A stretch of DNA of 64,000 nucleotides from Curtobacterium sp. UCD-KPL2560. GTDB lineage: Bacteria; Actinomycetota; Actinomycetes; Actinomycetales; Microbacteriaceae. The stretch covers positions 1 to 64,000 of the forward strand of contig NZ_MCIG01000011.1 in the NCBI RefSeq assembly GCF_001705035.1, given 5' to 3'. The first letter of the stretch is position 1, and the number at the start of each line of letters is the position of its first letter. A model generated the notes under the pieces. It did not search any database. It had not been told where the DNA came from and saw nothing but the letters and a program-made list of their open reading frames with translations. The position numbers and the translations under genes are program-made. Shown in pieces: positions 1-64,000 of this stretch.

Positions 1-1022
<1,022 letters not shown>

Positions 1023-1029
1023 CGGCGGC

Positions 1030-1035
1030 ATTCTA
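1030..1035 (-). promoter_or_regulatory. -10 box of the kinase gene (leaderless type)
   Basis: TAGAAT on the reverse strand ends 7 nt before the ATG at 1022. No convincing -35 is visible. The spacing fits transcription starting at the A of the start codon. Confidence 0.5.
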
Positions 1036-1151
1036 CGAAGCCGTCCTGGTCGGGCCCGCGCTGACGCACCGGTCGTTACCCGATCTCGATCTCGAGGATG
1101 AGTCGGGTCGGCCGACCGACCGGCTGCGCGTGTCCGCTACGGACGTCGGGG

Positions 1152-2453
1152 TCAGAGCGTGGCCAGGAGCGACTTCGCGGTCTGTTCCCACTTCGCGTAC
1201 TCGCCCGGGTACGCGGAGACCTGCACGGCCTGCGCTGCGTCGGTCAGGGCCATGCCCGACCAGTTCGGGATCGCGAGCAGGCCGCGGGTCTTGCCCGGGT
1301 TGCCCTTGAAGAAGAGGCGCGTGGCCGAAGCCGGGTCCTGCAGCGTGGCCTTGTCGCCCCAGCCCTGGCTCGGACGCTGCTGGAAGAGGCCGACCGAGTC
1401 GCGGTCGCCGTTCGGCAGGTTGCGCAGGCTCGACTCCTGGAGCGCGGCGGCGAGGGCGATGACGATCCCGCGCTCCGGCACCCCCATGGACCGACCGACC
1501 GAGACGATCGTGGCCGCGTTCGCGCGCTGCTCGGCGGAGAGCGCGACCCCGTTGACGCTGGACTGGACGGGGCCGGCGACGGCGACGGTCGTCGGCGCGG
1601 ACGCCGTCACGGTGGACGCCGGGAGCACGAGGGTCTTGCCCGCGTAGATCGTGCTCGTGTAGGTCAGGCCGTTCGCCGACAGGAGCGCCTTCACCGACAC
1701 CCCGTTCGCCGTGGCGATCGCGGCGATGGTGTCGCCGGTCCGGATCTGGACGCTGCCGGCCCGCGCCGGAGCGCTCGCGGCGGCCGGTGCTGCGGTCGCC
1801 GCCGGAGCCGGGGTGGCCGAGACCGGCGCCGGGGCGGACGCGCCCGGGACGGTCAGGGTCTGGCCGGGGTAGATCGTGGAGCGCTGCGACAGGTTGTTCG
1901 CGCTGAGCAGCGCCGAGGTGGAGACCCCCACGCGCGCGGCGATCGCGGACACCGTGTCGCCCTGCTTGACGTGGTAGCTGCCCGTGGCGCTCGCGGTCAC
2001 GGTGGACGCCGGGCGGGCCGGCGCTGCTGCCGGGGCCGCGGGCTGCGACGCCAGGTGCAGGGTCTGGCCCGGGTGGATGATCGTGTTCCAGCCGAGGCCG
2101 TTGCGCACGAGGACGTCCTGCGCGGACAGCCCGAAGCGGGACGCGATGCCGGAGATGGTGTCGCCCTGGCGGACCGTGTACGTGGTCGGCGCCGCCGACA
2201 CCGACGCGACCGTGGAGACGGTGGCCTGGCCGGGGCGCGCGACCGCGGTGCCGAAGACCGGGCGGTCCCCGACGTTGCGGTCCTGGTCGACCTGCCGCTT
2301 CTTCGCGGCGTCGTCGTCGTGTCGGGGCTCGGCGTGGGCGATCGGACCGGTGAGGCCGGCCGTCACCGCGATCGTGCCCGCGAGGACGATGGGCATGGTG
2401 GCGAACCGGGCGGATCGTGCGCGCCGGGCGACTTCGTCTGCAGCGTTGTCCAC
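1152..2453 (-). CDS. Secreted triple-LysM peptidoglycan-binding hydrolase
   Basis: 433-residue exported protein. The GTG at 2453 is chosen because AGGAGA lies 7 nt upstream; an upstream start would add 15 residues without a ribosome binding site. A hydrophobic N-terminal export segment lies at about residues 19-40. Three LysM domains follow at about 92-134, 159-202 and 235-276, each with a (Q/T)GDT motif and a PGQTL- or AGKTL-like end, separated by Ala/Pro linkers. The C-terminal region, about 300-433, has the lysozyme/transglycosylase-like signature ALQESS (candidate catalytic Glu near 340) and GLFQQRPSQGWG. It probably binds and cleaves peptidoglycan outside the membrane. The enzymatic class is inferred from motifs. 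It is divergent from the Rv2175c-like gene. Confidence 0.88.
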   Translation of the reverse strand: MDNAADEVARRARSARFATMPIVLAGTIAVTAGLTGPIAHAEPRHDDDAAKKRQVDQDRNVGDRPVFGTAVARPGQATVSTVASVSAAPTTYTVRQGDTISGIASRFGLSAQDVLVRNGLGWNTIIHPGQTLHLASQPAAPAAAPARPASTVTASATGSYHVKQGDTVSAIAARVGVSTSALLSANNLSQRSTIYPGQTLTVPGASAPAPVSATPAPAATAAPAAASAPARAGSVQIRTGDTIAAIATANGVSVKALLSANGLTYTSTIYAGKTLVLPASTVTASAPTTVAVAGPVQSSVNGVALSAEQRANAATIVSVGRSMGVPERGIVIALAAALQESSLRNLPNGDRDSVGLFQQRPSQGWGDKATLQDPASATRLFFKGNPGKTRGLLAIPNWSGMALTDAAQAVQVSAYPGEYAKWEQTAKSLLATL

Positions 2454-2512
2454 GGGTTTCTCCTGTCTGGGGTGAGCCGTCCTCGCGCGTGCGAGCACTC
2501 ACAGGTGACTCC

Positions 2513-2541
2513 ACGCTGGCATGGCGTGATTCCCAAGTCAA
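2513..2541 (-). promoter_or_regulatory. Candidate sigma-A promoter of the LysM gene
   Basis: On the reverse strand TTGACT (2541-2536) and CAGCGT (2518-2513) are 17 bp apart, about 60 nt upstream of the GTG at 2453. The -35 matches the consensus well, the -10 only partly. Confidence 0.4.
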
Positions 2542-2624
2542 CCAGAGAGTCGAGTGGGGTGCATGTGACTCGTGTGACGAACGAGACCGACGGCACCGGG
2601 CGTCTCCTCTGGCACGATGGGTCC

Positions 2625-2981
2625 GTGAGTGCTGCACCGATCGACGACACGACCCTCTCCGAGCGCTGGCTGACGGTCCCCGACCTGGTGGACATGCTGA
2701 GCACCAGCCCGGGGCGCATCCACCGCCTGTTCGAGCAGAAGACTCTGCTCGCCGCCCGGGTCGGTGGTGTCCTCCGGGTCCCGAGCGAGTTCCTGGACGG
2801 CCGCGAGCCCCTGCCCGAGCTGCGCGGGACGCTCGTCGTCCTCGGCGACAACGGCTTCACCGACGACGAGGCCGTGCGCTGGATGCTGTCCGAGGAGCCC
2901 GCCCTGGGGACCTCGCCGATCGCGGCGCTGCGCGCCGGCCGCAAGGCCGAGGTGCGCCGCGTCGCCCAGTCGCTGCTCTGA
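2625..2981 (+). CDS. Rv2175c-family DNA-binding protein
   Basis: 118-residue protein starting at GTG 2625 (MSAAPIDDTTLSERWLTVPD). Residues about 14-60 form a winged or MerR-like helix-turn-helix (WLTVPDLVDMLSTSPGRIHR, then LAARVGGVLRVPSEFL). The C-terminal half contains LRGTLVVLGDNGFTDDEAVRWM, the conserved helical part of the Rv2175c family. In mycobacteria Rv2175c binds DNA and is phosphorylated by PknL on an N-terminal threonine; threonines are present here at residues 9-10. No Shine-Dalgarno is visible; a CACGAT box 6 nt upstream suggests a leaderless mRNA. The gene's last four codons and stop are the first copy of a 19-bp tandem repeat. Target sites are unknown. Confidence 0.85.
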   Translation: MSAAPIDDTTLSERWLTVPDLVDMLSTSPGRIHRLFEQKTLLAARVGGVLRVPSEFLDGREPLPELRGTLVVLGDNGFTDDEAVRWMLSEEPALGTSPIAALRAGRKAEVRRVAQSLL

Positions 2982-3060
2982 GGGACAGTCGCTGCTCTGA
3001 CGGGCAGTCGCTGCCCTGACGGGCAGTCGCTGCTCTGACGGGCAGTCGCTGCCCTGACGG
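2968..3060. repeat. 19-bp tandem repeat, 5 copies, starting inside the 3' end of the upstream gene
   Basis: Unit AGTCGCTGCTCTGACGGGC with CT/CC alternation at one position, copies at 2968, 2987, 3006, 3025 and 3044 (last one partial). Copy 1 contains the last codons and stop of the Rv2175c-like gene, so the stop-codon region itself has been amplified downstream. Confidence 0.9.
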
Positions 3061-3070
3061 ACCGACCGAA

Positions 3071-3118
3071 GACGGACGGGAGGCGCGTGGCGACCTCGCC
3101 ACGCGCCTCCCGTCCGTC
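3071..3118. repeat. Dispersed palindromic element, copy 1 (perfect 23-bp stem)
   Basis: Perfect inverted repeat with arms 3071-3093 and 3096-3118 and a 2-nt centre; the arm begins GACGGACGGGAGGCGCG. It lies between convergent genes (Rv2175c-like and polyprenyl synthase), where it could terminate transcription from both sides. The same arm recurs at many loci in the window. Confidence 0.92.
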
Positions 3119-3150
3119 GGTGGGTCGCGTCCCGGGCCGCGCGTGCGTCG

Positions 3151-4269
3151 CTAGGCGACCCGGCGGCTGACCGTGTCGGCCAGCGCGAGGAGCTGGTCGC
3201 GCGCGGACGGCGTGAGCGGGGTCGCCTCGAGCGCGGTCTTCGCGCGGTGCACGTGCCGTTCGATCGAACGCTCGACCGCGGCGACCGCGCCGGACTCGGT
3301 GAGCGTCGCGCGGAGCATCTGCACCTGCGCCTCGTCGAGCTCCGGGTCGCCGAGGAGCTCGTCGAGGAGCTGCCGTGGGCCGGAGGACAGCGCCTTGCGG
3401 GCCGAGGCGATGAGGACGGTGCGCTTGCCCTCGCGGAGGTCGTCGCCCGCGGGCTTGCCGGTCACCTCGGGGTCACCGAAGACGCCGAGCAGGTCGTCCC
3501 GCAGCTGGTACGCGACGCCGAGGGGGAGGCCGAACGAGCGGAGGCCGTCGAGCTGGGCCTCGGACGCACCGGCGACCAGGGCGCCGATCACGAGCGGGGC
3601 CTCGATCGAGTACTTCGCCGACTTGAAGACGATGACGCGTTGGGCGCGGACGAGGTGCTCGGACTCGTCGATCGACGGCCAGGCGGTCTCCTCGTGGACG
3701 TCGAGGTACTGACCGGCCGTGACGTCGAGCCGCATCGCGTGGAACTCCCGCCGCACGATCCGGGCACGGGCGGGGTCGAGCAGGGCCAGGCCCTCGTCGA
3801 AGACCGCGTCGCTCAGGGAGAGCAGCAGGTCGCCGAGCAGGAGCGCGGAGTTCGTGCCGTAGAGGGAACGGTCACCGGCCCAGCCGGACTCGGCGTGCAG
3901 TGACTCGAACCGGCGGTGCGCCGCGGGGCGCCCGCGACGGGTGTCGGAGCGGTCCATGATGTCGTCGTGCACGAGGGCTGCGGCGTGGAAGACCTCGAGC
4001 GCGGCGGCGACGGTGACGATCGCCTCGGCGGTGGTCTGCCGGGACCCCTCGGCCAGGGGGTCGAAGGAGCCCGACCGGCCCGCCACCGACTGCCATCCCC
4101 AGTAGCAGAACAGCGCCCGGAAGCGCTTGCCGCCGGACAGCAGGTCCCGCGCGTACCGGTCGAACGGCGCGAGGTCCGGGCTGATCGCGAGGAGCCGCTC
4201 ACGCTGCTCGTCGAGGGCCCGTTCCACCCGTGCCGAAACGAGGTCCACTAATCGCGTACTCTCAGCCAC
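3151..4269 (-). CDS. Polyprenyl (geranylgeranyl/farnesyl-type) diphosphate synthase
   Basis: 372-residue trans-isoprenyl diphosphate synthase that condenses isopentenyl diphosphate with allylic diphosphates in the cytosol. The first Asp-rich motif is DDIMD (102-106), preceded by GGKRFRAL (46-53). The second region, LPLGVAYQLRDDLLG (249-262), and GKPAGDDLREGKRT (271-284) are also conserved. Length and neighbourhood resemble mycobacterial IdsA2, which sits next to Rv2175c. Product chain length cannot be read from sequence alone; likely roles are precursors for carotenoids, menaquinone or polyprenyl carriers. Start is GTG 4269, with a TAGGGT box 7 nt upstream and no proper Shine-Dalgarno, so probably leaderless. 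Divergent from the DUF3040 gene. Confidence 0.92.
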   Translation of the reverse strand: MAESTRLVDLVSARVERALDEQRERLLAISPDLAPFDRYARDLLSGGKRFRALFCYWGWQSVAGRSGSFDPLAEGSRQTTAEAIVTVAAALEVFHAAALVHDDIMDRSDTRRGRPAAHRRFESLHAESGWAGDRSLYGTNSALLLGDLLLSLSDAVFDEGLALLDPARARIVRREFHAMRLDVTAGQYLDVHEETAWPSIDESEHLVRAQRVIVFKSAKYSIEAPLVIGALVAGASEAQLDGLRSFGLPLGVAYQLRDDLLGVFGDPEVTGKPAGDDLREGKRTVLIASARKALSSGPRQLLDELLGDPELDEAQVQMLRATLTESGAVAAVERSIERHVHRAKTALEATPLTPSARDQLLALADTVSRRVA

Positions 4270-4276
4270 GGTCCCT

Positions 4277-4282
4277 ACCCTA
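4277..4282 (-). promoter_or_regulatory. -10 box of the polyprenyl synthase gene (leaderless type)
   Basis: TAGGGT on the reverse strand ends 7 nt before the GTG at 4269. No clear -35 box. Confidence 0.5.
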
Positions 4283-4461
4283 GTGGAGCGGCTGAGACGT
4301 AGACTCGGTCCACTTCCGGCGGTGGTGCCGACCTGACTCCACCGACCCGCACGAACGGGCCGTGACCTCGGTCGAGCCGGAGCAACCAGTGCCCGTCACG
4401 ACCGGTGCGAGCACGACCAGCGGTCACCAGGACAGCATCCCCAGGAACAGAGGGAAACAAG

Positions 4462-4863
4462 ATGCCACTCTCGGAGCAAGAGCAGCGCCTCCTCGAGGAG
4501 ATGGAGCGTAGCCTCTACCAGAACGACTCCGACTTCGTGGCGCGCGTCACGCGTCGCCAGGGCCGTCCGAGCTACACGACGATCACCATCGGGGTGCTCG
4601 GTGCCCTCGTCGGGATCGCCGTCCTCGTCCTCGCGCTCGTCCTCAAGCAGCCGTTGCTCGGTCTGCCCGGCTTCGTCGTGATGCTCGCCGGCGTGCTCTA
4701 CGCGCTGCGTCCGGGCATGCGCATGCCGAAGGCCGGGGCCGGTGCGCCGCGCGCCGGGTCCTCCGCGCCGGGTCGCCCCGCGCGTCCCGCATCGTCGGGC
4801 GGGTCCTTCATGGACCGGCTCAACGAGCGCTGGGACAAGCGCAACGATCCCGGGCAGCAGTAG
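4462..4863 (+). CDS. DUF3040 membrane protein
   Basis: 133-residue actinobacterial protein of unknown function. It starts MPLSEQEQRLLEEMERSLY, the hallmark of DUF3040, followed by two membrane segments at about residues 37-57 and 60-78, then a Pro/Ala/Arg-rich cytoplasmic tail ending GGSFMDRLNERWDKR. ATG 4462 has AGGGA 6 nt upstream; an upstream GTG would add an unconserved stretch. The gene commonly sits just before mraZ in actinobacteria, which hints at a cell-envelope or division role, but nothing in the sequence shows an activity. It is followed by a strong terminator, so it is a unit separate from mraZ. Confidence 0.85.
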   Translation: MPLSEQEQRLLEEMERSLYQNDSDFVARVTRRQGRPSYTTITIGVLGALVGIAVLVLALVLKQPLLGLPGFVVMLAGVLYALRPGMRMPKAGAGAPRAGSSAPGRPARPASSGGSFMDRLNERWDKRNDPGQQ

Positions 4864-4883
4864 CCGCTCCTCCACACGCCTCC

Positions 4884-4913
4884 ACGGGGCCGGTCCTTCG
4901 GGACCGGCCCCGT
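4884..4913 (+). terminator. Intrinsic terminator after the DUF3040 gene
   Basis: Perfect 13-bp GC-rich stem (4884-4896 with 4901-4913) closed by a TTCG tetraloop, followed by the T-containing TCGTCGTT. It separates the DUF3040 gene from the dcw cluster. Confidence 0.85.
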
Positions 4914-4938
4914 TCGTCGTTCCCGGGGGTGGGGTGAC

Positions 4939-4980
4939 GGACGGGAGGCGCGGGGCGGGGCCGACCCGCGCCTCCCGTCC
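4939..4980. repeat. Dispersed palindromic element, copy 2
   Basis: Arms 4939-4958 and 4961-4980, core GGACGGGAGGCGCGGG, one mismatch in 20 bp. It lies in the 359-bp gap between the DUF3040 gene and mraZ, downstream of the true terminator. The rest of the gap holds only the mraZ control region. Confidence 0.9.
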
Positions 4981-5166
4981 GGCGCGCCCTCCGACCGCCA
5001 CCGACCTGTGGAAGTCCTCCACTTCCCTCCACGCGCGCCACCGCGCGCCCGATCGCCGTGTCTGCGCGGATCGGTGCCGCTCGTCCCCACCGCCGGGGCG
5101 CTCCAGGGGCCCCCAGAACGGGGGATCCGGGCAGATCGGGGAGCCCTGACCGTTCCGCGGGGAGCG

Positions 5167-5204
5167 AAGTGGAGTAAAGTGGGGAACACGACGGTCCGGT
5201 GGAG
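5167..5204 (+). promoter_or_regulatory. mraZ promoter with MraZ-type operator boxes
   Basis: Two direct repeats in 10-bp phase, AAGTGGAG (5167-5174) and AAAGTGGGG (5176-5184), plus a third GTGGAG at 5199-5204. MraZ is known to bind repeated G-rich boxes (TGGGN or GTGG-type) upstream of its own gene. A TAAAGT box at 5175-5180 overlaps the repeats and would be the -10, so MraZ bound here would block RNA polymerase and autorepress the dcw cluster. Confidence 0.7.
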
Positions 5205-5222
5205 CGGAGGGGAGGCCCCGAC

Positions 5223-5654
5223 GTGTTGCTCGGTACCCATGCCCCGAAGCTCGACGAGAAGGGTCGCGTGATCCTCCCCGCCAAGTTCCGGGACGAACTG
5301 TCCGGCGGGCTCGTGATGACCCGTGGACAGGAGCGTTGCGTCGTCGTCTACAGCGCGGACACGTTCGAGCAGCTGCACGAACGGATCCGCACCGCACCGA
5401 TGACGTCGAAGCGCACCCGGGACTACATGCGCCTGTTCCTCTCCGGAGCGAGCGCGGAGACCCCGGACAAGCAGAACCGCGTCACGATCCCGCAGAACCT
5501 CCGCGAGTACGCGGGGCTCGAGCGGGACCTCACGGTCATCGGCAGCGGTGACCGTGCCGAGATCTGGTCGACCCCCGCGTGGGAGGCCTACTACGCAGAG
5601 GTCGAAGAGGGCTTCGCCGACAACGACGAGGAGGTGATCCCGGGGATCTTCTGA
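5223..5654 (+). CDS. mraZ: Transcriptional regulator MraZ
   Basis: 143 residues, the usual actinobacterial length. First gene of the division and cell-wall cluster; MraZ forms a ring-shaped oligomer that represses its own operon. Two SpoVT/AbrB-like half domains are seen: [20 protein letters not shown] at 2-21 and a second with [11 protein letters not shown] near 81-91, each with the conserved D(E/K)xxR(V)xIP pattern. The GTG at 5223 is chosen because GGGGAGG ends 7 nt upstream and because family members begin at this GTH motif; an upstream ATG at 5199 would add eight unconserved residues. Candidate operator boxes lie directly upstream. Confidence 0.95.
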
Positions 5655-5684
5655 TCCGCGGATCGGGACTCCCAGCCGTGGTGC

Positions 5685-5710
5685 CCTGACACACCTTCCC
5701 CGGTGTCAGG
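5685..5710 (+). other. Stem-loop in the mraZ-rsmH gap
   Basis: CCTGACAC (5685-5692) pairs with GTGTCAGG (5703-5710) around a 10-nt loop. There is no T tract, so it may be an attenuator or RNA-stabilising hairpin rather than a full terminator. Confidence 0.4.
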
Positions 5711-5761
5711 TCGCATGGATGGGGATCCGGGTGCGTGGCCCAGGAGGCCGAGGGGCTGCAC

Positions 5762-6718
5762 ATGGCCGAAGACCAGCCGAAGTTCCCGCACACGCCGGTG
5801 ATGCTGCAGCGCATCGTCGACCTGTTCACACCGACCCTCGAGGGGCCGGGCAAGGTCGTCGTCGACGCCACGCTCGGCATGGGCGGACACTCCGAGGCGC
5901 TCCTCGAGCGCTTCCCGGAGCTGACCCTGATCGGGCTCGACCGCGACACCGACGCCCTCGGCATCGCGGGGGAGCGGCTCGCCCGCTTCGGCGACCGCGT
6001 GCGCCTCGTGCACACGGTCTACGACGGCATCGTCGACGCGGTCGAGGGTGAGGGGTTCCGCGAGGTCGACGGCGTGCTGTTCGACCTCGGCGTCTCGTCG
6101 CTCCAGCTCGACCGGGCGGAGCGCGGCTTCGCCTACAGCCAGGACGCACCGCTCGACATGCGCATGGACCGGACCGAGGGGCAGACCGCCGCCGACGTCC
6201 TGGCGACCTACGACGAGGGCGAGCTGCGCCGCATCTTCCAGCGCTACGGCGAGGAGAAGCTCGCCGGGCGGTACGCCAAGGCGATCGTCGCCCGTCGAGC
6301 CGAGCGGCCGTTCGAGATGTCCGGTGACCTCGTCCAGGTCCTGCACGACGCCACCCCGGTGGCCGTGCAGCGCCAGGGACACCCGGCCAAGCGCGTCTTC
6401 CAGGCGCTCCGCATCGAGGTGAACGCCGAACTGGCCGTGCTCGAGCGGGCGATCCCGGCGGCGCTCGACACGATCGCGGTCGGTGGTCGGATCGTCGTCG
6501 AGTCGTACCAGTCGCTCGAGGACCGCCTGGTGAAGCGAGCGCTCGTCGCCCGCACCACCTCGAGCGCGCCGGCCGACCTGCCGGTCGAGCTCCCCGAGCA
6601 CGCCCCCACCTTCTCCCTGGTCGTCAAGGGCGCGGAACTGGCCGACGAGGCCGAACGCGCCGCCAACCCCCGTGCCATCCCCGTGCGCCTGCGCGCGGCC
6701 GAGCGGATCCGGAAGTGA
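5762..6718 (+). CDS. rsmH: 16S rRNA (cytosine(1402)-N(4))-methyltransferase RsmH
   Basis: 318-residue SAM-dependent methyltransferase that modifies C1402 in the 16S rRNA P site (old name MraW). The family N-terminus HTPVML is followed by the SAM motif [16 protein letters not shown] and [24 protein letters not shown], the [16 protein letters not shown] stretch and the C-terminal [13 protein letters not shown] are all conserved. ATG 5762 is preferred because GAGGGG lies 6 nt upstream; a GTG at 5735 would add nine residues. ftsL starts 1 nt after the stop, so the two are translationally linked. Confidence 0.96.
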
Positions 6719-6719
6719 C

Positions 6720-7433
6720 ATGAGCACGAACCTCGCACTCGTCGACCCTGTCGTCGCCCCGTCGCGTGCCCCGCGCCCGTCCCGCCACGACCGGCCGGAA
6801 CTGGTCGAGGTCGCGCCCACGAAGGCCCAGCGCCGGGCACGGCCGCGCATCGCGTACGCCGTGGTCGCGGTGGCGTCGCTCGGCATCCTGCTGCTCGCGC
6901 AGCTCGGCATCAGCATGGTGCTCAGCCAGGGCGCCTACACGCTGTCCTCGCTCGGCGCCGAGCAGACGAAGCTCTCGCGGACGCAGCAGTCGCTGTCCGA
7001 GGACCTCCGGGTGCTCGACTCGCCGCAGAACCTCGCCCGCAACGCGCAGGCCCTCGGGATGATCGCGAACTCCACGCCGGTGTACCTCGACCCGAAGACC
7101 GGGCAGGTCTACGGGACGCCGACCCCGGCCGCCCCCGACGAGGCGACCGCGAGCACGGCGAACCAGGTGCCGAACGCACTGCTCGACCCGGTGCCGCTCG
7201 CCGCGGGCAAGGGCGACACCGCCACGAGCAAGGAGAACGGCGACGCCGCACCGGCGCCGACCGACGCCGCGACGACGGGCACCACGGGCTCCGCCGCCGG
7301 GACCGCCTCCGGCGCCGGCGCCACGAGCGGTGCCGCTGGGAAGACCGCGGGCGCCAGCGCGTCGGGCGGGGCATCGTCCGCGCCCGACGTAGAGTCCGAC
7401 CCGAACCAGCTCCAGGCGCCCTCGACGCGGTGA
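6720..7433 (+). CDS. ftsL: FtsL-like cell division protein
   Basis: 237-residue bitopic membrane protein placed between rsmH and ftsI, the fixed position of ftsL. It has a short cytoplasmic N-terminus, one membrane segment at about residues 44-66, then an extracytoplasmic leucine-zipper-like helix (SLGAEQTKLSRTQQSLSEDL) and the septum-family motif LARNAQALGMI. FtsL links FtsQ/DivIC to FtsW-FtsI and helps activate septal synthesis. The last 85 or so residues are a Thr/Ala/Gly/Ser-rich low-complexity tail, unusually long for the family. Sequence similarity in this family is weak; position and topology carry the call. Confidence 0.85.
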   Translation: MSTNLALVDPVVAPSRAPRPSRHDRPELVEVAPTKAQRRARPRIAYAVVAVASLGILLLAQLGISMVLSQGAYTLSSLGAEQTKLSRTQQSLSEDLRVLDSPQNLARNAQALGMIANSTPVYLDPKTGQVYGTPTPAAPDEATASTANQVPNALLDPVPLAAGKGDTATSKENGDAAPAPTDAATTGTTGSAAGTASGAGATSGAAGKTAGASASGGASSAPDVESDPNQLQAPSTR

Positions 7434-7505
7434 CCTGCGGCCCGGGACACGCCGTGACGTGGACCCCGGGCACCCTGACGCACCACACGGGAAGGACCGC
7501 ACCGC

Positions 7506-9275
7506 GTGACCAAGACGATCCGCAGCCGACGACTGCGCTACAGCGTCGTGATGATCGCCGTCATCGCCCTCGTGGCGGTCTTCGTGATCCGCCTGGTCGA
7601 CATCCAGGTCGTCCAGGCCGCCGACCTCAACGAGCAGTCGAAGGCCAAGCGCAGCATCCCGGTGACCATCTACGGCACCCGTGGCGAGATCGTCGACCGC
7701 AACGGCGTCGAGCTGGCCGACAGCGTGAACCGCTACAACATCACGACCGCACCGCGGCTCGTCAAGGACTTCCGGGGGACCCTCGGCGGCACCCGCGTCA
7801 AGGACGTCACGGTCGACGAGGCCCTGCGCGCGATCGCGAAGGCGTCCGGCGGCGACGTCGCGACCATGCAGAAGAACGTCGCGGCCGACCCGCGGTCCGA
7901 CTTCGCCTACCTGGTCAAGGGCCTCGACGTGAAGCGGTACGAGGCGGTGCGCGAGCTCGAGGTGCCCTGGGTCTACCCGGAGCAGCAGTCGGCCCGCATC
8001 TACCCGACCGGCGCGACGGCCGGTGCCCTGACCGGGTTCATGGGGACCGACGGCGCCCAGGCCGGGCTCGAGTACTCCTACAACGCGTGCCTCGCGGGGC
8101 GCAACGGCTCCGAGACCTACGAGCGCGGTGAGGACGGCGTCCAGCTGCCCGGCAGCACCGTGACGAAGACGCAGGCCAAGGACGGCGGCACGCTGCAGAC
8201 CACGATCGACAGCGACCTGCAGTACATGGCCCAGCAGACGATCGCGTCCGCCGCCAAGGACCTGCAGGCCGAGTCGGCGACCGCGACCGTCACGAGCGTG
8301 AAGACCGGGGAGCTGCTCGCCGTCGCCGACTACCCGACGGTGGACCCGAACGACGTCGACGCGACGAAGGACACGGGGGCGTACGGCTCCCGCGCGCTGA
8401 CCGCCACGTACGAGCCGGGATCGACCATCAAGGCCGCGATCGCCGCGGCGCTCATCAACGAGGGCAAGTCGAGCCCGACCGACCGTGCGGTCGTCCCCTA
8501 CTCGCGTTCGTTCCCGTGGGGTGGCAAGATCCAGGACTCGGAGTTCCACCCGACCGAGAACCTGACGCTCACCGGCATCCTGCAGAACTCGTCGAACGTC
8601 GGCATCACCGAGCTCGGTGAGCGCCTGTCGCAGCAGCAGCGCTACGAGTACATGAAGAAGTTCGGGCTGTTCGAGCCCGAGTCGGCCATCCAGTACCCGG
8701 GCCAGCCGTCCATGCAGTACGGCGCGAGCCCGGACTGGAGCAGCCAGACGAACATCAACTCGATGTTCGGCCAGGGCATCTCGACGACCGCGGTCCAGGT
8801 GGCGAGCGTGTTCCAGACGCTCGCGAACAACGGGGTCCGGATCCCGCTGCACATGGTCAAGGGCTGCCAGACGGCCGACGGCAAGACCATCGACGCGCCC
8901 GACGTGCAGGGCCAGCAGGTCGTCTCGCCTGCGGCCGCGAACCAGACCGTCAAGATGCTGCAGAGCGTCGTCACGGGCGGCACGCTCGTCGGCATGAAGC
9001 CGATCTCGGGCTACAACGTGGCCGCGAAGACCGGTACGGCCGAGGTCGCCGAGGGCTCGAAGGGCTACGGCGGTCAGCGCATCACGTCGGTGGCCGGAAT
9101 GGCACCCGCCGAGGACCCCCAGTATGTTGTCACGGTGACGTTCACGAAGCCGCAGACCAACAAGTGGTCCAGCGGAGCGGCTCCGGCGTTCCGAACTCTC
9201 ATGTCCCAGGTGCTCGAGAAGTACCGAGTAGCCCCCTCCACGGCCGAGGCGCAGCTGTACCCGTCCACGTGGTGA
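7506..9275 (+). CDS. ftsI: Septal peptidoglycan transpeptidase FtsI (PBP3, class B PBP)
   Basis: 589 residues. One N-terminal membrane segment (about 12-32) is followed by the PBP dimer domain (RGEIVDRNGVELA) and the transpeptidase domain. The three active-site motifs are present: STIK with nucleophile Ser306, SSN at 362-364 and KTG at 508-510. It cross-links septal peptidoglycan in the periplasm as partner of FtsW. Start is GTG 7506 with GGAAGGA about 9 nt upstream. The 72-bp gap after ftsL has no obvious promoter or terminator, so it is probably cotranscribed. Confidence 0.97.
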   Translation: MTKTIRSRRLRYSVVMIAVIALVAVFVIRLVDIQVVQAADLNEQSKAKRSIPVTIYGTRGEIVDRNGVELADSVNRYNITTAPRLVKDFRGTLGGTRVKDVTVDEALRAIAKASGGDVATMQKNVAADPRSDFAYLVKGLDVKRYEAVRELEVPWVYPEQQSARIYPTGATAGALTGFMGTDGAQAGLEYSYNACLAGRNGSETYERGEDGVQLPGSTVTKTQAKDGGTLQTTIDSDLQYMAQQTIASAAKDLQAESATATVTSVKTGELLAVADYPTVDPNDVDATKDTGAYGSRALTATYEPGSTIKAAIAAALINEGKSSPTDRAVVPYSRSFPWGGKIQDSEFHPTENLTLTGILQNSSNVGITELGERLSQQQRYEYMKKFGLFEPESAIQYPGQPSMQYGASPDWSSQTNINSMFGQGISTTAVQVASVFQTLANNGVRIPLHMVKGCQTADGKTIDAPDVQGQQVVSPAAANQTVKMLQSVVTGGTLVGMKPISGYNVAAKTGTAEVAEGSKGYGGQRITSVAGMAPAEDPQYVVTVTFTKPQTNKWSSGAAPAFRTLMSQVLEKYRVAPSTAEAQLYPSTW

Positions 9276-9289
9276 GGAAGAAGGAGCAC

Positions 9290-10918
9290 TTGTCCGCACG
9301 GATCCCCCCGGTCCTCCGACCCGAACACCCGACCCCGAGGAGCGTGGCCGAACTCGCGAACGCGTTCGGCATGCGCGTCGTCGGCACGGTCGACGCCGTC
9401 GAGGCGACGGGCGTCACCCTGAGCGCCGCCGAGGTGCAGCCGGGTGACCTGTTCGTCGGTGTGCACGGTGCGAACCGGCACGGCGCGCAGTTCGCCGCCG
9501 AGGCCGCCGAGCGCGGTGCCGTCGCCGTCCTGACCGACGCCGAGGGCGTGGCACTGGCCGAGCCCGCGGGCCTGCCGGTGCTCGTGGTCGAGGACCCCCG
9601 TGCCGCACTCGGCGACGTCTCGGCCTGGGTCTACCGCACCCACCCGGACGAGGCCACCGACCTGCCGCAGCTGTTCGCCACGACCGGCACGAACGGCAAG
9701 ACGAGCACGTCGTACATCCTCGAGGGCATCCTCAAGCAGCTCGGCCTCGTGTCCGGCCTGAGCTCGACCGCGGAGCGTCACATCGGGTCGCTCAGCGTGA
9801 CGAGCCGGCTGACCACGCCCGAGGCGAGCGAGATGCACGCCCTGCTCGCCCGCATGCGCGAGTCCGAGGTCCGCGCGGTCGCCGTCGAGGTGAGCGCCCA
9901 GGCCCTCAGCCGGCACCGCGTCGACGGCATCGTCTTCGACGTCGCCGGGTTCACCAACCTGTCGCACGACCACCTCGACGACTACGCCGACATGGAGGAG
10001 TACTACCAAGCGAAGCTCCCGCTGTTCCAGCCCGAGCACGCCCGTCGCGGCGTCGTCTCGCTGGACACCGACTGGGGCCACCGCGTGGTGCAGGACTCCC
10101 GCATCCCGGTCACCACGATCACGGTGCACCCGGACGTCGAGGCCGAGTGGCACGTCGACATCGTCTCGGCGCAGGCCGCGTACACCGAGTTCCGCCTGAC
10201 CGGGCCCGAGGGCCGCGCGCTCACCACGCGGGTGCCGCTCATCGGCTGGCACATGGCCGCCAACGCGGCGCTCGCGATCGTCATGCTGGTCGAGGGCGGC
10301 TTCGAGCTCGGGGCGATCGCCCAGGCGCTCGAGTCGGGCCACCGCCGCTACCCGGACGAGACCGAGGACGGCCCCCGCGTCAGCGCGATCGAGTGCTACC
10401 TGCCGGGCCGCACCGAGCGCGTCTCGGGTGAGCACGGCCCGAGCGTGTACGTCGACTTCGGGCACTCGCCCGACGCCTTCGAGAACACCCTCGCGGCCGT
10501 CCGGCAGTTCACCCCCGGCCGGGTCCTGATGCTGTTCGGCGCCGACGGCGACCGCGACACGACGAAGCGCGCCGCCATGGCCCGCGTCGCCGCAGCCGGG
10601 TCGGACATCCTGGTCGTCACCGACCACCACCCGCGCTTCGAGGACGCCGCGAGCATCCGCAAGACCCTGGTCGACGCCGCACGCGAGGCGTTCCCCGACC
10701 ACGAGACCTACGAGGTCAGCCCGCCCGAGGCCGCGATCCGCAAGGCCGTGAGCCTGCTCGGCGAGGGCGACTCGATCCTGTGGGCCGGACCCGGCCACCA
10801 GGACTACCGCGACATCCAGGGCGTCCGCACGCCGTACTCCGCCCGCGACGAGGCCCGCCAGGCGCTCCGCGAGGCCGGCTGGGAGCCGAACAGCGGCCCC
10901 ACGGAGGAGATCCGATGA
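9290..10918 (+). CDS. murE: MurE-type UDP-MurNAc-peptide ligase (third residue ligase)
   Basis: 542-residue ATP-dependent Mur ligase placed as usual between ftsI and murF; it should add the third stem-peptide amino acid to UDP-MurNAc-L-aa-D-Glu. P-loop TGTNGKTSTSY near 132-142, FTNLSHDHLDDY, and the QAKLPLF lysine expected to be carbamylated. Two signatures are odd: the usual EVSSH is EVSAQ, and the specificity motif DNPR (diaminopimelate) or D(D/N)P(A/R) is replaced by DHHPRFED (445-452). This suggests a third residue other than meso-diaminopimelate, as in type-B peptidoglycans of Microbacteriaceae. Start is uncertain: TTG 9290 (AAGGAG 3 nt upstream) or GTG 9272, which overlaps the ftsI stop. 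Confidence 0.88.
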   Translation: MSARIPPVLRPEHPTPRSVAELANAFGMRVVGTVDAVEATGVTLSAAEVQPGDLFVGVHGANRHGAQFAAEAAERGAVAVLTDAEGVALAEPAGLPVLVVEDPRAALGDVSAWVYRTHPDEATDLPQLFATTGTNGKTSTSYILEGILKQLGLVSGLSSTAERHIGSLSVTSRLTTPEASEMHALLARMRESEVRAVAVEVSAQALSRHRVDGIVFDVAGFTNLSHDHLDDYADMEEYYQAKLPLFQPEHARRGVVSLDTDWGHRVVQDSRIPVTTITVHPDVEAEWHVDIVSAQAAYTEFRLTGPEGRALTTRVPLIGWHMAANAALAIVMLVEGGFELGAIAQALESGHRRYPDETEDGPRVSAIECYLPGRTERVSGEHGPSVYVDFGHSPDAFENTLAAVRQFTPGRVLMLFGADGDRDTTKRAAMARVAAAGSDILVVTDHHPRFEDAASIRKTLVDAAREAFPDHETYEVSPPEAAIRKAVSLLGEGDSILWAGPGHQDYRDIQGVRTPYSARDEARQALREAGWEPNSGPTEEIR

Positions 10919-12411
10919 TCGCCCTGACCCTCGCCGAGATCGCCGCCGCGATCGGCGGCGAGCTCGTCAGCGGTGCCCCGGAGCAGGTCGTCGACGGCAG
11001 CGTCGAGACCGACTCCCGCCTGGTCGGACCGGGCAGCGTGTTCTTCGCGCTGCTCGGCGAGGAGACCGACGGCCACCGCTTCGTCCCCGCCGCCGCGACC
11101 GCCGGTGCCGCCCTCGTCGTCACCGAGCGTGCCGTCGAGCTGCCCGAGGGCTCCGACACCGCCCAGGTCGTCGTGGCCGACGGCTACGCCGCCCTCGCCG
11201 CGCTCGCGCACGAGGTCGTCGCCCGCGTGCGCGCCTCGAGCGCCGACCGGACCGACGAGCACGGCGCCCCGGCACCGCTCCGCGTGGTCGGGATCACCGG
11301 TTCGAACGGCAAGACGAGCACGAAGAACATGCTCCGCACGATCCTCGCCACCCAGGGTGAGACGGTCGCGCCGCAGGGGTCGTTCAACAACCACGTCGGC
11401 GCGCCGATCTCGATGCTCGGGATCACGCACGACACGCGCTTCCTCGTGGTCGAGATGGGCGCGAGCGGCAAGGGCCACATCGCGAAGCTCGTGTCGATCG
11501 CCGAGCCCGACGTCGGCGTCGTCCTCAAGGTCGGACTCGCGCACGCCGGTGAGTTCGGCGGCATCGAGGCGACCCAGCGCGCCAAGTCCGAGATGGTCAC
11601 CGACCTGCCGGCCACCGCGACGGCCCTGCTCAACGTCGACGACGACCGTGTCGCGTCCATGCGCGCGGTCACCGACGCCCGTGTGGTCGGCTTCGGCACG
11701 TCCGCCGGGGCGGACTACCGCATCGGCGGCATCGAGACGGACCGCAGCGGCACCCGCTTCACGCTCACCGCGCCTCCCGTCCCGTCGGAGGCCGCGGCAG
11801 ACCACCCGGCCGACACGGCACCGGTCCCCGAGACCGTCGACGTCCGCCTCGCCATCCTCGGCGAGCACCACGCGATGAACGCGTCCGCCGCCCTGACCGT
11901 CGCGCACCTGTGGGGCGTGCCGCTCGCCGAGGGTGCTGCGGCGCTCGCGTCGATGACGCGCGCCGAGCGCTGGCGCATGGAGCTGCTCCGGGGCGGCCCC
12001 GAGGGCGTGACCGTCATCAACGACGCCTACAACGCGTCGCCCGACTCGACGGCGGCTGCACTGCGGACCCTCGCGCAGGTCGTGCGACCGGGGGAGCGCT
12101 CCGTCGCCGTGCTCGGCGAGATGGCCGAGCTCGGCGAGTTCTCCGTCGAGGAGCACGACCGCATCGGTCGGCTCGTCGTGCGGCTCGGCATCGGCCAGCT
12201 CGTGGTCGTCGGCCGCGGCGCGCTGCCCATCCACCAGGCCGCCACCCTCGAGGGATCGTGGGACGGCGAGTCCGTGTACGCCGAGGACGTCGACGAGGCC
12301 GTCCGCACCCTGCAGGACATGCTGCGTCCCGGTGACGTCGTCCTGGTCAAGTCCTCGAAGTCCGCGGAACTGCGATTCCTCGGCGACCGCCTCGGAGGTG
12401 TCACCGAATGA
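10915..12411 (+). CDS. murF: UDP-MurNAc-tripeptide--D-alanyl-D-alanine ligase MurF
   Basis: 498 residues; adds D-Ala-D-Ala to the nucleotide tripeptide, the last cytoplasmic peptide step. The N-terminal uridine-binding domain ([21 protein letters not shown]) is followed by the P-loop [15 protein letters not shown], then [19 protein letters not shown] and the C-terminal [16 protein letters not shown]. The ATG at 10915 overlaps the murE stop as ATGA, with GGAGGA 6 nt upstream, so it is coupled to murE. mraY overlaps its stop in the same manner. Confidence 0.97.
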
Positions 12412-13511
12412 TCGCGCTCCTGATCGCCGGCGCCGTGTCGCTGGTGTTCACACTGCTGCTCACGCCGTTGTTCATCAAGCTGTTCCACCGTCTCGGGTGG
12501 GGGCAGTTCATCCGCGACGACGGCCCGCAGTCGCACCACACCAAGCGGGGCACCGCCACCATGGGCGGCATCGTCCTGATCCTCGGCGCGGTGCTCGGCT
12601 ACTTCGTCGGGCACCTCGTCGGCCGTGACTCGGTCACGCTCTCCGGGCTGCTCGTGCTGTTCCTCATGGTCGGCCTCGGGTTCGTCGGGTTCATCGACGA
12701 CTTCCTCAAGGTCCGCCGCCAGCGCAGCCTCGGGCTCGGTGGCTGGGCGAAGGTCCTCGGGCAGGTGATCGTCGGCGTCGTGTTCGCGACGATCGCGCTC
12801 GTGGTCCCGACCGGCAACGGCAAGCCCCCGGCGTCCACGATGATCTCCGCGATCCGGGACGTCCCGTGGCTCGACTTCATGGCGCTCGGCACCGTGATCG
12901 GCACGATCCTGTTCCTCGCGTGGATCGTCCTGCTGACCGTGTCGACCTCGAACGGCGTCAACGTCGCCGACGGGCTCGACGGCCTGGCGACCGGGTCGAG
13001 CATCCTCGCGATCGGGTCCTACGTCATCATCGGGTTCTGGCAGTCGAACCAGATCTGCGGCGGCATCCGGCTCGACGAGACGACGCGCGCCGCCTGCTAC
13101 AGCACCTCGGACCCGCTCGACCTCGCGGTCGTCGCGGCGGCCGTGTGCGGAGGCCTGATCGGCTTCCTCTGGTACAACACCTCGCCCGCGCAGATCTTCC
13201 TCGGTGACACCGGCTCGCTCGGCCTCGGCGGTGCCCTTGCCGGGCTCGCGATCCTCAGCCGCACCGAGCTCCTGCTCGTCCTCATCGGCGGTCTGTTCTT
13301 CATCGTCACCGGATCGGTCATCCTGCAGCGCGCGTACTTCAAGATCACGCACGGCAAGCGCATCTTCCGGATGAGCCCCCTGCACCACCACTTCGAGCTC
13401 AAGGGCTGGGCCGAGGTCACCGTCGTCGTCCGCTTCTGGATCATCGCGGGGCTGTGCGTCGCGGCCGGGGTCGGACTCTTCTACCTGGAATGGATCGCAC
13501 GAGTTGGTTGA
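12408..13511 (+). CDS. mraY: Phospho-N-acetylmuramoyl-pentapeptide-transferase MraY
   Basis: 367-residue polytopic membrane enzyme that transfers phospho-MurNAc-pentapeptide to undecaprenyl phosphate, making lipid I. About ten hydrophobic segments. Conserved loops: the [11 protein letters not shown] region, the catalytic [14 protein letters not shown], the [12 protein letters not shown] loop, [16 protein letters not shown], and the C-terminal [13 protein letters not shown], the hallmark histidine motif. ATG overlaps the murF stop as ATGA. Confidence 0.98.
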
Positions 13512-15030
13512 CGCCCGTACGGAAGGTCTCGACAGCTGGTACGCCGAGGGGTGGAAGGGCCTGCGGGTCGCGGTCCTCGGGCTCGGTGCCACGGGCTTCT
13601 CGGTCGCGGACACGCTCGTCGAACTCGGCGGTGCCGTGACGGTCTACGCGCCGGACGGTCCCGCCGACACGGTCGAGCTGCTCGACGTGATCGGGGCGAG
13701 CTTCGAGCGCACCCCGCTCGACGCCGTGCCCGCCGCGCTCGAGCAGCAGGCGCCGGACCTGGTCGTCGTCTCGCCGGGCCTGCCGCCGCACAACGCCACC
13801 GTCCGGTGGGCCGTCGAGCACAGCACGGTCTGGGGCGACGTCGAGCTCGCCTGGCGCGTGCGCGACAAGGTCGTCCGCGGTCCGATCGCCGCGCCGTGGG
13901 TGACCATCACGGGCACGAACGGCAAGACCACGACGACGCAGCTCACGACCGCGATGTTCCAGGCCGCCGGGCTGCGCGCGGTCGCGTGCGGGAACATCGG
14001 GGTGCCGGTGCTCGACGTCGTGCGCGACCCCGAGGGCTTCGACGTCCTGGTGGTCGAGCTGTCGAGCCACCAGCTGCACTACATGCCGACGACCGGTGAC
14101 GGCGCGGTCGTCCCGCTCGCGAGCGCCTGCCTGAACATCGCCGACGACCACCTCGAGTGGCACGGCTCCGCCGAGGCCTACCGCGCGGCGAAGGCCAAGG
14201 TCTACGAGCGCTCCGTGATGGCGTGCGTCTACAACACCGCGGACGCCGCGACCCGTCGCATGGTCGAGGAGGCCGACGTGGTCGAGGGCTGCCGTGCGGT
14301 CGGCTTCACGCCCGGGGTCCCCGCAGCCGGCGACGTGGGCATCGTCGACGACGTGCTCTGCGACCGGGCCTTCACCGAGGACCGGCGGAACAGCGCGCTC
14401 GAGCTGGCGACCGTCGCCGACCTCGAGGCCGCCGGGCTCGGGAGCCCGCACATGACCATGAACGTGCTCGCCGCGGCGGCCCTGGCCCGCGCGGCCTCGG
14501 TCGAGCCGGCGCACATCCGGTCCGCGGTGCAGGGTTTCCACGCCGACCACCACCGCACCGAGCACGTCGCGACCGCGGACGGCGTCACGTGGGTCGACGA
14601 CTCGAAGGCGACGAACCCGCACGCGGCCACCGCGTCGCTCGCGTCGTTCGACACCGTCGTGTGGGTCGTCGGCGGTCTGTTCAAGGGCGTCGACGTCGGC
14701 GGGCTCGTCGAGCGCTTCGGCCCCGACGTCCGTGCGGTCGTCGTGATCGGCACCGACCGGACCCCCGTGCTCGAGGCATTCGCGCGACACGCGCCCGCGG
14801 TCCCGGTCCTGCAGGTCCAGGCGACGGACACTGATCAGGTCATGCCCGAGGCGGTCCGGCATGCCGCATCGGTCGCGCGACCGGGCGACACGGTCCTCCT
14901 CGCCCCGGCTGCGGCGTCGTTCGACCAGTTCGAGTCCTACGCCGACCGAGGGCGCCGATTCGCGGCGGCGGTCCACGAACACCTGGGAGGCACAGCCGAT
15001 GGCGACCACGGATCTCCCGAACGGGCGTAG
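13504..15030 (+). CDS. murD: UDP-MurNAc-L-alanine--D-glutamate ligase MurD
   Basis: 508-residue Mur ligase that adds D-glutamate. N-terminal Rossmann-like domain [33 protein letters not shown]-loop [43 protein letters not shown] and the C-terminal [13 protein letters not shown] all match the family. The start is a TTG at 13504 overlapping the last codons of mraY; no ATG lies between it and the conserved core. It overlaps ftsW by 32 nt at its 3' end. Confidence 0.96.
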
Positions 15031-16354
15031 CTCCCGGCAGACGACGGCTCCGGGCACGACCGGTCGGCCGACGGGGACGGGTGCGTCCCGGCCCGCTGTC
15101 CCGTCCCGGTCCACGGGTGCCGGCTCCTCCCGGCGCCCGAACGGCGCGGTCGTCGCGGTCAAGAACGTCTTCGTCGCCGAGTCGAGCACCTTCTACACGA
15201 TCCTCGGCATCACGCTCTTCCTGGTCGTCTTCGGCGTCGTGATGGTGCTGTCCTCGTCGAGCGTCGAGCAGTACGCCAAGACGCACGACTTCTTCGGGGC
15301 GGCCTCGCGCCAGGGTCTGTACGCGGTGCTCGGCGTCCCGCTCATGCTCGTCGCCAGCAGGGTCCCGGCCCGGCTGTGGCGCAAGTGGGCGATGCGCATC
15401 CTCGGTGCCGCGCTCGCCCTGCAGCTGCTCGTGTACACGCCCCTCGGCATCGAGGTGCAGGGCAACCGGAACTGGGTCGGCTTCGGCTCGTTCACCGCCC
15501 AGCCCTCCGAGGCGATCAAGCTCGCGCTGGCCCTCGGCATCGGCGCGATCATGTACGTCAAGCGCGACAAGCTCGAGGACTGGAAGGAGATCTTCGTCCC
15601 GGTCGGCATCGCCACGGTGCTGCCGCTCGGCATGGTCCTGCTCGGCGGCGACCAGGGCACGGCGATGATCATGCTCATCCTGGTGCTCGGCGGCCTCTAC
15701 ATCGGCGGCGCCCGTGCGCGGCACCTGCTCGTGATCCTCGGCTCGATCGCGGTCGTGCTGCCGTTCGTCACGATGGCGTCGGCCTCGCGCCAGACCCGCA
15801 TCAGCGCGTGGCTCTCCGGCTGCACCGACTCGAACCAGTACCAGGACCTGTGCTGGCAGCCCGTCCACGGCATGTGGGCGCTCGCCTCCGGTGGCGTCTT
15901 CGGCGTCGGGCTCGGCAACTCGAAGGCGAAGTGGTCCTGGCTGCCCGAGGCGGACAACGACTACATCTTCGCGATCATCGGCGAGGAACTCGGTCTCGTC
16001 GGCGCGGTCGTCGTGCTGGCCCTGTTCGTGGTGCTCGCGGTGAGCATGGTCAAGGTCATCCGCCAGTCGAACGACCCCTTCGTCCGCACCGTCACGGGCG
16101 CGATCGTCGCGTGGATCATCGGCCAGGCGCTCGTCAACATCGCCGTCGTGCTCGGGCTGCTCCCCGTGCTCGGCGTGCCACTCCCACTCATCTCGGCCGG
16201 TGGGTCGGCGCTCATCATGACGCTCGCCGCCATCGGCGTCGTGCTGTCCTTCGCGCGTGACCTGCCCGGCAAGGGCCGGGGCACCGGGGCCAGCGGCACC
16301 GACCGGTCCCTGCCGTCGAACGGCTTCGCACCACAGAACGGAACGCTCCGGTGA
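14999..16354 (+). CDS. ftsW: Septal peptidoglycan glycosyltransferase FtsW (SEDS)
   Basis: 451-residue SEDS-family membrane protein, about ten membrane segments, polymerising lipid II at the septum with FtsI. It has a long Thr/Gly/Ser-rich cytoplasmic N-terminus (about 45 residues) and then [20 protein letters not shown]. Conserved SEDS features: [50 protein letters not shown] and [22 protein letters not shown] 14999 has GGGAGG 8 nt upstream and lies inside the end of murD, in another frame. The murG start overlaps its stop. Confidence 0.97.
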
Positions 16355-17454
16355 CCACCTACCTCTTCGCCGGCGGCGGCACCGCCGGGCACGTCAACCC
16401 GCTGCTCGCCGTGGCCGACCGCCTGACCGAGCGCGACCCGGACGCCCGCGTGCTCGTGCTCGGGACCGCCGAGGGCCTCGAGTCGCGGCTCGTCCCGATG
16501 CGCGGCTACGAGCTCCTGACGATCCCGCGCCTGCCGTTCCCGCGGAAGCCGAACGCCGCTGCGCTGCGCTTCCCCGGCCGGTTCGCCGCAGCCGTGCGGC
16601 AGACCGAGCGCTACATCCGCGAGCACGGGGTCGACGTGGTCCTCGGTGTCGGCGGGTACGCGGCCGCCCCCGCGTACGTCGCGGCCAAGCGCACCGGCAC
16701 CCCGATCGTCGTGCACGAGCAGAACGCCAAGCCCGGCCTGGCGAACCGCCTCGCGGCCTTCCTGACGTCGCACGTCGGGCTCACCTTCTCGAACACCCGG
16801 CTCCGGCACGGCCGGGTCGTCGGCATGCCGCTCCGCCGCGAGATCGAGTCGCTGGACCGACGGGCGCGGCGCGACGAGGGCCTCGCCGAGTTCGGCCTCG
16901 ACCCGGCCCGCCCGGTGCTGCTCGTCACGGGCGGGTCCTCCGGGGCGCGGAGCATCAACCAGACGGTGAACCGGTCGGCGGCGACGATCGTCGGCGCCGG
17001 GTGGCAGGTGCTGCACGTCGTCGGTGGGAAGTCGGACATCGGGCCGAGCGACCTCGACGGCTACCACGTGCTGCCGTACTGCGACCGGATGGACCTGGCG
17101 TACGCCGCGGCGGACTTCGTCGTCTCGCGCGCCGGTGCCGGGATGGTGTGCGAGCTCACCGCGGTCGGCCTGCCGAGCGTCCTGGTGCCGTACCCGGTCG
17201 GCAACGGCGAGCAGCGGCACAACGCGGCCGACGTCGTCGGGGCCGGGGGAGCGGTGCTCGTCGCGGACGGGGAATTCGACGAGGACTGGGTGACGTTCCA
17301 GCTGCTCGGCATCCTGCAGGACCGCGCACGCATCGCCGACATGGCGGTCCGCGCGGGCAGCGTCGGACACCGCGACGGTGCCGACCGGATGACCGACCTC
17401 GTCCGGGACGCCGAGCGCGCCTCGAGCACCACCAGCACCACGGAGGAACGATGA
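16351..17454 (+). CDS. murG: UDP-GlcNAc transferase MurG (lipid II synthase)
   Basis: 367 residues; a GT28 peripheral membrane enzyme that adds GlcNAc to lipid I. N-terminal glycine loop [46 protein letters not shown], then in the C-terminal domain [13 protein letters not shown], the [22 protein letters not shown] donor site and [16 protein letters not shown] start overlaps the ftsW stop as GTGA. The downstream murC start again overlaps its stop. Confidence 0.97.
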
Positions 17455-18854
17455 CCATCAAGCCGGACCTGACCCAGCCGATCCCGGACGACCTCGGCAC
17501 GGTCCACTTCGTGGGCATCGGTGGCTCCGGCATGAGCGGCATCGCACGCATGTTCCTGGCCGCCGGGCACCGCGTGACGGGCAGCGACTCCCGCGAGACC
17601 GCGACGACGGCCACGATGCGCGACCTCGGCGCCGAGGTGCACATCGGCCACGACGCGGCGAACGTCGGCGCTGCCGACACGATCGTCGTCACGAGTGCGC
17701 TCTGGCCGGACAACACCGAGCTGCTCGAGGCGCAGCGTCGCGGCCTGCCGGTGCTGCACCGGTCGCAGGCCCTCGCCGCGCTGATCGCCGAGCACCGCCT
17801 CGTCGCCGTCGCGGGTGCGCACGGCAAGACCACCTCGACGGGGATGATCGTGACCGCGCTCGTCGAGCTCGGCCTCGACCCGAGCTTCGTCAACGGCGGG
17901 GTCATCCAGTCGCTCGGCACGAGCTCCGCCCCGGGCAGCAGCGACCTGTTCGTGGTCGAGGCCGACGAGTCGGACGGCTCCTTCCTGCTCTACGACGTCG
18001 CGGTCGCACTCATCACGAACGTCGACGCGGACCACCTCGACCACTACGGCAGCGAGGAGGCCTTCATCGAGGCCTTCGTCACCTTCGCGGGCAAGGCGCG
18101 CGAGCGCATCGTCGTGTCGAGCGACGACGCGGGCGCGAAGCGGGTCACCGAGGGTGTCCGAGCGCTCGAGCACGCCCCCGAGGTCGTCACGTTCGGCGAG
18201 GCCGCCGACGCCGACGTCCGGATCGAACGCATCGTCGAGGCCGCGAGCGTCGAGGTGGACCTCCGTGCCGACGGCCGGAGCCACCACCTGACGCTCCGCG
18301 TGCCGGGTCGCCACAACGCCGTGAACGCGGTCGGCGCCTTCGCGGTGCTCACCGGACTCGGGGTGGCTCCGGCCGACGCGATCCGCGGCATCGAGGCGTT
18401 CGGCGGGACCGAGCGGCGCTTCGAGCTGCACGGTGTCGAGCGCGGCGTGTCGGTGTACGACGACTACGCGCACCACCCGACCGAGGTCGCCGCGGCCCTC
18501 CGTGCCGCGCGCAACGTCGTGGGCGACGGCCGGATCATCGCGATCCACCAGCCGCACCTGTACTCCCGCACCCGCCTGATGGCCGGCGACTTCGCGAAGG
18601 TCTACGAGGAGCTCGCCGACCACACGGTCGTGCTCGACGTGTACGGCGCCCGCGAGGACCCGGAGCCCGGCGTCACCGGTGCCCTCGTGCAGGAGCGCTT
18701 CGCCGACCAGTCGCGCGTCGAGTTCCTGCCCGACTGGGACGAGGCGGCGGCCCGTGCCGCCGCGGTCGCCCGTGACGGCGACATCATCATGACGCTCAGC
18801 TGCGGCGACGTGTACCGGATCATCCCCCAGGTGCTCGAGGCGCTCGGCAAGTGA
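17451..18854 (+). CDS. murC: UDP-MurNAc--L-alanine ligase MurC
   Basis: 467-residue Mur ligase adding the first amino acid to UDP-MurNAc. N-terminal [33 protein letters not shown]-loop [39 protein letters not shown], and in the C-terminal domain [14 protein letters not shown] and [10 protein letters not shown]. Start ATG 17451 overlaps the murG stop and has GGAGGA 4 nt upstream. GTG of ftsQ overlaps its stop. Confidence 0.97.
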
Positions 18855-20155
18855 AGCGTCCCGAGGGCTTCGACGAGCGTCCGGACCACCCGGACGCCCC
18901 GGCCGACGGTGCCGACGCGCCACGGCAGCGTCGTGGTCCCCGGATCCCGCGGCGTGCGTCCCGCGCGGTGCCGGCGGACGGCCGGGAGGCGCAGCCCGCT
19001 CCCGCCCCGTCAGCCGCGGTCCCCGAGACGGCGGGTCGACCGCCCGGTGCCGCACCCGACGCCGGGCACGACGAGCAGGCGTCGGCCGACGGCGGGTCGG
19101 TGCGGGACCGCGCCGGTGCCGCCGCGGGCGTCGCCGGCCGCCGGCTCGGCGCCGGGCTGTCCTCGGTCGCCGAACGACTCCGCGGGTACGCTCCCGACGA
19201 GGAGCACCGTCCCGCCGGGTCCGGCCGTGCCGAGCACGCCGACGACGACCGGGGCGACGGGGGACGCGACCACGTCGCGACCGTCACCGACGTGCTCGAC
19301 GCGCACCGCGCCTCCCGGCCGTCCGACGACCACGAGGACCACGCGACCCCGATCGGTGCCGGTGTCCGTGCCGCCGAGACGGCGCGCGAGGCGCGCGTCG
19401 CGAAGCGTCGGCGCCGGCTGCTCGAGCGCAACGAGGTGCGCCGGTTCACCCGGCGCTCCCGGCACCGCCGCGCCGCCTGGACCACGGCGGCCGCGGTCGT
19501 CGTGGTCTTCGGCGCCTCGTTGCTCGTGGCGGTCTACTCGCCGCTGATGGCGTTGCAGACGATCGAGATCAAGGGGACGAACCGCGTCGACGAGACCGCG
19601 CTGCGCCAGGCGCTGTCCGCGCAGCTCGGCACGCCGCTCGCCCGCCTCGACCTCGGCGAGGTCAAGCGCGAGGTCGCCGGGTTCCCGCTCATCGAGAGCT
19701 ACGTGACCGAGGAGGTCCCGCCGCACACGCTCGTGGTGACGGTGACCGAGCGCACGCCCGTCGTCGCGGTGCAGTCCGGCAGCGCGTTCGACCTGGTGGA
19801 CCCGGCCGGCATCGTCGTGCAGTCGTCGCCCTCGCGGCCGGACGGGGTGCCGCTCGCCGACGTGTCGCGCGCGAAGCTCGGGTCGCCGGTGTTCCGCACG
19901 ATGACCGAGGTGGTGCTCGCGCTGCCGTCGGCGGTGCGGTCGCAGGTGACCGACCTGCGCGCCTCGACGGCCGACGACGTGACGCTCACGCTGCGCGACG
20001 GGTCGAACGTCGTGTGGGGGAGCCCGGAGGACTCCGAGGCGAAGGCGGCGCTGCTCGCCGCGCTCGTCAAGGACCACGAGGGCCGCGCCCCGGGGACGCC
20101 GGTCGAGTACGACGTGTCCGCGCCGGACAACGGGATCGTCCGCGCGAAGCAGTGA
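18851..20155 (+). CDS. ftsQ: Cell division protein FtsQ/DivIB
   Basis: 434-residue bitopic protein. A long, charged, disordered cytoplasmic part (about 1-205) is followed by one membrane segment (about 208-232) and a POTRA domain starting [21 protein letters not shown], then the FtsQ/DivIB beta domain. It joins FtsL/DivIC to the divisome. GTG start overlaps the murC stop. Two places in the disordered part (near 18970 and 19308) carry the two arms of the dispersed palindromic element, translated as DGREA and ASRPS; the protein here is a little longer than typical. Its 3' end is the first copy of a 34-bp tandem repeat. Confidence 0.94.
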
Positions 20156-20230
20156 GCCGGGCGACGGGATCGTCCGCGCGGAGCAGTGAGCCGGGCGACG
20201 GGATCGTCCGCGCGGAGCAGTGAGCCGGGC
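20131..20230. repeat. 34-bp tandem repeat, 3 copies, beginning in the 3' end of ftsQ
   Basis: Copies start at 20131, 20165 and 20199 (last 32 bp). Each begins CGGGATCGTCCGCGCG and contains AGCAGTGAGCC, i.e. the last six codons and stop of ftsQ. Only one base differs between copy 1 and copies 2-3 (AAGCAG versus GAGCAG). Confidence 0.95.
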
Positions 20231-20242
20231 CGCACGGCCCGG
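20225..20242 (+). terminator. Possible terminator hairpin between ftsQ and ftsZ
   Basis: CCGGGCC (20225-20231), loop GCAC, GGCCCGG (20236-20242). No T tract follows, so termination would be weak or factor-dependent. Confidence 0.4.
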
Positions 20243-20354
20243 GTGGCGGGGCGTGCGGCGGACCGACCGCTGGCGGCTGGTCCGGGTGCCGGAATTGCGG
20301 AACCCGAATGACGACACGCGGCGTGGCGGGGCGACAGGGCTCCCGGGGCACCCG

Positions 20355-20419
20355 TAGCGTCGTCGGAGCACCACATCTACCAGCAAGACCCCTGAACTTC
20401 AAGTAGAGGTTGAGGGTTT
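20355..20419 (+). promoter_or_regulatory. ftsZ upstream control region
   Basis: A TAGCGT -10-like box lies at 20355-20360. Just before the gene is an imperfect inverted repeat AACTTC-AAGTA-GAGGTT (20395-20411) followed directly by GAGGGTTT, giving a GAGGTT/GAGGGTT direct repeat. The region is the only substantial gap (284 bp) in the division cluster, so ftsZ probably has its own promoter here. Confidence 0.5.
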
Positions 20420-20439
20420 CGACCGGAGGCCCGACTGAC

Positions 20440-21603
20440 GTGACCACGAACCACAACTACCTCGCCGTCATCAAGGTCGTCGGCGTCGGCGGCGGCGGCG
20501 TGAACGCCGTGAACCGCATGATCGAGCTCGGCCTCCGCGGCGTCGAGTTCATCGCGATCAACACCGACGCCCAGGCGCTCCTGCTCAGCGACGCCGACGT
20601 GAAGCTCGACGTGGGTCGTGAGATCACGCGCGGCCTCGGTGCCGGCGCGGACCCCGAGGTCGGCCGTCGTGCCGCCGAGGACCACGCCGAGGAGATCGAG
20701 GAAGCCCTCGCGGGCGCCGACATGGTCTTCGTCACCGCAGGCGAGGGCGGCGGCACCGGTACGGGTGGTGCGCCGGTCGTCGCGCGCATCGCGAAGTCGA
20801 TCGGCGCGCTCACCATCGGCGTCGTCACGAAGCCGTTCAGCTTCGAGGGCAAGCGTCGCCAGTCCCAGGCCGAGAACGGCGTCGCCGGACTCAAGGACGA
20901 GGTCGACACGCTCATCGTCGTCCCGAACGACCGCCTGCTCGAGATCTCCGACCGCGGCATCTCCATGGTCGAGGCCTTCGCGACCGCCGACCAGGTGCTG
21001 CTCGCCGGCGTGCAGGGCATCACCGACCTCATCACGACCCCGGGTCTGATCAACCTCGACTTCGCCGACGTCAAGTCGGTCATGCAGGGCGCCGGTTCCG
21101 CGCTCATGGGCATCGGTTCGTCCCGCGGGGCCGACCGGGCGATCAAGGCCGCCGAGCTCGCCGTGGCCTCGCCCCTGCTCGAGGCCTCGATCGACGGTGC
21201 GCACGGTGTGCTGCTCTCGATCCAGGGTGGGTCGAACCTCGGCATCTTCGAGATCAACGACGCCGCGCGCCTGGTGCAGGAAGCGGTCCACCCCGAGGCC
21301 AACATCATCTTCGGTGCCGTCATCGACGACACCCTCGGCGACGAGGTCCGCGTGACCGTCATCGCCGCCGGCTTCGACGGCGGCGAGCCGAGCGCACAGC
21401 AGAAGGAGCGTCGCTCGAGCTGGGTCGACCCCGAGGGCGGCTCGTCCGCTCCCGCGTCCAGCGGTGCGACCGGTTCGATCGAGGACACCGCGACCAGCAC
21501 GCCGTCGTGGGCCTCGCAGCAGCACGAGGCGCCGGCGCAGCGCGCCGCCGACCCGGCCTTCGACGGCGACGACGAACTCGACGTCCCCGACTTCCTCAAG
21601 TAA
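20440..21603 (+). CDS. ftsZ: Cell division GTPase FtsZ
   Basis: 387-residue tubulin homologue that forms the Z-ring. The N-terminal motif [18 protein letters not shown], tubulin signature GGGTGTG at 103-109, NTDAQAL, the T7 region with [11 protein letters not shown], and a flexible linker ending in the conserved C-terminal peptide [11 protein letters not shown] that docks SepF and other partners. Start is GTG 20440 with GGAGG about 10 nt upstream; an upstream in-frame TTG at 20410 has no support. Confidence 0.98.
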
Positions 21604-21623
21604 GGAACGATGGCAGCCGACTT

Positions 21624-21667
21624 GCGCCTCCCGTCCGCCTCGTCACCCGACGACGGACGGGAGGCGC
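21624..21667. repeat. Dispersed palindromic element, copy 3 (arms in reversed order)
   Basis: Arm GCGCCTCCCGTCCG at 21624-21637 and CGGACGGGAGGCGC at 21654-21667, perfect 14-bp pairing around a 16-nt loop. Here the C-rich arm comes first, opposite to other copies. The right arm's GGGAGG is positioned as the Shine-Dalgarno of yggS (GTG 21673). Confidence 0.9.
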
Positions 21668-21672
21668 GTGCT

Positions 21673-22371
21673 GTGTCCGGTGGTGACGACGCGCTCGCGA
21701 CGCGGCTCGCGACGGTGCGCGGCAGCATCGCCGACGCGGCACGCGTCGCGGGACGCAGCGTCGACGAGCTGACGCTCGTCGTCGTCACGAAGTACCACCC
21801 GGCGTCGCTCGTCCGCGACCTGGCGGCGCTCGGCGTCACCGACGTGGGGGAGAACCGCCACCAGGAGGCGCAGGCGAAGGCCGCGGAGCTCGCCGACCTC
21901 GGGCTGACCTGGCACTTCGTCGGCCAGCTCCAGTCGAAGAAGGCGCGGCAGGTCCGCCGCTACGCCGACGTGGTGCACTCGCTCGACCGGGACTCCGTCG
22001 TCGACGCCTTCGCGCCGACCGAGGCCGAGCCCGACCCGCGCGTCGTCGACGGCTTCGTGCAGGTGAACCTCACCGACGACCCGGGCCGTGGCGGCGTGCA
22101 GCCCGACGCCGTCGAGGCCATGGTCGAGCGGGTGCTCGCGACCGGGACCGTCCGCCTGCGCGGTGTGATGGCGGTCGCGCCGCTCGAGGGGTCGCCCCGC
22201 GCCGCGTTCGCCCGACTGCGGACGATCTCGGAGCGGGTGGCGTCGCTGGCGCCCGGCGCGACCGACATCTCCGCGGGGATGAGCGGTGACCACGCCGAGG
22301 CGATCGCCGAGGGCGCGACACACCTGCGGATCGGGACCGCAATCACGGGAAACCGACCGGTCGCGCCCTAG
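21673..22371 (+). CDS. yggS: YggS family pyridoxal phosphate homeostasis protein
   Basis: 232-residue PLP-binding TIM-barrel protein (PROSC/YlmE family) that buffers free pyridoxal 5'-phosphate; it regularly lies between ftsZ and sep[16 protein letters not shown] carries the PLP lysine; [23 protein letters not shown], the SLDRDSV stretch and [24 protein letters not shown] are conserved. I prefer GTG 21673 because GGGAGG lies 8 nt upstream and the family core starts at once. ATG 21610 is in frame and follows ftsZ by 6 nt, but it would translate the palindromic element into a 21-residue extension. Confidence 0.9.
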
Positions 22372-22374
22372 CCT
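22369..22374 (+). promoter_or_regulatory. Candidate -10 box for sepF
   Basis: TAGCCT overlaps the yggS stop codon, about 40 nt upstream of the sepF ATG. The -35 is not clear. Confidence 0.35.
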
Positions 22375-22414
22375 CGTGGCAGGGCACCCACGAGCAAGCA
22401 CGACCGGAGGAACC

Positions 22415-22981
22415 ATGGCCAACCCGCTCAAGAAGACGATGGTCTACCTCGGCCTCGCCGACGAGGAACTGTACGAGGACGAGCAGCAGGAAGCTCCCGC
22501 GCAGCAGCGGCAGCACGCCGCTCCCGCCCCCGCCGCAGCTCCGTCGGTGGCGCCCGTGCAGGAGACCCCGGCACCCGCGGCCGCTCCGGCAGCGGCACCC
22601 GCGGAGCCCAAGACGCACACCCACCAGCGCGGCGCCCAGGTCACCCCGCTCCGCCGCTCGCACACGACCGCACAGAAGGCGACCCCGGTCCAGGAAATGA
22701 ACGAGATCCTCACCGTCCACCCGCGCGAGTACAAGGACGCCCAGTCCATCGCCGAGAGCTTCCGCGACGGGATCCCCGTCATCATCAACCTCTCGCAGAT
22801 GACCGAGACCGACGCCCGCCGCATGATCGACTTCGCGTCGGGGCTGTCCCTCGGGCTGTACGGCAAGATCGAGCGCGTGACCAACAAGGTCTTCCTGCTG
22901 TCGCCCGCCCACGTCGCGGTGAGCGGCGAGCCGGCTGAGGTAGAGTCCGACATCGAGGCGTCCTTCTTCGCCCAGTCCTGA
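22415..22981 (+). CDS. sepF: Cell division protein SepF
   Basis: 188-residue membrane anchor for FtsZ in actinobacteria and firmicutes. N-terminal amphipathic helix [14 protein letters not shown], a Gln/Ala/Pro-rich linker (about 25-85), and the SepF dimer domain with [24 protein letters not shown] and [23 protein letters not shown] 22415 has CGGAGG just upstream. Actinobacteria lack FtsA and ZipA, so SepF is the main Z-ring tether. Confidence 0.96.
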
Positions 22982-23054
22982 GCCGGCCCCCGGTTCACCC
23001 GCCCCCGTGCGGCCGTCGGTCTGACGGGCGCACCCGAGCCGAGCGAGCCCCATC

Positions 23055-23351
23055 GTGTCACTGGTCTTCGGGATCCTGTCCTTCGCCCTCCTCCTCTACT
23101 TCTTCGTGATGTGGGGCCGGTTCGCGCTCGACATCGTGCAGGCGTACAACCGGTCGTGGCGTCCCCGGGGCGGCGTGCTCGTGCTCTCGGAGTTCGTGTA
23201 CACCGTGACCGACCCGCCGATCCGGGCCGTGCGCAAGCTCCTCCCGCCGTTGCGGATGGGGCCGGTCGCACTCGACTTCGGGTGGACCATCGTCATGCTC
23301 GTCGTGATCATCCTCCGGGTGATCGTCGGCACGCTCGCCCGGTCGTTCTGA
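23055..23351 (+). CDS. YggT family membrane protein
   Basis: 98-residue protein with two hydrophobic segments (about 2-22 and 73-94) and the YggT hallmark TDPPIRAVRKLLPPLRMGPVALDF between them. The family always neighbours sepF and divIVA in actinobacteria and is thought to act in envelope homeostasis or osmotic tolerance; its biochemical role is unknown. GTG start at 23055, 73 nt after sepF. Confidence 0.9.
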   Translation: MSLVFGILSFALLLYFFVMWGRFALDIVQAYNRSWRPRGGVLVLSEFVYTVTDPPIRAVRKLLPPLRMGPVALDFGWTIVMLVVIILRVIVGTLARSF

Positions 23352-23382
23352 CCGGATCGGTCCCGACACGCGCCACGCCGGG

Positions 23383-23410
23383 GCCCGGACACCGTTCCGG
23401 GCACGGTGTC
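23383..23410 (+). promoter_or_regulatory. Overlapping alternative hairpins between yggT and wag31
   Basis: GCCCGGA (23383-23389) can pair with TCCGGGC (23396-23402), or GACACCGT (23388-23395) with ACGGTGTC (23403-23410). The two stems share bases and exclude each other. No T tract follows either. Confidence 0.5.
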
Positions 23411-23473
23411 GGTGTACGGTGGTCGGGATCGAGGCCCGCTCCGGCAGGCCTCCGCACCACTCGGCACGGCTGG

Positions 23474-23479
23474 TAGGTT
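23474..23479 (+). promoter_or_regulatory. Candidate -10 box for wag31
   Basis: TAGGTT, 54 nt upstream of the ATG at 23534. No clear -35. Confidence 0.4.
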
Positions 23480-23533
23480 CGGTCGTGACGCAAGTGGTTC
23501 CACACGTTCAGCAGTTCTATCGAGGTGACGGCA

Positions 23534-24226
23534 ATGGCTTTGACGCCGGAAGACGTAGTCAACAAGCGGTTCCAGCCGACGAAGTTCCGTGAGGGCTACG
23601 ACCAGGACGAGGTCGACGACTTCCTGGACGAGGTCGTCGTCGAGCTCCGTCGTCTGACGGCCGAGAACGACGAGCTGCGCCAGCGCCTGCAGTCGGCCGA
23701 GTCCGCGCCGAAGCTGGCGAAGGACGAGCAGTCGGCACCGGCCTCCGCTCCGGAGCCCGAGCCCACCCCGGCCCCCGTCGCCGCAGCACCGGAGCCCGCT
23801 CCGGTCGCCGCCGCCGCGCCGGCCCCGTCGACGGTCCCCGCCGACGAGGACACCGAGGGCACCACGAACCTCCTCACGCTCGCTCGCCGTCTGCACGAGG
23901 AGCACGTCCGCGAGGGCGTCGAGAAGCGTGACGCGCTCATCGCCGAGGGCACCGCGCAGGCCGCCCGCCTGGTCTCCGAGGCCGAGGCGAAGCAGCGCCA
24001 GATCATCGCGGACACCGAGAACACCAACCGCCAGCGCGTGCAGGTGCTCGAGCAGGAGCAGCGCCAGCTCGAGGGCAAGATCGACGAGCTCCGCACGTTC
24101 GAGCGCGACTACCGTGCGCAGCTCAAGAGCTACATCCAGGGGCAGCTCGCCGAGCTCGACGGTTCGGGCTCCGAGCAGTCCGGCCTCACCCCCGCGCCGG
24201 CATCGGCGCAGGGCTTCGGCAACTGA
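23534..24226 (+). CDS. wag31: Polar growth scaffold DivIVA/Wag31
   Basis: 230-residue coiled-coil protein that marks the poles and directs tip growth. N-terminal DivIVA domain MALTPEDVVNKRFQPTKFRE then YDQDEVDDFLDEVVVELRRL (about 1-45), a Pro/Ala/Glu-rich linker (65-105) and a long C-terminal coiled coil (110-205) rich in Glu, Gln, Arg. ATG 23534 has GAGG 8 nt upstream; the upstream GTG 23525 is in frame but lies within that site. Overlapping hairpins and a TAGGTT box precede it. lspA follows after 2 nt. Confidence 0.96.
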   Translation: MALTPEDVVNKRFQPTKFREGYDQDEVDDFLDEVVVELRRLTAENDELRQRLQSAESAPKLAKDEQSAPASAPEPEPTPAPVAAAPEPAPVAAAAPAPSTVPADEDTEGTTNLLTLARRLHEEHVREGVEKRDALIAEGTAQAARLVSEAEAKQRQIIADTENTNRQRVQVLEQEQRQLEGKIDELRTFERDYRAQLKSYIQGQLAELDGSGSEQSGLTPAPASAQGFGN

Positions 24227-24228
24227 CG

Positions 24229-24978
24229 TTGGTCCGACCAGCACCATCGGCGAAGGTCAGTGCCCGCGCTATCGCGGCACTGGCCTTCGCCGCTGTCGTC
24301 GTGGTGGCGCTCGACCAGGGCGTGAAGGCCCTCGTCGTCGCGAACCTGCCGTACGGCCAGCCCGTCGCCGTCCTCGGGGACGCCCTGCAGTTCTTCTACG
24401 TGCGGAACCCCGGCGCCGCGTTCTCGTTCGCGGTCAACATGACGTGGGTGTTCTCGATCGTGTCGACGGCCGTGGTCGTGGCGATCATCGTCTTCGCGCG
24501 GCGCATCCGGTCGATGTGGTGGGCGCTCGTCCTGGGCATGCTGCTCGGCGGCGCGCTCGGCAACCTGCTCGACCGGCTCTTCCGTGAGCCCGGCTTCGGT
24601 CGCGGGCACGTGGTCGACTTCATCTCCACGCCGTGGATGATGCCGGCGATCTACAACATCGCGGACGCGTTCATCTGCGTCAGCATGGTCGTGTTCGTGC
24701 TGCTCGTCGTGTTCGGGGTCAACCTCGACGGGACGCGCACGCCGTCGGCGAAGCAGCAGCGCGCCGACGCCGCGGCCGCCGCCTCGTCGTCCGACGACGA
24801 CGTCGAGCGCGTCGCGCACCGCGTCGCGGACGACGGGACCGCCGCCCGTGACGCAGCCGTCCCGACGACCGCGGCCGACGCTGCGGACGCGGGTCGCGCC
24901 TCCCGGCCGGCCGACCGCACCACGGACCCGCGCGGGCCGCACGACCTCCGCGACGCGCTCGGACACGACGCGACGTGA
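24229..24978 (+). CDS. lspA: Lipoprotein signal peptidase LspA with long C-terminal tail
   Basis: 249-residue aspartic protease of the membrane that cleaves prolipoproteins. About four membrane segments; the active-site regions [12 protein letters not shown] and [11 protein letters not shown] carry the two catalytic Asp residues, and [12 protein letters not shown] is conserved. Family length is about 160-200; here a hydrophilic Ala/Asp/Arg tail (from about 165) is added. That tail includes half an arm of the dispersed palindrome (GRASRP). The only plausible start is TTG 24229, 2 nt after wag31, without a Shine-Dalgarno, so translation is probably coupled. Its first 20 codons hold a 15-bp inverted repeat. 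Confidence 0.9.
24250..24290 (+). promoter_or_regulatory. Long hairpin inside the first codons of lspA
   Basis: GCGAAGGTCAGTGCC (24250-24264) pairs with GGCACTGGCCTTCGC (24276-24290), 14 Watson-Crick pairs plus one G-U, 11-nt loop. It begins 23 nt after the wag31 stop. It could attenuate transcription after wag31 or limit lspA translation. Confidence 0.55.
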
Positions 24979-25907
24979 GCGTCGAGTCCCGGTCCCTGCC
25001 CGTGCCGGACGGGCTCGCGGGCGAGCGCGTCGACGCCGCCCTCGCGAAGCTGCTCGGCTTCAGCCGGTCGTTCGCGGCCGACGTCGTCGCCGCGGGCGGC
25101 GTCAGCGTCGACGGCGTGACGGTCGGCAAGTCCGATCGGCTGCACGCCGACTCCTGGCTCGAGGTGTCGTGGTCGCCCAAGGAGCCGCCGCGGATCGTCC
25201 CGGTCGAGGTGCCGGGCATGACGATCGTCCACGACGACGAGGACATCGTCGTCGTCGACAAGCCAGTCGGTGTCGCCGCGCACCCGTCGCCCGGGTGGGA
25301 CGGCCCGACCGTCCCCGGCGGGCTCGCCGCCGCGGGATTCACGATCGCGACCTCCGGCGCCGCCGAGCGTGCGGGCATCGTGCACCGGCTCGACGTCGGG
25401 ACGTCCGGGCTCATGGTCGTCGCGAAGACCGAGACCGCGTACACGCACCTGAAGCGGGCGTTCAAGGAGCGGACCGTCGAGAAGGTCTACCACGCGCTCG
25501 CGCAGGGGCACCCCGACCCGAGCTCCGGCACGATCGACGCGCCCATCGGACGGCACCCGTCGAGCGACTGGAAGTTCGCGGTCACCGCGGACGGCAAGCC
25601 GAGCGTGACGCACTACGAGACCCTCGAGGCGTTCCGTGCCGCGTCGCTGCTCGAGGTGCACCTGGAGACCGGGCGCACCCACCAGATCCGCGTGCACATG
25701 GCCGCCACCCGGCACCCGCTCGTCGGGGACACCACGTACGGCGCCGACCCGGTGCTCGCCGGGGAGCTCGGGCTGACGCGGCAGTGGCTCGACGCGGTCC
25801 GGCTCGGCTTCGCGCACCCGCGCACGGGGGAGTGGGTGTCGTTCGAGGCGTCCTACCCCGAGGACCTGCAGGTCGCGCTCGACCGGATCCGGGCCGCGTC
25901 CGCCTGA
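24975..25907 (+). CDS. rluD: RluD/RluA-family 23S rRNA pseudouridine synthase
   Basis: 310 residues. An N-terminal S4-like RNA-binding domain ([26 protein letters not shown]) is followed by the catalytic domain with [16 protein letters not shown] and [16 protein letters not shown], where Asp140 is the nucleophile; the [10 protein letters not shown] motif is also present. The exact uridines cannot be read from sequence; RluD-type enzymes modify helix 69 of 23S rRNA. GTG start overlaps the lspA stop as GTGA. The lspA-rluD pairing is common in bacteria. Confidence 0.93.
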
Positions 25908-25923
25908 CGGCGACCGCCGCCGG

Positions 25924-25954
25924 GCCACGCGCCGCCGGGCGGGCGGCGCGTGGC
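25924..25954 (+). terminator. Terminator-like hairpin after rluD
   Basis: GCCACGCGCCGCC (25924-25936) pairs perfectly with GGCGGCGCGTGGC (25942-25954) across a 5-nt loop, 16 nt after the rluD stop. No T tract. Confidence 0.65.
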
Positions 25955-26088
25955 AGCGTGGCGGCGCCGCCCTGGCCGAGCGGGCCCGATCCGTCCCACT
26001 CGGTGCGTCCGCCCGACGGTCCGCACCCGCTCGGCGAACACCGCGCGGCGTGTCCCGCGCGTTCGTTCGGCGCCGAGCCAGTCCACGC

Positions 26089-26134
26089 CCGGACGGGAGG
26101 CGCGTTGCGGCGCCGCCACGCGCCTCCCGTCCGG
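26089..26134. repeat. Dispersed palindromic element, copy 4
   Basis: Outer 17 bp of the arms (26089-26105 and 26118-26134) pair perfectly; core CCGGACGGGAGGCGCGT. It lies between the first and second 91-bp repeats in the rluD-dnaE gap. Confidence 0.9.
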
Positions 26135-26243
26135 CACCGGGTCGCGTCCACCGTCGGCCCCCGAGCGCGCACGTTCCGTCTCGATCGGCGCCATCAGGCG
26201 ACGTGTACCGCCCGCTCCGCGGAACGCGCGCGGCATGTCCTGT

Positions 26244-26325
26244 CCGCTCGGCAGGGCCGGCCCGCCCGGCGAGCCGAGCGGCGAGGGCCGCTCGGCAGGG
26301 CCGGCCCGCTCCGCGAGCCGAGCGG
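26244..26325. repeat. Two 38-bp direct repeats, each a palindrome
   Basis: Copies 26244-26281 and 26288-26325, 44-bp period. Each starts CCGCTCGGC and ends GCCGAGCGG, with GGGCCGGCCC between, so each can fold into a hairpin. They overlap the ends of the 91-bp repeats. Confidence 0.8.
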
Positions 26326-26442
26326 GCCTTCTCCGTCACGGTGGGCGGCATCGAGCGACGCGAACCGCCCGATCGGCGCAACGCCCGTGGCGTGTCCTGC
26401 CCGCTCGCGGGGCGGGCAGCGCCGGACGCCGGTCGGCGCTCG

Positions 26443-26496
26443 CGTCGGACACGCGCGGGAACGTCTGCGGTCACGTCGGACACGCGCGGGAACGTC
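26443..26496. repeat. 23-bp direct repeat, 31-bp period, upstream of dnaE
   Basis: Two identical copies at 26443-26465 and 26474-26496 (core CGGACACGCGCGGGAACGTC). They sit 13 bp upstream of the dnaE -10 box, in the position of activator or repressor sites. Confidence 0.75.
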
Positions 26497-26508
26497 GCCG
26501 GTCGCGGT

Positions 26509-26514
26509 TAGGCT
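26509..26514 (+). promoter_or_regulatory. Candidate -10 box of dnaE
   Basis: TAGGCT, 38 nt before the GTG of dnaE. The -35 would fall in the second 23-bp direct repeat. Confidence 0.45.
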
Positions 26515-26552
26515 GTTCCCGCCCCGCAGCAGACCGTCGAACCGGAGGTACC

Positions 26553-30086
<3,534 letters not shown>

Positions 30087-30093
30087 GCACGGC

Positions 30094-31164
30094 GTGACCG
30101 ACCCCGGAGCGCCACGGCCGTCGGCCGCGGTGCTCCGGGCGTTCGGGGCCGGTGGCCGCACGCCGGTCCGCCTCGACGGTGGGCGCGGGGAGACGTGGCG
30201 CGCAGGTGACGTCGTCCTGCGTCCGCACGGTGACGTCCGGGAGGCGCGGTGGCGGTCCGACACGCTGGCCCGGCTCCCGCACACGGCTGCGTTCCGGACG
30301 CCCCGCCCGGTCGCGGCTGCGGTCGGCGGAGGCAGGTCCGTCGGCGCCGGGGCCGTCGCTGTCGGCCCCGCGGGTGTCGACCGCGCGGGTGTCGACCGCC
30401 GGGCCGTCGACCCGGGGCCCGTCGACCCGGGGCCCGTCGACCCGGGGCCCGTCGAACCCGGGTCGGGCGACGCGCGGTCGGCCGGTCCCTGGTTCGTCGA
30501 CGGGTGGGAGGCGTGGGAGTGGCTCGACGGTGCGACGGACCCCGCGCGCGTCGAGGACGTCGTCCGCGCCGGGTCGGCGTTCGAGGCAGCCCTGGCGGGC
30601 CTCGGCCGGCCCGCGTTCCTCGACCTGGTCGACGACCCGTGGAGCCGCGCCGACCGCGTGGTGTGGGCCGCCGGGCCAGCACAGCCCGACACTCCGGGGG
30701 ACCGCGCACCGCGCACCGACCCGCCGCCGCGCACCGACCCGCCGCCGCGCACCGACCGGCTGCTCCGCACCGATCCGCTGCTGCGCCGCCTGGCCGGATC
30801 GTTCCGGTCCGTCCGGACGCCCGAGCAGCCGGTGCACGGCGACCTGCTCGGCAACGTGCTGTTCGCGCAGGGGCAGCCGCCCGCGGTGTTCGACTGGGCG
30901 CCCTACTGGCGACCGGCGGGGTACGGTGCCGCGGTCGCCGCCGTGGACGCTGTCTGCTGGCACGGTGTCCCGCTCCGACGGCTCGGGCCGCTCGGGGAGC
31001 TCGCCGCCGCGCCCGAGTGGCCGCAGCTGCTCGTCCGTGCGCTCGCGTTCCGGGTCGTCACGCTGCACCTGCTCGGCGCCTGGGACGCCGGATCGACCGC
31101 CCGGCACGGGCCCGTCGTCGACGCGCTCCTGTCGGGTGCCGCCGGTACGCTGGACCCCTCATGA
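30094..31164 (+). CDS. Aminoglycoside-phosphotransferase-like protein (TIGR02569-type), repeat-expanded
   Basis: 356 residues, GTG start 7 nt after dnaE. The fold is suggested by an N-terminal nucleotide lobe (GETWRAGDVVLRPHGD), the Brenner-like PVHGDLLGNVLF (catalytic Asp in HGD) and FDWAPYWRP (the metal-binding D). This family occurs in actinobacteria; its substrate is unknown. Two internal low-complexity insertions are coded by tandem DNA repeats: a 15-bp unit three times (30406-30450, VDPGP) and an 18-bp unit four times (30710-30781, PRTDPP-like). They lie in surface loops and may vary between strains. hisD overlaps its stop. Confidence 0.65.
   Translation: MTDPGAPRPSAAVLRAFGAGGRTPVRLDGGRGETWRAGDVVLRPHGDVREARWRSDTLARLPHTAAFRTPRPVAAAVGGGRSVGAGAVAVGPAGVDRAGVDRRAVDPGPVDPGPVDPGPVEPGSGDARSAGPWFVDGWEAWEWLDGATDPARVEDVVRAGSAFEAALAGLGRPAFLDLVDDPWSRADRVVWAAGPAQPDTPGDRAPRTDPPPRTDPPPRTDRLLRTDPLLRRLAGSFRSVRTPEQPVHGDLLGNVLFAQGQPPAVFDWAPYWRPAGYGAAVAAVDAVCWHGVPLRRLGPLGELAAAPEWPQLLVRALAFRVVTLHLLGAWDAGSTARHGPVVDALLSGAAGTLDPS
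31146..31151 (+). promoter_or_regulatory. -10 box of hisD
   Basis: TACGCT inside the preceding gene, 9 nt before the hisD ATG; no Shine-Dalgarno between. Same box and spacing class as leuS. Confidence 0.45.
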
Positions 31165-32471
31165 TGCAGCGAATCGACCTCCGCGGCGGCCTGCCCGCCC
31201 GTGCCGAACTCCTCCGTCTCATGCCGCGCGCCGCCGGTGACGTCTCGTCCGCCGTGGCGTCCGCGCGCGAGCTCGTCGACGCGGTCCGACACCAGGGAGC
31301 CGACGCGCTGCGCGACCAGGCCGAGCGGTTCGACGGGGGAGCGCCCGAGCACGTGCGGGTGCCCGCCGCCGAGATCGCCGCGGCCGTCGCGGGGCTCACG
31401 CCGGAGCTCCGGGCCGCGCTCGACGAGGCCATTCGCCGCGTCCGTGCCGCGAGTGCCGCGCAGGTGCCCGCCGGATCGGTGACGACCCTCGCCGACGGCG
31501 CCGAGGTGCACCAGCGCTGGCAGCCGATGCGCCGCGTCGGGCTCTACGTCCCCGGCGGCAAGGCCGTCTACCCGTCGAGCGTCGTGATGAACGTCGTCCC
31601 GGCCCAGGTCGCCGGCGTCGGCTCCATCGCGCTCGTGTCGCCGCCCCAGCGCGACCACGGCGGCCGGGTCCACCCGACGATCCTCGCCGCGGCGGGGCTG
31701 CTCGGCATCGACGAGGTCTACGCCATGGGCGGTGCCGGCGCGGTCGGTGCCCTCGCGTACGGCGTCGCGTCGATCGGCCTCGAGCCGGTCGACCTCGTCA
31801 CCGGTCCGGGCAACAACTACGTCGCCGCGGCCAAGCGCCTCGTGCGCGGCGTCGTCGGCATCGACTCCGAGGCCGGGGCGACCGAGATCCTCGTGATCGC
31901 CGACGACACCGCCGACCCGGGCTTCGTCGCCGCCGACCTGGTGAGCCAGGCCGAGCACGACGAGCAGGCCGGCAGCGTGCTCGTGACGACGTCCGAGGCG
32001 TTCGCCGACGCCGTGGAGGCGGCCATCCCGGAACGGGTGGCTGCGCTCGGGACGGCTGCGCGCCTCCAAACCGCCCTGGACGGACCGCAGTCGGCGGTCG
32101 TGCTCGTGGACTCGCTCGCCGACGCCGCGACCGTGAGCAACGCGTACGGGCCGGAGCACCTCGAGGTGCAGACCGCCGACGACGACGCGGTCCTCGCCGA
32201 CATCGACGCGGCCGGTGCCGTCTTCGTCGGACCGAGCACGCCCGTGAGCCTCGGGGACTACCTGGCGGGGTCGAACCACGTCCTGCCGACAGGGGGTCAG
32301 GCGCGCTTCGGGTCCGGGTTGTCGGCGTCCACGTTCCTCCGCCCGCAGCAGGTGATCCGGTACTCGCCGACAGCGTTGGCAGAGGTCGCTCCGCACATCG
32401 TGGCGCTGGCGACCGAGGAGCAGCTCCCCGGTCACGCCGCCGCGGTGACGGAACGCACCGGCCGGGCCTGA
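31161..32471 (+). CDS. hisD: Histidinol dehydrogenase
   Basis: 436 residues; two-step NAD-dependent oxidation of histidinol to histidine in the cytosol. Conserved: RRVGLYVPGGKAVYPSSVVMN, DEVYAMGGAGAVGALAYG, LVTGPGNNYVAAAKR, GIDSEAGATEILVIAD, DLVSQAEHDEQA (zinc ligand region), NAYGPEHLEVQ, and GDYLAGSNHVLPTGG. ATG 31161 overlaps the upstream stop; ATG 31164 is the next codon. The rest of the his operon is not adjacent. Confidence 0.97.
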   Translation: MMQRIDLRGGLPARAELLRLMPRAAGDVSSAVASARELVDAVRHQGADALRDQAERFDGGAPEHVRVPAAEIAAAVAGLTPELRAALDEAIRRVRAASAAQVPAGSVTTLADGAEVHQRWQPMRRVGLYVPGGKAVYPSSVVMNVVPAQVAGVGSIALVSPPQRDHGGRVHPTILAAAGLLGIDEVYAMGGAGAVGALAYGVASIGLEPVDLVTGPGNNYVAAAKRLVRGVVGIDSEAGATEILVIADDTADPGFVAADLVSQAEHDEQAGSVLVTTSEAFADAVEAAIPERVAALGTAARLQTALDGPQSAVVLVDSLADAATVSNAYGPEHLEVQTADDDAVLADIDAAGAVFVGPSTPVSLGDYLAGSNHVLPTGGQARFGSGLSASTFLRPQQVIRYSPTALAEVAPHIVALATEEQLPGHAAAVTERTGRA

Positions 32472-32488
32472 CGGCAGCCGGGAGCCGG

Positions 32489-32494
32489 TAGCCT
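32489..32494 (+). promoter_or_regulatory. -10 box of nrdR
   Basis: TAGCCT in the 32-bp hisD-nrdR gap, 9 nt before the ATG. Confidence 0.45.
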
Positions 32495-32503
32495 GGGACG
32501 GCC

Positions 32504-33088
32504 ATGTTCTGCCCCTTCTGCCGCCACCCGGACTCCCGCGTCGTCGACTCCCGCACCAGTGACGACGGGACCTCGATCCGTCGCCGTCGTCAGTGCCCGA
32601 ACTGCGGACGGCGGTTCTCGACGACCGAGACCGCCTCGCTGAACGTCGTGAAGCGCAACGGCGTCACCGAGCCGTTCAGCCGCGACAAGATCGTCTCCGG
32701 TGTGCGCAAGGCGTGCCAGGGCCGGCCGGTGACCGACGGCGACCTCGCCGTGCTGGCCCAGCGTGTCGAGGAGACGGTCCGTTCCTCGGGGTCGAGCCAG
32801 ATCGACGCGAACGACATCGGCCTGGCGATCCTGGCGCCGCTGCGCGAGCTCGACGAGGTGGCGTTCCTGCGCTTCGCGAGCGTGTACCAGGCGTTCGAGT
32901 CGCTCGAGGACTTCGAGGACGCCATCGGTCAGCTGCGGATCGACCACCGGGACGCTGCGCAGGCAGCCGGGACGGTCACGGCCGGGGCTGGCGCCTCGGG
33001 GTCGGGTACCGCCGGTTCGGGCTCCTCGGGGTCGGGCTCCTCCGGTTCTGGCTCTTCCGGTTCCGGCGCCTCGGGCTCGGGCGCATGA
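32504..33088 (+). CDS. nrdR: Transcriptional repressor NrdR with extended Gly-Ser tail
   Basis: 194 residues. NrdR represses ribonucleotide reductase genes by sensing ATP/dATP. The zinc ribbon is complete: CPFC (3-6) and CPNCGRRF (31-38); the ATP-cone follows ([46 protein letters not shown]). Typical NrdR ends near 150-165; here 30 residues of (A/S)SGSG repeats are added, coded by six 15-bp units at 32993-33082. pyrD overlaps the stop as ATGA. Confidence 0.95.
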
Positions 33089-34161
33089 GCGGCGTCGCCG
33101 AGCGGCTCGTCCGCGCCGGGTACGCGGTCGTGTTCCGGTCGGTGTTCGCGAACATGGACCCGGAGCGGGCGCACCACATCGCCTTCGCCGTGATCCGCGC
33201 GCTCCCGAAGGTCCCGGTCCTCGGCGGCGCGGTCGAGCGGTACTCCCGCCCGGCCGCCGAGGACGGCGTCACGACCATGGGCATCCACTTCCCCTCGCGC
33301 TTCGGCCTGGCCGCCGGGTTCGACAAGGACGCGCGCGGCATCGCGGGGCTCGGGCTCCTCGGCTTCGGACACGTCGAGGTCGGGACGATCACCGCGAAGC
33401 CGCAGCCGGGCAACGAACGTCCGCGTCTGTTCCGCCTCATCGCCGACCGGGCACTGATCAACCGCATGGGCTTCAACAACCACGGTGCCGCCCGAGCCGC
33501 ACGCCGCCTGGAACGTGCGCGCCGCAACCCGGGTCGCCCGGTGATCGGCGTCAACATCGGCAAGAGCCGGGTCGTCGCGGTCGAGGACGCCGTCGACGAC
33601 TACCTCGAGTCCACGCGGCTGCTCGCGCCGTTCGCCGACTACCTGGCGGTCAACGTCAGCTCGCCGAACACGCCCGGACTCCGCGGGCTGCAGGAGCTGG
33701 ACCAGCTGCGTCCGCTGCTGTCGGCCGTGCGGGACGCCGCCGGACGGACGCCCGTGCTCGTGAAGATCGCCCCGGACCTGACCGACGAGCAGATCGACGC
33801 GATCGCCGGGCTCGCGGTCGACCTCGGGCTGTCCGGGATCATCGCGAACAACACGACGATCGCGCGGACCGGACTGCGGACCCCGGCCGCCGAGGTCGAG
33901 GCGATGGGCGCAGGCGGACTCTCCGGTGCGCCGGTCGCGGAGCGGTCCCTCGAGGTCCTGCGCCGCGTCCGTGCTGCCGTGCCCGACGACTTCTGCGTCG
34001 TGGCCGTCGGGGGAGTGACCTCGGAGCAGGACGTCCAGGACCGCATCGACGCGGGTGCGACGCTCGTGCAGGGCTACACCGCGTTCCTCTACGAGGGGCC
34101 GACCTGGGCAACGCGGATCAACCGGCTGCGGCGGCGGCGTCTGCGGCGCGCAGCGCGCTGA
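33085..34161 (+). CDS. pyrD: Dihydroorotate dehydrogenase (quinone), class 2
   Basis: 358-residue FMN enzyme of pyrimidine synthesis that passes electrons to quinone at the membrane. The membrane-associating N-terminal helices ([20 protein letters not shown], with [11 protein letters not shown]) mark class 2. FMN/substrate motifs: [41 protein letters not shown]-like, [11 protein letters not shown] (catalytic Ser region), [11 protein letters not shown] and NNTT. ATG overlaps the nrdR stop. Confidence 0.96.
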
Positions 34162-34199
34162 CCTCGTCGCGCGGGCGCTGACGTTCGTGCTGTCGCACC

Positions 34200-34279
34200 G
34201 GCGTTGACGCGGCGTCTGTTGCGTCGGTGGTCGACGCGGTGCCTGTTGCGCCGGCGGTTGATGCGGCGGTGTCGTGGCG
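34200..34279. repeat. Three imperfect ~27-bp tandem repeats after pyrD
   Basis: Units built on CGGYGKTYGACGCGGYGYCTGTTGCG follow one another with scattered changes. No gene is supported in the 908-bp interval 34162-35069. Confidence 0.55.
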
Positions 34280-34281
34280 GC

Positions 34282-34694
34282 GCACAACGGAAGGCACCTC
34301 GCGCCGCGGTTCGCCGTGGTGCGACGTGCTTTCCGTTGTGCGGGGGCAGGTCGTGCCTCGGCGACGCCGCGGTACCGCCGCGGCGGCGGCCGCCGGGCCG
34401 GCGGGACCGCGGGAAGGGAGGCGCGCCTCCCGCTGGCACTGTGCCTCCCGTCCTCCCGTCCTCCCGTCCTCCGCCCAACCATGAGTACGTCGCGCCACGC
34501 TTCGCCGTGGCGCGACGTGCTTCCGCTTGTGCGAGGGCACGTTGCGCCGCGCCTGGTCTGCGCTTGGCCGCCCGCGGTGCGCGGGCCGGACTGAGGAAGC
34601 GTCGGACGGAGGTGTAGCTCCCGCTGGCACCGTGCCTCCCGTCCTCCGCACCACCGCGGGCACGTCGCGCCGCGGTTCGCCGCGGTGCGACGTG
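34282..34694. repeat. Cluster of three related long hairpins
   Basis: Hairpin 1 at 34282-34341 (about 28 bp stem, TTCG loop, a few G-U pairs or mismatches), hairpin 2 core at 34487-34518 (13-bp perfect stem), hairpin 3 core at 34661-34694 (15-bp stem, TTCG loop). All share the arm CGTCGCGCC(G/A)CG and the following GACGTGCTT(T)CC. They alternate with degenerate copies of the dispersed palindrome in units of about 176-191 bp. Confidence 0.8.
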
Positions 34695-34777
34695 CTTTCC
34701 CTTGTGCCGGGCAGGTCGCGCCCCTGTCTGGTCCGCGCTTGGCCGCCCGAGGTGCGCGGGCCGGACTGAGGAAGCGT

Positions 34778-34821
34778 CGGACGGGAGGCGCGGCTCCCGC
34801 TGGCACCGTGCCTCCCGTCCG
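34778..34821. repeat. Dispersed palindromic element, copy 5, with degenerate relatives at 34412 and 34607
   Basis: CGGACGGGAGGCGCGG pairs with its near-complement ending CCTCCCGTCCG at 34821. Two weaker copies (about 34412-34453 and 34607-34644) share the CTCCCGCTGGCAC centre and the GTGCCTCCCGTCC right arm. After this copy, 34822-35018 holds nothing recognisable beyond GC-rich inverted segments. Confidence 0.75.
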
Positions 34822-35018
34822 GCGGGCGGGCGCCCCGGACGGCGCGCCCGGATGCTGACGCCGAGTGGGCTGTTCCTGTCGTTCCGGGCGCGCGAGCGTG
34901 ACGGATCGTGCTCCCTCGGCGCTCCGCACGCGGCGCGTCCTGCCTGCTCGCGACTCCGCGCGAGGCCGGGCCCGCGCCCGCGCCCGCGCGAGGCACGCGC
35001 GCCGCCGCACGGGAACGA

Positions 35019-35052
35019 CGAAGCGCCACCCGGCGAGCCGGGTGGCGCTTCG
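35019..35052 (-). terminator. Intrinsic terminator of the DUF3043 gene
   Basis: Perfect 15-bp stem: CGAAGCGCCACCCGG (35019-35033) and its complement (35038-35052), 4-nt loop. It is 17 nt beyond the stop of the reverse-strand gene, followed on that strand by TCGTCGTTCC. Confidence 0.85.
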
Positions 35053-35069
35053 AGGGACTGGAGCGGGCC

Positions 35070-35645
35070 CTACAGCGTCGGGTACTGCCCGCGCCGGACC
35101 TGCGGCTTCGGCAGGCGCAGGAAGCGCAGCTGCCACGCCCGGGTCAGGATGTAGAGGAAGGTCCCGCGCTGCGTGCTCCCGAACTTCGCGGAGAGCTTCT
35201 TGCGGAGCGACAACCAGAGGATCACGCAGTCGAGCACGAACAGCGCGACGAACGCCCACACCATGAGCAGCGAGTACGAGGCCAGGGGAGTCTGCGCGGC
35301 GGCGAACCCGACGACCAGGAACAGGACGAGGACGGGCATCATGACCTCGCCCACGTTCCAGCGGGCGTCGATCCAGTCGCGCACGAACTTGCGCTGCTCG
35401 CCCTTGTCCTTGGCCGGGAGGTAGCGTTCCTCGCCGTTCGCCATGCCCACGCGGGCCTTCTCGCGCTCCGTGGTCAGACGGGCGCGGGCGGCCTTCTTGT
35501 CCTGCGGGCTGTTGCCCACGAGCGGGCGGCGGTTGGCGGCCTCGCGCTCGCGACGCGACGGCGTCGGACGACCCTTGCCCTGCTCGAGGAGTTCTTCCTC
35601 GGAGGGGTTCACGGTCGTGTTGGTCTTGGGGGCTGCCTTCGCCAC
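35070..35645 (-). CDS. DUF3043 membrane protein
   Basis: 191-residue actinobacterial protein of unknown function. A charged N-terminal half (KGRPTPSRREREAANRRPL, DKKAARA, RYLPAKDKGEQRKFVRDWID) is followed by two membrane segments (about 103-123 and 127-148) and a basic C-terminus ending RRGQYPTL. The RKFVRDWIDAR and GRPTPSRREREA stretches are the family hallmarks. GTG 35645 with an AGGA upstream is the likely start. Divergent from the dipeptidase gene. Confidence 0.85.
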   Translation of the reverse strand: MAKAAPKTNTTVNPSEEELLEQGKGRPTPSRREREAANRRPLVGNSPQDKKAARARLTTEREKARVGMANGEERYLPAKDKGEQRKFVRDWIDARWNVGEVMMPVLVLFLVVGFAAAQTPLASYSLLMVWAFVALFVLDCVILWLSLRKKLSAKFGSTQRGTFLYILTRAWQLRFLRLPKPQVRRGQYPTL

Positions 35646-35684
35646 GGTGCGTTCCTGACTGCGGTTGCGTGCTGGATCGTCCTC

Positions 35685-35690
35685 TAGATT
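35685..35690 (+). promoter_or_regulatory. -10 box of the dipeptidase gene (leaderless type)
   Basis: TAGATT ends 7 nt before ATG 35698, with no Shine-Dalgarno between. It lies in a 52-bp divergent gap. Confidence 0.55.
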
Positions 35691-35697
35691 ACGGGAC

Positions 35698-37242
35698 ATG
35701 ACCGACACCGACCAGCACAGCCCCGCGACCGACCCCGCGCTCCTCGACGCCCTGCGCGAACACGTGCAGGGCGCGCTGCCGACGACGATCGCGGACCTGT
35801 CCGCCCTGGTCCGGTTGCCGTCGGTGTCGTGGTCGGCCTTCGACCCGGCGAACGTGCAGGCCAGTGCCGAGGCCGTCGCCGACCTCGCCCGGTCGACCGG
35901 CGTCTTCGCCGACGATGCCGTGCGCATCGTCCGGTCCGCGGTCGAGGGCGACACCCCGGCCACCGACGCCCCGACCACCGACGCCCCGGCCGCCGGCACC
36001 GCGGTCAGCGACACCCCGTCCGGCGACGCCGCGGCCACGGACGCCGCGCCCTCCGACACCGCGGCCGCCGCCGGGGTCGAGCTCGGCCAGCCCGCCGTCC
36101 TCGCGGTCCGCCCGGCGCGCAACGGCAAGCCGACGGTGATGCTCTACGCCCACCACGACGTGCAGCCCCAGGGCGACGACGCGCTGTGGGAGACCCCGCC
36201 CTTCGAGCCGACGCTCCGCGGCGACCGGCTGTACGGCCGTGGCGCCTCGGACGACAAGGCGGGCGTGATGACGCACATCGCCTCGCTCCGGGCCCTGCAC
36301 GCGCAGTTCGGCGACGACCTCGACCTCGGTGTCGTGCTCTTCGTCGAGGGCGAGGAGGAGTTCGGCTCCCGCTCGTTCCGCACGTTCCTGCGCGAGCAGA
36401 AGGAGCACCTCGCCGCCGACGTCATCGTCGTCGCGGACAGCGACAACTGGTCGGTCGACGTCCCGTCCATCACGGTGTCGCTCCGCGGCAACGTCACGTT
36501 CAAGGCGACGCTGACGACGCTCGAGCACGCCAGCCACAGCGGCATGTTCGGCGGCGCGGCCCCCGACGCGATGATCCCGATGGTCCGCCTGCTCGCGTCG
36601 CTCCACGACGACGACGGGTCGGTGGCCGTCGAGGGCCTCACCGCGTACGAGGCCGACGTGCCCGAGCGCTCCGAGGCCGAGCTCGCGACCGACGCCGCGC
36701 TGCTGCCCGGGGTCCGGCCGGTCGGCACCGGCCCGGTGCTGTCGCGCATGTGGTTCCAGCCGTCGCTGACGGTGACCGGCATGGACGTCCCGAGCGTCGC
36801 GAACGCCTCGAACACGCTGCTGCCCTCGGTCGCGGCCCGCATCTCGGTGCGCGTCGCGCCCGGGCAGTCGGCCACCGATGCGTACGCCGCCGTCGAGCGG
36901 CACCTGCGTGCGAACGTGCCGTTCGGTGCGCAGCTCGAGATCACCGAGGTCGACACCGGCGACGGTTTCCTGGTCGACACCGCCGGCTGGGCCGTCCAGG
37001 AGGCGCGCACCGCCATGCACGAGGGCTGGGGCGCCCCCGCGGTCGAGCAGGGCATCGGCGGGTCCATCCCCTTCGTCTCCGACCTGGCCGCCGAGTTCCC
37101 CGAGGCGCAGATCCTCGTCACGGGCGTCGAGGACCCCGACACCCGCGCACACAGCCCGAACGAGTCGCAGCACCTCGGCGTGCTGCACCGCGCGATCGCC
37201 GCCGAGGCGATCCTGCTCGCGCGGCTCGCGACGCGCGCCTGA
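35698..37242 (+). CDS. M20-family dipeptidase/metallopeptidase
   Basis: 514-residue cytosolic di-zinc peptidase. Metal motifs: YAHHDVQPQGDD (His152, Asp154), GRGASDDKAG (bridging Asp near 185) and EGEEEFGS (catalytic Glu region 217-221). The ASHSGMFGG dimerisation-domain motif and the C-terminal VEQGIGGSIPF, PDTRAHSPNESQ are conserved as in carnosinase-like Dug1/PepV relatives. Between the first beta strands (about 84-125) is a Thr/Asp/Ala/Pro-rich low-complexity insertion not expected in the family and coded by short repeats. Probably leaderless. Confidence 0.9.
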   Translation: MTDTDQHSPATDPALLDALREHVQGALPTTIADLSALVRLPSVSWSAFDPANVQASAEAVADLARSTGVFADDAVRIVRSAVEGDTPATDAPTTDAPAAGTAVSDTPSGDAAATDAAPSDTAAAAGVELGQPAVLAVRPARNGKPTVMLYAHHDVQPQGDDALWETPPFEPTLRGDRLYGRGASDDKAGVMTHIASLRALHAQFGDDLDLGVVLFVEGEEEFGSRSFRTFLREQKEHLAADVIVVADSDNWSVDVPSITVSLRGNVTFKATLTTLEHASHSGMFGGAAPDAMIPMVRLLASLHDDDGSVAVEGLTAYEADVPERSEAELATDAALLPGVRPVGTGPVLSRMWFQPSLTVTGMDVPSVANASNTLLPSVAARISVRVAPGQSATDAYAAVERHLRANVPFGAQLEITEVDTGDGFLVDTAGWAVQEARTAMHEGWGAPAVEQGIGGSIPFVSDLAAEFPEAQILVTGVEDPDTRAHSPNESQHLGVLHRAIAAEAILLARLATRA

Positions 37243-37254
37243 CGGCGCGATCCG

Positions 37255-37294
37255 GACGGGAGGCGCGGTGCCGGTCGGCATCGCGCCTCCCGTC
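37255..37294. repeat. Dispersed palindromic element, copy 6
   Basis: Arms 37255-37273 and 37276-37294, core GACGGGAGGCGCG, one mismatch in 19 bp. It begins 13 nt after the dipeptidase stop. Confidence 0.9.
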
Positions 37295-37315
37295 GCGTCG
37301 ACGGTCCCCTGGGGC

Positions 37316-37390
37316 GAGCGCGGTCGCCTGCTGTGAGCGCGGTCGCCCACAGCGCGCGCGGTCACCCGTGGAGCGCGGTCTCCTGTGGAG
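37316..37390. repeat. Four imperfect 19-bp tandem repeats upstream of the Fe-S carrier gene
   Basis: Units GAGCGCGGTCGCCTGCTGT, GAGCGCGGTCGCCCACAGC, GCGCGCGGTCACCCGTGGA and a shorter fourth, all sharing GCGCGGTC. They end about 30 nt before the -10 box. Confidence 0.7.
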
Positions 37391-37418
37391 CACCACCCAC
37401 TCCGTCGGCGGCAGTGCT

Positions 37419-37424
37419 TACAAT
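37419..37424 (+). promoter_or_regulatory. -10 box of the Fe-S carrier gene
   Basis: TACAAT, a near-consensus -10, 46 nt upstream of ATG 37471. Confidence 0.6.
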
Positions 37425-37470
37425 CAACGACAGGCGCGGTGATCGACACCGCCCGGAGGGAGACGCGCGG

Positions 37471-37845
37471 ATGAGCGACACCATCACCGACAACGCACCG
37501 TCGACGGACGCCCGTACCCACGGCGTCGCACTGAGCGACACCGCGGCGGCGAAGGTGGCGAGCCTGCTCGAGCAGGAGGGCCGCGACGACCTGCGCCTGC
37601 GCCTGGCGGTCCAGCCCGGCGGATGCTCCGGGCTCATCTACCAGCTCTACTTCGACGAGCGTCTGATGGACGGCGACGCCACGGCCGAGTTCGGCAGCGG
37701 CGTCGAGGTCGTCGTCGACAAGATGAGCGTCCCGTACCTGGACGGCGCGACGATCGACTTCGAGGACACGATCCAGAAGCAGGGCTTCACGATCGACAAC
37801 CCGAACGCGCAGGGCAGCTGCGCCTGCGGCGACAGCTTCCACTAG
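37471..37845 (+). CDS. erpA: A-type iron-sulfur carrier / insertion protein (ErpA-like)
   Basis: 124 residues. It delivers Fe-S clusters to target enzymes. The A-type hallmark cysteines are present: GGCSGLIYQLYFD (first Cys near 51) and the C-terminal SCACGDSF (two Cys). DFEDTIQKQGFTIDNPNA is also typical. ATG 37471 has GGAGGGA about 9 nt upstream. It is a single-gene unit: own -10 box before it, strong terminator after it. ErpA versus HesB naming is a matter of convention. Confidence 0.9.
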   Translation: MSDTITDNAPSTDARTHGVALSDTAAAKVASLLEQEGRDDLRLRLAVQPGGCSGLIYQLYFDERLMDGDATAEFGSGVEVVVDKMSVPYLDGATIDFEDTIQKQGFTIDNPNAQGSCACGDSFH

Positions 37846-37905
37846 GAGCGAGCGCTCCGCCACGGGGGAGCGCACGGCGTCCGTTGCACGGACCCGACCG
37901 ACACG

Positions 37906-37942
37906 CGAGCGGGGAGCGGCCGATCTGGCCGCTCCCCGCTCG
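37906..37942 (+). terminator. Intrinsic terminator after the Fe-S carrier gene
   Basis: Perfect 16-bp stem beginning CGAGCGGGGAGCGGCC (37906-37921) with its complement at 37927-37942, loop GATCT, followed by TCGTCCGTCCGACTCCTC. The rest of 37846-38082 holds nothing recognisable. Confidence 0.85.
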
Positions 37943-38082
37943 TCGTCCGTCCGACTCCTCGTCGTCGGCGGACCCGCACGACCGGGGGAAAGGCTCGTCC
38001 TCCGCCCCGCTCGAGGGCGGGAACCGACGCGTGGACCGACCCGAACCGGGGGTCGTGTGCGCGAGTGTCGGTGAGCTGCGAG

Positions 38083-38147
38083 TAAGCTAGGAGTGTTCCA
38101 ACCAAGCTGGGAGCCAGCAATGTGCGGCCTTCGTGCCGCCGGCTCCC
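38083..38147 (+). promoter_or_regulatory. ctaC promoter and structured leader
   Basis: A TAAGCT -10-like box lies at 38083-38088. Downstream, GGGAGCC (38109-38115) pairs with GGCTCCC (38141-38147) around an inner stem GCGGC/GCCGC (38124-38128 with 38135-38139). The nested hairpin occupies the ctaC 5' leader, 25 nt before the GTG. Confidence 0.5.
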
Positions 38148-38171
38148 TGCCACGTCTTCCGAGAGGTAACA

Positions 38172-39074
38172 GTGCGTTCGAATCGCCGTATACGTTGGGC
38201 GGCCGTCCCGGTGGCCGTCGGTCTGGTCATCGCACTGGCTGGCTGCACGCAGCAGCAGATGAACGGATGGCTCCCCGGCACGGAGCAGACGAAGGACGTC
38301 ACGAACCACACGAGCCGCATCGTCGGCCTGTGGACCACCAGCTGGATCGTCCTCCTCGCGGTGGGTCTCATCGTCTGGGGCCTCATCATCTGGGCCGCGA
38401 TCGTCTACCGCCGCCGCAAGGGCCAGACCGGCCTCCCGGTGCAGATGCGGTACAACATGCCGCTCGAGATCTTCTACACGATCGTGCCGCTCATCCTGGT
38501 GCTGGGCTTCTTCGCCTTCACCGCCAAGGACCAGTCGGCCATCGAGAAGCCCTTCGAGAACCCCGACGCCACCGTGCACGTGTACGGCAAGCGCTGGGCT
38601 TGGGACTTCAACTACATCGACCAGTCCAACCCCGAGGACAGCGTCTACTACCAGGGCATCCAGGCGCAGGAAGAAGAGAACGGCAAGGGTGCGATCGACG
38701 AGTCGCAGCTGCCGACGCTGTACCTGCCGGTCGACAAGAAGGTCAAGATCGAGCTGTCGTCCCGCGACGTCGACCACTCCTTCTGGGTCATCGACTTCCT
38801 CTACAAGAAGGACATGCTCCCGGGCAAGACGAACTACGAGTACTTCGTCCCGCAGAAGATCGGCACGTACCAGGGCAAGTGCGCCGAGCTCTGCGGTGAG
38901 TACCACTCGCTGATGCTCTTCCAGGTCAAGGTCGTGTCGGACTCCGACTACAAGGCCTACCTCGAGACGCTGCGCGACCAGGGCAAGGTCGGTCTGCTCG
39001 GCAACGAGTACGACACCAACACGAACGAACCGAACAACCAGGCGCCGGCAGAGGCGTCCAGCGCGAAGAAGTAG
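38172..39074 (+). CDS. ctaC: Cytochrome c oxidase subunit II
   Basis: 300 residues. It is a lipoprotein: signal segment with lipobox LAGC, Cys25. Two membrane helices follow (about 52-78 and 100-122), then the periplasmic CuA domain with [13 protein letters not shown] and the CuA loop [12 protein letters not shown]. It receives electrons from cytochrome c and passes them to subunit I. GTG 38172 is supported by AGAGGT upstream and the lipobox position. ctaD starts 11 nt downstream. Confidence 0.96.
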
Positions 39075-39085
39075 GGGCTCGTCAG

Positions 39086-40822
39086 ATGACAACGTCACTC
39101 GTCGGCCAGCCGACCAGGCCCTCGACGCCGGACTTCCAGGCGTCGAAGGTCGGTCGGAAGGGCAACATCATCGTCCGGTGGATCACCTCCACCGACCACA
39201 AGACCATCGGGTACATGTACCTGATCGCCTCGTTCGTCTTCTTCCTGCTCGCAGGTGTGATGGCGCTCGTGATCCGCGCACAGCTCTTCGAGCCCGGCCT
39301 GCAGGTCGTCGCCACGAAGGAGCAGTACAACCAGCTGTTCACCATGCACGGCACGATCATGCTGCTGATGTTCGCGACGCCGCTGTTCTCGGGCTTCGCG
39401 AACGCGATCATGCCGCTGCAGATCGGTGCTCCGGACGTCGCGTTCCCGCGTCTGAACGGGTTCGCCTTCTGGCTCTACCTGTTCGGCTCGCTGATCGCCG
39501 TCGGTGGCTTCCTCACCCCGCAGGGTGCCGCGTCCTTCGGCTGGTTCGCCTACGCGCCACTGAGTGACACGACGTTCACGCCGGGTCTCGGTGGGACGCT
39601 CTGGGTCTTCGGCCTGGGCATGACCGGCTTCTCGACGATCCTCGGCGCGGTGAACTTCATCACGACGATCATCACGATGCGTGCCCCCGGCATGACGATG
39701 TTCCGCATGTCGATCTTCACGTGGAACACCCTCGTGACGTCGCTGCTCGTGCTGATGGCCTTCCCGGTCCTCGCCGCGGCGCTGTTCGGCCTCGGCCTCG
39801 ACCGCGTGTTCGACGCGCAGATCTACAACCCGGCCAACGGCGGTGCCCTGCTCTGGCAGCACCTGTTCTGGTTCTTCGGGCACCCCGAGGTCTACATCAT
39901 CGCGCTGCCGTTCTTCGGCATCGTCTCCGAGGTCTTCCCGGTCTTCAGCCGCAAGCCGATCTTCGGGTACAAGACCCTCGTCTACGCGACCATCTCCATC
40001 GCGGCCCTCTCGGTCACGGTGTGGGCGCACCACATGTACGTCACCGGTGGCGTCCTGCTCCCGTGGTTCTCGCTCATGACGATGCTCATCGCGGTCCCGA
40101 CCGGCGTGAAGATCTTCAACTGGGTCGGCACCATGTGGCGCGGTTCGGTCACGTTCGAGACGCCGCTGCTCTGGGCCCTCGGCTTCCTCATCACCTTCAC
40201 GTTCGGTGGTCTCACCGGTGTGATCCTGGCGTCGCCGCCGCTCGACTTCCACGTGTCCGACTCGTACTTCGTCGTCGCGCACTTCCACTACGTGGTCTTC
40301 GGCACCGTCGTGTTCGCGATGTTCTCCGGGTTCTACTTCTGGTGGCCGAAGTGGACCGGCAAGATGCTCAACGAGCGTCTCGGCAAGATCCACTTCTGGC
40401 TGCTGTTCATCGGCTTCCACACGACGTTCCTCATCCAGCACTGGCTGGGCGTCATCGGCATGCCGCGTCGCTACGCGACCTACCTGCCGAACGACGGCTT
40501 CACCTGGATGAACCAGCTGTCGACGATCGGCTCGATGATCCTCGCGATCTCGTTCCTGCCGTTCATCTTCAACGTCTACGTGACCGCTCGGAACGCTCCG
40601 AAGGTCGCGGTGAACGACCCCTGGGGCTACGGCCGCTCGCTCGAGTGGGCGACCAGCTGCCCGCCGCCCCGCCACAACTTCACGTCGATCCCGCGGATCC
40701 GTTCCGAATCCCCGGCCTTCGACCTGAACCACCCGGAAGCGGGTGTGCCGATCGGTGTGGGTCCTGCGAAGGACGCACCGGACGCTCCGACCTACGACGC
40801 CGCGAAGGGCGAGGTGAAGTAA
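39086..40822 (+). CDS. ctaD: Cytochrome c oxidase subunit I (aa3)
   Basis: 578-residue haem-copper oxidase core, twelve membrane helices. The haem a ligand region FTMHGTIML, CuB and cross-linked Tyr region [19 protein letters not shown], the two CuB histidines in AHHMYVTG, and haem ligands in [16 protein letters not shown] are all present. It reduces O2 to water and pumps protons. Lies between ctaC and ctaF. The qcrCAB genes that often follow in actinobacteria are not next to it. Confidence 0.98.
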
Positions 40823-40826
40823 GCCG

Positions 40827-41243
40827 ATGCGCGCCAACACCAACCTGTTCTGGATCCTCTTCGGGTTCTTCATCCTCGCGGACGCCGCGTACACGATCTG
40901 GGCACTGATCTACTACGGTCGCCCGGAGTGGGTCGGCACGGTCGCGATCGGCCTCACCGGGATCATGTCCGCGTTCATCGCGTTCTACCTCGGCAAGGTC
41001 ATGTCCTCGCAGGGCGGCGTGCTGCCCGAGGACCGTCCGGACGCCAACATCGAGGACGGCGACGCCGAGCTCGGGCACTTCAGCCCGTGGTCGTGGTGGC
41101 CGATCCTGCTCGCCGGTTCCACTGCCCTGTGCTTCCTCGGTCTCGCGGCCGGTCTGTGGATCGTCCCGATCGGGCTCGCCATGGTCACCGTGACCCTCGT
41201 GGGCTGGGTCTACGAGTACTACCGCGGCAACTTCGGACACTGA
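40827..41243 (+). CDS. ctaF: Cytochrome c oxidase subunit IV, actinobacterial CtaF
   Basis: 138-residue membrane protein with about four helices, starting MRANTNLFWILFGFFILAD. The family signature LPEDRPDANIEDGDAELGHF followed by PWSWWPILLAG is clear. It is the accessory subunit of actinobacterial aa3 oxidase supercomplexes. Starts 4 nt after ctaD and is followed by a terminator, so it ends the operon ctaC-ctaD-ctaF. Confidence 0.95.
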   Translation: MRANTNLFWILFGFFILADAAYTIWALIYYGRPEWVGTVAIGLTGIMSAFIAFYLGKVMSSQGGVLPEDRPDANIEDGDAELGHFSPWSWWPILLAGSTALCFLGLAAGLWIVPIGLAMVTVTLVGWVYEYYRGNFGH

Positions 41244-41272
41244 TCTCCACGCTGCAGCGCACCTGACACCCT

Positions 41273-41300
41273 CGGGCGGCACCTCATCCGGTGCCGCCCG
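41273..41300 (+). terminator. Terminator after ctaF
   Basis: CGGGCGGCACC (41273-41283) pairs with GGTGCCGCCCG (41290-41300), perfect 11-bp stem, 6-nt loop. Confidence 0.75.
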
Positions 41301-41459
41301 ACGTGTGTCCGGAGCAGGTCGAGCACCCCTCATCGTCCCGGCACCCGTACCCCACCCCGACCGAACACTCGGTCCGGACCGGGTATCCCGGGAATCAACC
41401 GGCCCGCACGCGGCTTGAGCCCGAGCGGACCCTCCCACCAGCGAAAGGAGTCACCTCCG

Positions 41460-42833
41460 GTGACCGACAAGCGCACCCTCATCATCTTCGGCGCGACGGG
41501 CGACCTCGCCTCCCGCCTGCTGCTGCCGGGCCTCGGCACGTTCCTGCAGAGCGGTCGAGCGGTTCCCGTCCAGCTGATCGGCACCGGCCGCAGCGCCCGC
41601 AGCGAGGAGCAGTGGAAGGACGTCGTCACGAAGTCCTTCGCCTCGCAGGACGTGCACGGCGCCGAGGTCGACGCGACCCTCGAGTCGACCCGCTTCATCC
41701 AGGGCGACCCCACCGACCCCGAGCACCTCAAGGCGCTCCTCGACGCCGCGGAGTCGGAGCCGATCCTCTACTTCGCGCTCCCGCCGCAGATCGCGTCCGA
41801 CATCTGCGAGGCCCTGCAGCAGGTGGAGCTCCCCGAGGGCACCACCCTCGCGTTCGAGAAGCCGTTCGGCACCGACGTCGCCAGCGCCCGGGCCCTCAAC
41901 GAGACGGTCCTCAAGCTCGTCCCCGAGGAGCGCGTGCACCGCACCGACCACTTCCTCGGTCGCACGACGGTCCTCAACATCATCGGTCTGCGTTTCGCGA
42001 ACCGACTGTTCGAGCCGATCTGGAACGCGGACAACATCGAGAAGGTCGACGTCTTCTACGACGAGACCCTCGGCCTCGAGAACCGCGCGCAGTACTACGA
42101 CGAGGCCGGTGCGATGGTCGACATGATCCAGTCGCACCTGCTGCAGATCCTCGGGCTCGTGACGATGGACGCCCCCGCGGCCATCGACTCGGTCGAGTTC
42201 CGCTCCTCGCTCGCCCGCGTGCTGCGCTCGACGCGCCTCAAGGGTGACGACGCGACGATCGCGTCCCGTCGTGCCGTCTACACGGCCGGCACGATCGACG
42301 GCAAGGAACTGCCGTCGTACCAGGACGAGGACGGCGTCGACAAGTCGCGCGAGACCGAGACCCTGGCCGAGATCGAGGTCGAGGTGGACACCGCGCGCTG
42401 GAAGGGCGTGCCGTTCACCCTCCGTTCCGGCAAGGCGCTCGGCGCCAGCCGCAAGGAGGTCCTCATCACCTTCAAGCCGGTGCCGCGTCTGCCCTCGGGC
42501 CTGTCCGGTCGCCCGAAGGCCGACACGCTCCGCATCGTCCTCAACCCGGACGAGATCGAGCTGTCGGTGTCGGCCAACGGCGGCGGCAACCCGTTCGAGA
42601 TGGGCCAGGTCACCCTGTCGTCCTCGTTCGACGACGGTGAGCTGACGCCCTACGGCGAGGTCCTCAACGGCATCTTCCACGACGACCCGCTGCTCTCGAT
42701 CCGCGGCGACGTGGCCGAGCGCTGCTGGGAGATCGTCGAGCCCGTCGTCGCCGCCTGGAAGGCCGGCGACGTCCCGCTCGAGGAGTACCGCGCCGGTTCG
42801 CGCGGTCCGGCCGAGTGGGTCTCGTCGTCCTGA
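41460..42833 (+). CDS. zwf: Glucose-6-phosphate dehydrogenase family protein (divergent)
   Basis: 457 residues; short for Zwf (about 480-515). Nucleotide motif IIFGATGDLASRLLLPGL at 8-25 and active-site segment RTDHFLGRTTVLNI with Asp163, His164; a second catalytic His lies in MVDMIQSHLLQIL. Two conserved lysines are replaced: GDLxKR is GDLASR, and the substrate-binding Lys of DHYLGK is Arg168. So it is probably a G6PDH paralogue whose sugar substrate may differ. GTG 41460 follows AAAGGAG by 9 nt. It is monocistronic by position, without opcA or other pentose phosphate genes beside it. Confidence 0.85.
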   Translation: MTDKRTLIIFGATGDLASRLLLPGLGTFLQSGRAVPVQLIGTGRSARSEEQWKDVVTKSFASQDVHGAEVDATLESTRFIQGDPTDPEHLKALLDAAESEPILYFALPPQIASDICEALQQVELPEGTTLAFEKPFGTDVASARALNETVLKLVPEERVHRTDHFLGRTTVLNIIGLRFANRLFEPIWNADNIEKVDVFYDETLGLENRAQYYDEAGAMVDMIQSHLLQILGLVTMDAPAAIDSVEFRSSLARVLRSTRLKGDDATIASRRAVYTAGTIDGKELPSYQDEDGVDKSRETETLAEIEVEVDTARWKGVPFTLRSGKALGASRKEVLITFKPVPRLPSGLSGRPKADTLRIVLNPDEIELSVSANGGGNPFEMGQVTLSSSFDDGELTPYGEVLNGIFHDDPLLSIRGDVAERCWEIVEPVVAAWKAGDVPLEEYRAGSRGPAEWVSSS

Positions 42834-42847
42834 CGGACGTCACCCCC

Positions 42848-42897
42848 TGACGGACGGGAGGCGCGGTGCCGGCTGGCACCGCGCCTCCCGTCCGTCA
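42848..42897. repeat. Dispersed palindromic element, copy 7 (perfect 23-bp stem)
   Basis: Arms 42848-42870 and 42875-42897, loop GGCT, core GACGGACGGGAGGCGCGGTGCC. It exactly fills the gap between the convergent zwf and GH15 genes, so it probably acts as a two-way terminator. Confidence 0.93.
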
Positions 42898-42902
42898 CGG
42901 GG

Positions 42903-44792
42903 TCAGGACGGTGAGCCGGCGCGCGTCCCCTCGCCGGTCCAGGACCGCGTGCCGCCGTCGTGGACGGCGAGGCGCGTGCGGTGGCCTGAGGCCTCGCCGC
43001 GTGCGCGGGCGATCGCGTCGGCCGCGGACACGAGGGTCAGGTGCGACAGCACCTGCGGGGTGTTGCCGATCTGGTGTCCGGTGGCGACGTCGACCTCCTC
43101 GGACAGCATGCCGACGTCGTTCGCGTAGCCGACGAGCACGTCCATGAGGCGTTCGGCGTCGTCGACGCGACCCGATGCGGCGTACTGCTCCACGAGCCAG
43201 AACGAGCACGCCAGGAAGGGGTGCTCGCTGCCGGACAGCCCGTCGAAGCCGGCGCTCGTGCGGTAGCGCAGCACGAGTCCGTCGTCGCCGACGCGGAGGT
43301 TCTGTTCGATAGCCGCCACGGTGCCGGTCATGCGCGGGTCGTCGGCCCGGCAGTACCCGACCTGCGGGAGGACGAGCAGGCTCGCGTCGACCTCGTCGGT
43401 GTCGTAGTGCTGGCGGTAGGCGCCGCGCTCCGCGTTCCAGCCGTGCTCCTCGATCTCGGCGCGGACCTGGTCGCGCAGGGTGCGCCAGCGGTCGACGGGG
43501 CCCTCGAGCCCGAACTCCTCGACGGCGGCGACGCCCCGGTCGAACGCGGCCCAGATCATCGCGCGCGAGTGGGTGAAGTGCCGGCGGGGTCCGCGCATCT
43601 CCCAGATGCCGTTGTCCGGTTCCTGCCAGTGGTCCTCGACGTAGCCGAGCAGCGCGCGCTGGAGGGCCCAGGAGTCGGCGTTCTCCTCGACGCCGAGCTC
43701 GCGGGCGTCGTGGAGCGCTGCGAGCACCTCGCCGAAGACGTCCCCCTGGTACTGCGTCGACGCGCCGTTGCCGACCCGGACCGGCGTGGAGCCGAGGTAG
43801 CCGGGCAGCTCGTCGAGCGTCCGCTCCGGCAGTTCGCGCTCCCCGGCCACCCCGTACATGATCTGCACGTCGGCGGGGTCGCCGGCGATCGCGCGGAGCA
43901 GCCAGCCGCGCCAGTGCGTCGCTTCGTCGCGGTAGCCGTGCGCGATGAGGGACGCGAGAGCGAGCGAGGCGTCGCGGAGCCAGACGTAGCGGTAGTCCCA
44001 GTTGCGTTCGCCGCCGGGGTCCTCCGGCAGGCTCGTGGTCGCCGCGGCGACGACCCCGCCCGTCTCGCCGTGGGTCATCGCGCGCAGCAGGAGGAGCGAC
44101 CGGCGCGACGCCTCCGCGTACGGGCCCTCGGTGTGCGCGGTCGCCGACCAGTCCCGCCACCACCGGGTGGTGTGCGCGAGGGCCGCGTCCACGTCGAGCG
44201 GCTCCGGCGGCTCGCGGTGCGACGGGTACCAGGTGAGCACGGTGTCGACGACGTCCCCGTCGTGGACGGTCGTCGTCGCGGTGTGGCGGTGGTCCTCCGC
44301 GTGGAAGCGCACGCCGCGGACGACGACCGATCCCGGACCGGCGGTGGCGAGCAGCGACGGGTCGTCGTCGTCGCCGATCTGCCGGACCCAGGGGAGCGCA
44401 CGGGCGTAGTCGAACCGGATGCGCAGGGTCTGCTGGACCTCGACGGACCCCTGCAGGCCCCGGACCCGTCGGACGATCGCCGCCCGGTGCGCGCCGACCG
44501 GCATGAAGTCGGTGACCTCGACGACGCCGGTGTCGGTCGTCCACACCGTCGACAGGACGAGCGTGTCCGGCAGGTGCCGTCGGACGGCGGTGGCGCCGGG
44601 GGCGGCCGGGCGGAGCGTCCAGTGGCCGTGGTCCTCGTCGCCGAGGAGCGACGCGAAGGTCGACGGGCTGTCGAACCGCGGCAGGCACGCCCAGTCGATC
44701 GTGCCGTCGCGGCCGACCAGCGCGGCCGTGCCCGTGTCGCCGATCAGGGCGTGGTCCTCGATGCGGTTCGGCGGCGGCGTCGCGTGGCTCAT
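42903..44792 (-). CDS. Glycoside hydrolase family 15 protein (glucoamylase/trehalase-like)
   Basis: 629 residues, no signal peptide. N-terminal domain begins HALIGDTGTAALVGRDGTIDW, a typical GH15 start; the catalytic (alpha/alpha)6 barrel has WDYRYVWLRDASLAL, GVAGERELPE, YQGDVFGEVLAAL, and HFTHSRAMIWAAFDRGV; the C-terminal part has HPFLACSFWLVEQYA and NDVGMLSEEVD. Mycobacterial proteins of this type are cytosolic trehalases, so trehalose or short alpha-glucans are the likely substrates; the sequence does not decide. ATG 44792 is chosen from the conserved N-terminus. Confidence 0.9.
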   Translation of the reverse strand: MSHATPPPNRIEDHALIGDTGTAALVGRDGTIDWACLPRFDSPSTFASLLGDEDHGHWTLRPAAPGATAVRRHLPDTLVLSTVWTTDTGVVEVTDFMPVGAHRAAIVRRVRGLQGSVEVQQTLRIRFDYARALPWVRQIGDDDDPSLLATAGPGSVVVRGVRFHAEDHRHTATTTVHDGDVVDTVLTWYPSHREPPEPLDVDAALAHTTRWWRDWSATAHTEGPYAEASRRSLLLLRAMTHGETGGVVAAATTSLPEDPGGERNWDYRYVWLRDASLALASLIAHGYRDEATHWRGWLLRAIAGDPADVQIMYGVAGERELPERTLDELPGYLGSTPVRVGNGASTQYQGDVFGEVLAALHDARELGVEENADSWALQRALLGYVEDHWQEPDNGIWEMRGPRRHFTHSRAMIWAAFDRGVAAVEEFGLEGPVDRWRTLRDQVRAEIEEHGWNAERGAYRQHYDTDEVDASLLVLPQVGYCRADDPRMTGTVAAIEQNLRVGDDGLVLRYRTSAGFDGLSGSEHPFLACSFWLVEQYAASGRVDDAERLMDVLVGYANDVGMLSEEVDVATGHQIGNTPQVLSHLTLVSAADAIARARGEASGHRTRLAVHDGGTRSWTGEGTRAGSPS

Positions 44793-44967
44793 GGTGGCGA
44801 TCCAACCACCGGTGGCCGTGGACGACGGTCGGGGGACTGAGGGTGTGCTCAGCGCCGTGGGAGCGGTTCGGAGCGGGGACGGGCCAGGGCCGGGCGGCCC
44901 GGCTCCGGAGCCGCGCGGCGGCTCGGCACGGTGTGGCTCGGAGCGGTCCCGCTCGGAGCCGTGCTGG

Positions 44968-46032
44968 TCAGAGCGGTGCGGAGGAGTCCGCCTCGGTGAT
45001 GCCGACGCGGGAGAGCTCCGACCAGAGGCCGGCGCCGTCGGGGGCGTACACCCACGGCGACGAGGAGTCACGCGTGCGCTCCTGGCCCCGCGACCGACCA
45101 CCGGCGAGGACGGCCTCGCTGGTGGAGAGCTGCCGGATCGCGACCCCGGCGACGTTCTCCGGGTGCTCCCGCGCGAACTCGCCGTACAGGGCCTCGTCGT
45201 GCTGCCCGTCGTCGCCGACGAGCAGCCACTGCACGTCGGGGAAGTCCGCCGCGAGGCGCCGCAGGTTCTCCTGCTTGTGCAGCTGGCCGCTCCGGAAGAA
45301 CCGGTCGTGGGTGGGGCCCCAGTCGGTCAGCAGCAGGGTGCCGGTCGGGTACATGTTGCGCGTCAGGAAGCGCTGGAGGGTCGGTGCGACGTTCCACGCC
45401 CCCGTGGACAGGTAGACCGTCGGGGCGCCCGGGTGCTGGGCGAGCACGCGCTCGTACAGCACGGACATGCCCGGGACGGGGCGGCGGGCGTGCTCGGTGA
45501 GGACGAAGGAGTTCCACGCCGCCAGCATCGGGCGGGGGAGCGAGGTCACCATCACGGTGTCGTCGATGTCGGACAGCAGCCCGAAGCGGGTGTCCGGGTC
45601 GACGATGAAGACGTCCGCCTCGACGTCACGCATCCCACCGGCCGAAAGGCGCACGGTCTGCCACCCCGGTTCGAGGGTGATCGGCACCTTGACGTCCACG
45701 ACACCGCCGCGGTCGGACTGCACCACGTGGGTCGTCCCGCCCGCGGTGACCGTGACCTCGGCGTCGTCGACCGCGACGCTCGTGAAGCTCTTCCACCCGC
45801 GCACGCCGTAGAACGAGGCGTCGGAGGCCAGGCCGCGGCGGGTGAGCAGCACGCGGCAGAGCACCCGGATCCACCCCGGAGCGCCGTAGCCGGTGTACGG
45901 CACGACGGTCGGGACGAGGCCCCGGCGTCGCGCGCGGTGCTCCCGGAACTCCTGGACGGCATCCTCGATGCGGGCCGCACGGTGCAGGATCGGCTCGGCC
46001 AGCGACAGCTCGTGGGGCTTCGGGTCGGGCAT
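44968..46032 (-). CDS. App1-family phosphatase (DUF2183)
   Basis: 354 residues. The HAD-like motif LSDIDDTVMVTSLPRP carries the DxDxT nucleophile pair; VYLSTGAWNVAPTLQRFL and LVGDDGQHDEALYGEFA are the other conserved App1 motifs. The N-terminal half is a beta-rich domain (WKSFTSVAVDDAEVTV, VDVKVPITLEPGW). Yeast App1 is a phosphatidate phosphatase; the bacterial substrate is unknown. The 175-bp stretch between it and the GH15 gene has only GC-rich GAGCGGT-type repeats. Divergent from the TetR gene. Confidence 0.88.
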   Translation of the reverse strand: MPDPKPHELSLAEPILHRAARIEDAVQEFREHRARRRGLVPTVVPYTGYGAPGWIRVLCRVLLTRRGLASDASFYGVRGWKSFTSVAVDDAEVTVTAGGTTHVVQSDRGGVVDVKVPITLEPGWQTVRLSAGGMRDVEADVFIVDPDTRFGLLSDIDDTVMVTSLPRPMLAAWNSFVLTEHARRPVPGMSVLYERVLAQHPGAPTVYLSTGAWNVAPTLQRFLTRNMYPTGTLLLTDWGPTHDRFFRSGQLHKQENLRRLAADFPDVQWLLVGDDGQHDEALYGEFAREHPENVAGVAIRQLSTSEAVLAGGRSRGQERTRDSSSPWVYAPDGAGLWSELSRVGITEADSSAPL

Positions 46033-46222
46033 CTGCCCACTATCCCACGCCGGGCCGTGCGGCGTCGGACCACGCTCGGGAGGGCCGCGCGACCCGGCTC
46101 TCCTGTGGTGAGTCGCAGCGACGTTCCAGCCGTGCTCTGCGAGCATTGCCCCGTCACGCAAGACGACAGCGTCCGGAAGGACGCCCACCTGATCGCGCCC
46201 ACGTGGTGCAAGAGGAGAACAC

Positions 46223-46870
46223 GTGCTCGTCACCGAGGTATCGAACGCACTGCCGGGGGGATCATCACTGCTCAGGAACGAGCCGGTCCAAGCCCGCAGT
46301 TCGGCGCGCCTCGCGGGCCTCCTCGACGCTGCTGCGGCGGTGATCGACGAGATCGGCTTCGAGCGCCTGACCACCGCGATGGTCGCCGAACGTGCCGGTG
46401 CGTCCATCGGCACGGTCTACCGCTACTTCCCGGACCGCATCGCCGTGGTCGAGGCGCTCGCGATCCGCAGCACGCAGCGGCTGGCCGAACGCTTCCTGAC
46501 GGCGCTCGACGAGAGCGACGCCGAGACCTGGCAGGACGCCTGCGACGCGCTGATCGACGCCACCGTCGCGATGTACCGCACCGAGCCGGGCTTCCGCGCG
46601 ATCCGCTTCGGCGACGCCGCGGACACCGGCACCGGAGACCCCGAGGACCGCATGGGCGCGCTGGGGGCGGCCGTCGCACAGGTCCTGCACGACCGGTTCG
46701 GCTTCCCGACCGGTGAACGGGTCGAGCGCACCTGGGTCGTGCTCGCCGAGTCCGCGCACGCCGTCATCGCCCGTGCGACCGCGGACCGCAGCAATCCCGA
46801 CACCGCCCTCATCGACGAGTACCGCACGATGAGCCGCGCACACCTCGAAGCGGTGGTCGCCGCCGCCTGA
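46223..46870 (+). CDS. TetR-family transcriptional regulator
   Basis: 215 residues. Helix-turn-helix at about 28-72: ARLAGLLDAAAAVIDEIGFE, then MVAERAGASIGTVYRYFPDR, the TetR recognition-helix pattern. The C-terminal ligand domain (TWQDACDALIDATVAMYRTE and so on) resembles the TetR_C group of FadR/Rv-type regulators. Start GTG 46223 has AGGAG 5 nt upstream. Possible targets are itself, the divergent App1 gene, or the downstream importer; no clear operator was found. Confidence 0.9.
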   Translation: MLVTEVSNALPGGSSLLRNEPVQARSSARLAGLLDAAAAVIDEIGFERLTTAMVAERAGASIGTVYRYFPDRIAVVEALAIRSTQRLAERFLTALDESDAETWQDACDALIDATVAMYRTEPGFRAIRFGDAADTGTGDPEDRMGALGAAVAQVLHDRFGFPTGERVERTWVVLAESAHAVIARATADRSNPDTALIDEYRTMSRAHLEAVVAAA

Positions 46871-46920
46871 CGGCCACGACCCGCCCGGGTCGACGACGGA
46901 GTGCGGGCATCGTCGCGTCC

Positions 46921-46990
46921 GCGGCCGTCCGCGGCCGTCCGCGGCTGTCCGCGGCTGTCCGCGGCCGTCCGCGGCCGTCCGGCGCCGTCC
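46921..46990. repeat. 10-bp tandem repeat GCGGCYGTCC, six copies plus one variant
   Basis: Six head-to-tail copies at 46921-46980 (CCGT in 1, 2, 5, 6; CTGT in 3, 4) and a variant GGCGCCGTCC at 46981-46990. It lies in the 273-bp TetR-opuCA gap, 107 bp upstream of the opuCA -10 box. The remainder of the gap is unremarkable. Confidence 0.93.
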
Positions 46991-47096
46991 GCCGCCCGGT
47001 CCGGTGCCCGACGGTCGCTGGGTGCGCGTCCAGATCGTCCGTTGTCCGCATGCCGTCATGGATCGTCACCACGGAACACCGCCCGGGGCACACGGG

Positions 47097-47102
47097 TAGG
47101 GT
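47097..47102 (+). promoter_or_regulatory. -10 box of the osmolyte importer operon
   Basis: TAGGGT, 41 nt before ATG 47144, with GAAGGG as the ribosome binding site between. Confidence 0.45.
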
Positions 47103-47143
47103 CACTCGGAGTCGGGCTACCTCCGAACCGAAGGGCACCCACC

Positions 47144-48058
47144 ATGATCGAGTTCCGCTCCGTGCGCAAGACGTACCCGGACGGCACCACCGCGGTCGAC
47201 GACTTCAGCCTCGTCATCCCGTCCCGCACCACGACCGTCTTCGTCGGGTCGAGCGGCTGCGGCAAGACCACCCTGCTCCGCATGATCAACCGCATGGTCG
47301 ACCCCTCGTCGGGCACCGTGGAGATCGACGGCGAGGACGTCGCGGGCGTCGACCCCGTGCAGCTCCGCCGCCGCATCGGCTACGTGATGCAGAGCGCCGG
47401 TCTGCTGCCGCACCGGAAGGTCGTCGACAACATCGCGACCGTGCCCCTGCTCACGGGCGTGTCCAAGGCCGAGGCGCGTGCGCGTGCCCTCGAGCTGATG
47501 GACACCGTCGGGCTCGACCGGGCGTTCGCCGACCGGTACCCCTCGCAGCTCTCGGGTGGGCAGCAGCAGCGCGTCGGCGTGGCACGAGGCCTCGCGGTGG
47601 ACCCGAACGTCCTGCTCATGGACGAGCCGTTCGGCGCCGTGGACCCGCTGGTGCGCAACGACCTGCAGGACGAGCTCATCCGACTGCAGCGCGAGCTCGG
47701 CAAGACCGTGGTGTTCGTCACGCACGACATCGACGAGGCGTTCAAGCTCGGCGACCAGGTCGTCATCCTCAAGAAGGGCGGCGAGATCGCGCAGCTCGGC
47801 ACGCCGGCCGAGATCCTGTCGGAGCCGGCCGACGACTTCGTCGCGAACTTCATCGGCGCCGGACGCGGCCGACGGGCCCTCCGGGTCGAGCAGACGCCCA
47901 CCGGGCCGATCGTCGTCGACGGGGACGGGCGCGCCGCGGGCGTGCTGACCGGCCCCGTGCAGGTGGTGGACGCTGCGGCATCGGTGCCGCACGCAGCAGA
48001 GGCCGGGGCGCGTGACACCGCCGCGGGTGCTCCGGCGCAGGGTGGGAGCGACCGGTGA
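47144..48058 (+). CDS. opuCA: ABC transporter ATP-binding protein, glycine betaine/choline type
   Basis: 304 residues. Walker A GSSGCGKTTLLRMINRM, Q loop YVMQSAGLLPH, signature LSGGQQQRVGVARGLA, Walker B VLLMDEPFGAVDP, and the switch THDIDEAFKLGD. The INRMVDPSSG motif and the pairing with two OpuC-type permeases identify the quaternary-amine uptake family (OpuC/ProV). The CBS domains found in many OpuCA/ProV proteins are absent; only a short tail follows, so CBS-mediated osmosensing is not expected. Permease gene overlaps its stop. Confidence 0.93.
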   Translation: MIEFRSVRKTYPDGTTAVDDFSLVIPSRTTTVFVGSSGCGKTTLLRMINRMVDPSSGTVEIDGEDVAGVDPVQLRRRIGYVMQSAGLLPHRKVVDNIATVPLLTGVSKAEARARALELMDTVGLDRAFADRYPSQLSGGQQQRVGVARGLAVDPNVLLMDEPFGAVDPLVRNDLQDELIRLQRELGKTVVFVTHDIDEAFKLGDQVVILKKGGEIAQLGTPAEILSEPADDFVANFIGAGRGRRALRVEQTPTGPIVVDGDGRAAGVLTGPVQVVDAAASVPHAAEAGARDTAAGAPAQGGSDR

Positions 48059-48780
48059 ACTGGGTCACGGGGAACCTCGACACCATCACGTCGAACCTGG
48101 TCGCCCACATCTGGTTGTCGGTCCCGCCGATCGTCCTGAGCTTCCTGTTGTCGGTCCCGATCGGGCTGCTCATCAGTCGGCTCCGTCGCCGCCCGAACCG
48201 GGCCGCGCGGGCGACCGGATCGGCCTTCGTCGTCGTCACGAGCCTGCTCTACACGATCCCGGCGCTGCCGCTGTTCCTGGTGCTCCCGGCGATCATCGGC
48301 ACGAGCTACCTCGACCCGGTGAACGTGGTCATCGCGATGACGATCTTCGGCGTCGCGCTGATGGCCCGGTCCGCGGCCGACGCCGTCGACGCCGTCGACG
48401 CGGACGTCGTCGGAGCCGCCGAGGCGCTCGGGTACTCCGCGTCGCAGCGGTTCTTCAAGGTGGAGCTGCCGCTCGCCGGGCCGGTCCTGCTCGCGGGCAT
48501 CCGCGTCGTGTCCGTCTCGACGATCAGCCTCGTGACGGTCGGTGCGCTCATCGGCATCCCGAACCTCGGCTTCCTGCTGACGGACGGCCTGAAGCGCGCC
48601 ATCAGCGTGGAGATCCTGACCGGCATCGTGCTCACGATCGTCCTGGCCCTGGTCTTCGACGTCCTGCTGGTGGCGCTCGGCCGGTTGCTCATGCCCTGGA
48701 CACGGGGCAACGGACGCGTGGCGCGTTCCGCCCGTCGTGCCGGCACCGACGGCGTCCGCCGGAGCGAGGTGGCAGCGTGA
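48055..48780 (+). CDS. opuCB: ABC permease, osmoprotectant uptake (first)
   Basis: 241-residue membrane protein, about six helices, BPD_transp_1 fold. The EAA loop is seen in DADVVGAAEALGYSASQRFFKVELPLAGPVLLAG, the coupling site for the ATPase. Starts GTG 48055 overlapping opuCA. The order ATPase-permease-permease-binding protein matches opuC operons. Confidence 0.93.
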   Translation: MNWVTGNLDTITSNLVAHIWLSVPPIVLSFLLSVPIGLLISRLRRRPNRAARATGSAFVVVTSLLYTIPALPLFLVLPAIIGTSYLDPVNVVIAMTIFGVALMARSAADAVDAVDADVVGAAEALGYSASQRFFKVELPLAGPVLLAGIRVVSVSTISLVTVGALIGIPNLGFLLTDGLKRAISVEILTGIVLTIVLALVFDVLLVALGRLLMPWTRGNGRVARSARRAGTDGVRRSEVAA

Positions 48781-49517
48781 ACCTCTTCGCCCAGGGCATC
48801 GCCTGGATCTTCGACCCCGCGAACCACGTCGGACCGGACGCCATCGGTGTCCGGCTCTGGGAGCACGTCTGGATCACGCTGCTCGCGGTCGGCATCGCCG
48901 TCGTGATCGCGGTCCCGATCGGTCTGCTCATCGGCCACACCGGCAAGGGCCGCTCGATCGCGGTCGGTGTCTCCGGCGGCATCCGGGCACTCCCGACGCT
49001 CGGGCTGCTCACGCTGCTCGCGCTCTGGATCGGGCTCGGCGTCCAGGCTCCGCTCATCGCCCTCGTCGTCCTGGCGATCCCGTCCGTCCTCGCCGGCGCC
49101 TACTCCGGCGTGGAGGCCATCGACCGGGTCACGATCGACGCCGCACGCGCCCAGGGCATGACCGCCTGGCAGCTGCTCGTCCGTGTCGAGGTCCCGCTCG
49201 CGCTCCCGCTGATCGTCGGGGGCATCCGCGCCGCCGTGCTGCAGGTCGTCGCGACCGCGACCCTCGTGGCCTACATCAACGCCGGAGGGCTGGGCGGCTA
49301 CGCCTTCTCCGGCATCGCCAACTCGGACTACGCGGAGGTGCTCGGCGGCTCGATCATCGTGATCGCGCTCGCGATCGCCTTCGAGGTCCTCTTCGCCGCG
49401 CTCCAGCGGCTCGCCGTCCCCGCGGGTGTCTCCGCCGGGTCCGCGGGCCGCGCGCGTCGGAACACCCGTCGCTCGGCACCACGAGCAGCAACCCCTGTGG
49501 AAGGAACCCACCCGTGA
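48777..49517 (+). CDS. opuCD: ABC permease, osmoprotectant uptake (second)
   Basis: 246-residue permease, about six helices; EAA loop IDAARAQGMTAWQLLVRVEV followed by PLALPLIVGGIRAA. Starts GTG 48777, overlapping the stop of the first permease. Ends in an Arg/Ala-rich cytoplasmic tail. Its stop overlaps the GTG of the binding-protein gene. Confidence 0.93.
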   Translation: MNLFAQGIAWIFDPANHVGPDAIGVRLWEHVWITLLAVGIAVVIAVPIGLLIGHTGKGRSIAVGVSGGIRALPTLGLLTLLALWIGLGVQAPLIALVVLAIPSVLAGAYSGVEAIDRVTIDAARAQGMTAWQLLVRVEVPLALPLIVGGIRAAVLQVVATATLVAYINAGGLGGYAFSGIANSDYAEVLGGSIIVIALAIAFEVLFAALQRLAVPAGVSAGSAGRARRNTRRSAPRAATPVEGTHP

Positions 49518-50449
49518 TCACAGCACCCACCAAGCGGCTCGCCGCGGCCGTCGCCGTCGCCTCCGCCGTCGCCCTCACCCTCGCGGGCTGCTCCTCGAGC
49601 GACCCGCTGTCGTCCGGCTCGGGCTCGGGGGACTCGAAGACGATCGTCGTCGGCTCGCAGGCGTACCCCTCGAACGAGATCATCGCCGAGCTGTACGCGC
49701 AGGAGCTCGAGCACGAGGGCTTCACCGTCACCAAGAAGCTCAACATCGGTCAGCGCAAGGCGTACTGGCCCGAGATCGAGAAGGGGAGCATCTCGGTGTT
49801 CCCCGAGTACAACGGCAACCTGCTGAACTTCCTGCTGCAGGAGGACGGCAAGTCGACCACCACCGAGACGACGACCGACGGCATCAACTCGGCCCTCTCG
49901 TCGGCGCTGCCCTCCGGGGTCAAGGCGCTGCCGTCCGCGGACGCGTCGGACGCCGACACGTACACCGTGACGCAGGAGACGGCGGACAAGTACGGCCTGA
50001 AGTCGATCGCCGACCTGTCGAAGATCGGCGGGACGATCTCGATCGCCGCCAACCCCGAGTTCGCGACGGCCGCCTACGGCCCGAAGGGACTGAAGGAGAA
50101 GTACGGCATCGACGGCACGGTGAACCAGCAGAACGACTCGGGCGGCCCGCTCACGATCAAGGCGATCCAGGACGGCGACGCCCAGGTCGCCGACATCTAC
50201 TCCGCGAGCGCCTCGATCAAGACCGAGAAGCTCGTGACCCTCGAGGACCCGAAGCACCTCGTTCCCGCGAACAACGTCACGCCCATCGTGTCGAAGGACC
50301 TCGACTCGAAGGCCGCCGACGCGATCGAGAAGGTGAACAAGCTGCTCACCACCGACGTGCTGATCGAGCTGAACCGACAGAACTCGGTCGATCAGAAGTC
50401 GGCGTCGTCGGTCGCGAAGGCGTTCCTGCAGGACAAGGGCCTGCTGTAA
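49514..50449 (+). CDS. opuCC: Osmoprotectant-binding lipoprotein (OpuAC-type)
   Basis: 311-residue substrate-binding protein, a lipoprotein with LAGC lipobox (Cys26). Mature part starts KTIVVGSQAYPSNEIIAELY, the usual start of OpuAC family binders; EIEKGSISVFPEYNGNLL and the GDAQVADIYSASASI stretch are conserved substrate-pocket regions. Likely ligands are glycine betaine, choline, proline betaine or similar. GTG overlaps the permease stop. Terminator follows. Confidence 0.93.
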   Translation: MITAPTKRLAAAVAVASAVALTLAGCSSSDPLSSGSGSGDSKTIVVGSQAYPSNEIIAELYAQELEHEGFTVTKKLNIGQRKAYWPEIEKGSISVFPEYNGNLLNFLLQEDGKSTTTETTTDGINSALSSALPSGVKALPSADASDADTYTVTQETADKYGLKSIADLSKIGGTISIAANPEFATAAYGPKGLKEKYGIDGTVNQQNDSGGPLTIKAIQDGDAQVADIYSASASIKTEKLVTLEDPKHLVPANNVTPIVSKDLDSKAADAIEKVNKLLTTDVLIELNRQNSVDQKSASSVAKAFLQDKGLL

Positions 50450-50469
50450 CGACCCGGTACGGAAAGAAC

Positions 50470-50502
50470 GACAGGCGTCGGGCTTCGAGCCCGGCGCCTG
50501 TC
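50470..50502 (+). terminator. Terminator after the osmolyte importer operon
   Basis: GACAGGCG-CGGGC (50470-50483) pairs with GCCCG-CGCCTGTC (50489-50502), one T/G step inside, TTCGA loop, followed by GTCGTTCC. Confidence 0.85.
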
Positions 50503-50561
50503 GTCGTTCCAGCACCCGGACAATGCACGCTCGTTCCGCACGCTTGTGCCGATCACGCCCC

Positions 50562-50577
50562 CTGCACGTTCGTGCAG
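50562..50577. promoter_or_regulatory. Perfect palindrome upstream of cydA, candidate operator
   Basis: CTGCACGTTCGTGCAG is a perfect 16-bp palindrome lying 16 bp upstream of the TTGTCG -35 box. Its site and symmetry fit a dimeric regulator of cydABDC. The identity of the regulator is unknown. Confidence 0.55.
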
Positions 50578-50593
50578 AGCGCCTTTCTACAAC

Positions 50594-50623
50594 TTGTCGA
50601 AGCAGGTGTCCGAGCAGTAGCGT
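50594..50623 (+). promoter_or_regulatory. Candidate cydABDC promoter
   Basis: TTGTCG (50594-50599) and TAGCGT (50618-50623) separated by 18 bp; about 100 nt upstream of the cydA ATG. Confidence 0.5.
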
Positions 50624-50723
50624 GGAGGTGTCCCAACGGAGTGTGACAGCAGAAGTTCCCCCTTCCACAGGAAGCAACTGACGTGCACGAACAGCGCGCG
50701 GCGGCCCGGCAAGGACACGCCGC

Positions 50724-52136
50724 ATGAACGACCTCCTCGATCCCCTCGTCCTGTCGCGGTGGCAGTTCGGTCTCACGACCATCTACCACTTCCTCTTCGT
50801 CCCGCTGACGATCGGCATGGCCCTCGTCGTGGCCGTGTTCCAGTCCGCGTGGGTCCGCACCGGCCGGCCGCACTACCTGCAGCTGACGCGGTTCTTCGGA
50901 CGGATCTTCCTCATCAACTTCGCGATGGGGGTGGTGACCGGCATCGTGCAGGAGTTCCAGTTCGGCATGAACTGGTCGAACTACTCCCGCTTCGTGGGCG
51001 ACGTGTTCGGCGCCCCGCTCGCGCTCGAGGGCATCCTCGCCTTCTTCTTCGAGGCGGCCTTCATCGGGGTGTGGATCTTCGGCTGGGACCGTCTGCCGAA
51101 GGCGCTGCACCTGGCGAGCATCTGGTGCGTCAGCGTGGGCACGATGCTGTCGGCGTACTTCATCCTCGCGGCGAACGCGTTCATGCAGCACCCGGTCGGC
51201 TTCGCGATCAACCACGCCAAGGGCCGGGCCGAGCTCACCGACATCTGGGCCGTGCTGACCAACAAGGTCGCCCTCGCGGCCTTCCCGCACACGCTCTTCG
51301 GCGCGTTCATGGTGGCCGCGTCGGTCATCGTGGCGGTCGCTGCCTACCACCTGGCGCGGAACCAGCACCTCGAGACGATGCTGCCGGCCCTGAAGTTCGG
51401 CATGTGGACCATGCTCGCGTCCGGGGCGCTCACCGTCCTGTCCGGCGACCAGCTCGGCCTGACGATGGTCGACACGCAGCCGATGAAGATGGCCGCGGCC
51501 GAGGCGCTCTACAACACCTCGACCGGCAAGGACGCGTCGTTCTCGATCTTCACGCTCGGGACGCCGGACGGGGTGCACGAGCTCTTCTCGATCCGCATCC
51601 CGTACCTGCTGTCGTTCCTGTCGACGCACACCTTCACGGGGACCGTCGAGGGCATCAACGACCTGCAGGGGCAGTACTCCACGGTCTACGGCCCGGGCGA
51701 CTACAAGCCGATCATCTGGGTGACCTACTGGTCCTTCCGCTGGATGATCGCCCTGGGGGTCGGTGCGGTGCTGGTGTCGGTCGTCGGGCTCTGGCTGACC
51801 CGCGGCGGTCGGCTGCCCGTCAAGCGCTGGATCTGGCGCGTGGCGACCTGGTCGGTCCCGCTGCCCATGGCCGCGATGATCATGGGCTGGGTCTTCACCG
51901 AGATGGGCCGGCAGCCGTGGCTGGTCTTCGGGCTGCTCCGGACGGCGGACGGCGTCTCGCCGAACGTCACCGGGCTCGAGGTCCTCATCTCGCTCGTGGT
52001 CTTCACGCTCATCTACGGCGCGCTCGCGGTCGTCGAGTTCCGACTGATCAAGAAGGTCGCGCAGGAGGGCCCAGCCGCCCCGGCGGAGGTCGACGAGGAG
52101 ACCGGCGAGGTCAAGCACGAAGTGACGGTCTACTAG
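50724..52136 (+). CDS. cydA: Cytochrome bd ubiquinol/menaquinol oxidase subunit I
   Basis: 470 residues, about nine helices. Haem b595 ligand His22 in LTTIYHFLFVPLTIG; His in NKVALAAFPHTLFGAFM for b558; GRQPW motif in TEMGRQPWLVFGLLRT. The Q loop is short, as in actinobacteria and firmicutes. It oxidises quinol and reduces O2 with high affinity. ATG 50724 follows AAGGA by 7-8 nt. The 274-bp gap upstream contains a terminator, palindrome and promoter. Confidence 0.97.
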   Translation: MNDLLDPLVLSRWQFGLTTIYHFLFVPLTIGMALVVAVFQSAWVRTGRPHYLQLTRFFGRIFLINFAMGVVTGIVQEFQFGMNWSNYSRFVGDVFGAPLALEGILAFFFEAAFIGVWIFGWDRLPKALHLASIWCVSVGTMLSAYFILAANAFMQHPVGFAINHAKGRAELTDIWAVLTNKVALAAFPHTLFGAFMVAASVIVAVAAYHLARNQHLETMLPALKFGMWTMLASGALTVLSGDQLGLTMVDTQPMKMAAAEALYNTSTGKDASFSIFTLGTPDGVHELFSIRIPYLLSFLSTHTFTGTVEGINDLQGQYSTVYGPGDYKPIIWVTYWSFRWMIALGVGAVLVSVVGLWLTRGGRLPVKRWIWRVATWSVPLPMAAMIMGWVFTEMGRQPWLVFGLLRTADGVSPNVTGLEVLISLVVFTLIYGALAVVEFRLIKKVAQEGPAAPAEVDEETGEVKHEVTVY

Positions 52137-52155
52137 TGATGGGAACCGTGTAGCC

Positions 52156-53160
52156 ATGGACCTGCCAGTGCTCTGGTTCGCGATCGTCGGCGTGTTCTTC
52201 GTCGGGTACTTCGTCCTCGACGGGTTCGACTTCGGCGTCGGGATGTCCCTGCCGTTCCTCGGCCGCGACGACACCGACCGCCGCGTCCTCATCAACACCA
52301 TCGGCCCGGTGTGGGACCTCAACGAGACATGGGTCATCGTCGCCGGGGCCTGCCTCTTCGCAGCCTTCCCGGAGTGGTACGCCACGATGTTCTCGGGGTT
52401 CTACCTGGCGCTGCTGCTCATCCTCGCGGCGCTCATCGCCCGCGGCGTCTCGTTCGAGTACCGCCACCAGGAGAAGCACCTCGCCTGGAAGCGCCGCTTC
52501 GACCTCATGATCGTGGTCGGCAGTGCGGTGCCGGCGTTCCTGTGGGGCGTCGCCTTCGGCAACGTCGTCCGCGGCATCCCGATGGATGCCGGGCACAACT
52601 ACACCGGGACGCTGTTCGACCTGCTGAACCCCTTCGCGCTCCTCGCCGGCCTGGCGACGCTGACGGTGTTCTTCACCCACGGCGTCGTGTTCGTCACGCT
52701 GAAGACCGAGGGCGAGATCCGGGAGCGGGCGAAGCGCCTGGCGACGCGTGCGGGCATCGTCACGATCCTCGTCGCGGCGGCGTTCCTGGTCGCGATGGCC
52801 GTCGTCCGCGCGACCCCGGCCAGTCTCGTCCTGTCCGTCGTCGCCGCCGTCGCACTCGTCCTCGCGGTGCTCTGCTCCGCGTGGGGCAAGGAAGGACGTG
52901 CGTTCGCGCTCATGGCCCTCACGATCGCGGCCGTCGTCCTGGCGATGTTCACGGCGGTCTTCCCCGACGTGATGCCCGCGTCGAACGACCCCGCGAACAG
53001 CCTCACGGTCGCGAACGCCAGCAGCGGGACCTACACGCTCACGGTGATGAGCTGGGTCGCACTCGTCTTCCTGCCGCTCGTGCTCGCCTACCAGGCGTGG
53101 ACGTACTGGGTGTTCCGCAAGCGGGTCTCCCGCACACACGTCGCGCAGGCCGCGCACTAG
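52156..53160 (+). CDS. cydB: Cytochrome bd oxidase subunit II
   Basis: 334 residues, eight or nine helices. N-terminal FVGYFVLDGFDFGVGMSLPFLG and VWDLNETWVIVAGACLFAAFPEWYA are classic CydB motifs. Starts 19 nt after cydA. Structural partner of CydA. Confidence 0.97.
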   Translation: MDLPVLWFAIVGVFFVGYFVLDGFDFGVGMSLPFLGRDDTDRRVLINTIGPVWDLNETWVIVAGACLFAAFPEWYATMFSGFYLALLLILAALIARGVSFEYRHQEKHLAWKRRFDLMIVVGSAVPAFLWGVAFGNVVRGIPMDAGHNYTGTLFDLLNPFALLAGLATLTVFFTHGVVFVTLKTEGEIRERAKRLATRAGIVTILVAAAFLVAMAVVRATPASLVLSVVAAVALVLAVLCSAWGKEGRAFALMALTIAAVVLAMFTAVFPDVMPASNDPANSLTVANASSGTYTLTVMSWVALVFLPLVLAYQAWTYWVFRKRVSRTHVAQAAH

Positions 53161-53173
53161 GACGGACACGACG

Positions 53174-54862
53174 ATGAAGCCCCTCGACCCGCGGCTCCTC
53201 CGGCTGTCCCGCACGGCGCGCGGCTTCCTCGTCGCGTCGGCCGCGACCGGGCTCGTCCGCACGGCGGCGACGATCGGCATCGCATGGGGGATCGCCGCCG
53301 CGGTCACCCTCGGGGTCGGCGCCGTCCGTGCCGGCGTGGTCCCCGCGGCACTGACCCCGACGCTCGCGCTGCTCGGTGCGGCCTTCGTCGTGCGGGCCGC
53401 AGCGGCGTGGGCGACCGACGACCTCGCGGCACGCGCCGGCGCCCGGGTGAAGAGCGAACTCCGCACCACGGTGCTCGAACGGGCGGCGGCGCGCGGACCG
53501 GCGTGGCTCGCCGGGCGCTCGACGGCGGGCTTCGCCACCACGCTCGGACCGGGGCTCGACGCGCTCGACGCGTACTTCGGCCGGTACCTGCCCCAGCTCG
53601 CGCTCACGGCGGTCGCGACGCCCGTGCTGCTCCTCGCGATCGGGGCCGCCGACCTGACGAGCGGCCTCGTGATCCTCCTCGCGATGCCGGTCATCCCGGT
53701 GTTCATGGTCCTCATCGGCCTGGCGACCCAGACGTTGCAGCGTCGGCAGTCGGACGCGCTCGCGCGGCTCGGTGCGACGTACACCGAGGCCGTCGAGGGA
53801 CTCGCGACCCTCAAGGTCTTCGGGCGGGCGCGACGCCAGGTCGGGCGCATCGGCACCGTGACCGACGAGTACCGCCGCGGCACGATGGGCGTCCTGCGGC
53901 TCTCCTTCGTCAGCGGCTTCGCCCTCGAGCTCGCCGCCAGCCTGTCGATCGCCCTCGTCGCCGTCTCGATCGGCGTGCGCCTGGTCGACGGGTCGCTCGG
54001 GCTCGGCGCCGCGATGTTCGTCCTCGTCCTCGCCCCGGAGGCGTTCGCCCCGATCCGACAGGTCGGCGCGGACTTCCACGCCGCCCAGGACGGCGTCGAG
54101 GCGTCCGGCGCCGTCCTCGACGTGCTCGACGACCGCGCCCCTTCCACCACGACCACCGACACCGACACCGACACTCACGCGGTCACCGCCATGGGCACGA
54201 CCGACCCCGTCGGCACCGACCTGGTGCTCGACGGCCTCACCGTCCGCCGTCCCGACGTCGTGGTCGGCCCGCTGCACCTGCGTGCCGCATCCGGCACGGT
54301 CGTCGCCCTCGCCGGCCCGAGCGGCGCGGGGAAGTCCACCCTCCTCGCCGCGATCCGCGGCGTCCTGCCGCACGAGGGCACCGTGCAGGTCCCCGGACCC
54401 GGCGGCACGCCGCGCGCCGCGCGGACCACCTGGGCCGACCAGCGCCCGCGTCTCGTGCGCGGGTCCGTCGGCGAGAACGTCGCCCTGCACACCGAGCCCG
54501 TCGACGCGGACGTGCGCCGCGCCCTGGCCGCCGTGGGGCTGGGACTCGACCCGCGCCTCCCGGTCGGTTCCGGCGGCACCGGCCTGTCCGGAGGACAGGC
54601 GCAGCGCGTCGCGGTCGCCCGCGCCCTGTACCGCGCCGACCGCACCCACACCCCGCTCGTCCTGCTCGACGAGCCGACCTCGGCGCTCGACGCCGAGGCG
54701 GAGCAGCAGGTCGTGCGCGCCGTGCGCGCGCTCGCCGACGGCGGCGCGGTCGTCGTCGTGGCCAGCCACCGCCCAGCCCTGCTCGCCGCGGCCGACGTCC
54801 GCGTCGACGTGCGACCCGACGGCTCGACGGCGGTCACCCGGCTCGCGCAGGTCGGCGCATGA
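53174..54862 (+). CDS. cydD: Heterodimeric ABC exporter subunit CydD
   Basis: 562 residues: membrane domain with six helices (about 15-310) then ATPase. Walker A GPSGAGKSTLLAAI, signature GLSGGQAQRVAVARAL, Walker B LVLLDEPTSALDAEAE, H loop ASHRPALL. With CydC it exports thiols (glutathione/cysteine in E. coli) or haem-related reductant needed to assemble cytochrome bd. Starts 13 nt after cydB and overlaps cydC by 4 nt. A Thr/Asp repeat (TTTDTDTDTH) lies between the membrane domain and the ATPase. Confidence 0.95.
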   Translation: MKPLDPRLLRLSRTARGFLVASAATGLVRTAATIGIAWGIAAAVTLGVGAVRAGVVPAALTPTLALLGAAFVVRAAAAWATDDLAARAGARVKSELRTTVLERAAARGPAWLAGRSTAGFATTLGPGLDALDAYFGRYLPQLALTAVATPVLLLAIGAADLTSGLVILLAMPVIPVFMVLIGLATQTLQRRQSDALARLGATYTEAVEGLATLKVFGRARRQVGRIGTVTDEYRRGTMGVLRLSFVSGFALELAASLSIALVAVSIGVRLVDGSLGLGAAMFVLVLAPEAFAPIRQVGADFHAAQDGVEASGAVLDVLDDRAPSTTTTDTDTDTHAVTAMGTTDPVGTDLVLDGLTVRRPDVVVGPLHLRAASGTVVALAGPSGAGKSTLLAAIRGVLPHEGTVQVPGPGGTPRAARTTWADQRPRLVRGSVGENVALHTEPVDADVRRALAAVGLGLDPRLPVGSGGTGLSGGQAQRVAVARALYRADRTHTPLVLLDEPTSALDAEAEQQVVRAVRALADGGAVVVVASHRPALLAAADVRVDVRPDGSTAVTRLAQVGA

Positions 54863-56568
54863 CCGCCACGACACGGCGGGCCGGCCGGGAGGCGCGACCC
54901 ACCTCCGTCCTGCGGCTCGCCCTGCCACGCGGGGCGGGTTGGACGCGCGCGCTGGTCGCCGGGACCCTCAGCGCGCTGTGCGCGGTCGCCTTGCTCGCGG
55001 CGAGCGGGTACCTCATCACCCGGGCGGCGGAGCACCCGCCGATCCTGTACCTGACGCTCGTCATGGTCGGCGTCCGCGCGTTCGCCCTCGGTCGGGCCGC
55101 GCTGCGGTACGTCGACCGGCTCGCCGGGCACGACGCGTCCTTCCGCCAGCTCGCGGTCGTCCGGACCGAGACCTACCGCCGGCTCGCGTCCGTGGCACCG
55201 GCCGGTCTCGGCCAGACCGGGCGCGGTGACCTGACCACGCGGCTCGTCACCGACACCGACCGCCTGCAGGACCTGCCCATCCGGGTGGTCGGCCCGCTGG
55301 TGTCCGCGGGCGTCGTGGCGCTCGCCTCGGTCGTCGCGGTCGCGCTCGTCTCGGTGCCCGCCGCGCTCGTGCTCGTCACCGCGCTCGTCGTCGCGGCCCT
55401 GGTCGGGTCGATAGTGACGCTCGCGGTCGCCCGCCGGTCGGACCGGGAGACCGCCGCGGAGCGCGGGCACGTCGCCGACCTCGTGCTCGACACCGTCCGC
55501 ACCCTCGACGTCTTCACCGCCTACGGCACCCTCGACGACCGTCTCGCACACGTGGCCGCGCTCGACGCCCGGGTCACCCGTGCGGTCCGACGCCGAGCCG
55601 CGGTCGAGTCCCTGGTCGGGGCGCTCGTCGGCCTGGTCGGCGGCGGTGCGGTGGTGGGGATCATCGCGGTCGGTGCCCCGGCCGTGGTGTCCGGTGCCCT
55701 CGACGGCCCGCTCTGGGCCCTCGCCGTGTTCGTCCCGCTCGCCCTGTTCGAGGTCGTCGGGGGTGTCCCGCTCGCGGTCCTCACGTACCGCCGGGTCCGG
55801 GCCGCGGCCGAGCGCGTCGAGCAGGTCGTGCCCGCCGAGCTGCCAGCCGGCATCGTGCCCGAGCCGGACGAGCCCGCAGACGCCCGGGACCTCGTCGTCG
55901 ACGGGCCCGTCACGGTCCGGGTGCGCGACCTCACCGTGCGCTGGCCCGGAACGTCCATGCCCGCGGTCGACGGGGTGTCGTTCGACCTGCTCCCCGGCGA
56001 GGTCGTCGTGCTCGAGGGGCCGAGCGGCGCGGGCAAGTCGACCCTCGTCGACGCGCTCGTCCGGTTCGTCGACCACGAGGGCTCGTACACGCTCGACGGC
56101 GTCGAGACGCGGACGATGCACCCCGACGCGGTCCGGGCCCGGGTCGGGCTGATCGAGCAGGACCCGTTCGTCTTCGACCAGACCGTCCGGCAGAACCTCC
56201 TGTTCGCCCGGGACACCGCGAGCGACGCCGAGCTGCTCGCGGTGCTCGACCGGGTGGGACTCGGGGAGTGGGCCGCGCGTCGTGGTGGTCTGGACGCGCC
56301 CGTGGGGGAGCGCGGTGGGCTCGTGTCCGGCGGACAGGCGCACCGGCTCGCCCTCGCGCGGGCGCTGCTGCACGCGTTCCCCGTGCTCGTGCTCGACGAG
56401 CCGACGGCCGACGTCGACCCGGACCTCGGCGACGCGGTCCTGTGCGACCTCGTCGGGGTCGCCCGTGCCGCCGGGCGCTCCGTGCTCGTGGTGTCGCACG
56501 TGCCGGTCGCGGCCGACCTCGTCGACCGCACGCTCCGGATGCGTGCGGGGCGGCTCGTCACGGCGTGA
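54859..56568 (+). CDS. cydC: Heterodimeric ABC exporter subunit CydC
   Basis: 569 residues: six-helix membrane domain with the LLAASGYLITRAAEHPPILYL start of CydC, then ATPase with Walker A GPSGAGKSTLVDAL, signature VSGGQAHRLALARALLHA, Walker B VLVLDEPTADVDPD. Starts ATG 54859 overlapping cydD. Its first codons include an arm of the dispersed palindrome (GGCCGGGAGGCGCG at 54881-54894, translated AGREAR). The operon order cydABDC is typical of actinobacteria. Confidence 0.95.
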   Translation: MTATTRRAGREARPTSVLRLALPRGAGWTRALVAGTLSALCAVALLAASGYLITRAAEHPPILYLTLVMVGVRAFALGRAALRYVDRLAGHDASFRQLAVVRTETYRRLASVAPAGLGQTGRGDLTTRLVTDTDRLQDLPIRVVGPLVSAGVVALASVVAVALVSVPAALVLVTALVVAALVGSIVTLAVARRSDRETAAERGHVADLVLDTVRTLDVFTAYGTLDDRLAHVAALDARVTRAVRRRAAVESLVGALVGLVGGGAVVGIIAVGAPAVVSGALDGPLWALAVFVPLALFEVVGGVPLAVLTYRRVRAAAERVEQVVPAELPAGIVPEPDEPADARDLVVDGPVTVRVRDLTVRWPGTSMPAVDGVSFDLLPGEVVVLEGPSGAGKSTLVDALVRFVDHEGSYTLDGVETRTMHPDAVRARVGLIEQDPFVFDQTVRQNLLFARDTASDAELLAVLDRVGLGEWAARRGGLDAPVGERGGLVSGGQAHRLALARALLHAFPVLVLDEPTADVDPDLGDAVLCDLVGVARAAGRSVLVVSHVPVAADLVDRTLRMRAGRLVTA

Positions 56569-56616
56569 GTGGATGGTTCGTGTCGGCCTGATCGTCCGGC
56601 CCGAGCGTGCGCGGTG

Positions 56617-56778
56617 GTGACCGGGCCGCCTGCCGGACGCGGGCGGGCCGACGGGGCCGGACCGGGCCTCCAGGCCCCGCGAGACCGGGCGGCGGGTCAC
56701 CGGAGCGACCCGTCGAGCGTGAGCGGGCCACCTGCCGGACGCAGGTGGTCCGACGGGGCCGGACCGGGCCTCCAGGCC
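56617..56778. repeat. Two ~60-bp direct repeats with a covarying hairpin
   Basis: Copies at 56617-56676 and 56719-56778, 102-bp period. The second half, GACGGGGCCGGACCGGGCCT and beyond, is identical. The first half folds as CCGCCTGC/GCGGGCGG in copy 1 and CCACCTGC/GCAGGTGG in copy 2; paired changes keep the stem. Confidence 0.8.
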
Positions 56779-56781
56779 TTG

Positions 56782-56787
56782 TACGCT
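56782..56787 (+). promoter_or_regulatory. -10 box of leuS (leaderless type)
   Basis: TACGCT ends 8 nt before GTG 56796; no Shine-Dalgarno in between. It directly follows the second 60-bp repeat. Confidence 0.5.
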
Positions 56788-56795
56788 GGGTGACC

Positions 56796-59357
56796 GTGAC
56801 CACCGAGCACCCCACCGAGCCCGCAGCCGTCGACCCGGACGCCTACGACTTCCGCCGAATCCAGGAGAAGTGGCAGCCCCGGTGGGAGGAGCTCGGGCTC
56901 TTCACGACCGACCTCGACGACACGCGACCCCGCAAGTACATCCTCGAGATGTTCCCGTACCCGTCCGGCGACCTGCACATGGGGCACGCCGAGAACTGGG
57001 CGCTCGGCGACTTCGTGGCGCGCTACTGGCGGCAGCAGGGCTTCAACGTCCTGCACCCGATCGGGTGGGACTCCTTCGGTCTGCCCGCCGAGAACGCCGC
57101 GATCAAGCGCGGCGTCGACCCGGCGGAGTGGACCTACGCGAACATCGAGCAGCAGAAGGCGTCCTTCAAGCGGTACGCGCCGTCCTTCGACTGGACGACC
57201 GAGATCCACACCTCGGACCCCGAGTACTACAAGTGGAACCAGTGGCTGTTCCTGAAGATGTACGAGAAGGGCCTGGCGTACCGGAAGGACAGCTGGGTCA
57301 ACTGGGACCCGGTGGACCAGACCGTGCTCGCGAACGAGCAGGTGCTGCCCGACGGCACGTCCGACCGCTCGGGTGCCGTCGTCGTCAAGAAGAAGCTGAC
57401 GCAGTGGTACTTCGCCATCACGAAGTACGCCGACCGGCTGCTCGACGACCTCAACCAGCTCGAGGGTCGCTGGCCGGCGAAGGTGATCGCGCAGCAGCGC
57501 AACTGGATCGGCCGGTCCGTCGGCGCCGACGTCGACTTCGTGATCGAGGGCCGCGACGAGCCCGTCACGGTGTTCACGACGCGTCCGGACACGATCCACG
57601 GCGTGACCTTCCTGGTCGTGGCACCGGACTCCGACCTCGCTGCGTCGCTCGTCGAGTCCGCTCCCGACGACGTCCGGGCCGCGTTCGACGACTACCTGAC
57701 GGCGACCCAGAAGACCTCCGAGATCGACCGGCAGAACGCCGACCGCCCGAAGACCGGCGTGCCGCTCGGCCGCTTCGCGATCCACCCGCTGACGGGGGAG
57801 CGCCTGCCGATCTGGGCCGCCGACTACGTGCTGGCCGACTACGGCCACGGCGCGGTCATGGCCGTCCCGGCGCACGACCAGCGCGACCTCGACTTCGCAC
57901 GGGCCTTCGACCTGCCCGTCCGCGTCGTGGTCGACACCAACGCCGCGGTGACGGGTGCGATCCCGGTCATCCCCGAGGGTGCGACGCTCGAGGACCTGCC
58001 CGCCCTCGACCCGGCGTCCACCGGCGAGGCGCTGACCGGTCAGGGCCGCATGATCAACTCCGGGCCGCTCGACGGCATGTCGAAGCAGCACGCGATCACC
58101 GCGGCGATCGCGCTCCTCGAGGAGCGCGGCACCGGTCGCGCCGCGAAGACCTACCGCCTGCGCGACTGGCTCATCTCGCGCCAGCGTTTCTGGGGCACCC
58201 CGATCCCGATCATCCACGGTGCGGACGGCAGCGAGCACCCGGTGCCGCTCGACCAACTGCCCGTGCGCCTGCCGTCCACCGAGGGGCTCGACCTCAAGCC
58301 GAAGGGCACCTCGCCGCTCGGTGGGGCCACCGACTGGGTGAACGTCCCGAACCCCGTCGACGGCACGCCCGCGACGCGCGACACCGACACGATGGACACG
58401 TTCGTCGACTCGTCGTGGTACTTCCTGCGCTTCCTGTCGGCGAACGACGACACCCAGGCGTTCGACCCGGAGGCGGCACGCCGCTGGGCCCCGGTCGACC
58501 AGTACATCGGCGGCATCGAGCACGCGATCCTGCACCTGCTGTACGCGCGTTTCGTCACGAAGGTCCTGTTCGACCTCGGGTACCTCGACTTCACCGAGCC
58601 GTTCTCGGCGCTGCTCAACCAGGGCATGGTGTTGTCCGGCGGCTCGAAGATGTCGAAGTCGAAGGGCGGTGTGTCGCTCGGCGACGAGCTCGACGCGAAC
58701 GGTGTCGACGCGATCCGCCTCGTCATGGGCTTCGCCGGACCGCCCGAGGACGACATCAACTGGGAGGACGTGTCGCCGTCGGCGTCCGCGCGCTTCCTGG
58801 CGCGCGCGTACCGTCTGGCGCTCGACGTGACCTCGTCGCCCGACGCCGTGTGGGCGGACGGGGACCGCGCCCTGCGCCAGGTGACGCACCGCTTCCTCGC
58901 CGACGCCCCCGGCATGATGGAGGCGTTCAAGTTCAACGTCGTGATCGCCCGTCTGATGGACCTGGTGAACGTCACCCGCAAGGCCATCGACAGCGGCCCC
59001 GGTGCCGGCGACCCCGCCGTGCGCGAGGCCGTCGAGACGGTCGCGCTGGCACTCGCCGTCTTCGCCCCGTACACGGGCGAGGAGATGTGGGAGAAGCTGG
59101 GCTACGAGGCCACCGTCGCCACGTACGGCTGGCGGAAGGCCGACCCGACGCTGCTCGTGCAGGACACCCTGACCGCGGTGGTCCAGGTGAACGGCAAGGT
59201 GCGCGACTCGTTCGAGGTGTCGAAGTCGATCGAGCCGGACGAGCTCGAGCTGCTCGCGCGGTCGTCGGCGAACGTGCAGCGGTACATCGGTGACCGGGAG
59301 ATCGTGAAGGTCATCGTGCGGGCGCCGAAGCTCGTGAACATCGCGATCAAGGGCTGA
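56796..59357 (+). CDS. leuS: Leucyl-tRNA synthetase
   Basis: 853-residue class I aminoacyl-tRNA synthetase charging tRNA-Leu. HIGH motif as HMGH (61-64) in [17 protein letters not shown], the CP1 editing domain ([19 protein letters not shown] and [15 protein letters not shown]), and KMSKS at 618-622. GTG 56796 is chosen as the start nearest the conserved N-terminus; GTG 56790 is possible. Bacterial type by length. Terminator follows. Confidence 0.97.
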
Positions 59358-59395
59358 TCGGCCGGGGCGGACCGTCCCGTCTGGCTGGTCGTCGC

Positions 59396-59423
59396 GAGGG
59401 TCCGGGCGTGTGCCCGGGCCCTC
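59396..59423 (+). terminator. Terminator after leuS
   Basis: GAGGGTCCGGGC (59396-59407) pairs with GCCCGGGCCCTC (59412-59423), one G-U pair, GTGT loop, followed by GGGTCGTTCTTGTC. Confidence 0.75.
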
Positions 59424-59440
59424 GGGTCGTTCTTGTCACG

Positions 59441-59512
59441 CGTGTCGTTCGTGTGGCGCGTGTCGTGCGTGTCGTTGGTGTCGCTCGTGTCGTGGGTGTC
59501 GCTCGCGTCGTT
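59441..59512. repeat. 9-bp tandem repeat (CGTGTCGTT-like), eight copies
   Basis: Eight consecutive 9-mers on the pattern SGYGTSGYK from 59441 to 59512, with a weaker copy just before. It sits in the leuS-comEA gap. Although open on both strands, it has the composition of a minisatellite. Confidence 0.85.
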
Positions 59513-59586
59513 CCTGCACAGGGGCGGTTGTGCGTCGCTCGTCCACAGGTGGGCCGGCTGAGCCCGTCGAGGACCTCCGGAGTTCG

Positions 59587-59592
59587 TAGCGT
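59587..59592 (+). promoter_or_regulatory. -10 box of comEA (leaderless type)
   Basis: TAGCGT ends 6 nt before ATG 59599 with no Shine-Dalgarno. Confidence 0.5.
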
Positions 59593-59598
59593 GCCGGC

Positions 59599-60387
59599 AT
59601 GAGCACGCCGACACCGGACGACCCGACGCCGAGCGCTTCCTGGTGGCACCGGTGGGCGCTCTCGCCCCGCGCCGCCGTGCTCACCGGCGCGGTGGTCGTC
59701 GCGGTGGCGCTCGTCGTCGTCGGCGTGGGCGCGATCGGTGGCCCGTCGAGCGAGGACGTGACCGTCACCGGGGCGGGGACGGCCCTGTCCGGTGCGGGCG
59801 GCGGAGCGCCAGCCGGCCGATCCGCTGCTGCCGACGGGGAGCCCGGGGCAGGCCGATCGTCGCCGCCGTCGCCGCCGTCGACGTCGCCGCCGTCGGGTGT
59901 CGCCGTGTACGTGCTCGGTGCGGTCGGACACGCCGGCGTCGTGCAGGTGCCCGCGGGCTCCCGCATCGAGACGGTGCTCGAGCGCGCCGGGGGACCCGCA
60001 GCCGACGCCGACCTGACCCGGCTCAACCTCGCGCGGCTCGCCGTCGACGGCGAACGGTTGTACGTCCCACGGGTCGGCGAGGACGTCGTGCCCGAGGCCC
60101 TGGCGCCGGACACGGGCGGTGGGGTAGGCAGCGGGACGGGTGGTGCGGGCGCGGGTGCTGCTGGTGGCGGGGCTGCTGGCACCTCCGGGCCGGACGCGGT
60201 CGTCGACCTCAACACCGCCGACCAGGCCGCACTCGAGACCCTGCCCGGGATCGGCCCGTCCCTCGCCGCACGGATCATCGCCTGGCGGACCGAGCACGGC
60301 CGGTTCTCGTCCGTCGAGGACCTCCTGGACGTCAGCGGGATCGGCGACGGACGGTTCGCGGAGCTGCGCGACCGGGTGCGGGTGTGA
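59599..60387 (+). CDS. comEA: Competence protein ComEA (DNA-binding, helix-hairpin-helix)
   Basis: 262 residues. One N-terminal membrane anchor (about 24-46), a Ser/Pro/Gly linker, an SLBB domain (VAVYVLGAVGHAGVVQVPAG, VPRVGED), a Gly/Ala linker, and a C-terminal (HhH)2 with VDLNTADQAALETLPGIGPS and SVEDLLDVSGIGDGRF. It binds incoming double-stranded DNA at the outer face of the membrane and hands it to ComEC. comEC GTG overlaps the stop. Confidence 0.95.
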   Translation: MSTPTPDDPTPSASWWHRWALSPRAAVLTGAVVVAVALVVVGVGAIGGPSSEDVTVTGAGTALSGAGGGAPAGRSAAADGEPGAGRSSPPSPPSTSPPSGVAVYVLGAVGHAGVVQVPAGSRIETVLERAGGPAADADLTRLNLARLAVDGERLYVPRVGEDVVPEALAPDTGGGVGSGTGGAGAGAAGGGAAGTSGPDAVVDLNTADQAALETLPGIGPSLAARIIAWRTEHGRFSSVEDLLDVSGIGDGRFAELRDRVRV

Positions 60388-63300
60388 GCGCCGCCGGAGT
60401 GGACCCACGAGCCGCTGCGGGCGTCGACCTGCGGCCGGCTCTGGCCGATCTGCGGTCCGCCGGGCCGGTCGCCGTCGCCTGGGTGCTGGCCGCGCTGCTC
60501 GTCGGTGCGCCCGGGGCGGCGACGACCACCGCGGTCGCGTCCGCCGTGGGCCTGCTGCTCGCGCTGGTGGTGCTCGTGCGCCCGTCACCAGGAGCGGTGC
60601 CGGCCGCGTCCCGAGCGGCTGCCGTCCGTGTGGTCGCCGCGGTGCTGCTCACCACGGCGGGGTGCGGTTCCCTCGTGTCGCTCGCGGTCGTGACGGCGGA
60701 GCACCGCCGGTCGCCGGAGGAGCTCCTCCGCACGGTCGGCAGGACCGTGACCGTCGACCTCGTGCTCACCCGTGACCTCGGTCCCGGGGACCGCTCCGTC
60801 TCCGCGACCCTGCGGCGCGCCACCGACGCCCGCTCGGCCTCTGCGGGTGGGACACGGTCGACGCTCGACGTCCCGGTCCGGGTCGTGCCCGCGGACCGGA
60901 CCGTCGCAGCCGCCGGGACCCGGCTCGTCGGGCGGGGGACCGTCGAACGCGACGAGCCCGGCTCACCGACGGCCGCCGTCGTCTTCCTCCGCGGACGCCC
61001 CGAGGTCGAGCCACCGTCCGGGCTCCTCGCGGCGACCGACCGGGCACGCCGGGCCTTCGTCGCCGTGACCGAGGACCTGCCCGAGCCGGGCGCCGCGCTC
61101 CTCCGCGGTCTGGCGATCGGGGACCGCAGCGGGCTCGACGCGGGGACCGAGGCGGCGATGGAGACGTCGGCACTGACGCACCTCACGGCGGTGTCCGGAT
61201 CGAACAGCGCCGTCGTGGTCGGGCTCGTGGTCGTCGTCGGTCGTGCACTCGGGGTGCCGCGCGTCGTGCGTGCCGTGTCGGCGGTGGTGCTGCTCGTCGG
61301 GTTCGTCGTCCTGGTCCGGCCCGACCCGTCGATCCTCCGAGCGACCGTGATGGCCGTCGTCGTCCTGGTCGTCCGCCTCGCCGGGCGCCCGGTGCGGGGC
61401 GTCCCGCTCATCGCGCTGGCCGCGGGCGGGATGCTCGTGGTCGACCCCTGGTACGCGCGGTCCGTCGCGTTCGTGCTCTCGGTGCTCGCGACCGCCGGGA
61501 TCGTCGTCCTCGCGCCGCCCCTGACCGTGCTCCTCGGCAGGCGCCTGTGGGGACCGGTCGCGGCGGCCGTGGCCGTGCCCGTCGCCGCCCAGGCCGCGTG
61601 CTGGCCCGTCACGGTCGTGCTCGCGCCGACCTTCCCGACCTACGCGGTCCCGGCGAACCTGCTCACCGAGCCGCTCGCGCCGCTCGTGACGGTCCTCGGG
61701 CTCGCGGCCTGCCTCGTCGCACCGGTGTGGCCCGCCGGTGCCGGCGCGCTGGCGGTCGTCGCGTGGGCGCCTGCCGCGGCGATCGGTGCGATCGCGCACG
61801 GTGCGTCCTCGCTGCCGGGATCGTCCCTCGCTTGGCCGTCCGGCATCGTCGGGGTCGCCGCGGCCGCGGTCGTCAGTGCGGCCGTGGCCGTCGCGGTCCT
61901 CACCCGACCGGCCGTCCGGTCCCGGGTGCTCGTCGCAGGAGCGGTCGTGTTCCTGGTCGGGATCGGTGCGGTCGTGGTCCCACGGTGGGTCGTGCGGGGG
62001 AGCGTGCCCGGGGACTGGGCGGTGGCCGCGTGCGACGTCGGGCAGGGCGACGCCGTGCTCGTGCGCGACGGACGTCCGGGTGACCCCGTCGCCCTCGTCG
62101 ACACCGGTGACGACGAGGAGCGCCTGCGCACCTGCCTCGACCTGCTCGGGGTGCGACGGATCGACCTGCTCGTGCTGACCCACTTCGACCGCGACCACGT
62201 GGGCGCCGTGTCCGCGGTCGCGCACCGCAGCGACCGTGCACTCGTCGGCCCGACCGGTCGTGCGGCGGACGAGCGCGTGGTCGACGACCTCCGGGACGCC
62301 GGGGTCGACGTGCGCGCCGCGGACGACACGACGGCCGGGGAGCTCGGGCGGCTGCGGTGGTCGGTCCGGTGGCCCACAGCGGGTTCGACCACCGCGGGCA
62401 ACGACGCGAGCGTGGTCCTGCAGACGGGGGCCGGGAGCGACTGCGCCACCTGTGTCCCCGGGGTCTTCCTCGGCGACCTCGGCGAGGACGCGCAGCGTCG
62501 GCTCCGTCCGCACGTGCCCGGACACCCCGACGTGGTCAAGGTGGCGCACCACGGTTCCTCCGACCAGGACCCGGGCCTGTACCGGCAGCTCGCGGCCGCT
62601 GTCGGGCTCATCGGCGTCGGCGCCGACAACACGTACGGGCACCCGACGCGCGCGGCACTCGACGACCTGCGCGCGGCCGGGACCGAGGCGTTCCGCACCG
62701 ACACCCAGGGAACGGTCGTGGTGTCGCGAGCGCCCGGGGGAGCACTGCGGGTGTGGACGGAGCGCAGGGCCGAGGAGCGGCCGTCGGCATCACCCTCGAC
62801 GACGACGTCGGTGCTGCCGGCTGCTCCGGTCTCGTCCGCGCGGCTGCCCGACCGGGAGCCGGGGCAGTGGCCGGCGGGAGCGCCGGCAGGGTCGGCGGCG
62901 GGCCGTAGGATCGTCGCGGGCCGAGGACGCTCGCGCCCGCGACGGAAGGACCGCATGCCCGCCAAGAAGCCCTCGCGCGCCGCCGCAGCGATCGACCAGG
63001 TCCCGTGGTCGGGCGTCCGACCCGCGCCGGTCGTGCTCGTCACCGGCCCCGAGTCCTTCCTCGCCGAGCGCGCGAGCAGCGTCCTCCGCGACCTGCTGGT
63101 CGGCGAGGACCCGGCGCTCGAGGTCCACGACCTCGAGGCAGACCAGTACGCGCCCGGTCTCCTGTCGACCCTCGCGAGCCCGTCGCTCTTCGGCGAACCC
63201 CGACTCGTGCGGGTGACGAACGTCGAGAAGTGCACCGACGCCTTCATCACCGAGACGATCAGCTACCTGCAGGCGCCCGCCGACGACGTCACGCTCGTGC

Positions 63301-63974
63301 TCCGGCACGGTGGCGGTGTCCGCGGCAAGAAGCTCCTCGACACCATCCGCAGCGGGGTCGGTGGCGGCATCGAGGTGCAGTGCGACGAACTCAAGCGCGA
63401 GACCGACAAGATCGACTTCGTCAACGCCGAGTTCCGGGCCGCCCGTCGCAAGATCGCGCCCTCGGCGGTGCGCACCCTCGTCGCCGCCTTCGCGGACGAC
63501 CTCGCCGAGCTCGCTGCGGCCTGCCGCCAGCTGCTGGCCGACGAGGCGCAGGAGATCACCGACCGGGTCGTCGACAAGTACTACGGCGGCCGCGTCGAGA
63601 CGAACGCGTTCAAGGTGGCCGACCTCGCACTCGCCGGGCGCTCGGCGCTCGCGATCGTGGAGCTCCGGCACGCGCTGGCGACGGGTGAGGCCCCCGTCCC
63701 GATCGTCGCCGCCTTCGCGAGCAAGATGCGCACGATGGCGAAGGTCAGCTCGTTCCGCGGGTCGAGCGGTCAGGCGGCGTCGGCGCTCGGCATGGCGCCG
63801 TGGCAGGTGCAGCGTGCGCAACGGGACGTCGCCGGGTGGAGCGAAGCCGGGCTTGCGAACGCGATCACGAGCGTCGCCGAGGCCGACACCGCGGTGAAGG
63901 GTGGCTCGCGCGACGCGCACTACGCGCTCGAGGTCATGGTCCGGGTGATCGCCCGGCGCGGCGAGGCCCGCTGA
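60384..63974 (+). CDS. comEC: ComEC DNA-uptake channel; frame continues without stop into HolA
   Basis: Starts GTG 60384, overlapping comEA. Residues 1 to about 805 are ComEC: several membrane helices, the competence motif LTAVSGSNSAVVVG near 264-277, and a C-terminal metallo-beta-lactamase-like domain (about 545-800) with DVGQGDAVLV, THFDRDHVGAV (His600-His605) and VAHHGSSDQ (722 region). The ComEC part ends naturally around RVWTERRAEER, but no stop occurs. About 50 Pro/Ala/Arg-rich residues lead straight into the HolA start codon at 62955 in the same frame. The predicted product is 1196 residues. I checked every codon from 62763 to 62955: none is TAA, TAG or TGA. Whether the fusion is made, or a stop was lost recently, is open. 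Confidence 0.85.
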   Translation: MSAAGVDPRAAAGVDLRPALADLRSAGPVAVAWVLAALLVGAPGAATTTAVASAVGLLLALVVLVRPSPGAVPAASRAAAVRVVAAVLLTTAGCGSLVSLAVVTAEHRRSPEELLRTVGRTVTVDLVLTRDLGPGDRSVSATLRRATDARSASAGGTRSTLDVPVRVVPADRTVAAAGTRLVGRGTVERDEPGSPTAAVVFLRGRPEVEPPSGLLAATDRARRAFVAVTEDLPEPGAALLRGLAIGDRSGLDAGTEAAMETSALTHLTAVSGSNSAVVVGLVVVVGRALGVPRVVRAVSAVVLLVGFVVLVRPDPSILRATVMAVVVLVVRLAGRPVRGVPLIALAAGGMLVVDPWYARSVAFVLSVLATAGIVVLAPPLTVLLGRRLWGPVAAAVAVPVAAQAACWPVTVVLAPTFPTYAVPANLLTEPLAPLVTVLGLAACLVAPVWPAGAGALAVVAWAPAAAIGAIAHGASSLPGSSLAWPSGIVGVAAAAVVSAAVAVAVLTRPAVRSRVLVAGAVVFLVGIGAVVVPRWVVRGSVPGDWAVAACDVGQGDAVLVRDGRPGDPVALVDTGDDEERLRTCLDLLGVRRIDLLVLTHFDRDHVGAVSAVAHRSDRALVGPTGRAADERVVDDLRDAGVDVRAADDTTAGELGRLRWSVRWPTAGSTTAGNDASVVLQTGAGSDCATCVPGVFLGDLGEDAQRRLRPHVPGHPDVVKVAHHGSSDQDPGLYRQLAAAVGLIGVGADNTYGHPTRAALDDLRAAGTEAFRTDTQGTVVVSRAPGGALRVWTERRAEERPSASPSTTTSVLPAAPVSSARLPDREPGQWPAGAPAGSAAGRRIVAGRGRSRPRRKDRMPAKKPSRAAAAIDQVPWSGVRPAPVVLVTGPESFLAERASSVLRDLLVGEDPALEVHDLEADQYAPGLLSTLASPSLFGEPRLVRVTNVEKCTDAFITETISYLQAPADDVTLVLRHGGGVRGKKLLDTIRSGVGGGIEVQCDELKRETDKIDFVNAEFRAARRKIAPSAVRTLVAAFADDLAELAAACRQLLADEAQEITDRVVDKYYGGRVETNAFKVADLALAGRSALAIVELRHALATGEAPVPIVAAFASKMRTMAKVSSFRGSSGQAASALGMAPWQVQRAQRDVAGWSEAGLANAITSVAEADTAVKGGSRDAHYALEVMVRVIARRGEAR
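62906..62911 (+). promoter_or_regulatory. -10 box of holA within the comEC frame
   Basis: TAGGAT, 43 nt upstream of the holA ATG. A GTCGCGGGC/GCCCGCGAC hairpin (62913-62921 with 62935-62943) occupies the leader, just before GGAAGGA. Confidence 0.5.
62955..63974 (+). CDS. holA: DNA polymerase III subunit delta HolA (internal start in the comEC frame)
   Basis: 339 residues, a complete HolA by length (E. coli 343). The clamp-loader delta subunit opens the sliding clamp. N-terminal domain PAPVVLVTGPESFLAERASSVLRDLL, then LEADQYAPGLLSTLASPSLFGEPRLVRV, and C-terminal helices (YYGGRVETNAFKVADLALAG) are typical. ATG 62955 has GGAAGGA 4 nt upstream and a TAGGAT -10 box, so it can be made on its own. 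comEA-comEC-holA is a common gene order. Only 26 nt of uninformative sequence follow before the window ends. Confidence 0.95.
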   Translation: MPAKKPSRAAAAIDQVPWSGVRPAPVVLVTGPESFLAERASSVLRDLLVGEDPALEVHDLEADQYAPGLLSTLASPSLFGEPRLVRVTNVEKCTDAFITETISYLQAPADDVTLVLRHGGGVRGKKLLDTIRSGVGGGIEVQCDELKRETDKIDFVNAEFRAARRKIAPSAVRTLVAAFADDLAELAAACRQLLADEAQEITDRVVDKYYGGRVETNAFKVADLALAGRSALAIVELRHALATGEAPVPIVAAFASKMRTMAKVSSFRGSSGQAASALGMAPWQVQRAQRDVAGWSEAGLANAITSVAEADTAVKGGSRDAHYALEVMVRVIARRGEAR

Positions 63975-64000
63975 CCCCTCGCGTTGCGGCCGTCGCTGGC

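Follow-up and report, generated by a model that had tools for sequence, protein, structure and literature searches.

An old and probably accidental path to ComEC-HolA fusion: the comEC frame extends into holA across Curtobacterium

HolA, the delta subunit of DNA polymerase III, is needed for replication. ComEC/Rec2 proteins combine a Competence domain with a following metallo-beta-lactamase (MBL)-like domain, and this C-terminal domain is described as extracellular in the relevant part of the account by Silale et al (2021; PMC8579336). Overlaps that arise when the upstream gene is lengthened at its 3' end are reported to be the more frequent kind in the sections of Fonseca et al (2013; PMC3887535) that treat them. 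The corresponding sections of Palleja et al (2008; PMC2478687) report that, across 338 genomes, none of the co-directional overlaps of 60 bp or more was real, and give 3' extension of the upstream gene as one class of error. Among the publications listed for comEC with holA, and for Curtobacterium with comEC, no account of a joint between the two genes was found.

The window, which is the whole stretch of 64,000 nucleotides analysed here from Curtobacterium sp. UCD-KPL2560 (contig NZ_MCIG01000011.1), holds comEA, comEC and holA in succession on the + strand. The product of comEA (59599-60387) is recognised by Pfam HHH_3 and SLBB, with an NCBIfam comE score of 86.5 bits that lies under the cut-off of 152.35, and the comEA stop shares four nucleotides with the comEC start (GTGA, 60384-60387). 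Up to its conserved C-terminal VWTER motif, comEC occupies 60384-62765 and encodes, like the ComEC/Rec2 of Silale et al (2021; PMC8579336), the Competence channel domain (8.3e-40) and then the MBL-like domain (Lactamase_B, 7.9e-08), both over the Pfam cut-offs; the ComEC family profile TIGR00361 reaches 148.1 bits, under its cut-off of 190.05. The locus departs from the parts of that description which concern the C-terminus in that no stop follows the conserved end and a low-complexity tail continues from it. The earlier note had read the comEC frame as running without a stop before holA, and this is borne out by the ORF and domain searches: a stop-free frame of 1196 aa, with a predicted mass of 122.7 kDa, extends from GTG 60384 to TGA 63972-63974, and Pfam Competence, Lactamase_B and DNA_pol3_delta_C together with NCBIfam holA all fall in this single frame (60384-63974). 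The distance from the end of ComEC to the HolA Met, which had been put at about 50 codons, was counted as 63 Arg/Ala/Pro/Ser-rich codons (189 nt between the last base of VWTER, 62765, and Met 62955). The holA gene (62955-63974) scores 176.9 bits with TIGR01128, whose cut-off is 80, and 19.7 bits with Pfam PF06144, just under the cut-off of 21. It is like other HolA in passing the NCBIfam cut-off and in having its own ATG, and differs in lying in frame behind comEC with no stop between them. As the frame holds no other stop, complete translation of comEC would in this species necessarily take in HolA. Openness by itself is weak evidence, since at this high G+C content the same stretch also has frames 402 to 559 aa long on the opposite strand and one of 326 aa on the + strand; the comEC frame is likewise open upstream of GTG 60384, as far as 59643.

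An error of sequencing or assembly that removed a stop or shifted the frame might be suspected in the window's genome, which is in draft form with 156 contigs. G027, which belongs to the same species and is assembled as one contig, carries a linker equal to the window's in length (189 nt) and in translation, which excludes such an error for practical purposes. The in-frame opening recurs in two more Curtobacterium genomes, G005 and G006, and the absence of a stop before holA from 63 of the 65 Curtobacterium genomes speaks further against this explanation.

Within the genus, 66 genomes were searched, and all 65 with holA were examined (loci L059 to L123, the window's own included); G065, 73% complete and with holA match absent, was left out. 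Loci were placed by tblastn, and the stop that first follows the ComEC end in frame was located relative to the holA ATG. The earlier note had proposed locating the comEC stop in related genomes: it lies before holA in only two of the 65, while comEC enters holA out of frame in 59 and in frame in four. The out-of-frame stops are scattered from +82 to +1517 nt past the holA start (59 genomes), and in four of these genomes (L066, L073, L074 and L096) the stop lies beyond the end of holA. In L083 the stop is at -12, within the TAG of the putative -10 box considered below, and in L084 it is at -125, directly after VWTER; the near-identical sister of the latter, L082, is open. L084 and L082 form a natural pair for testing the tail. 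A separate observation concerns L106, L110, L113, L118 and L119, in which the last VWTER-like motif of ComEC is immediately preceded by Gly/Asp-rich low-complexity insertions.

The in-frame loci (L059, L060, L064 and L065) belong to four genomes from three species, namely G000 (the window's genome) with G027, G005 and G006. On the survey tree, rooted on the most divergent genome, L123, the loci L059/L060 adjoin L064 (support 0.66) and L065 lies in a sister clade with out-of-frame members. The in-frame register appears from this tree to be rare, with about two origins. The deepest-branching loci, L120 to L123, also have no comEC stop before holA, so that the loss of the stop is old. The suggestion that a stop had been lost recently is not supported, as 63 of the 65 genomes, deepest branches included, are without a comEC stop before holA.

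Outside the genus, 146 genomes of the family had a holA match and 110 loci were fetched, most of the 36 unfetched genomes having lower HolA scores; the ComEC end could be aligned in 104 of the 110, and the six with the MBL match absent were dropped. In these other genera comEC stops upstream of holA in 85 of the 104 loci, in 70 cases at a distance of 10 to 96 nt, and reaches or enters holA in 19, with none of the 104 in frame; the HolA starts here were placed by homology and are approximate, that of L136 giving +1 in one pass and -44 in another. The frame is open into or to holA in 63/65 loci of the genus against 19/104 of other genera (Fisher P 1.5e-26, uncorrected for relatedness). Nine named loci from other taxa were measurable; eight stop upstream, and L049 (Frondihabitans) runs 209 nt into holA. 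Other members of the family have also acquired a comEC that enters holA. Of 14 loci from outside the genus (L156-L169) that were fetched, among the matches listed, for their long open HolA frames, eight had a ComEC match, and in none of these eight was ComEC in frame with HolA. In L165 (G112), L222, L225 and L250, all from other genera, the comEC frame stays open, out of frame with holA, over the remainder of the stretch examined; measured in a separate pass, that of L165 meets a stop only at +1097.

One of the two possibilities raised in the earlier note is that a membrane-anchored clamp-loader delta is made besides free HolA. Such a functional ComEC-HolA fusion would bring replication proteins to incoming DNA, and four open in-frame genomes from three species speak for it. 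A further point in its favour is that L059 and L064 may share one origin, their box-to-ATG segments differing by 42 nt, a multiple of three. However, the in-frame joint is not conserved across species, being found in 4/65 genomes of the genus and 0/104 loci of other genera, and frame keeping between box and ATG was not detected. The ComEC C-terminal domain, moreover, is extracellular in the part of Silale et al (2021; PMC8579336) that describes it, and in the window's ComEC the last hydrophobic segment ends at residue 533, with none after it; taken together, these imply that anything after VWTER should be outside the cytoplasm. A clamp-loader subunit outside the cytoplasm cannot work there. 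A tethered subunit would accordingly be implausible, the anchored delta is not supported on the topology given in that source, and we regard a functional fusion as highly improbable. The second domain does have independent start signals in the fused genomes.

An ATG for holA stands at the homologous place in all 65 Curtobacterium genomes, the start script having preferred ATG where several starts were possible. GGAAGG is present within 20 nt upstream of it in 49/65; in the window this Shine-Dalgarno-like motif occupies 62944-62949, 5 nt before the ATG. The hexamer TAGGAT at 62906-62911, inside the comEC frame (cgT AGG ATc), is the putative -10 box of a holA promoter and is separated from the ATG by the segment 62912-62954. 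This box has the form TAGGAT in 49 genomes and TAGACT in 12, together 61/65, that of L113 having been placed by hand; L120 to L123 have other purine-rich sequences upstream of the holA ATG. A simple sigma-70 scan found no promoter at the TAGGAT site and missed the box, so that the assignment rests on conservation and on the TANNNT -10 pattern described for high-GC groups in the relevant passages of PMC3160421. In 12/65 genomes the box lies exactly 12 nt before the ATG, approximately the place that the same passages describe for leaderless genes (PMC3160421). TAGGAT boxes at this spacing, with no GGAAGG, occur in one clade (L071, L076, L080, L083, L088, L091, L094, L095, L097, L098, L100 and L116). 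The arrangement suggests a leaderless holA mRNA in that clade, as opposed to a GGAAGG leader in most other genomes, and hence a change of initiation mode within the genus. The fused genomes retain box, GGAAGG and ATG. Since either a ribosome site or a leaderless-type promoter accompanies the conserved ATG, free HolA is expected to be produced without dependence on comEC. That HolA has its own start, as the earlier note supposed, is very probable to judge from these signals (ATG in 65/65, GGAAGG in 49 or a leaderless-type box in 12).

Upstream of the box lies the stop-less comEC tail (62766-62905 in the window), whose length varies across the genus mostly without a shift of the ComEC frame. Changes in length were scored on the tree by parsimony, and simulations in which every change received a random frame served for comparison. 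From VWTER to the TAGGAT/TAGACT box (61 genomes; the box tests leave out L120 to L123, 4/65, which have TACACT in its place), there were 28 length changes, of which four changed the frame against 14.4 expected, and as few as four frame changes occurred in 0/1000 and 0/2000 simulations. No frame keeping was detected from the box to the ATG (15 length changes, seven frame changes, 8.6 expected, P about 0.24), and none in the control holA-rpsT intergenic region of 58 genomes, seven of the 65 loci being left out as rpsT was not found (54 changes, 26 frame changes, 26.7 expected). A second tree, built from holA only, gives the same frame-keeping picture. The ComEC frame is, then, preserved as far as the putative holA promoter; keeping beyond it, to the ATG, was not detected. 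Variable sites between box and ATG in the 12 genomes of clade J had neither a codon-position pattern nor a third-position excess, which, like the composition considered below, speaks against an ordinary coding tail.

It can be asked whether comEC is ever translated past VWTER, since recoding, an early mRNA end or a silent comEC would leave the downstream frame meaningless and open through high G+C alone. High G+C does leave many frames open, and the tail is without ordinary coding composition: its G+C content by codon position, 0.74/0.82/0.84, shows no ordinary coding signature and counts against the explanation that we prefer. This composition is not decisive, as codons for Pro, Ala, Ser, Gly and Arg have a high G+C content at their second position. 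Stops in the tail, with the box excluded, number zero in the ComEC frame and three and three in the other two, too few to decide; composition and stop counts both leave out four near-duplicate rows. As codon-position composition shows no coding signal, the signal of the tail rests on frame keeping and weakly on the stops. Tail length changes do keep the frame, unlike those of the control intergenic region in the same genomes, and a comEC that is never translated past VWTER seems to us quite improbable.

The long out-of-frame overlap could itself be functional, through coupling of comEC and holA or through use of a holA-encoded ComEC tail, in which case the fusion would be one variant of it. 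Consistent with this proposal, the out-of-frame entry of comEC into holA covers 82 nt or more in 59/65 genomes, and over the whole distance from VWTER to the ATG the frame is kept better than chance (34 length changes, eight frame changes, 17.8 expected). In two lineages, L086 and L103/L109/L119, the box has shifted in phase and a compensating change downstream lets comEC enter holA in the same phase as before; substitutions that re-formed the box elsewhere would give the same appearance. Where comEC enters in phase 2, phase-2 stops arise more rarely within the first 700 nt of holA (1.5 against 5.1 per unit branch length). Total-distance frame keeping, offset shifts and the scarcity of phase-2 stops would fit selection on the overlap. 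Against a functional overlap stand the scatter of the tail ends (+82 to +1517), the lack of detected frame keeping from box to ATG, the clade J sites without codon-position pattern, and the phase-1 stops in holA, which are not avoided in the phase-1 register (3.6 against 3.8 per unit branch length). We consider a functional overlap unlikely. In clades B_113 and G_six, where comEC enters in phase 2, holA phase-2 stops that are common elsewhere, such as that at position 466, are absent or nearly so.

We propose, as the probable explanation, an old genus-wide 3' extension of comEC, of which the ComEC-HolA fusion is the in-frame accident and not a new machine. The comEC stop would have been lost at or before the base of Curtobacterium, and comEC would since then have had a fast-changing low-complexity tail whose frame crosses the holA promoter and continues into holA. 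Insertions and deletions would make the phase of this entry drift, with mostly out-of-frame results and about two in-frame ones, the in-frame register having presumably been reached downstream of the box for the window's lineage and upstream of it for L065. HolA would come from a promoter and a ribosome site of its own, probably leaderless in one clade. Translation of comEC would here yield a ComEC-tail-HolA polypeptide, whose HolA part would lie outside the membrane, inert or trimmed, and the fusion would then be without a function of its own. This explanation of an old 3' extension gives no reason for the frame keeping up to the box.

It may tentatively be hypothesised, though we hold it to be doubtful, that the Curtobacterium overlap is genuinely translated, with a ComEC tail partly encoded by holA in another frame (or, in a few species, with HolA itself as the tail) and with openness through the promoter under selection. 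If true, this would be a genus-wide exception to the rule published in the relevant sections of Palleja et al (2008; PMC2478687), by which 338 genomes hold no real co-directional overlap above 60 bp. A translated overlap would also turn the genus into a ready-made set of cases in which one gene enters another, with all three phases represented, and this set, with the two stop-regaining genomes (L083 and L084), could be used to learn whether a long overlap on one strand is tolerated, beneficial or harmful. On the practical side, gene callers that take the longest frame could report one ComEC-HolA protein and overlook a replication gene, or could move starts so that the genes do not overlap.

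The locus may be compared with two kinds of described overlap. As in the overlaps treated in the relevant sections of Fonseca et al (2013; PMC3887535), an upstream gene has lost its stop and runs into its neighbour on the same strand, and both out-of-frame phases occur; in 85/104 loci of relatives the comEC frame stops upstream, and in 63/65 genomes of the genus it continues into holA. The comEC/holA case differs from the overlaps of those sections in its presence in nearly every examined genome of the genus, in an overlap that is often hundreds of nucleotides long, in a putative promoter within the tail, and in about two lineages that have come into frame. The locus likewise resembles class iii, 3' extension of the upstream gene, in the part of Palleja et al (2008; PMC2478687) that sets out misannotations, but here the overlap appears to be common to most species of a genus and is not an error of one genome.
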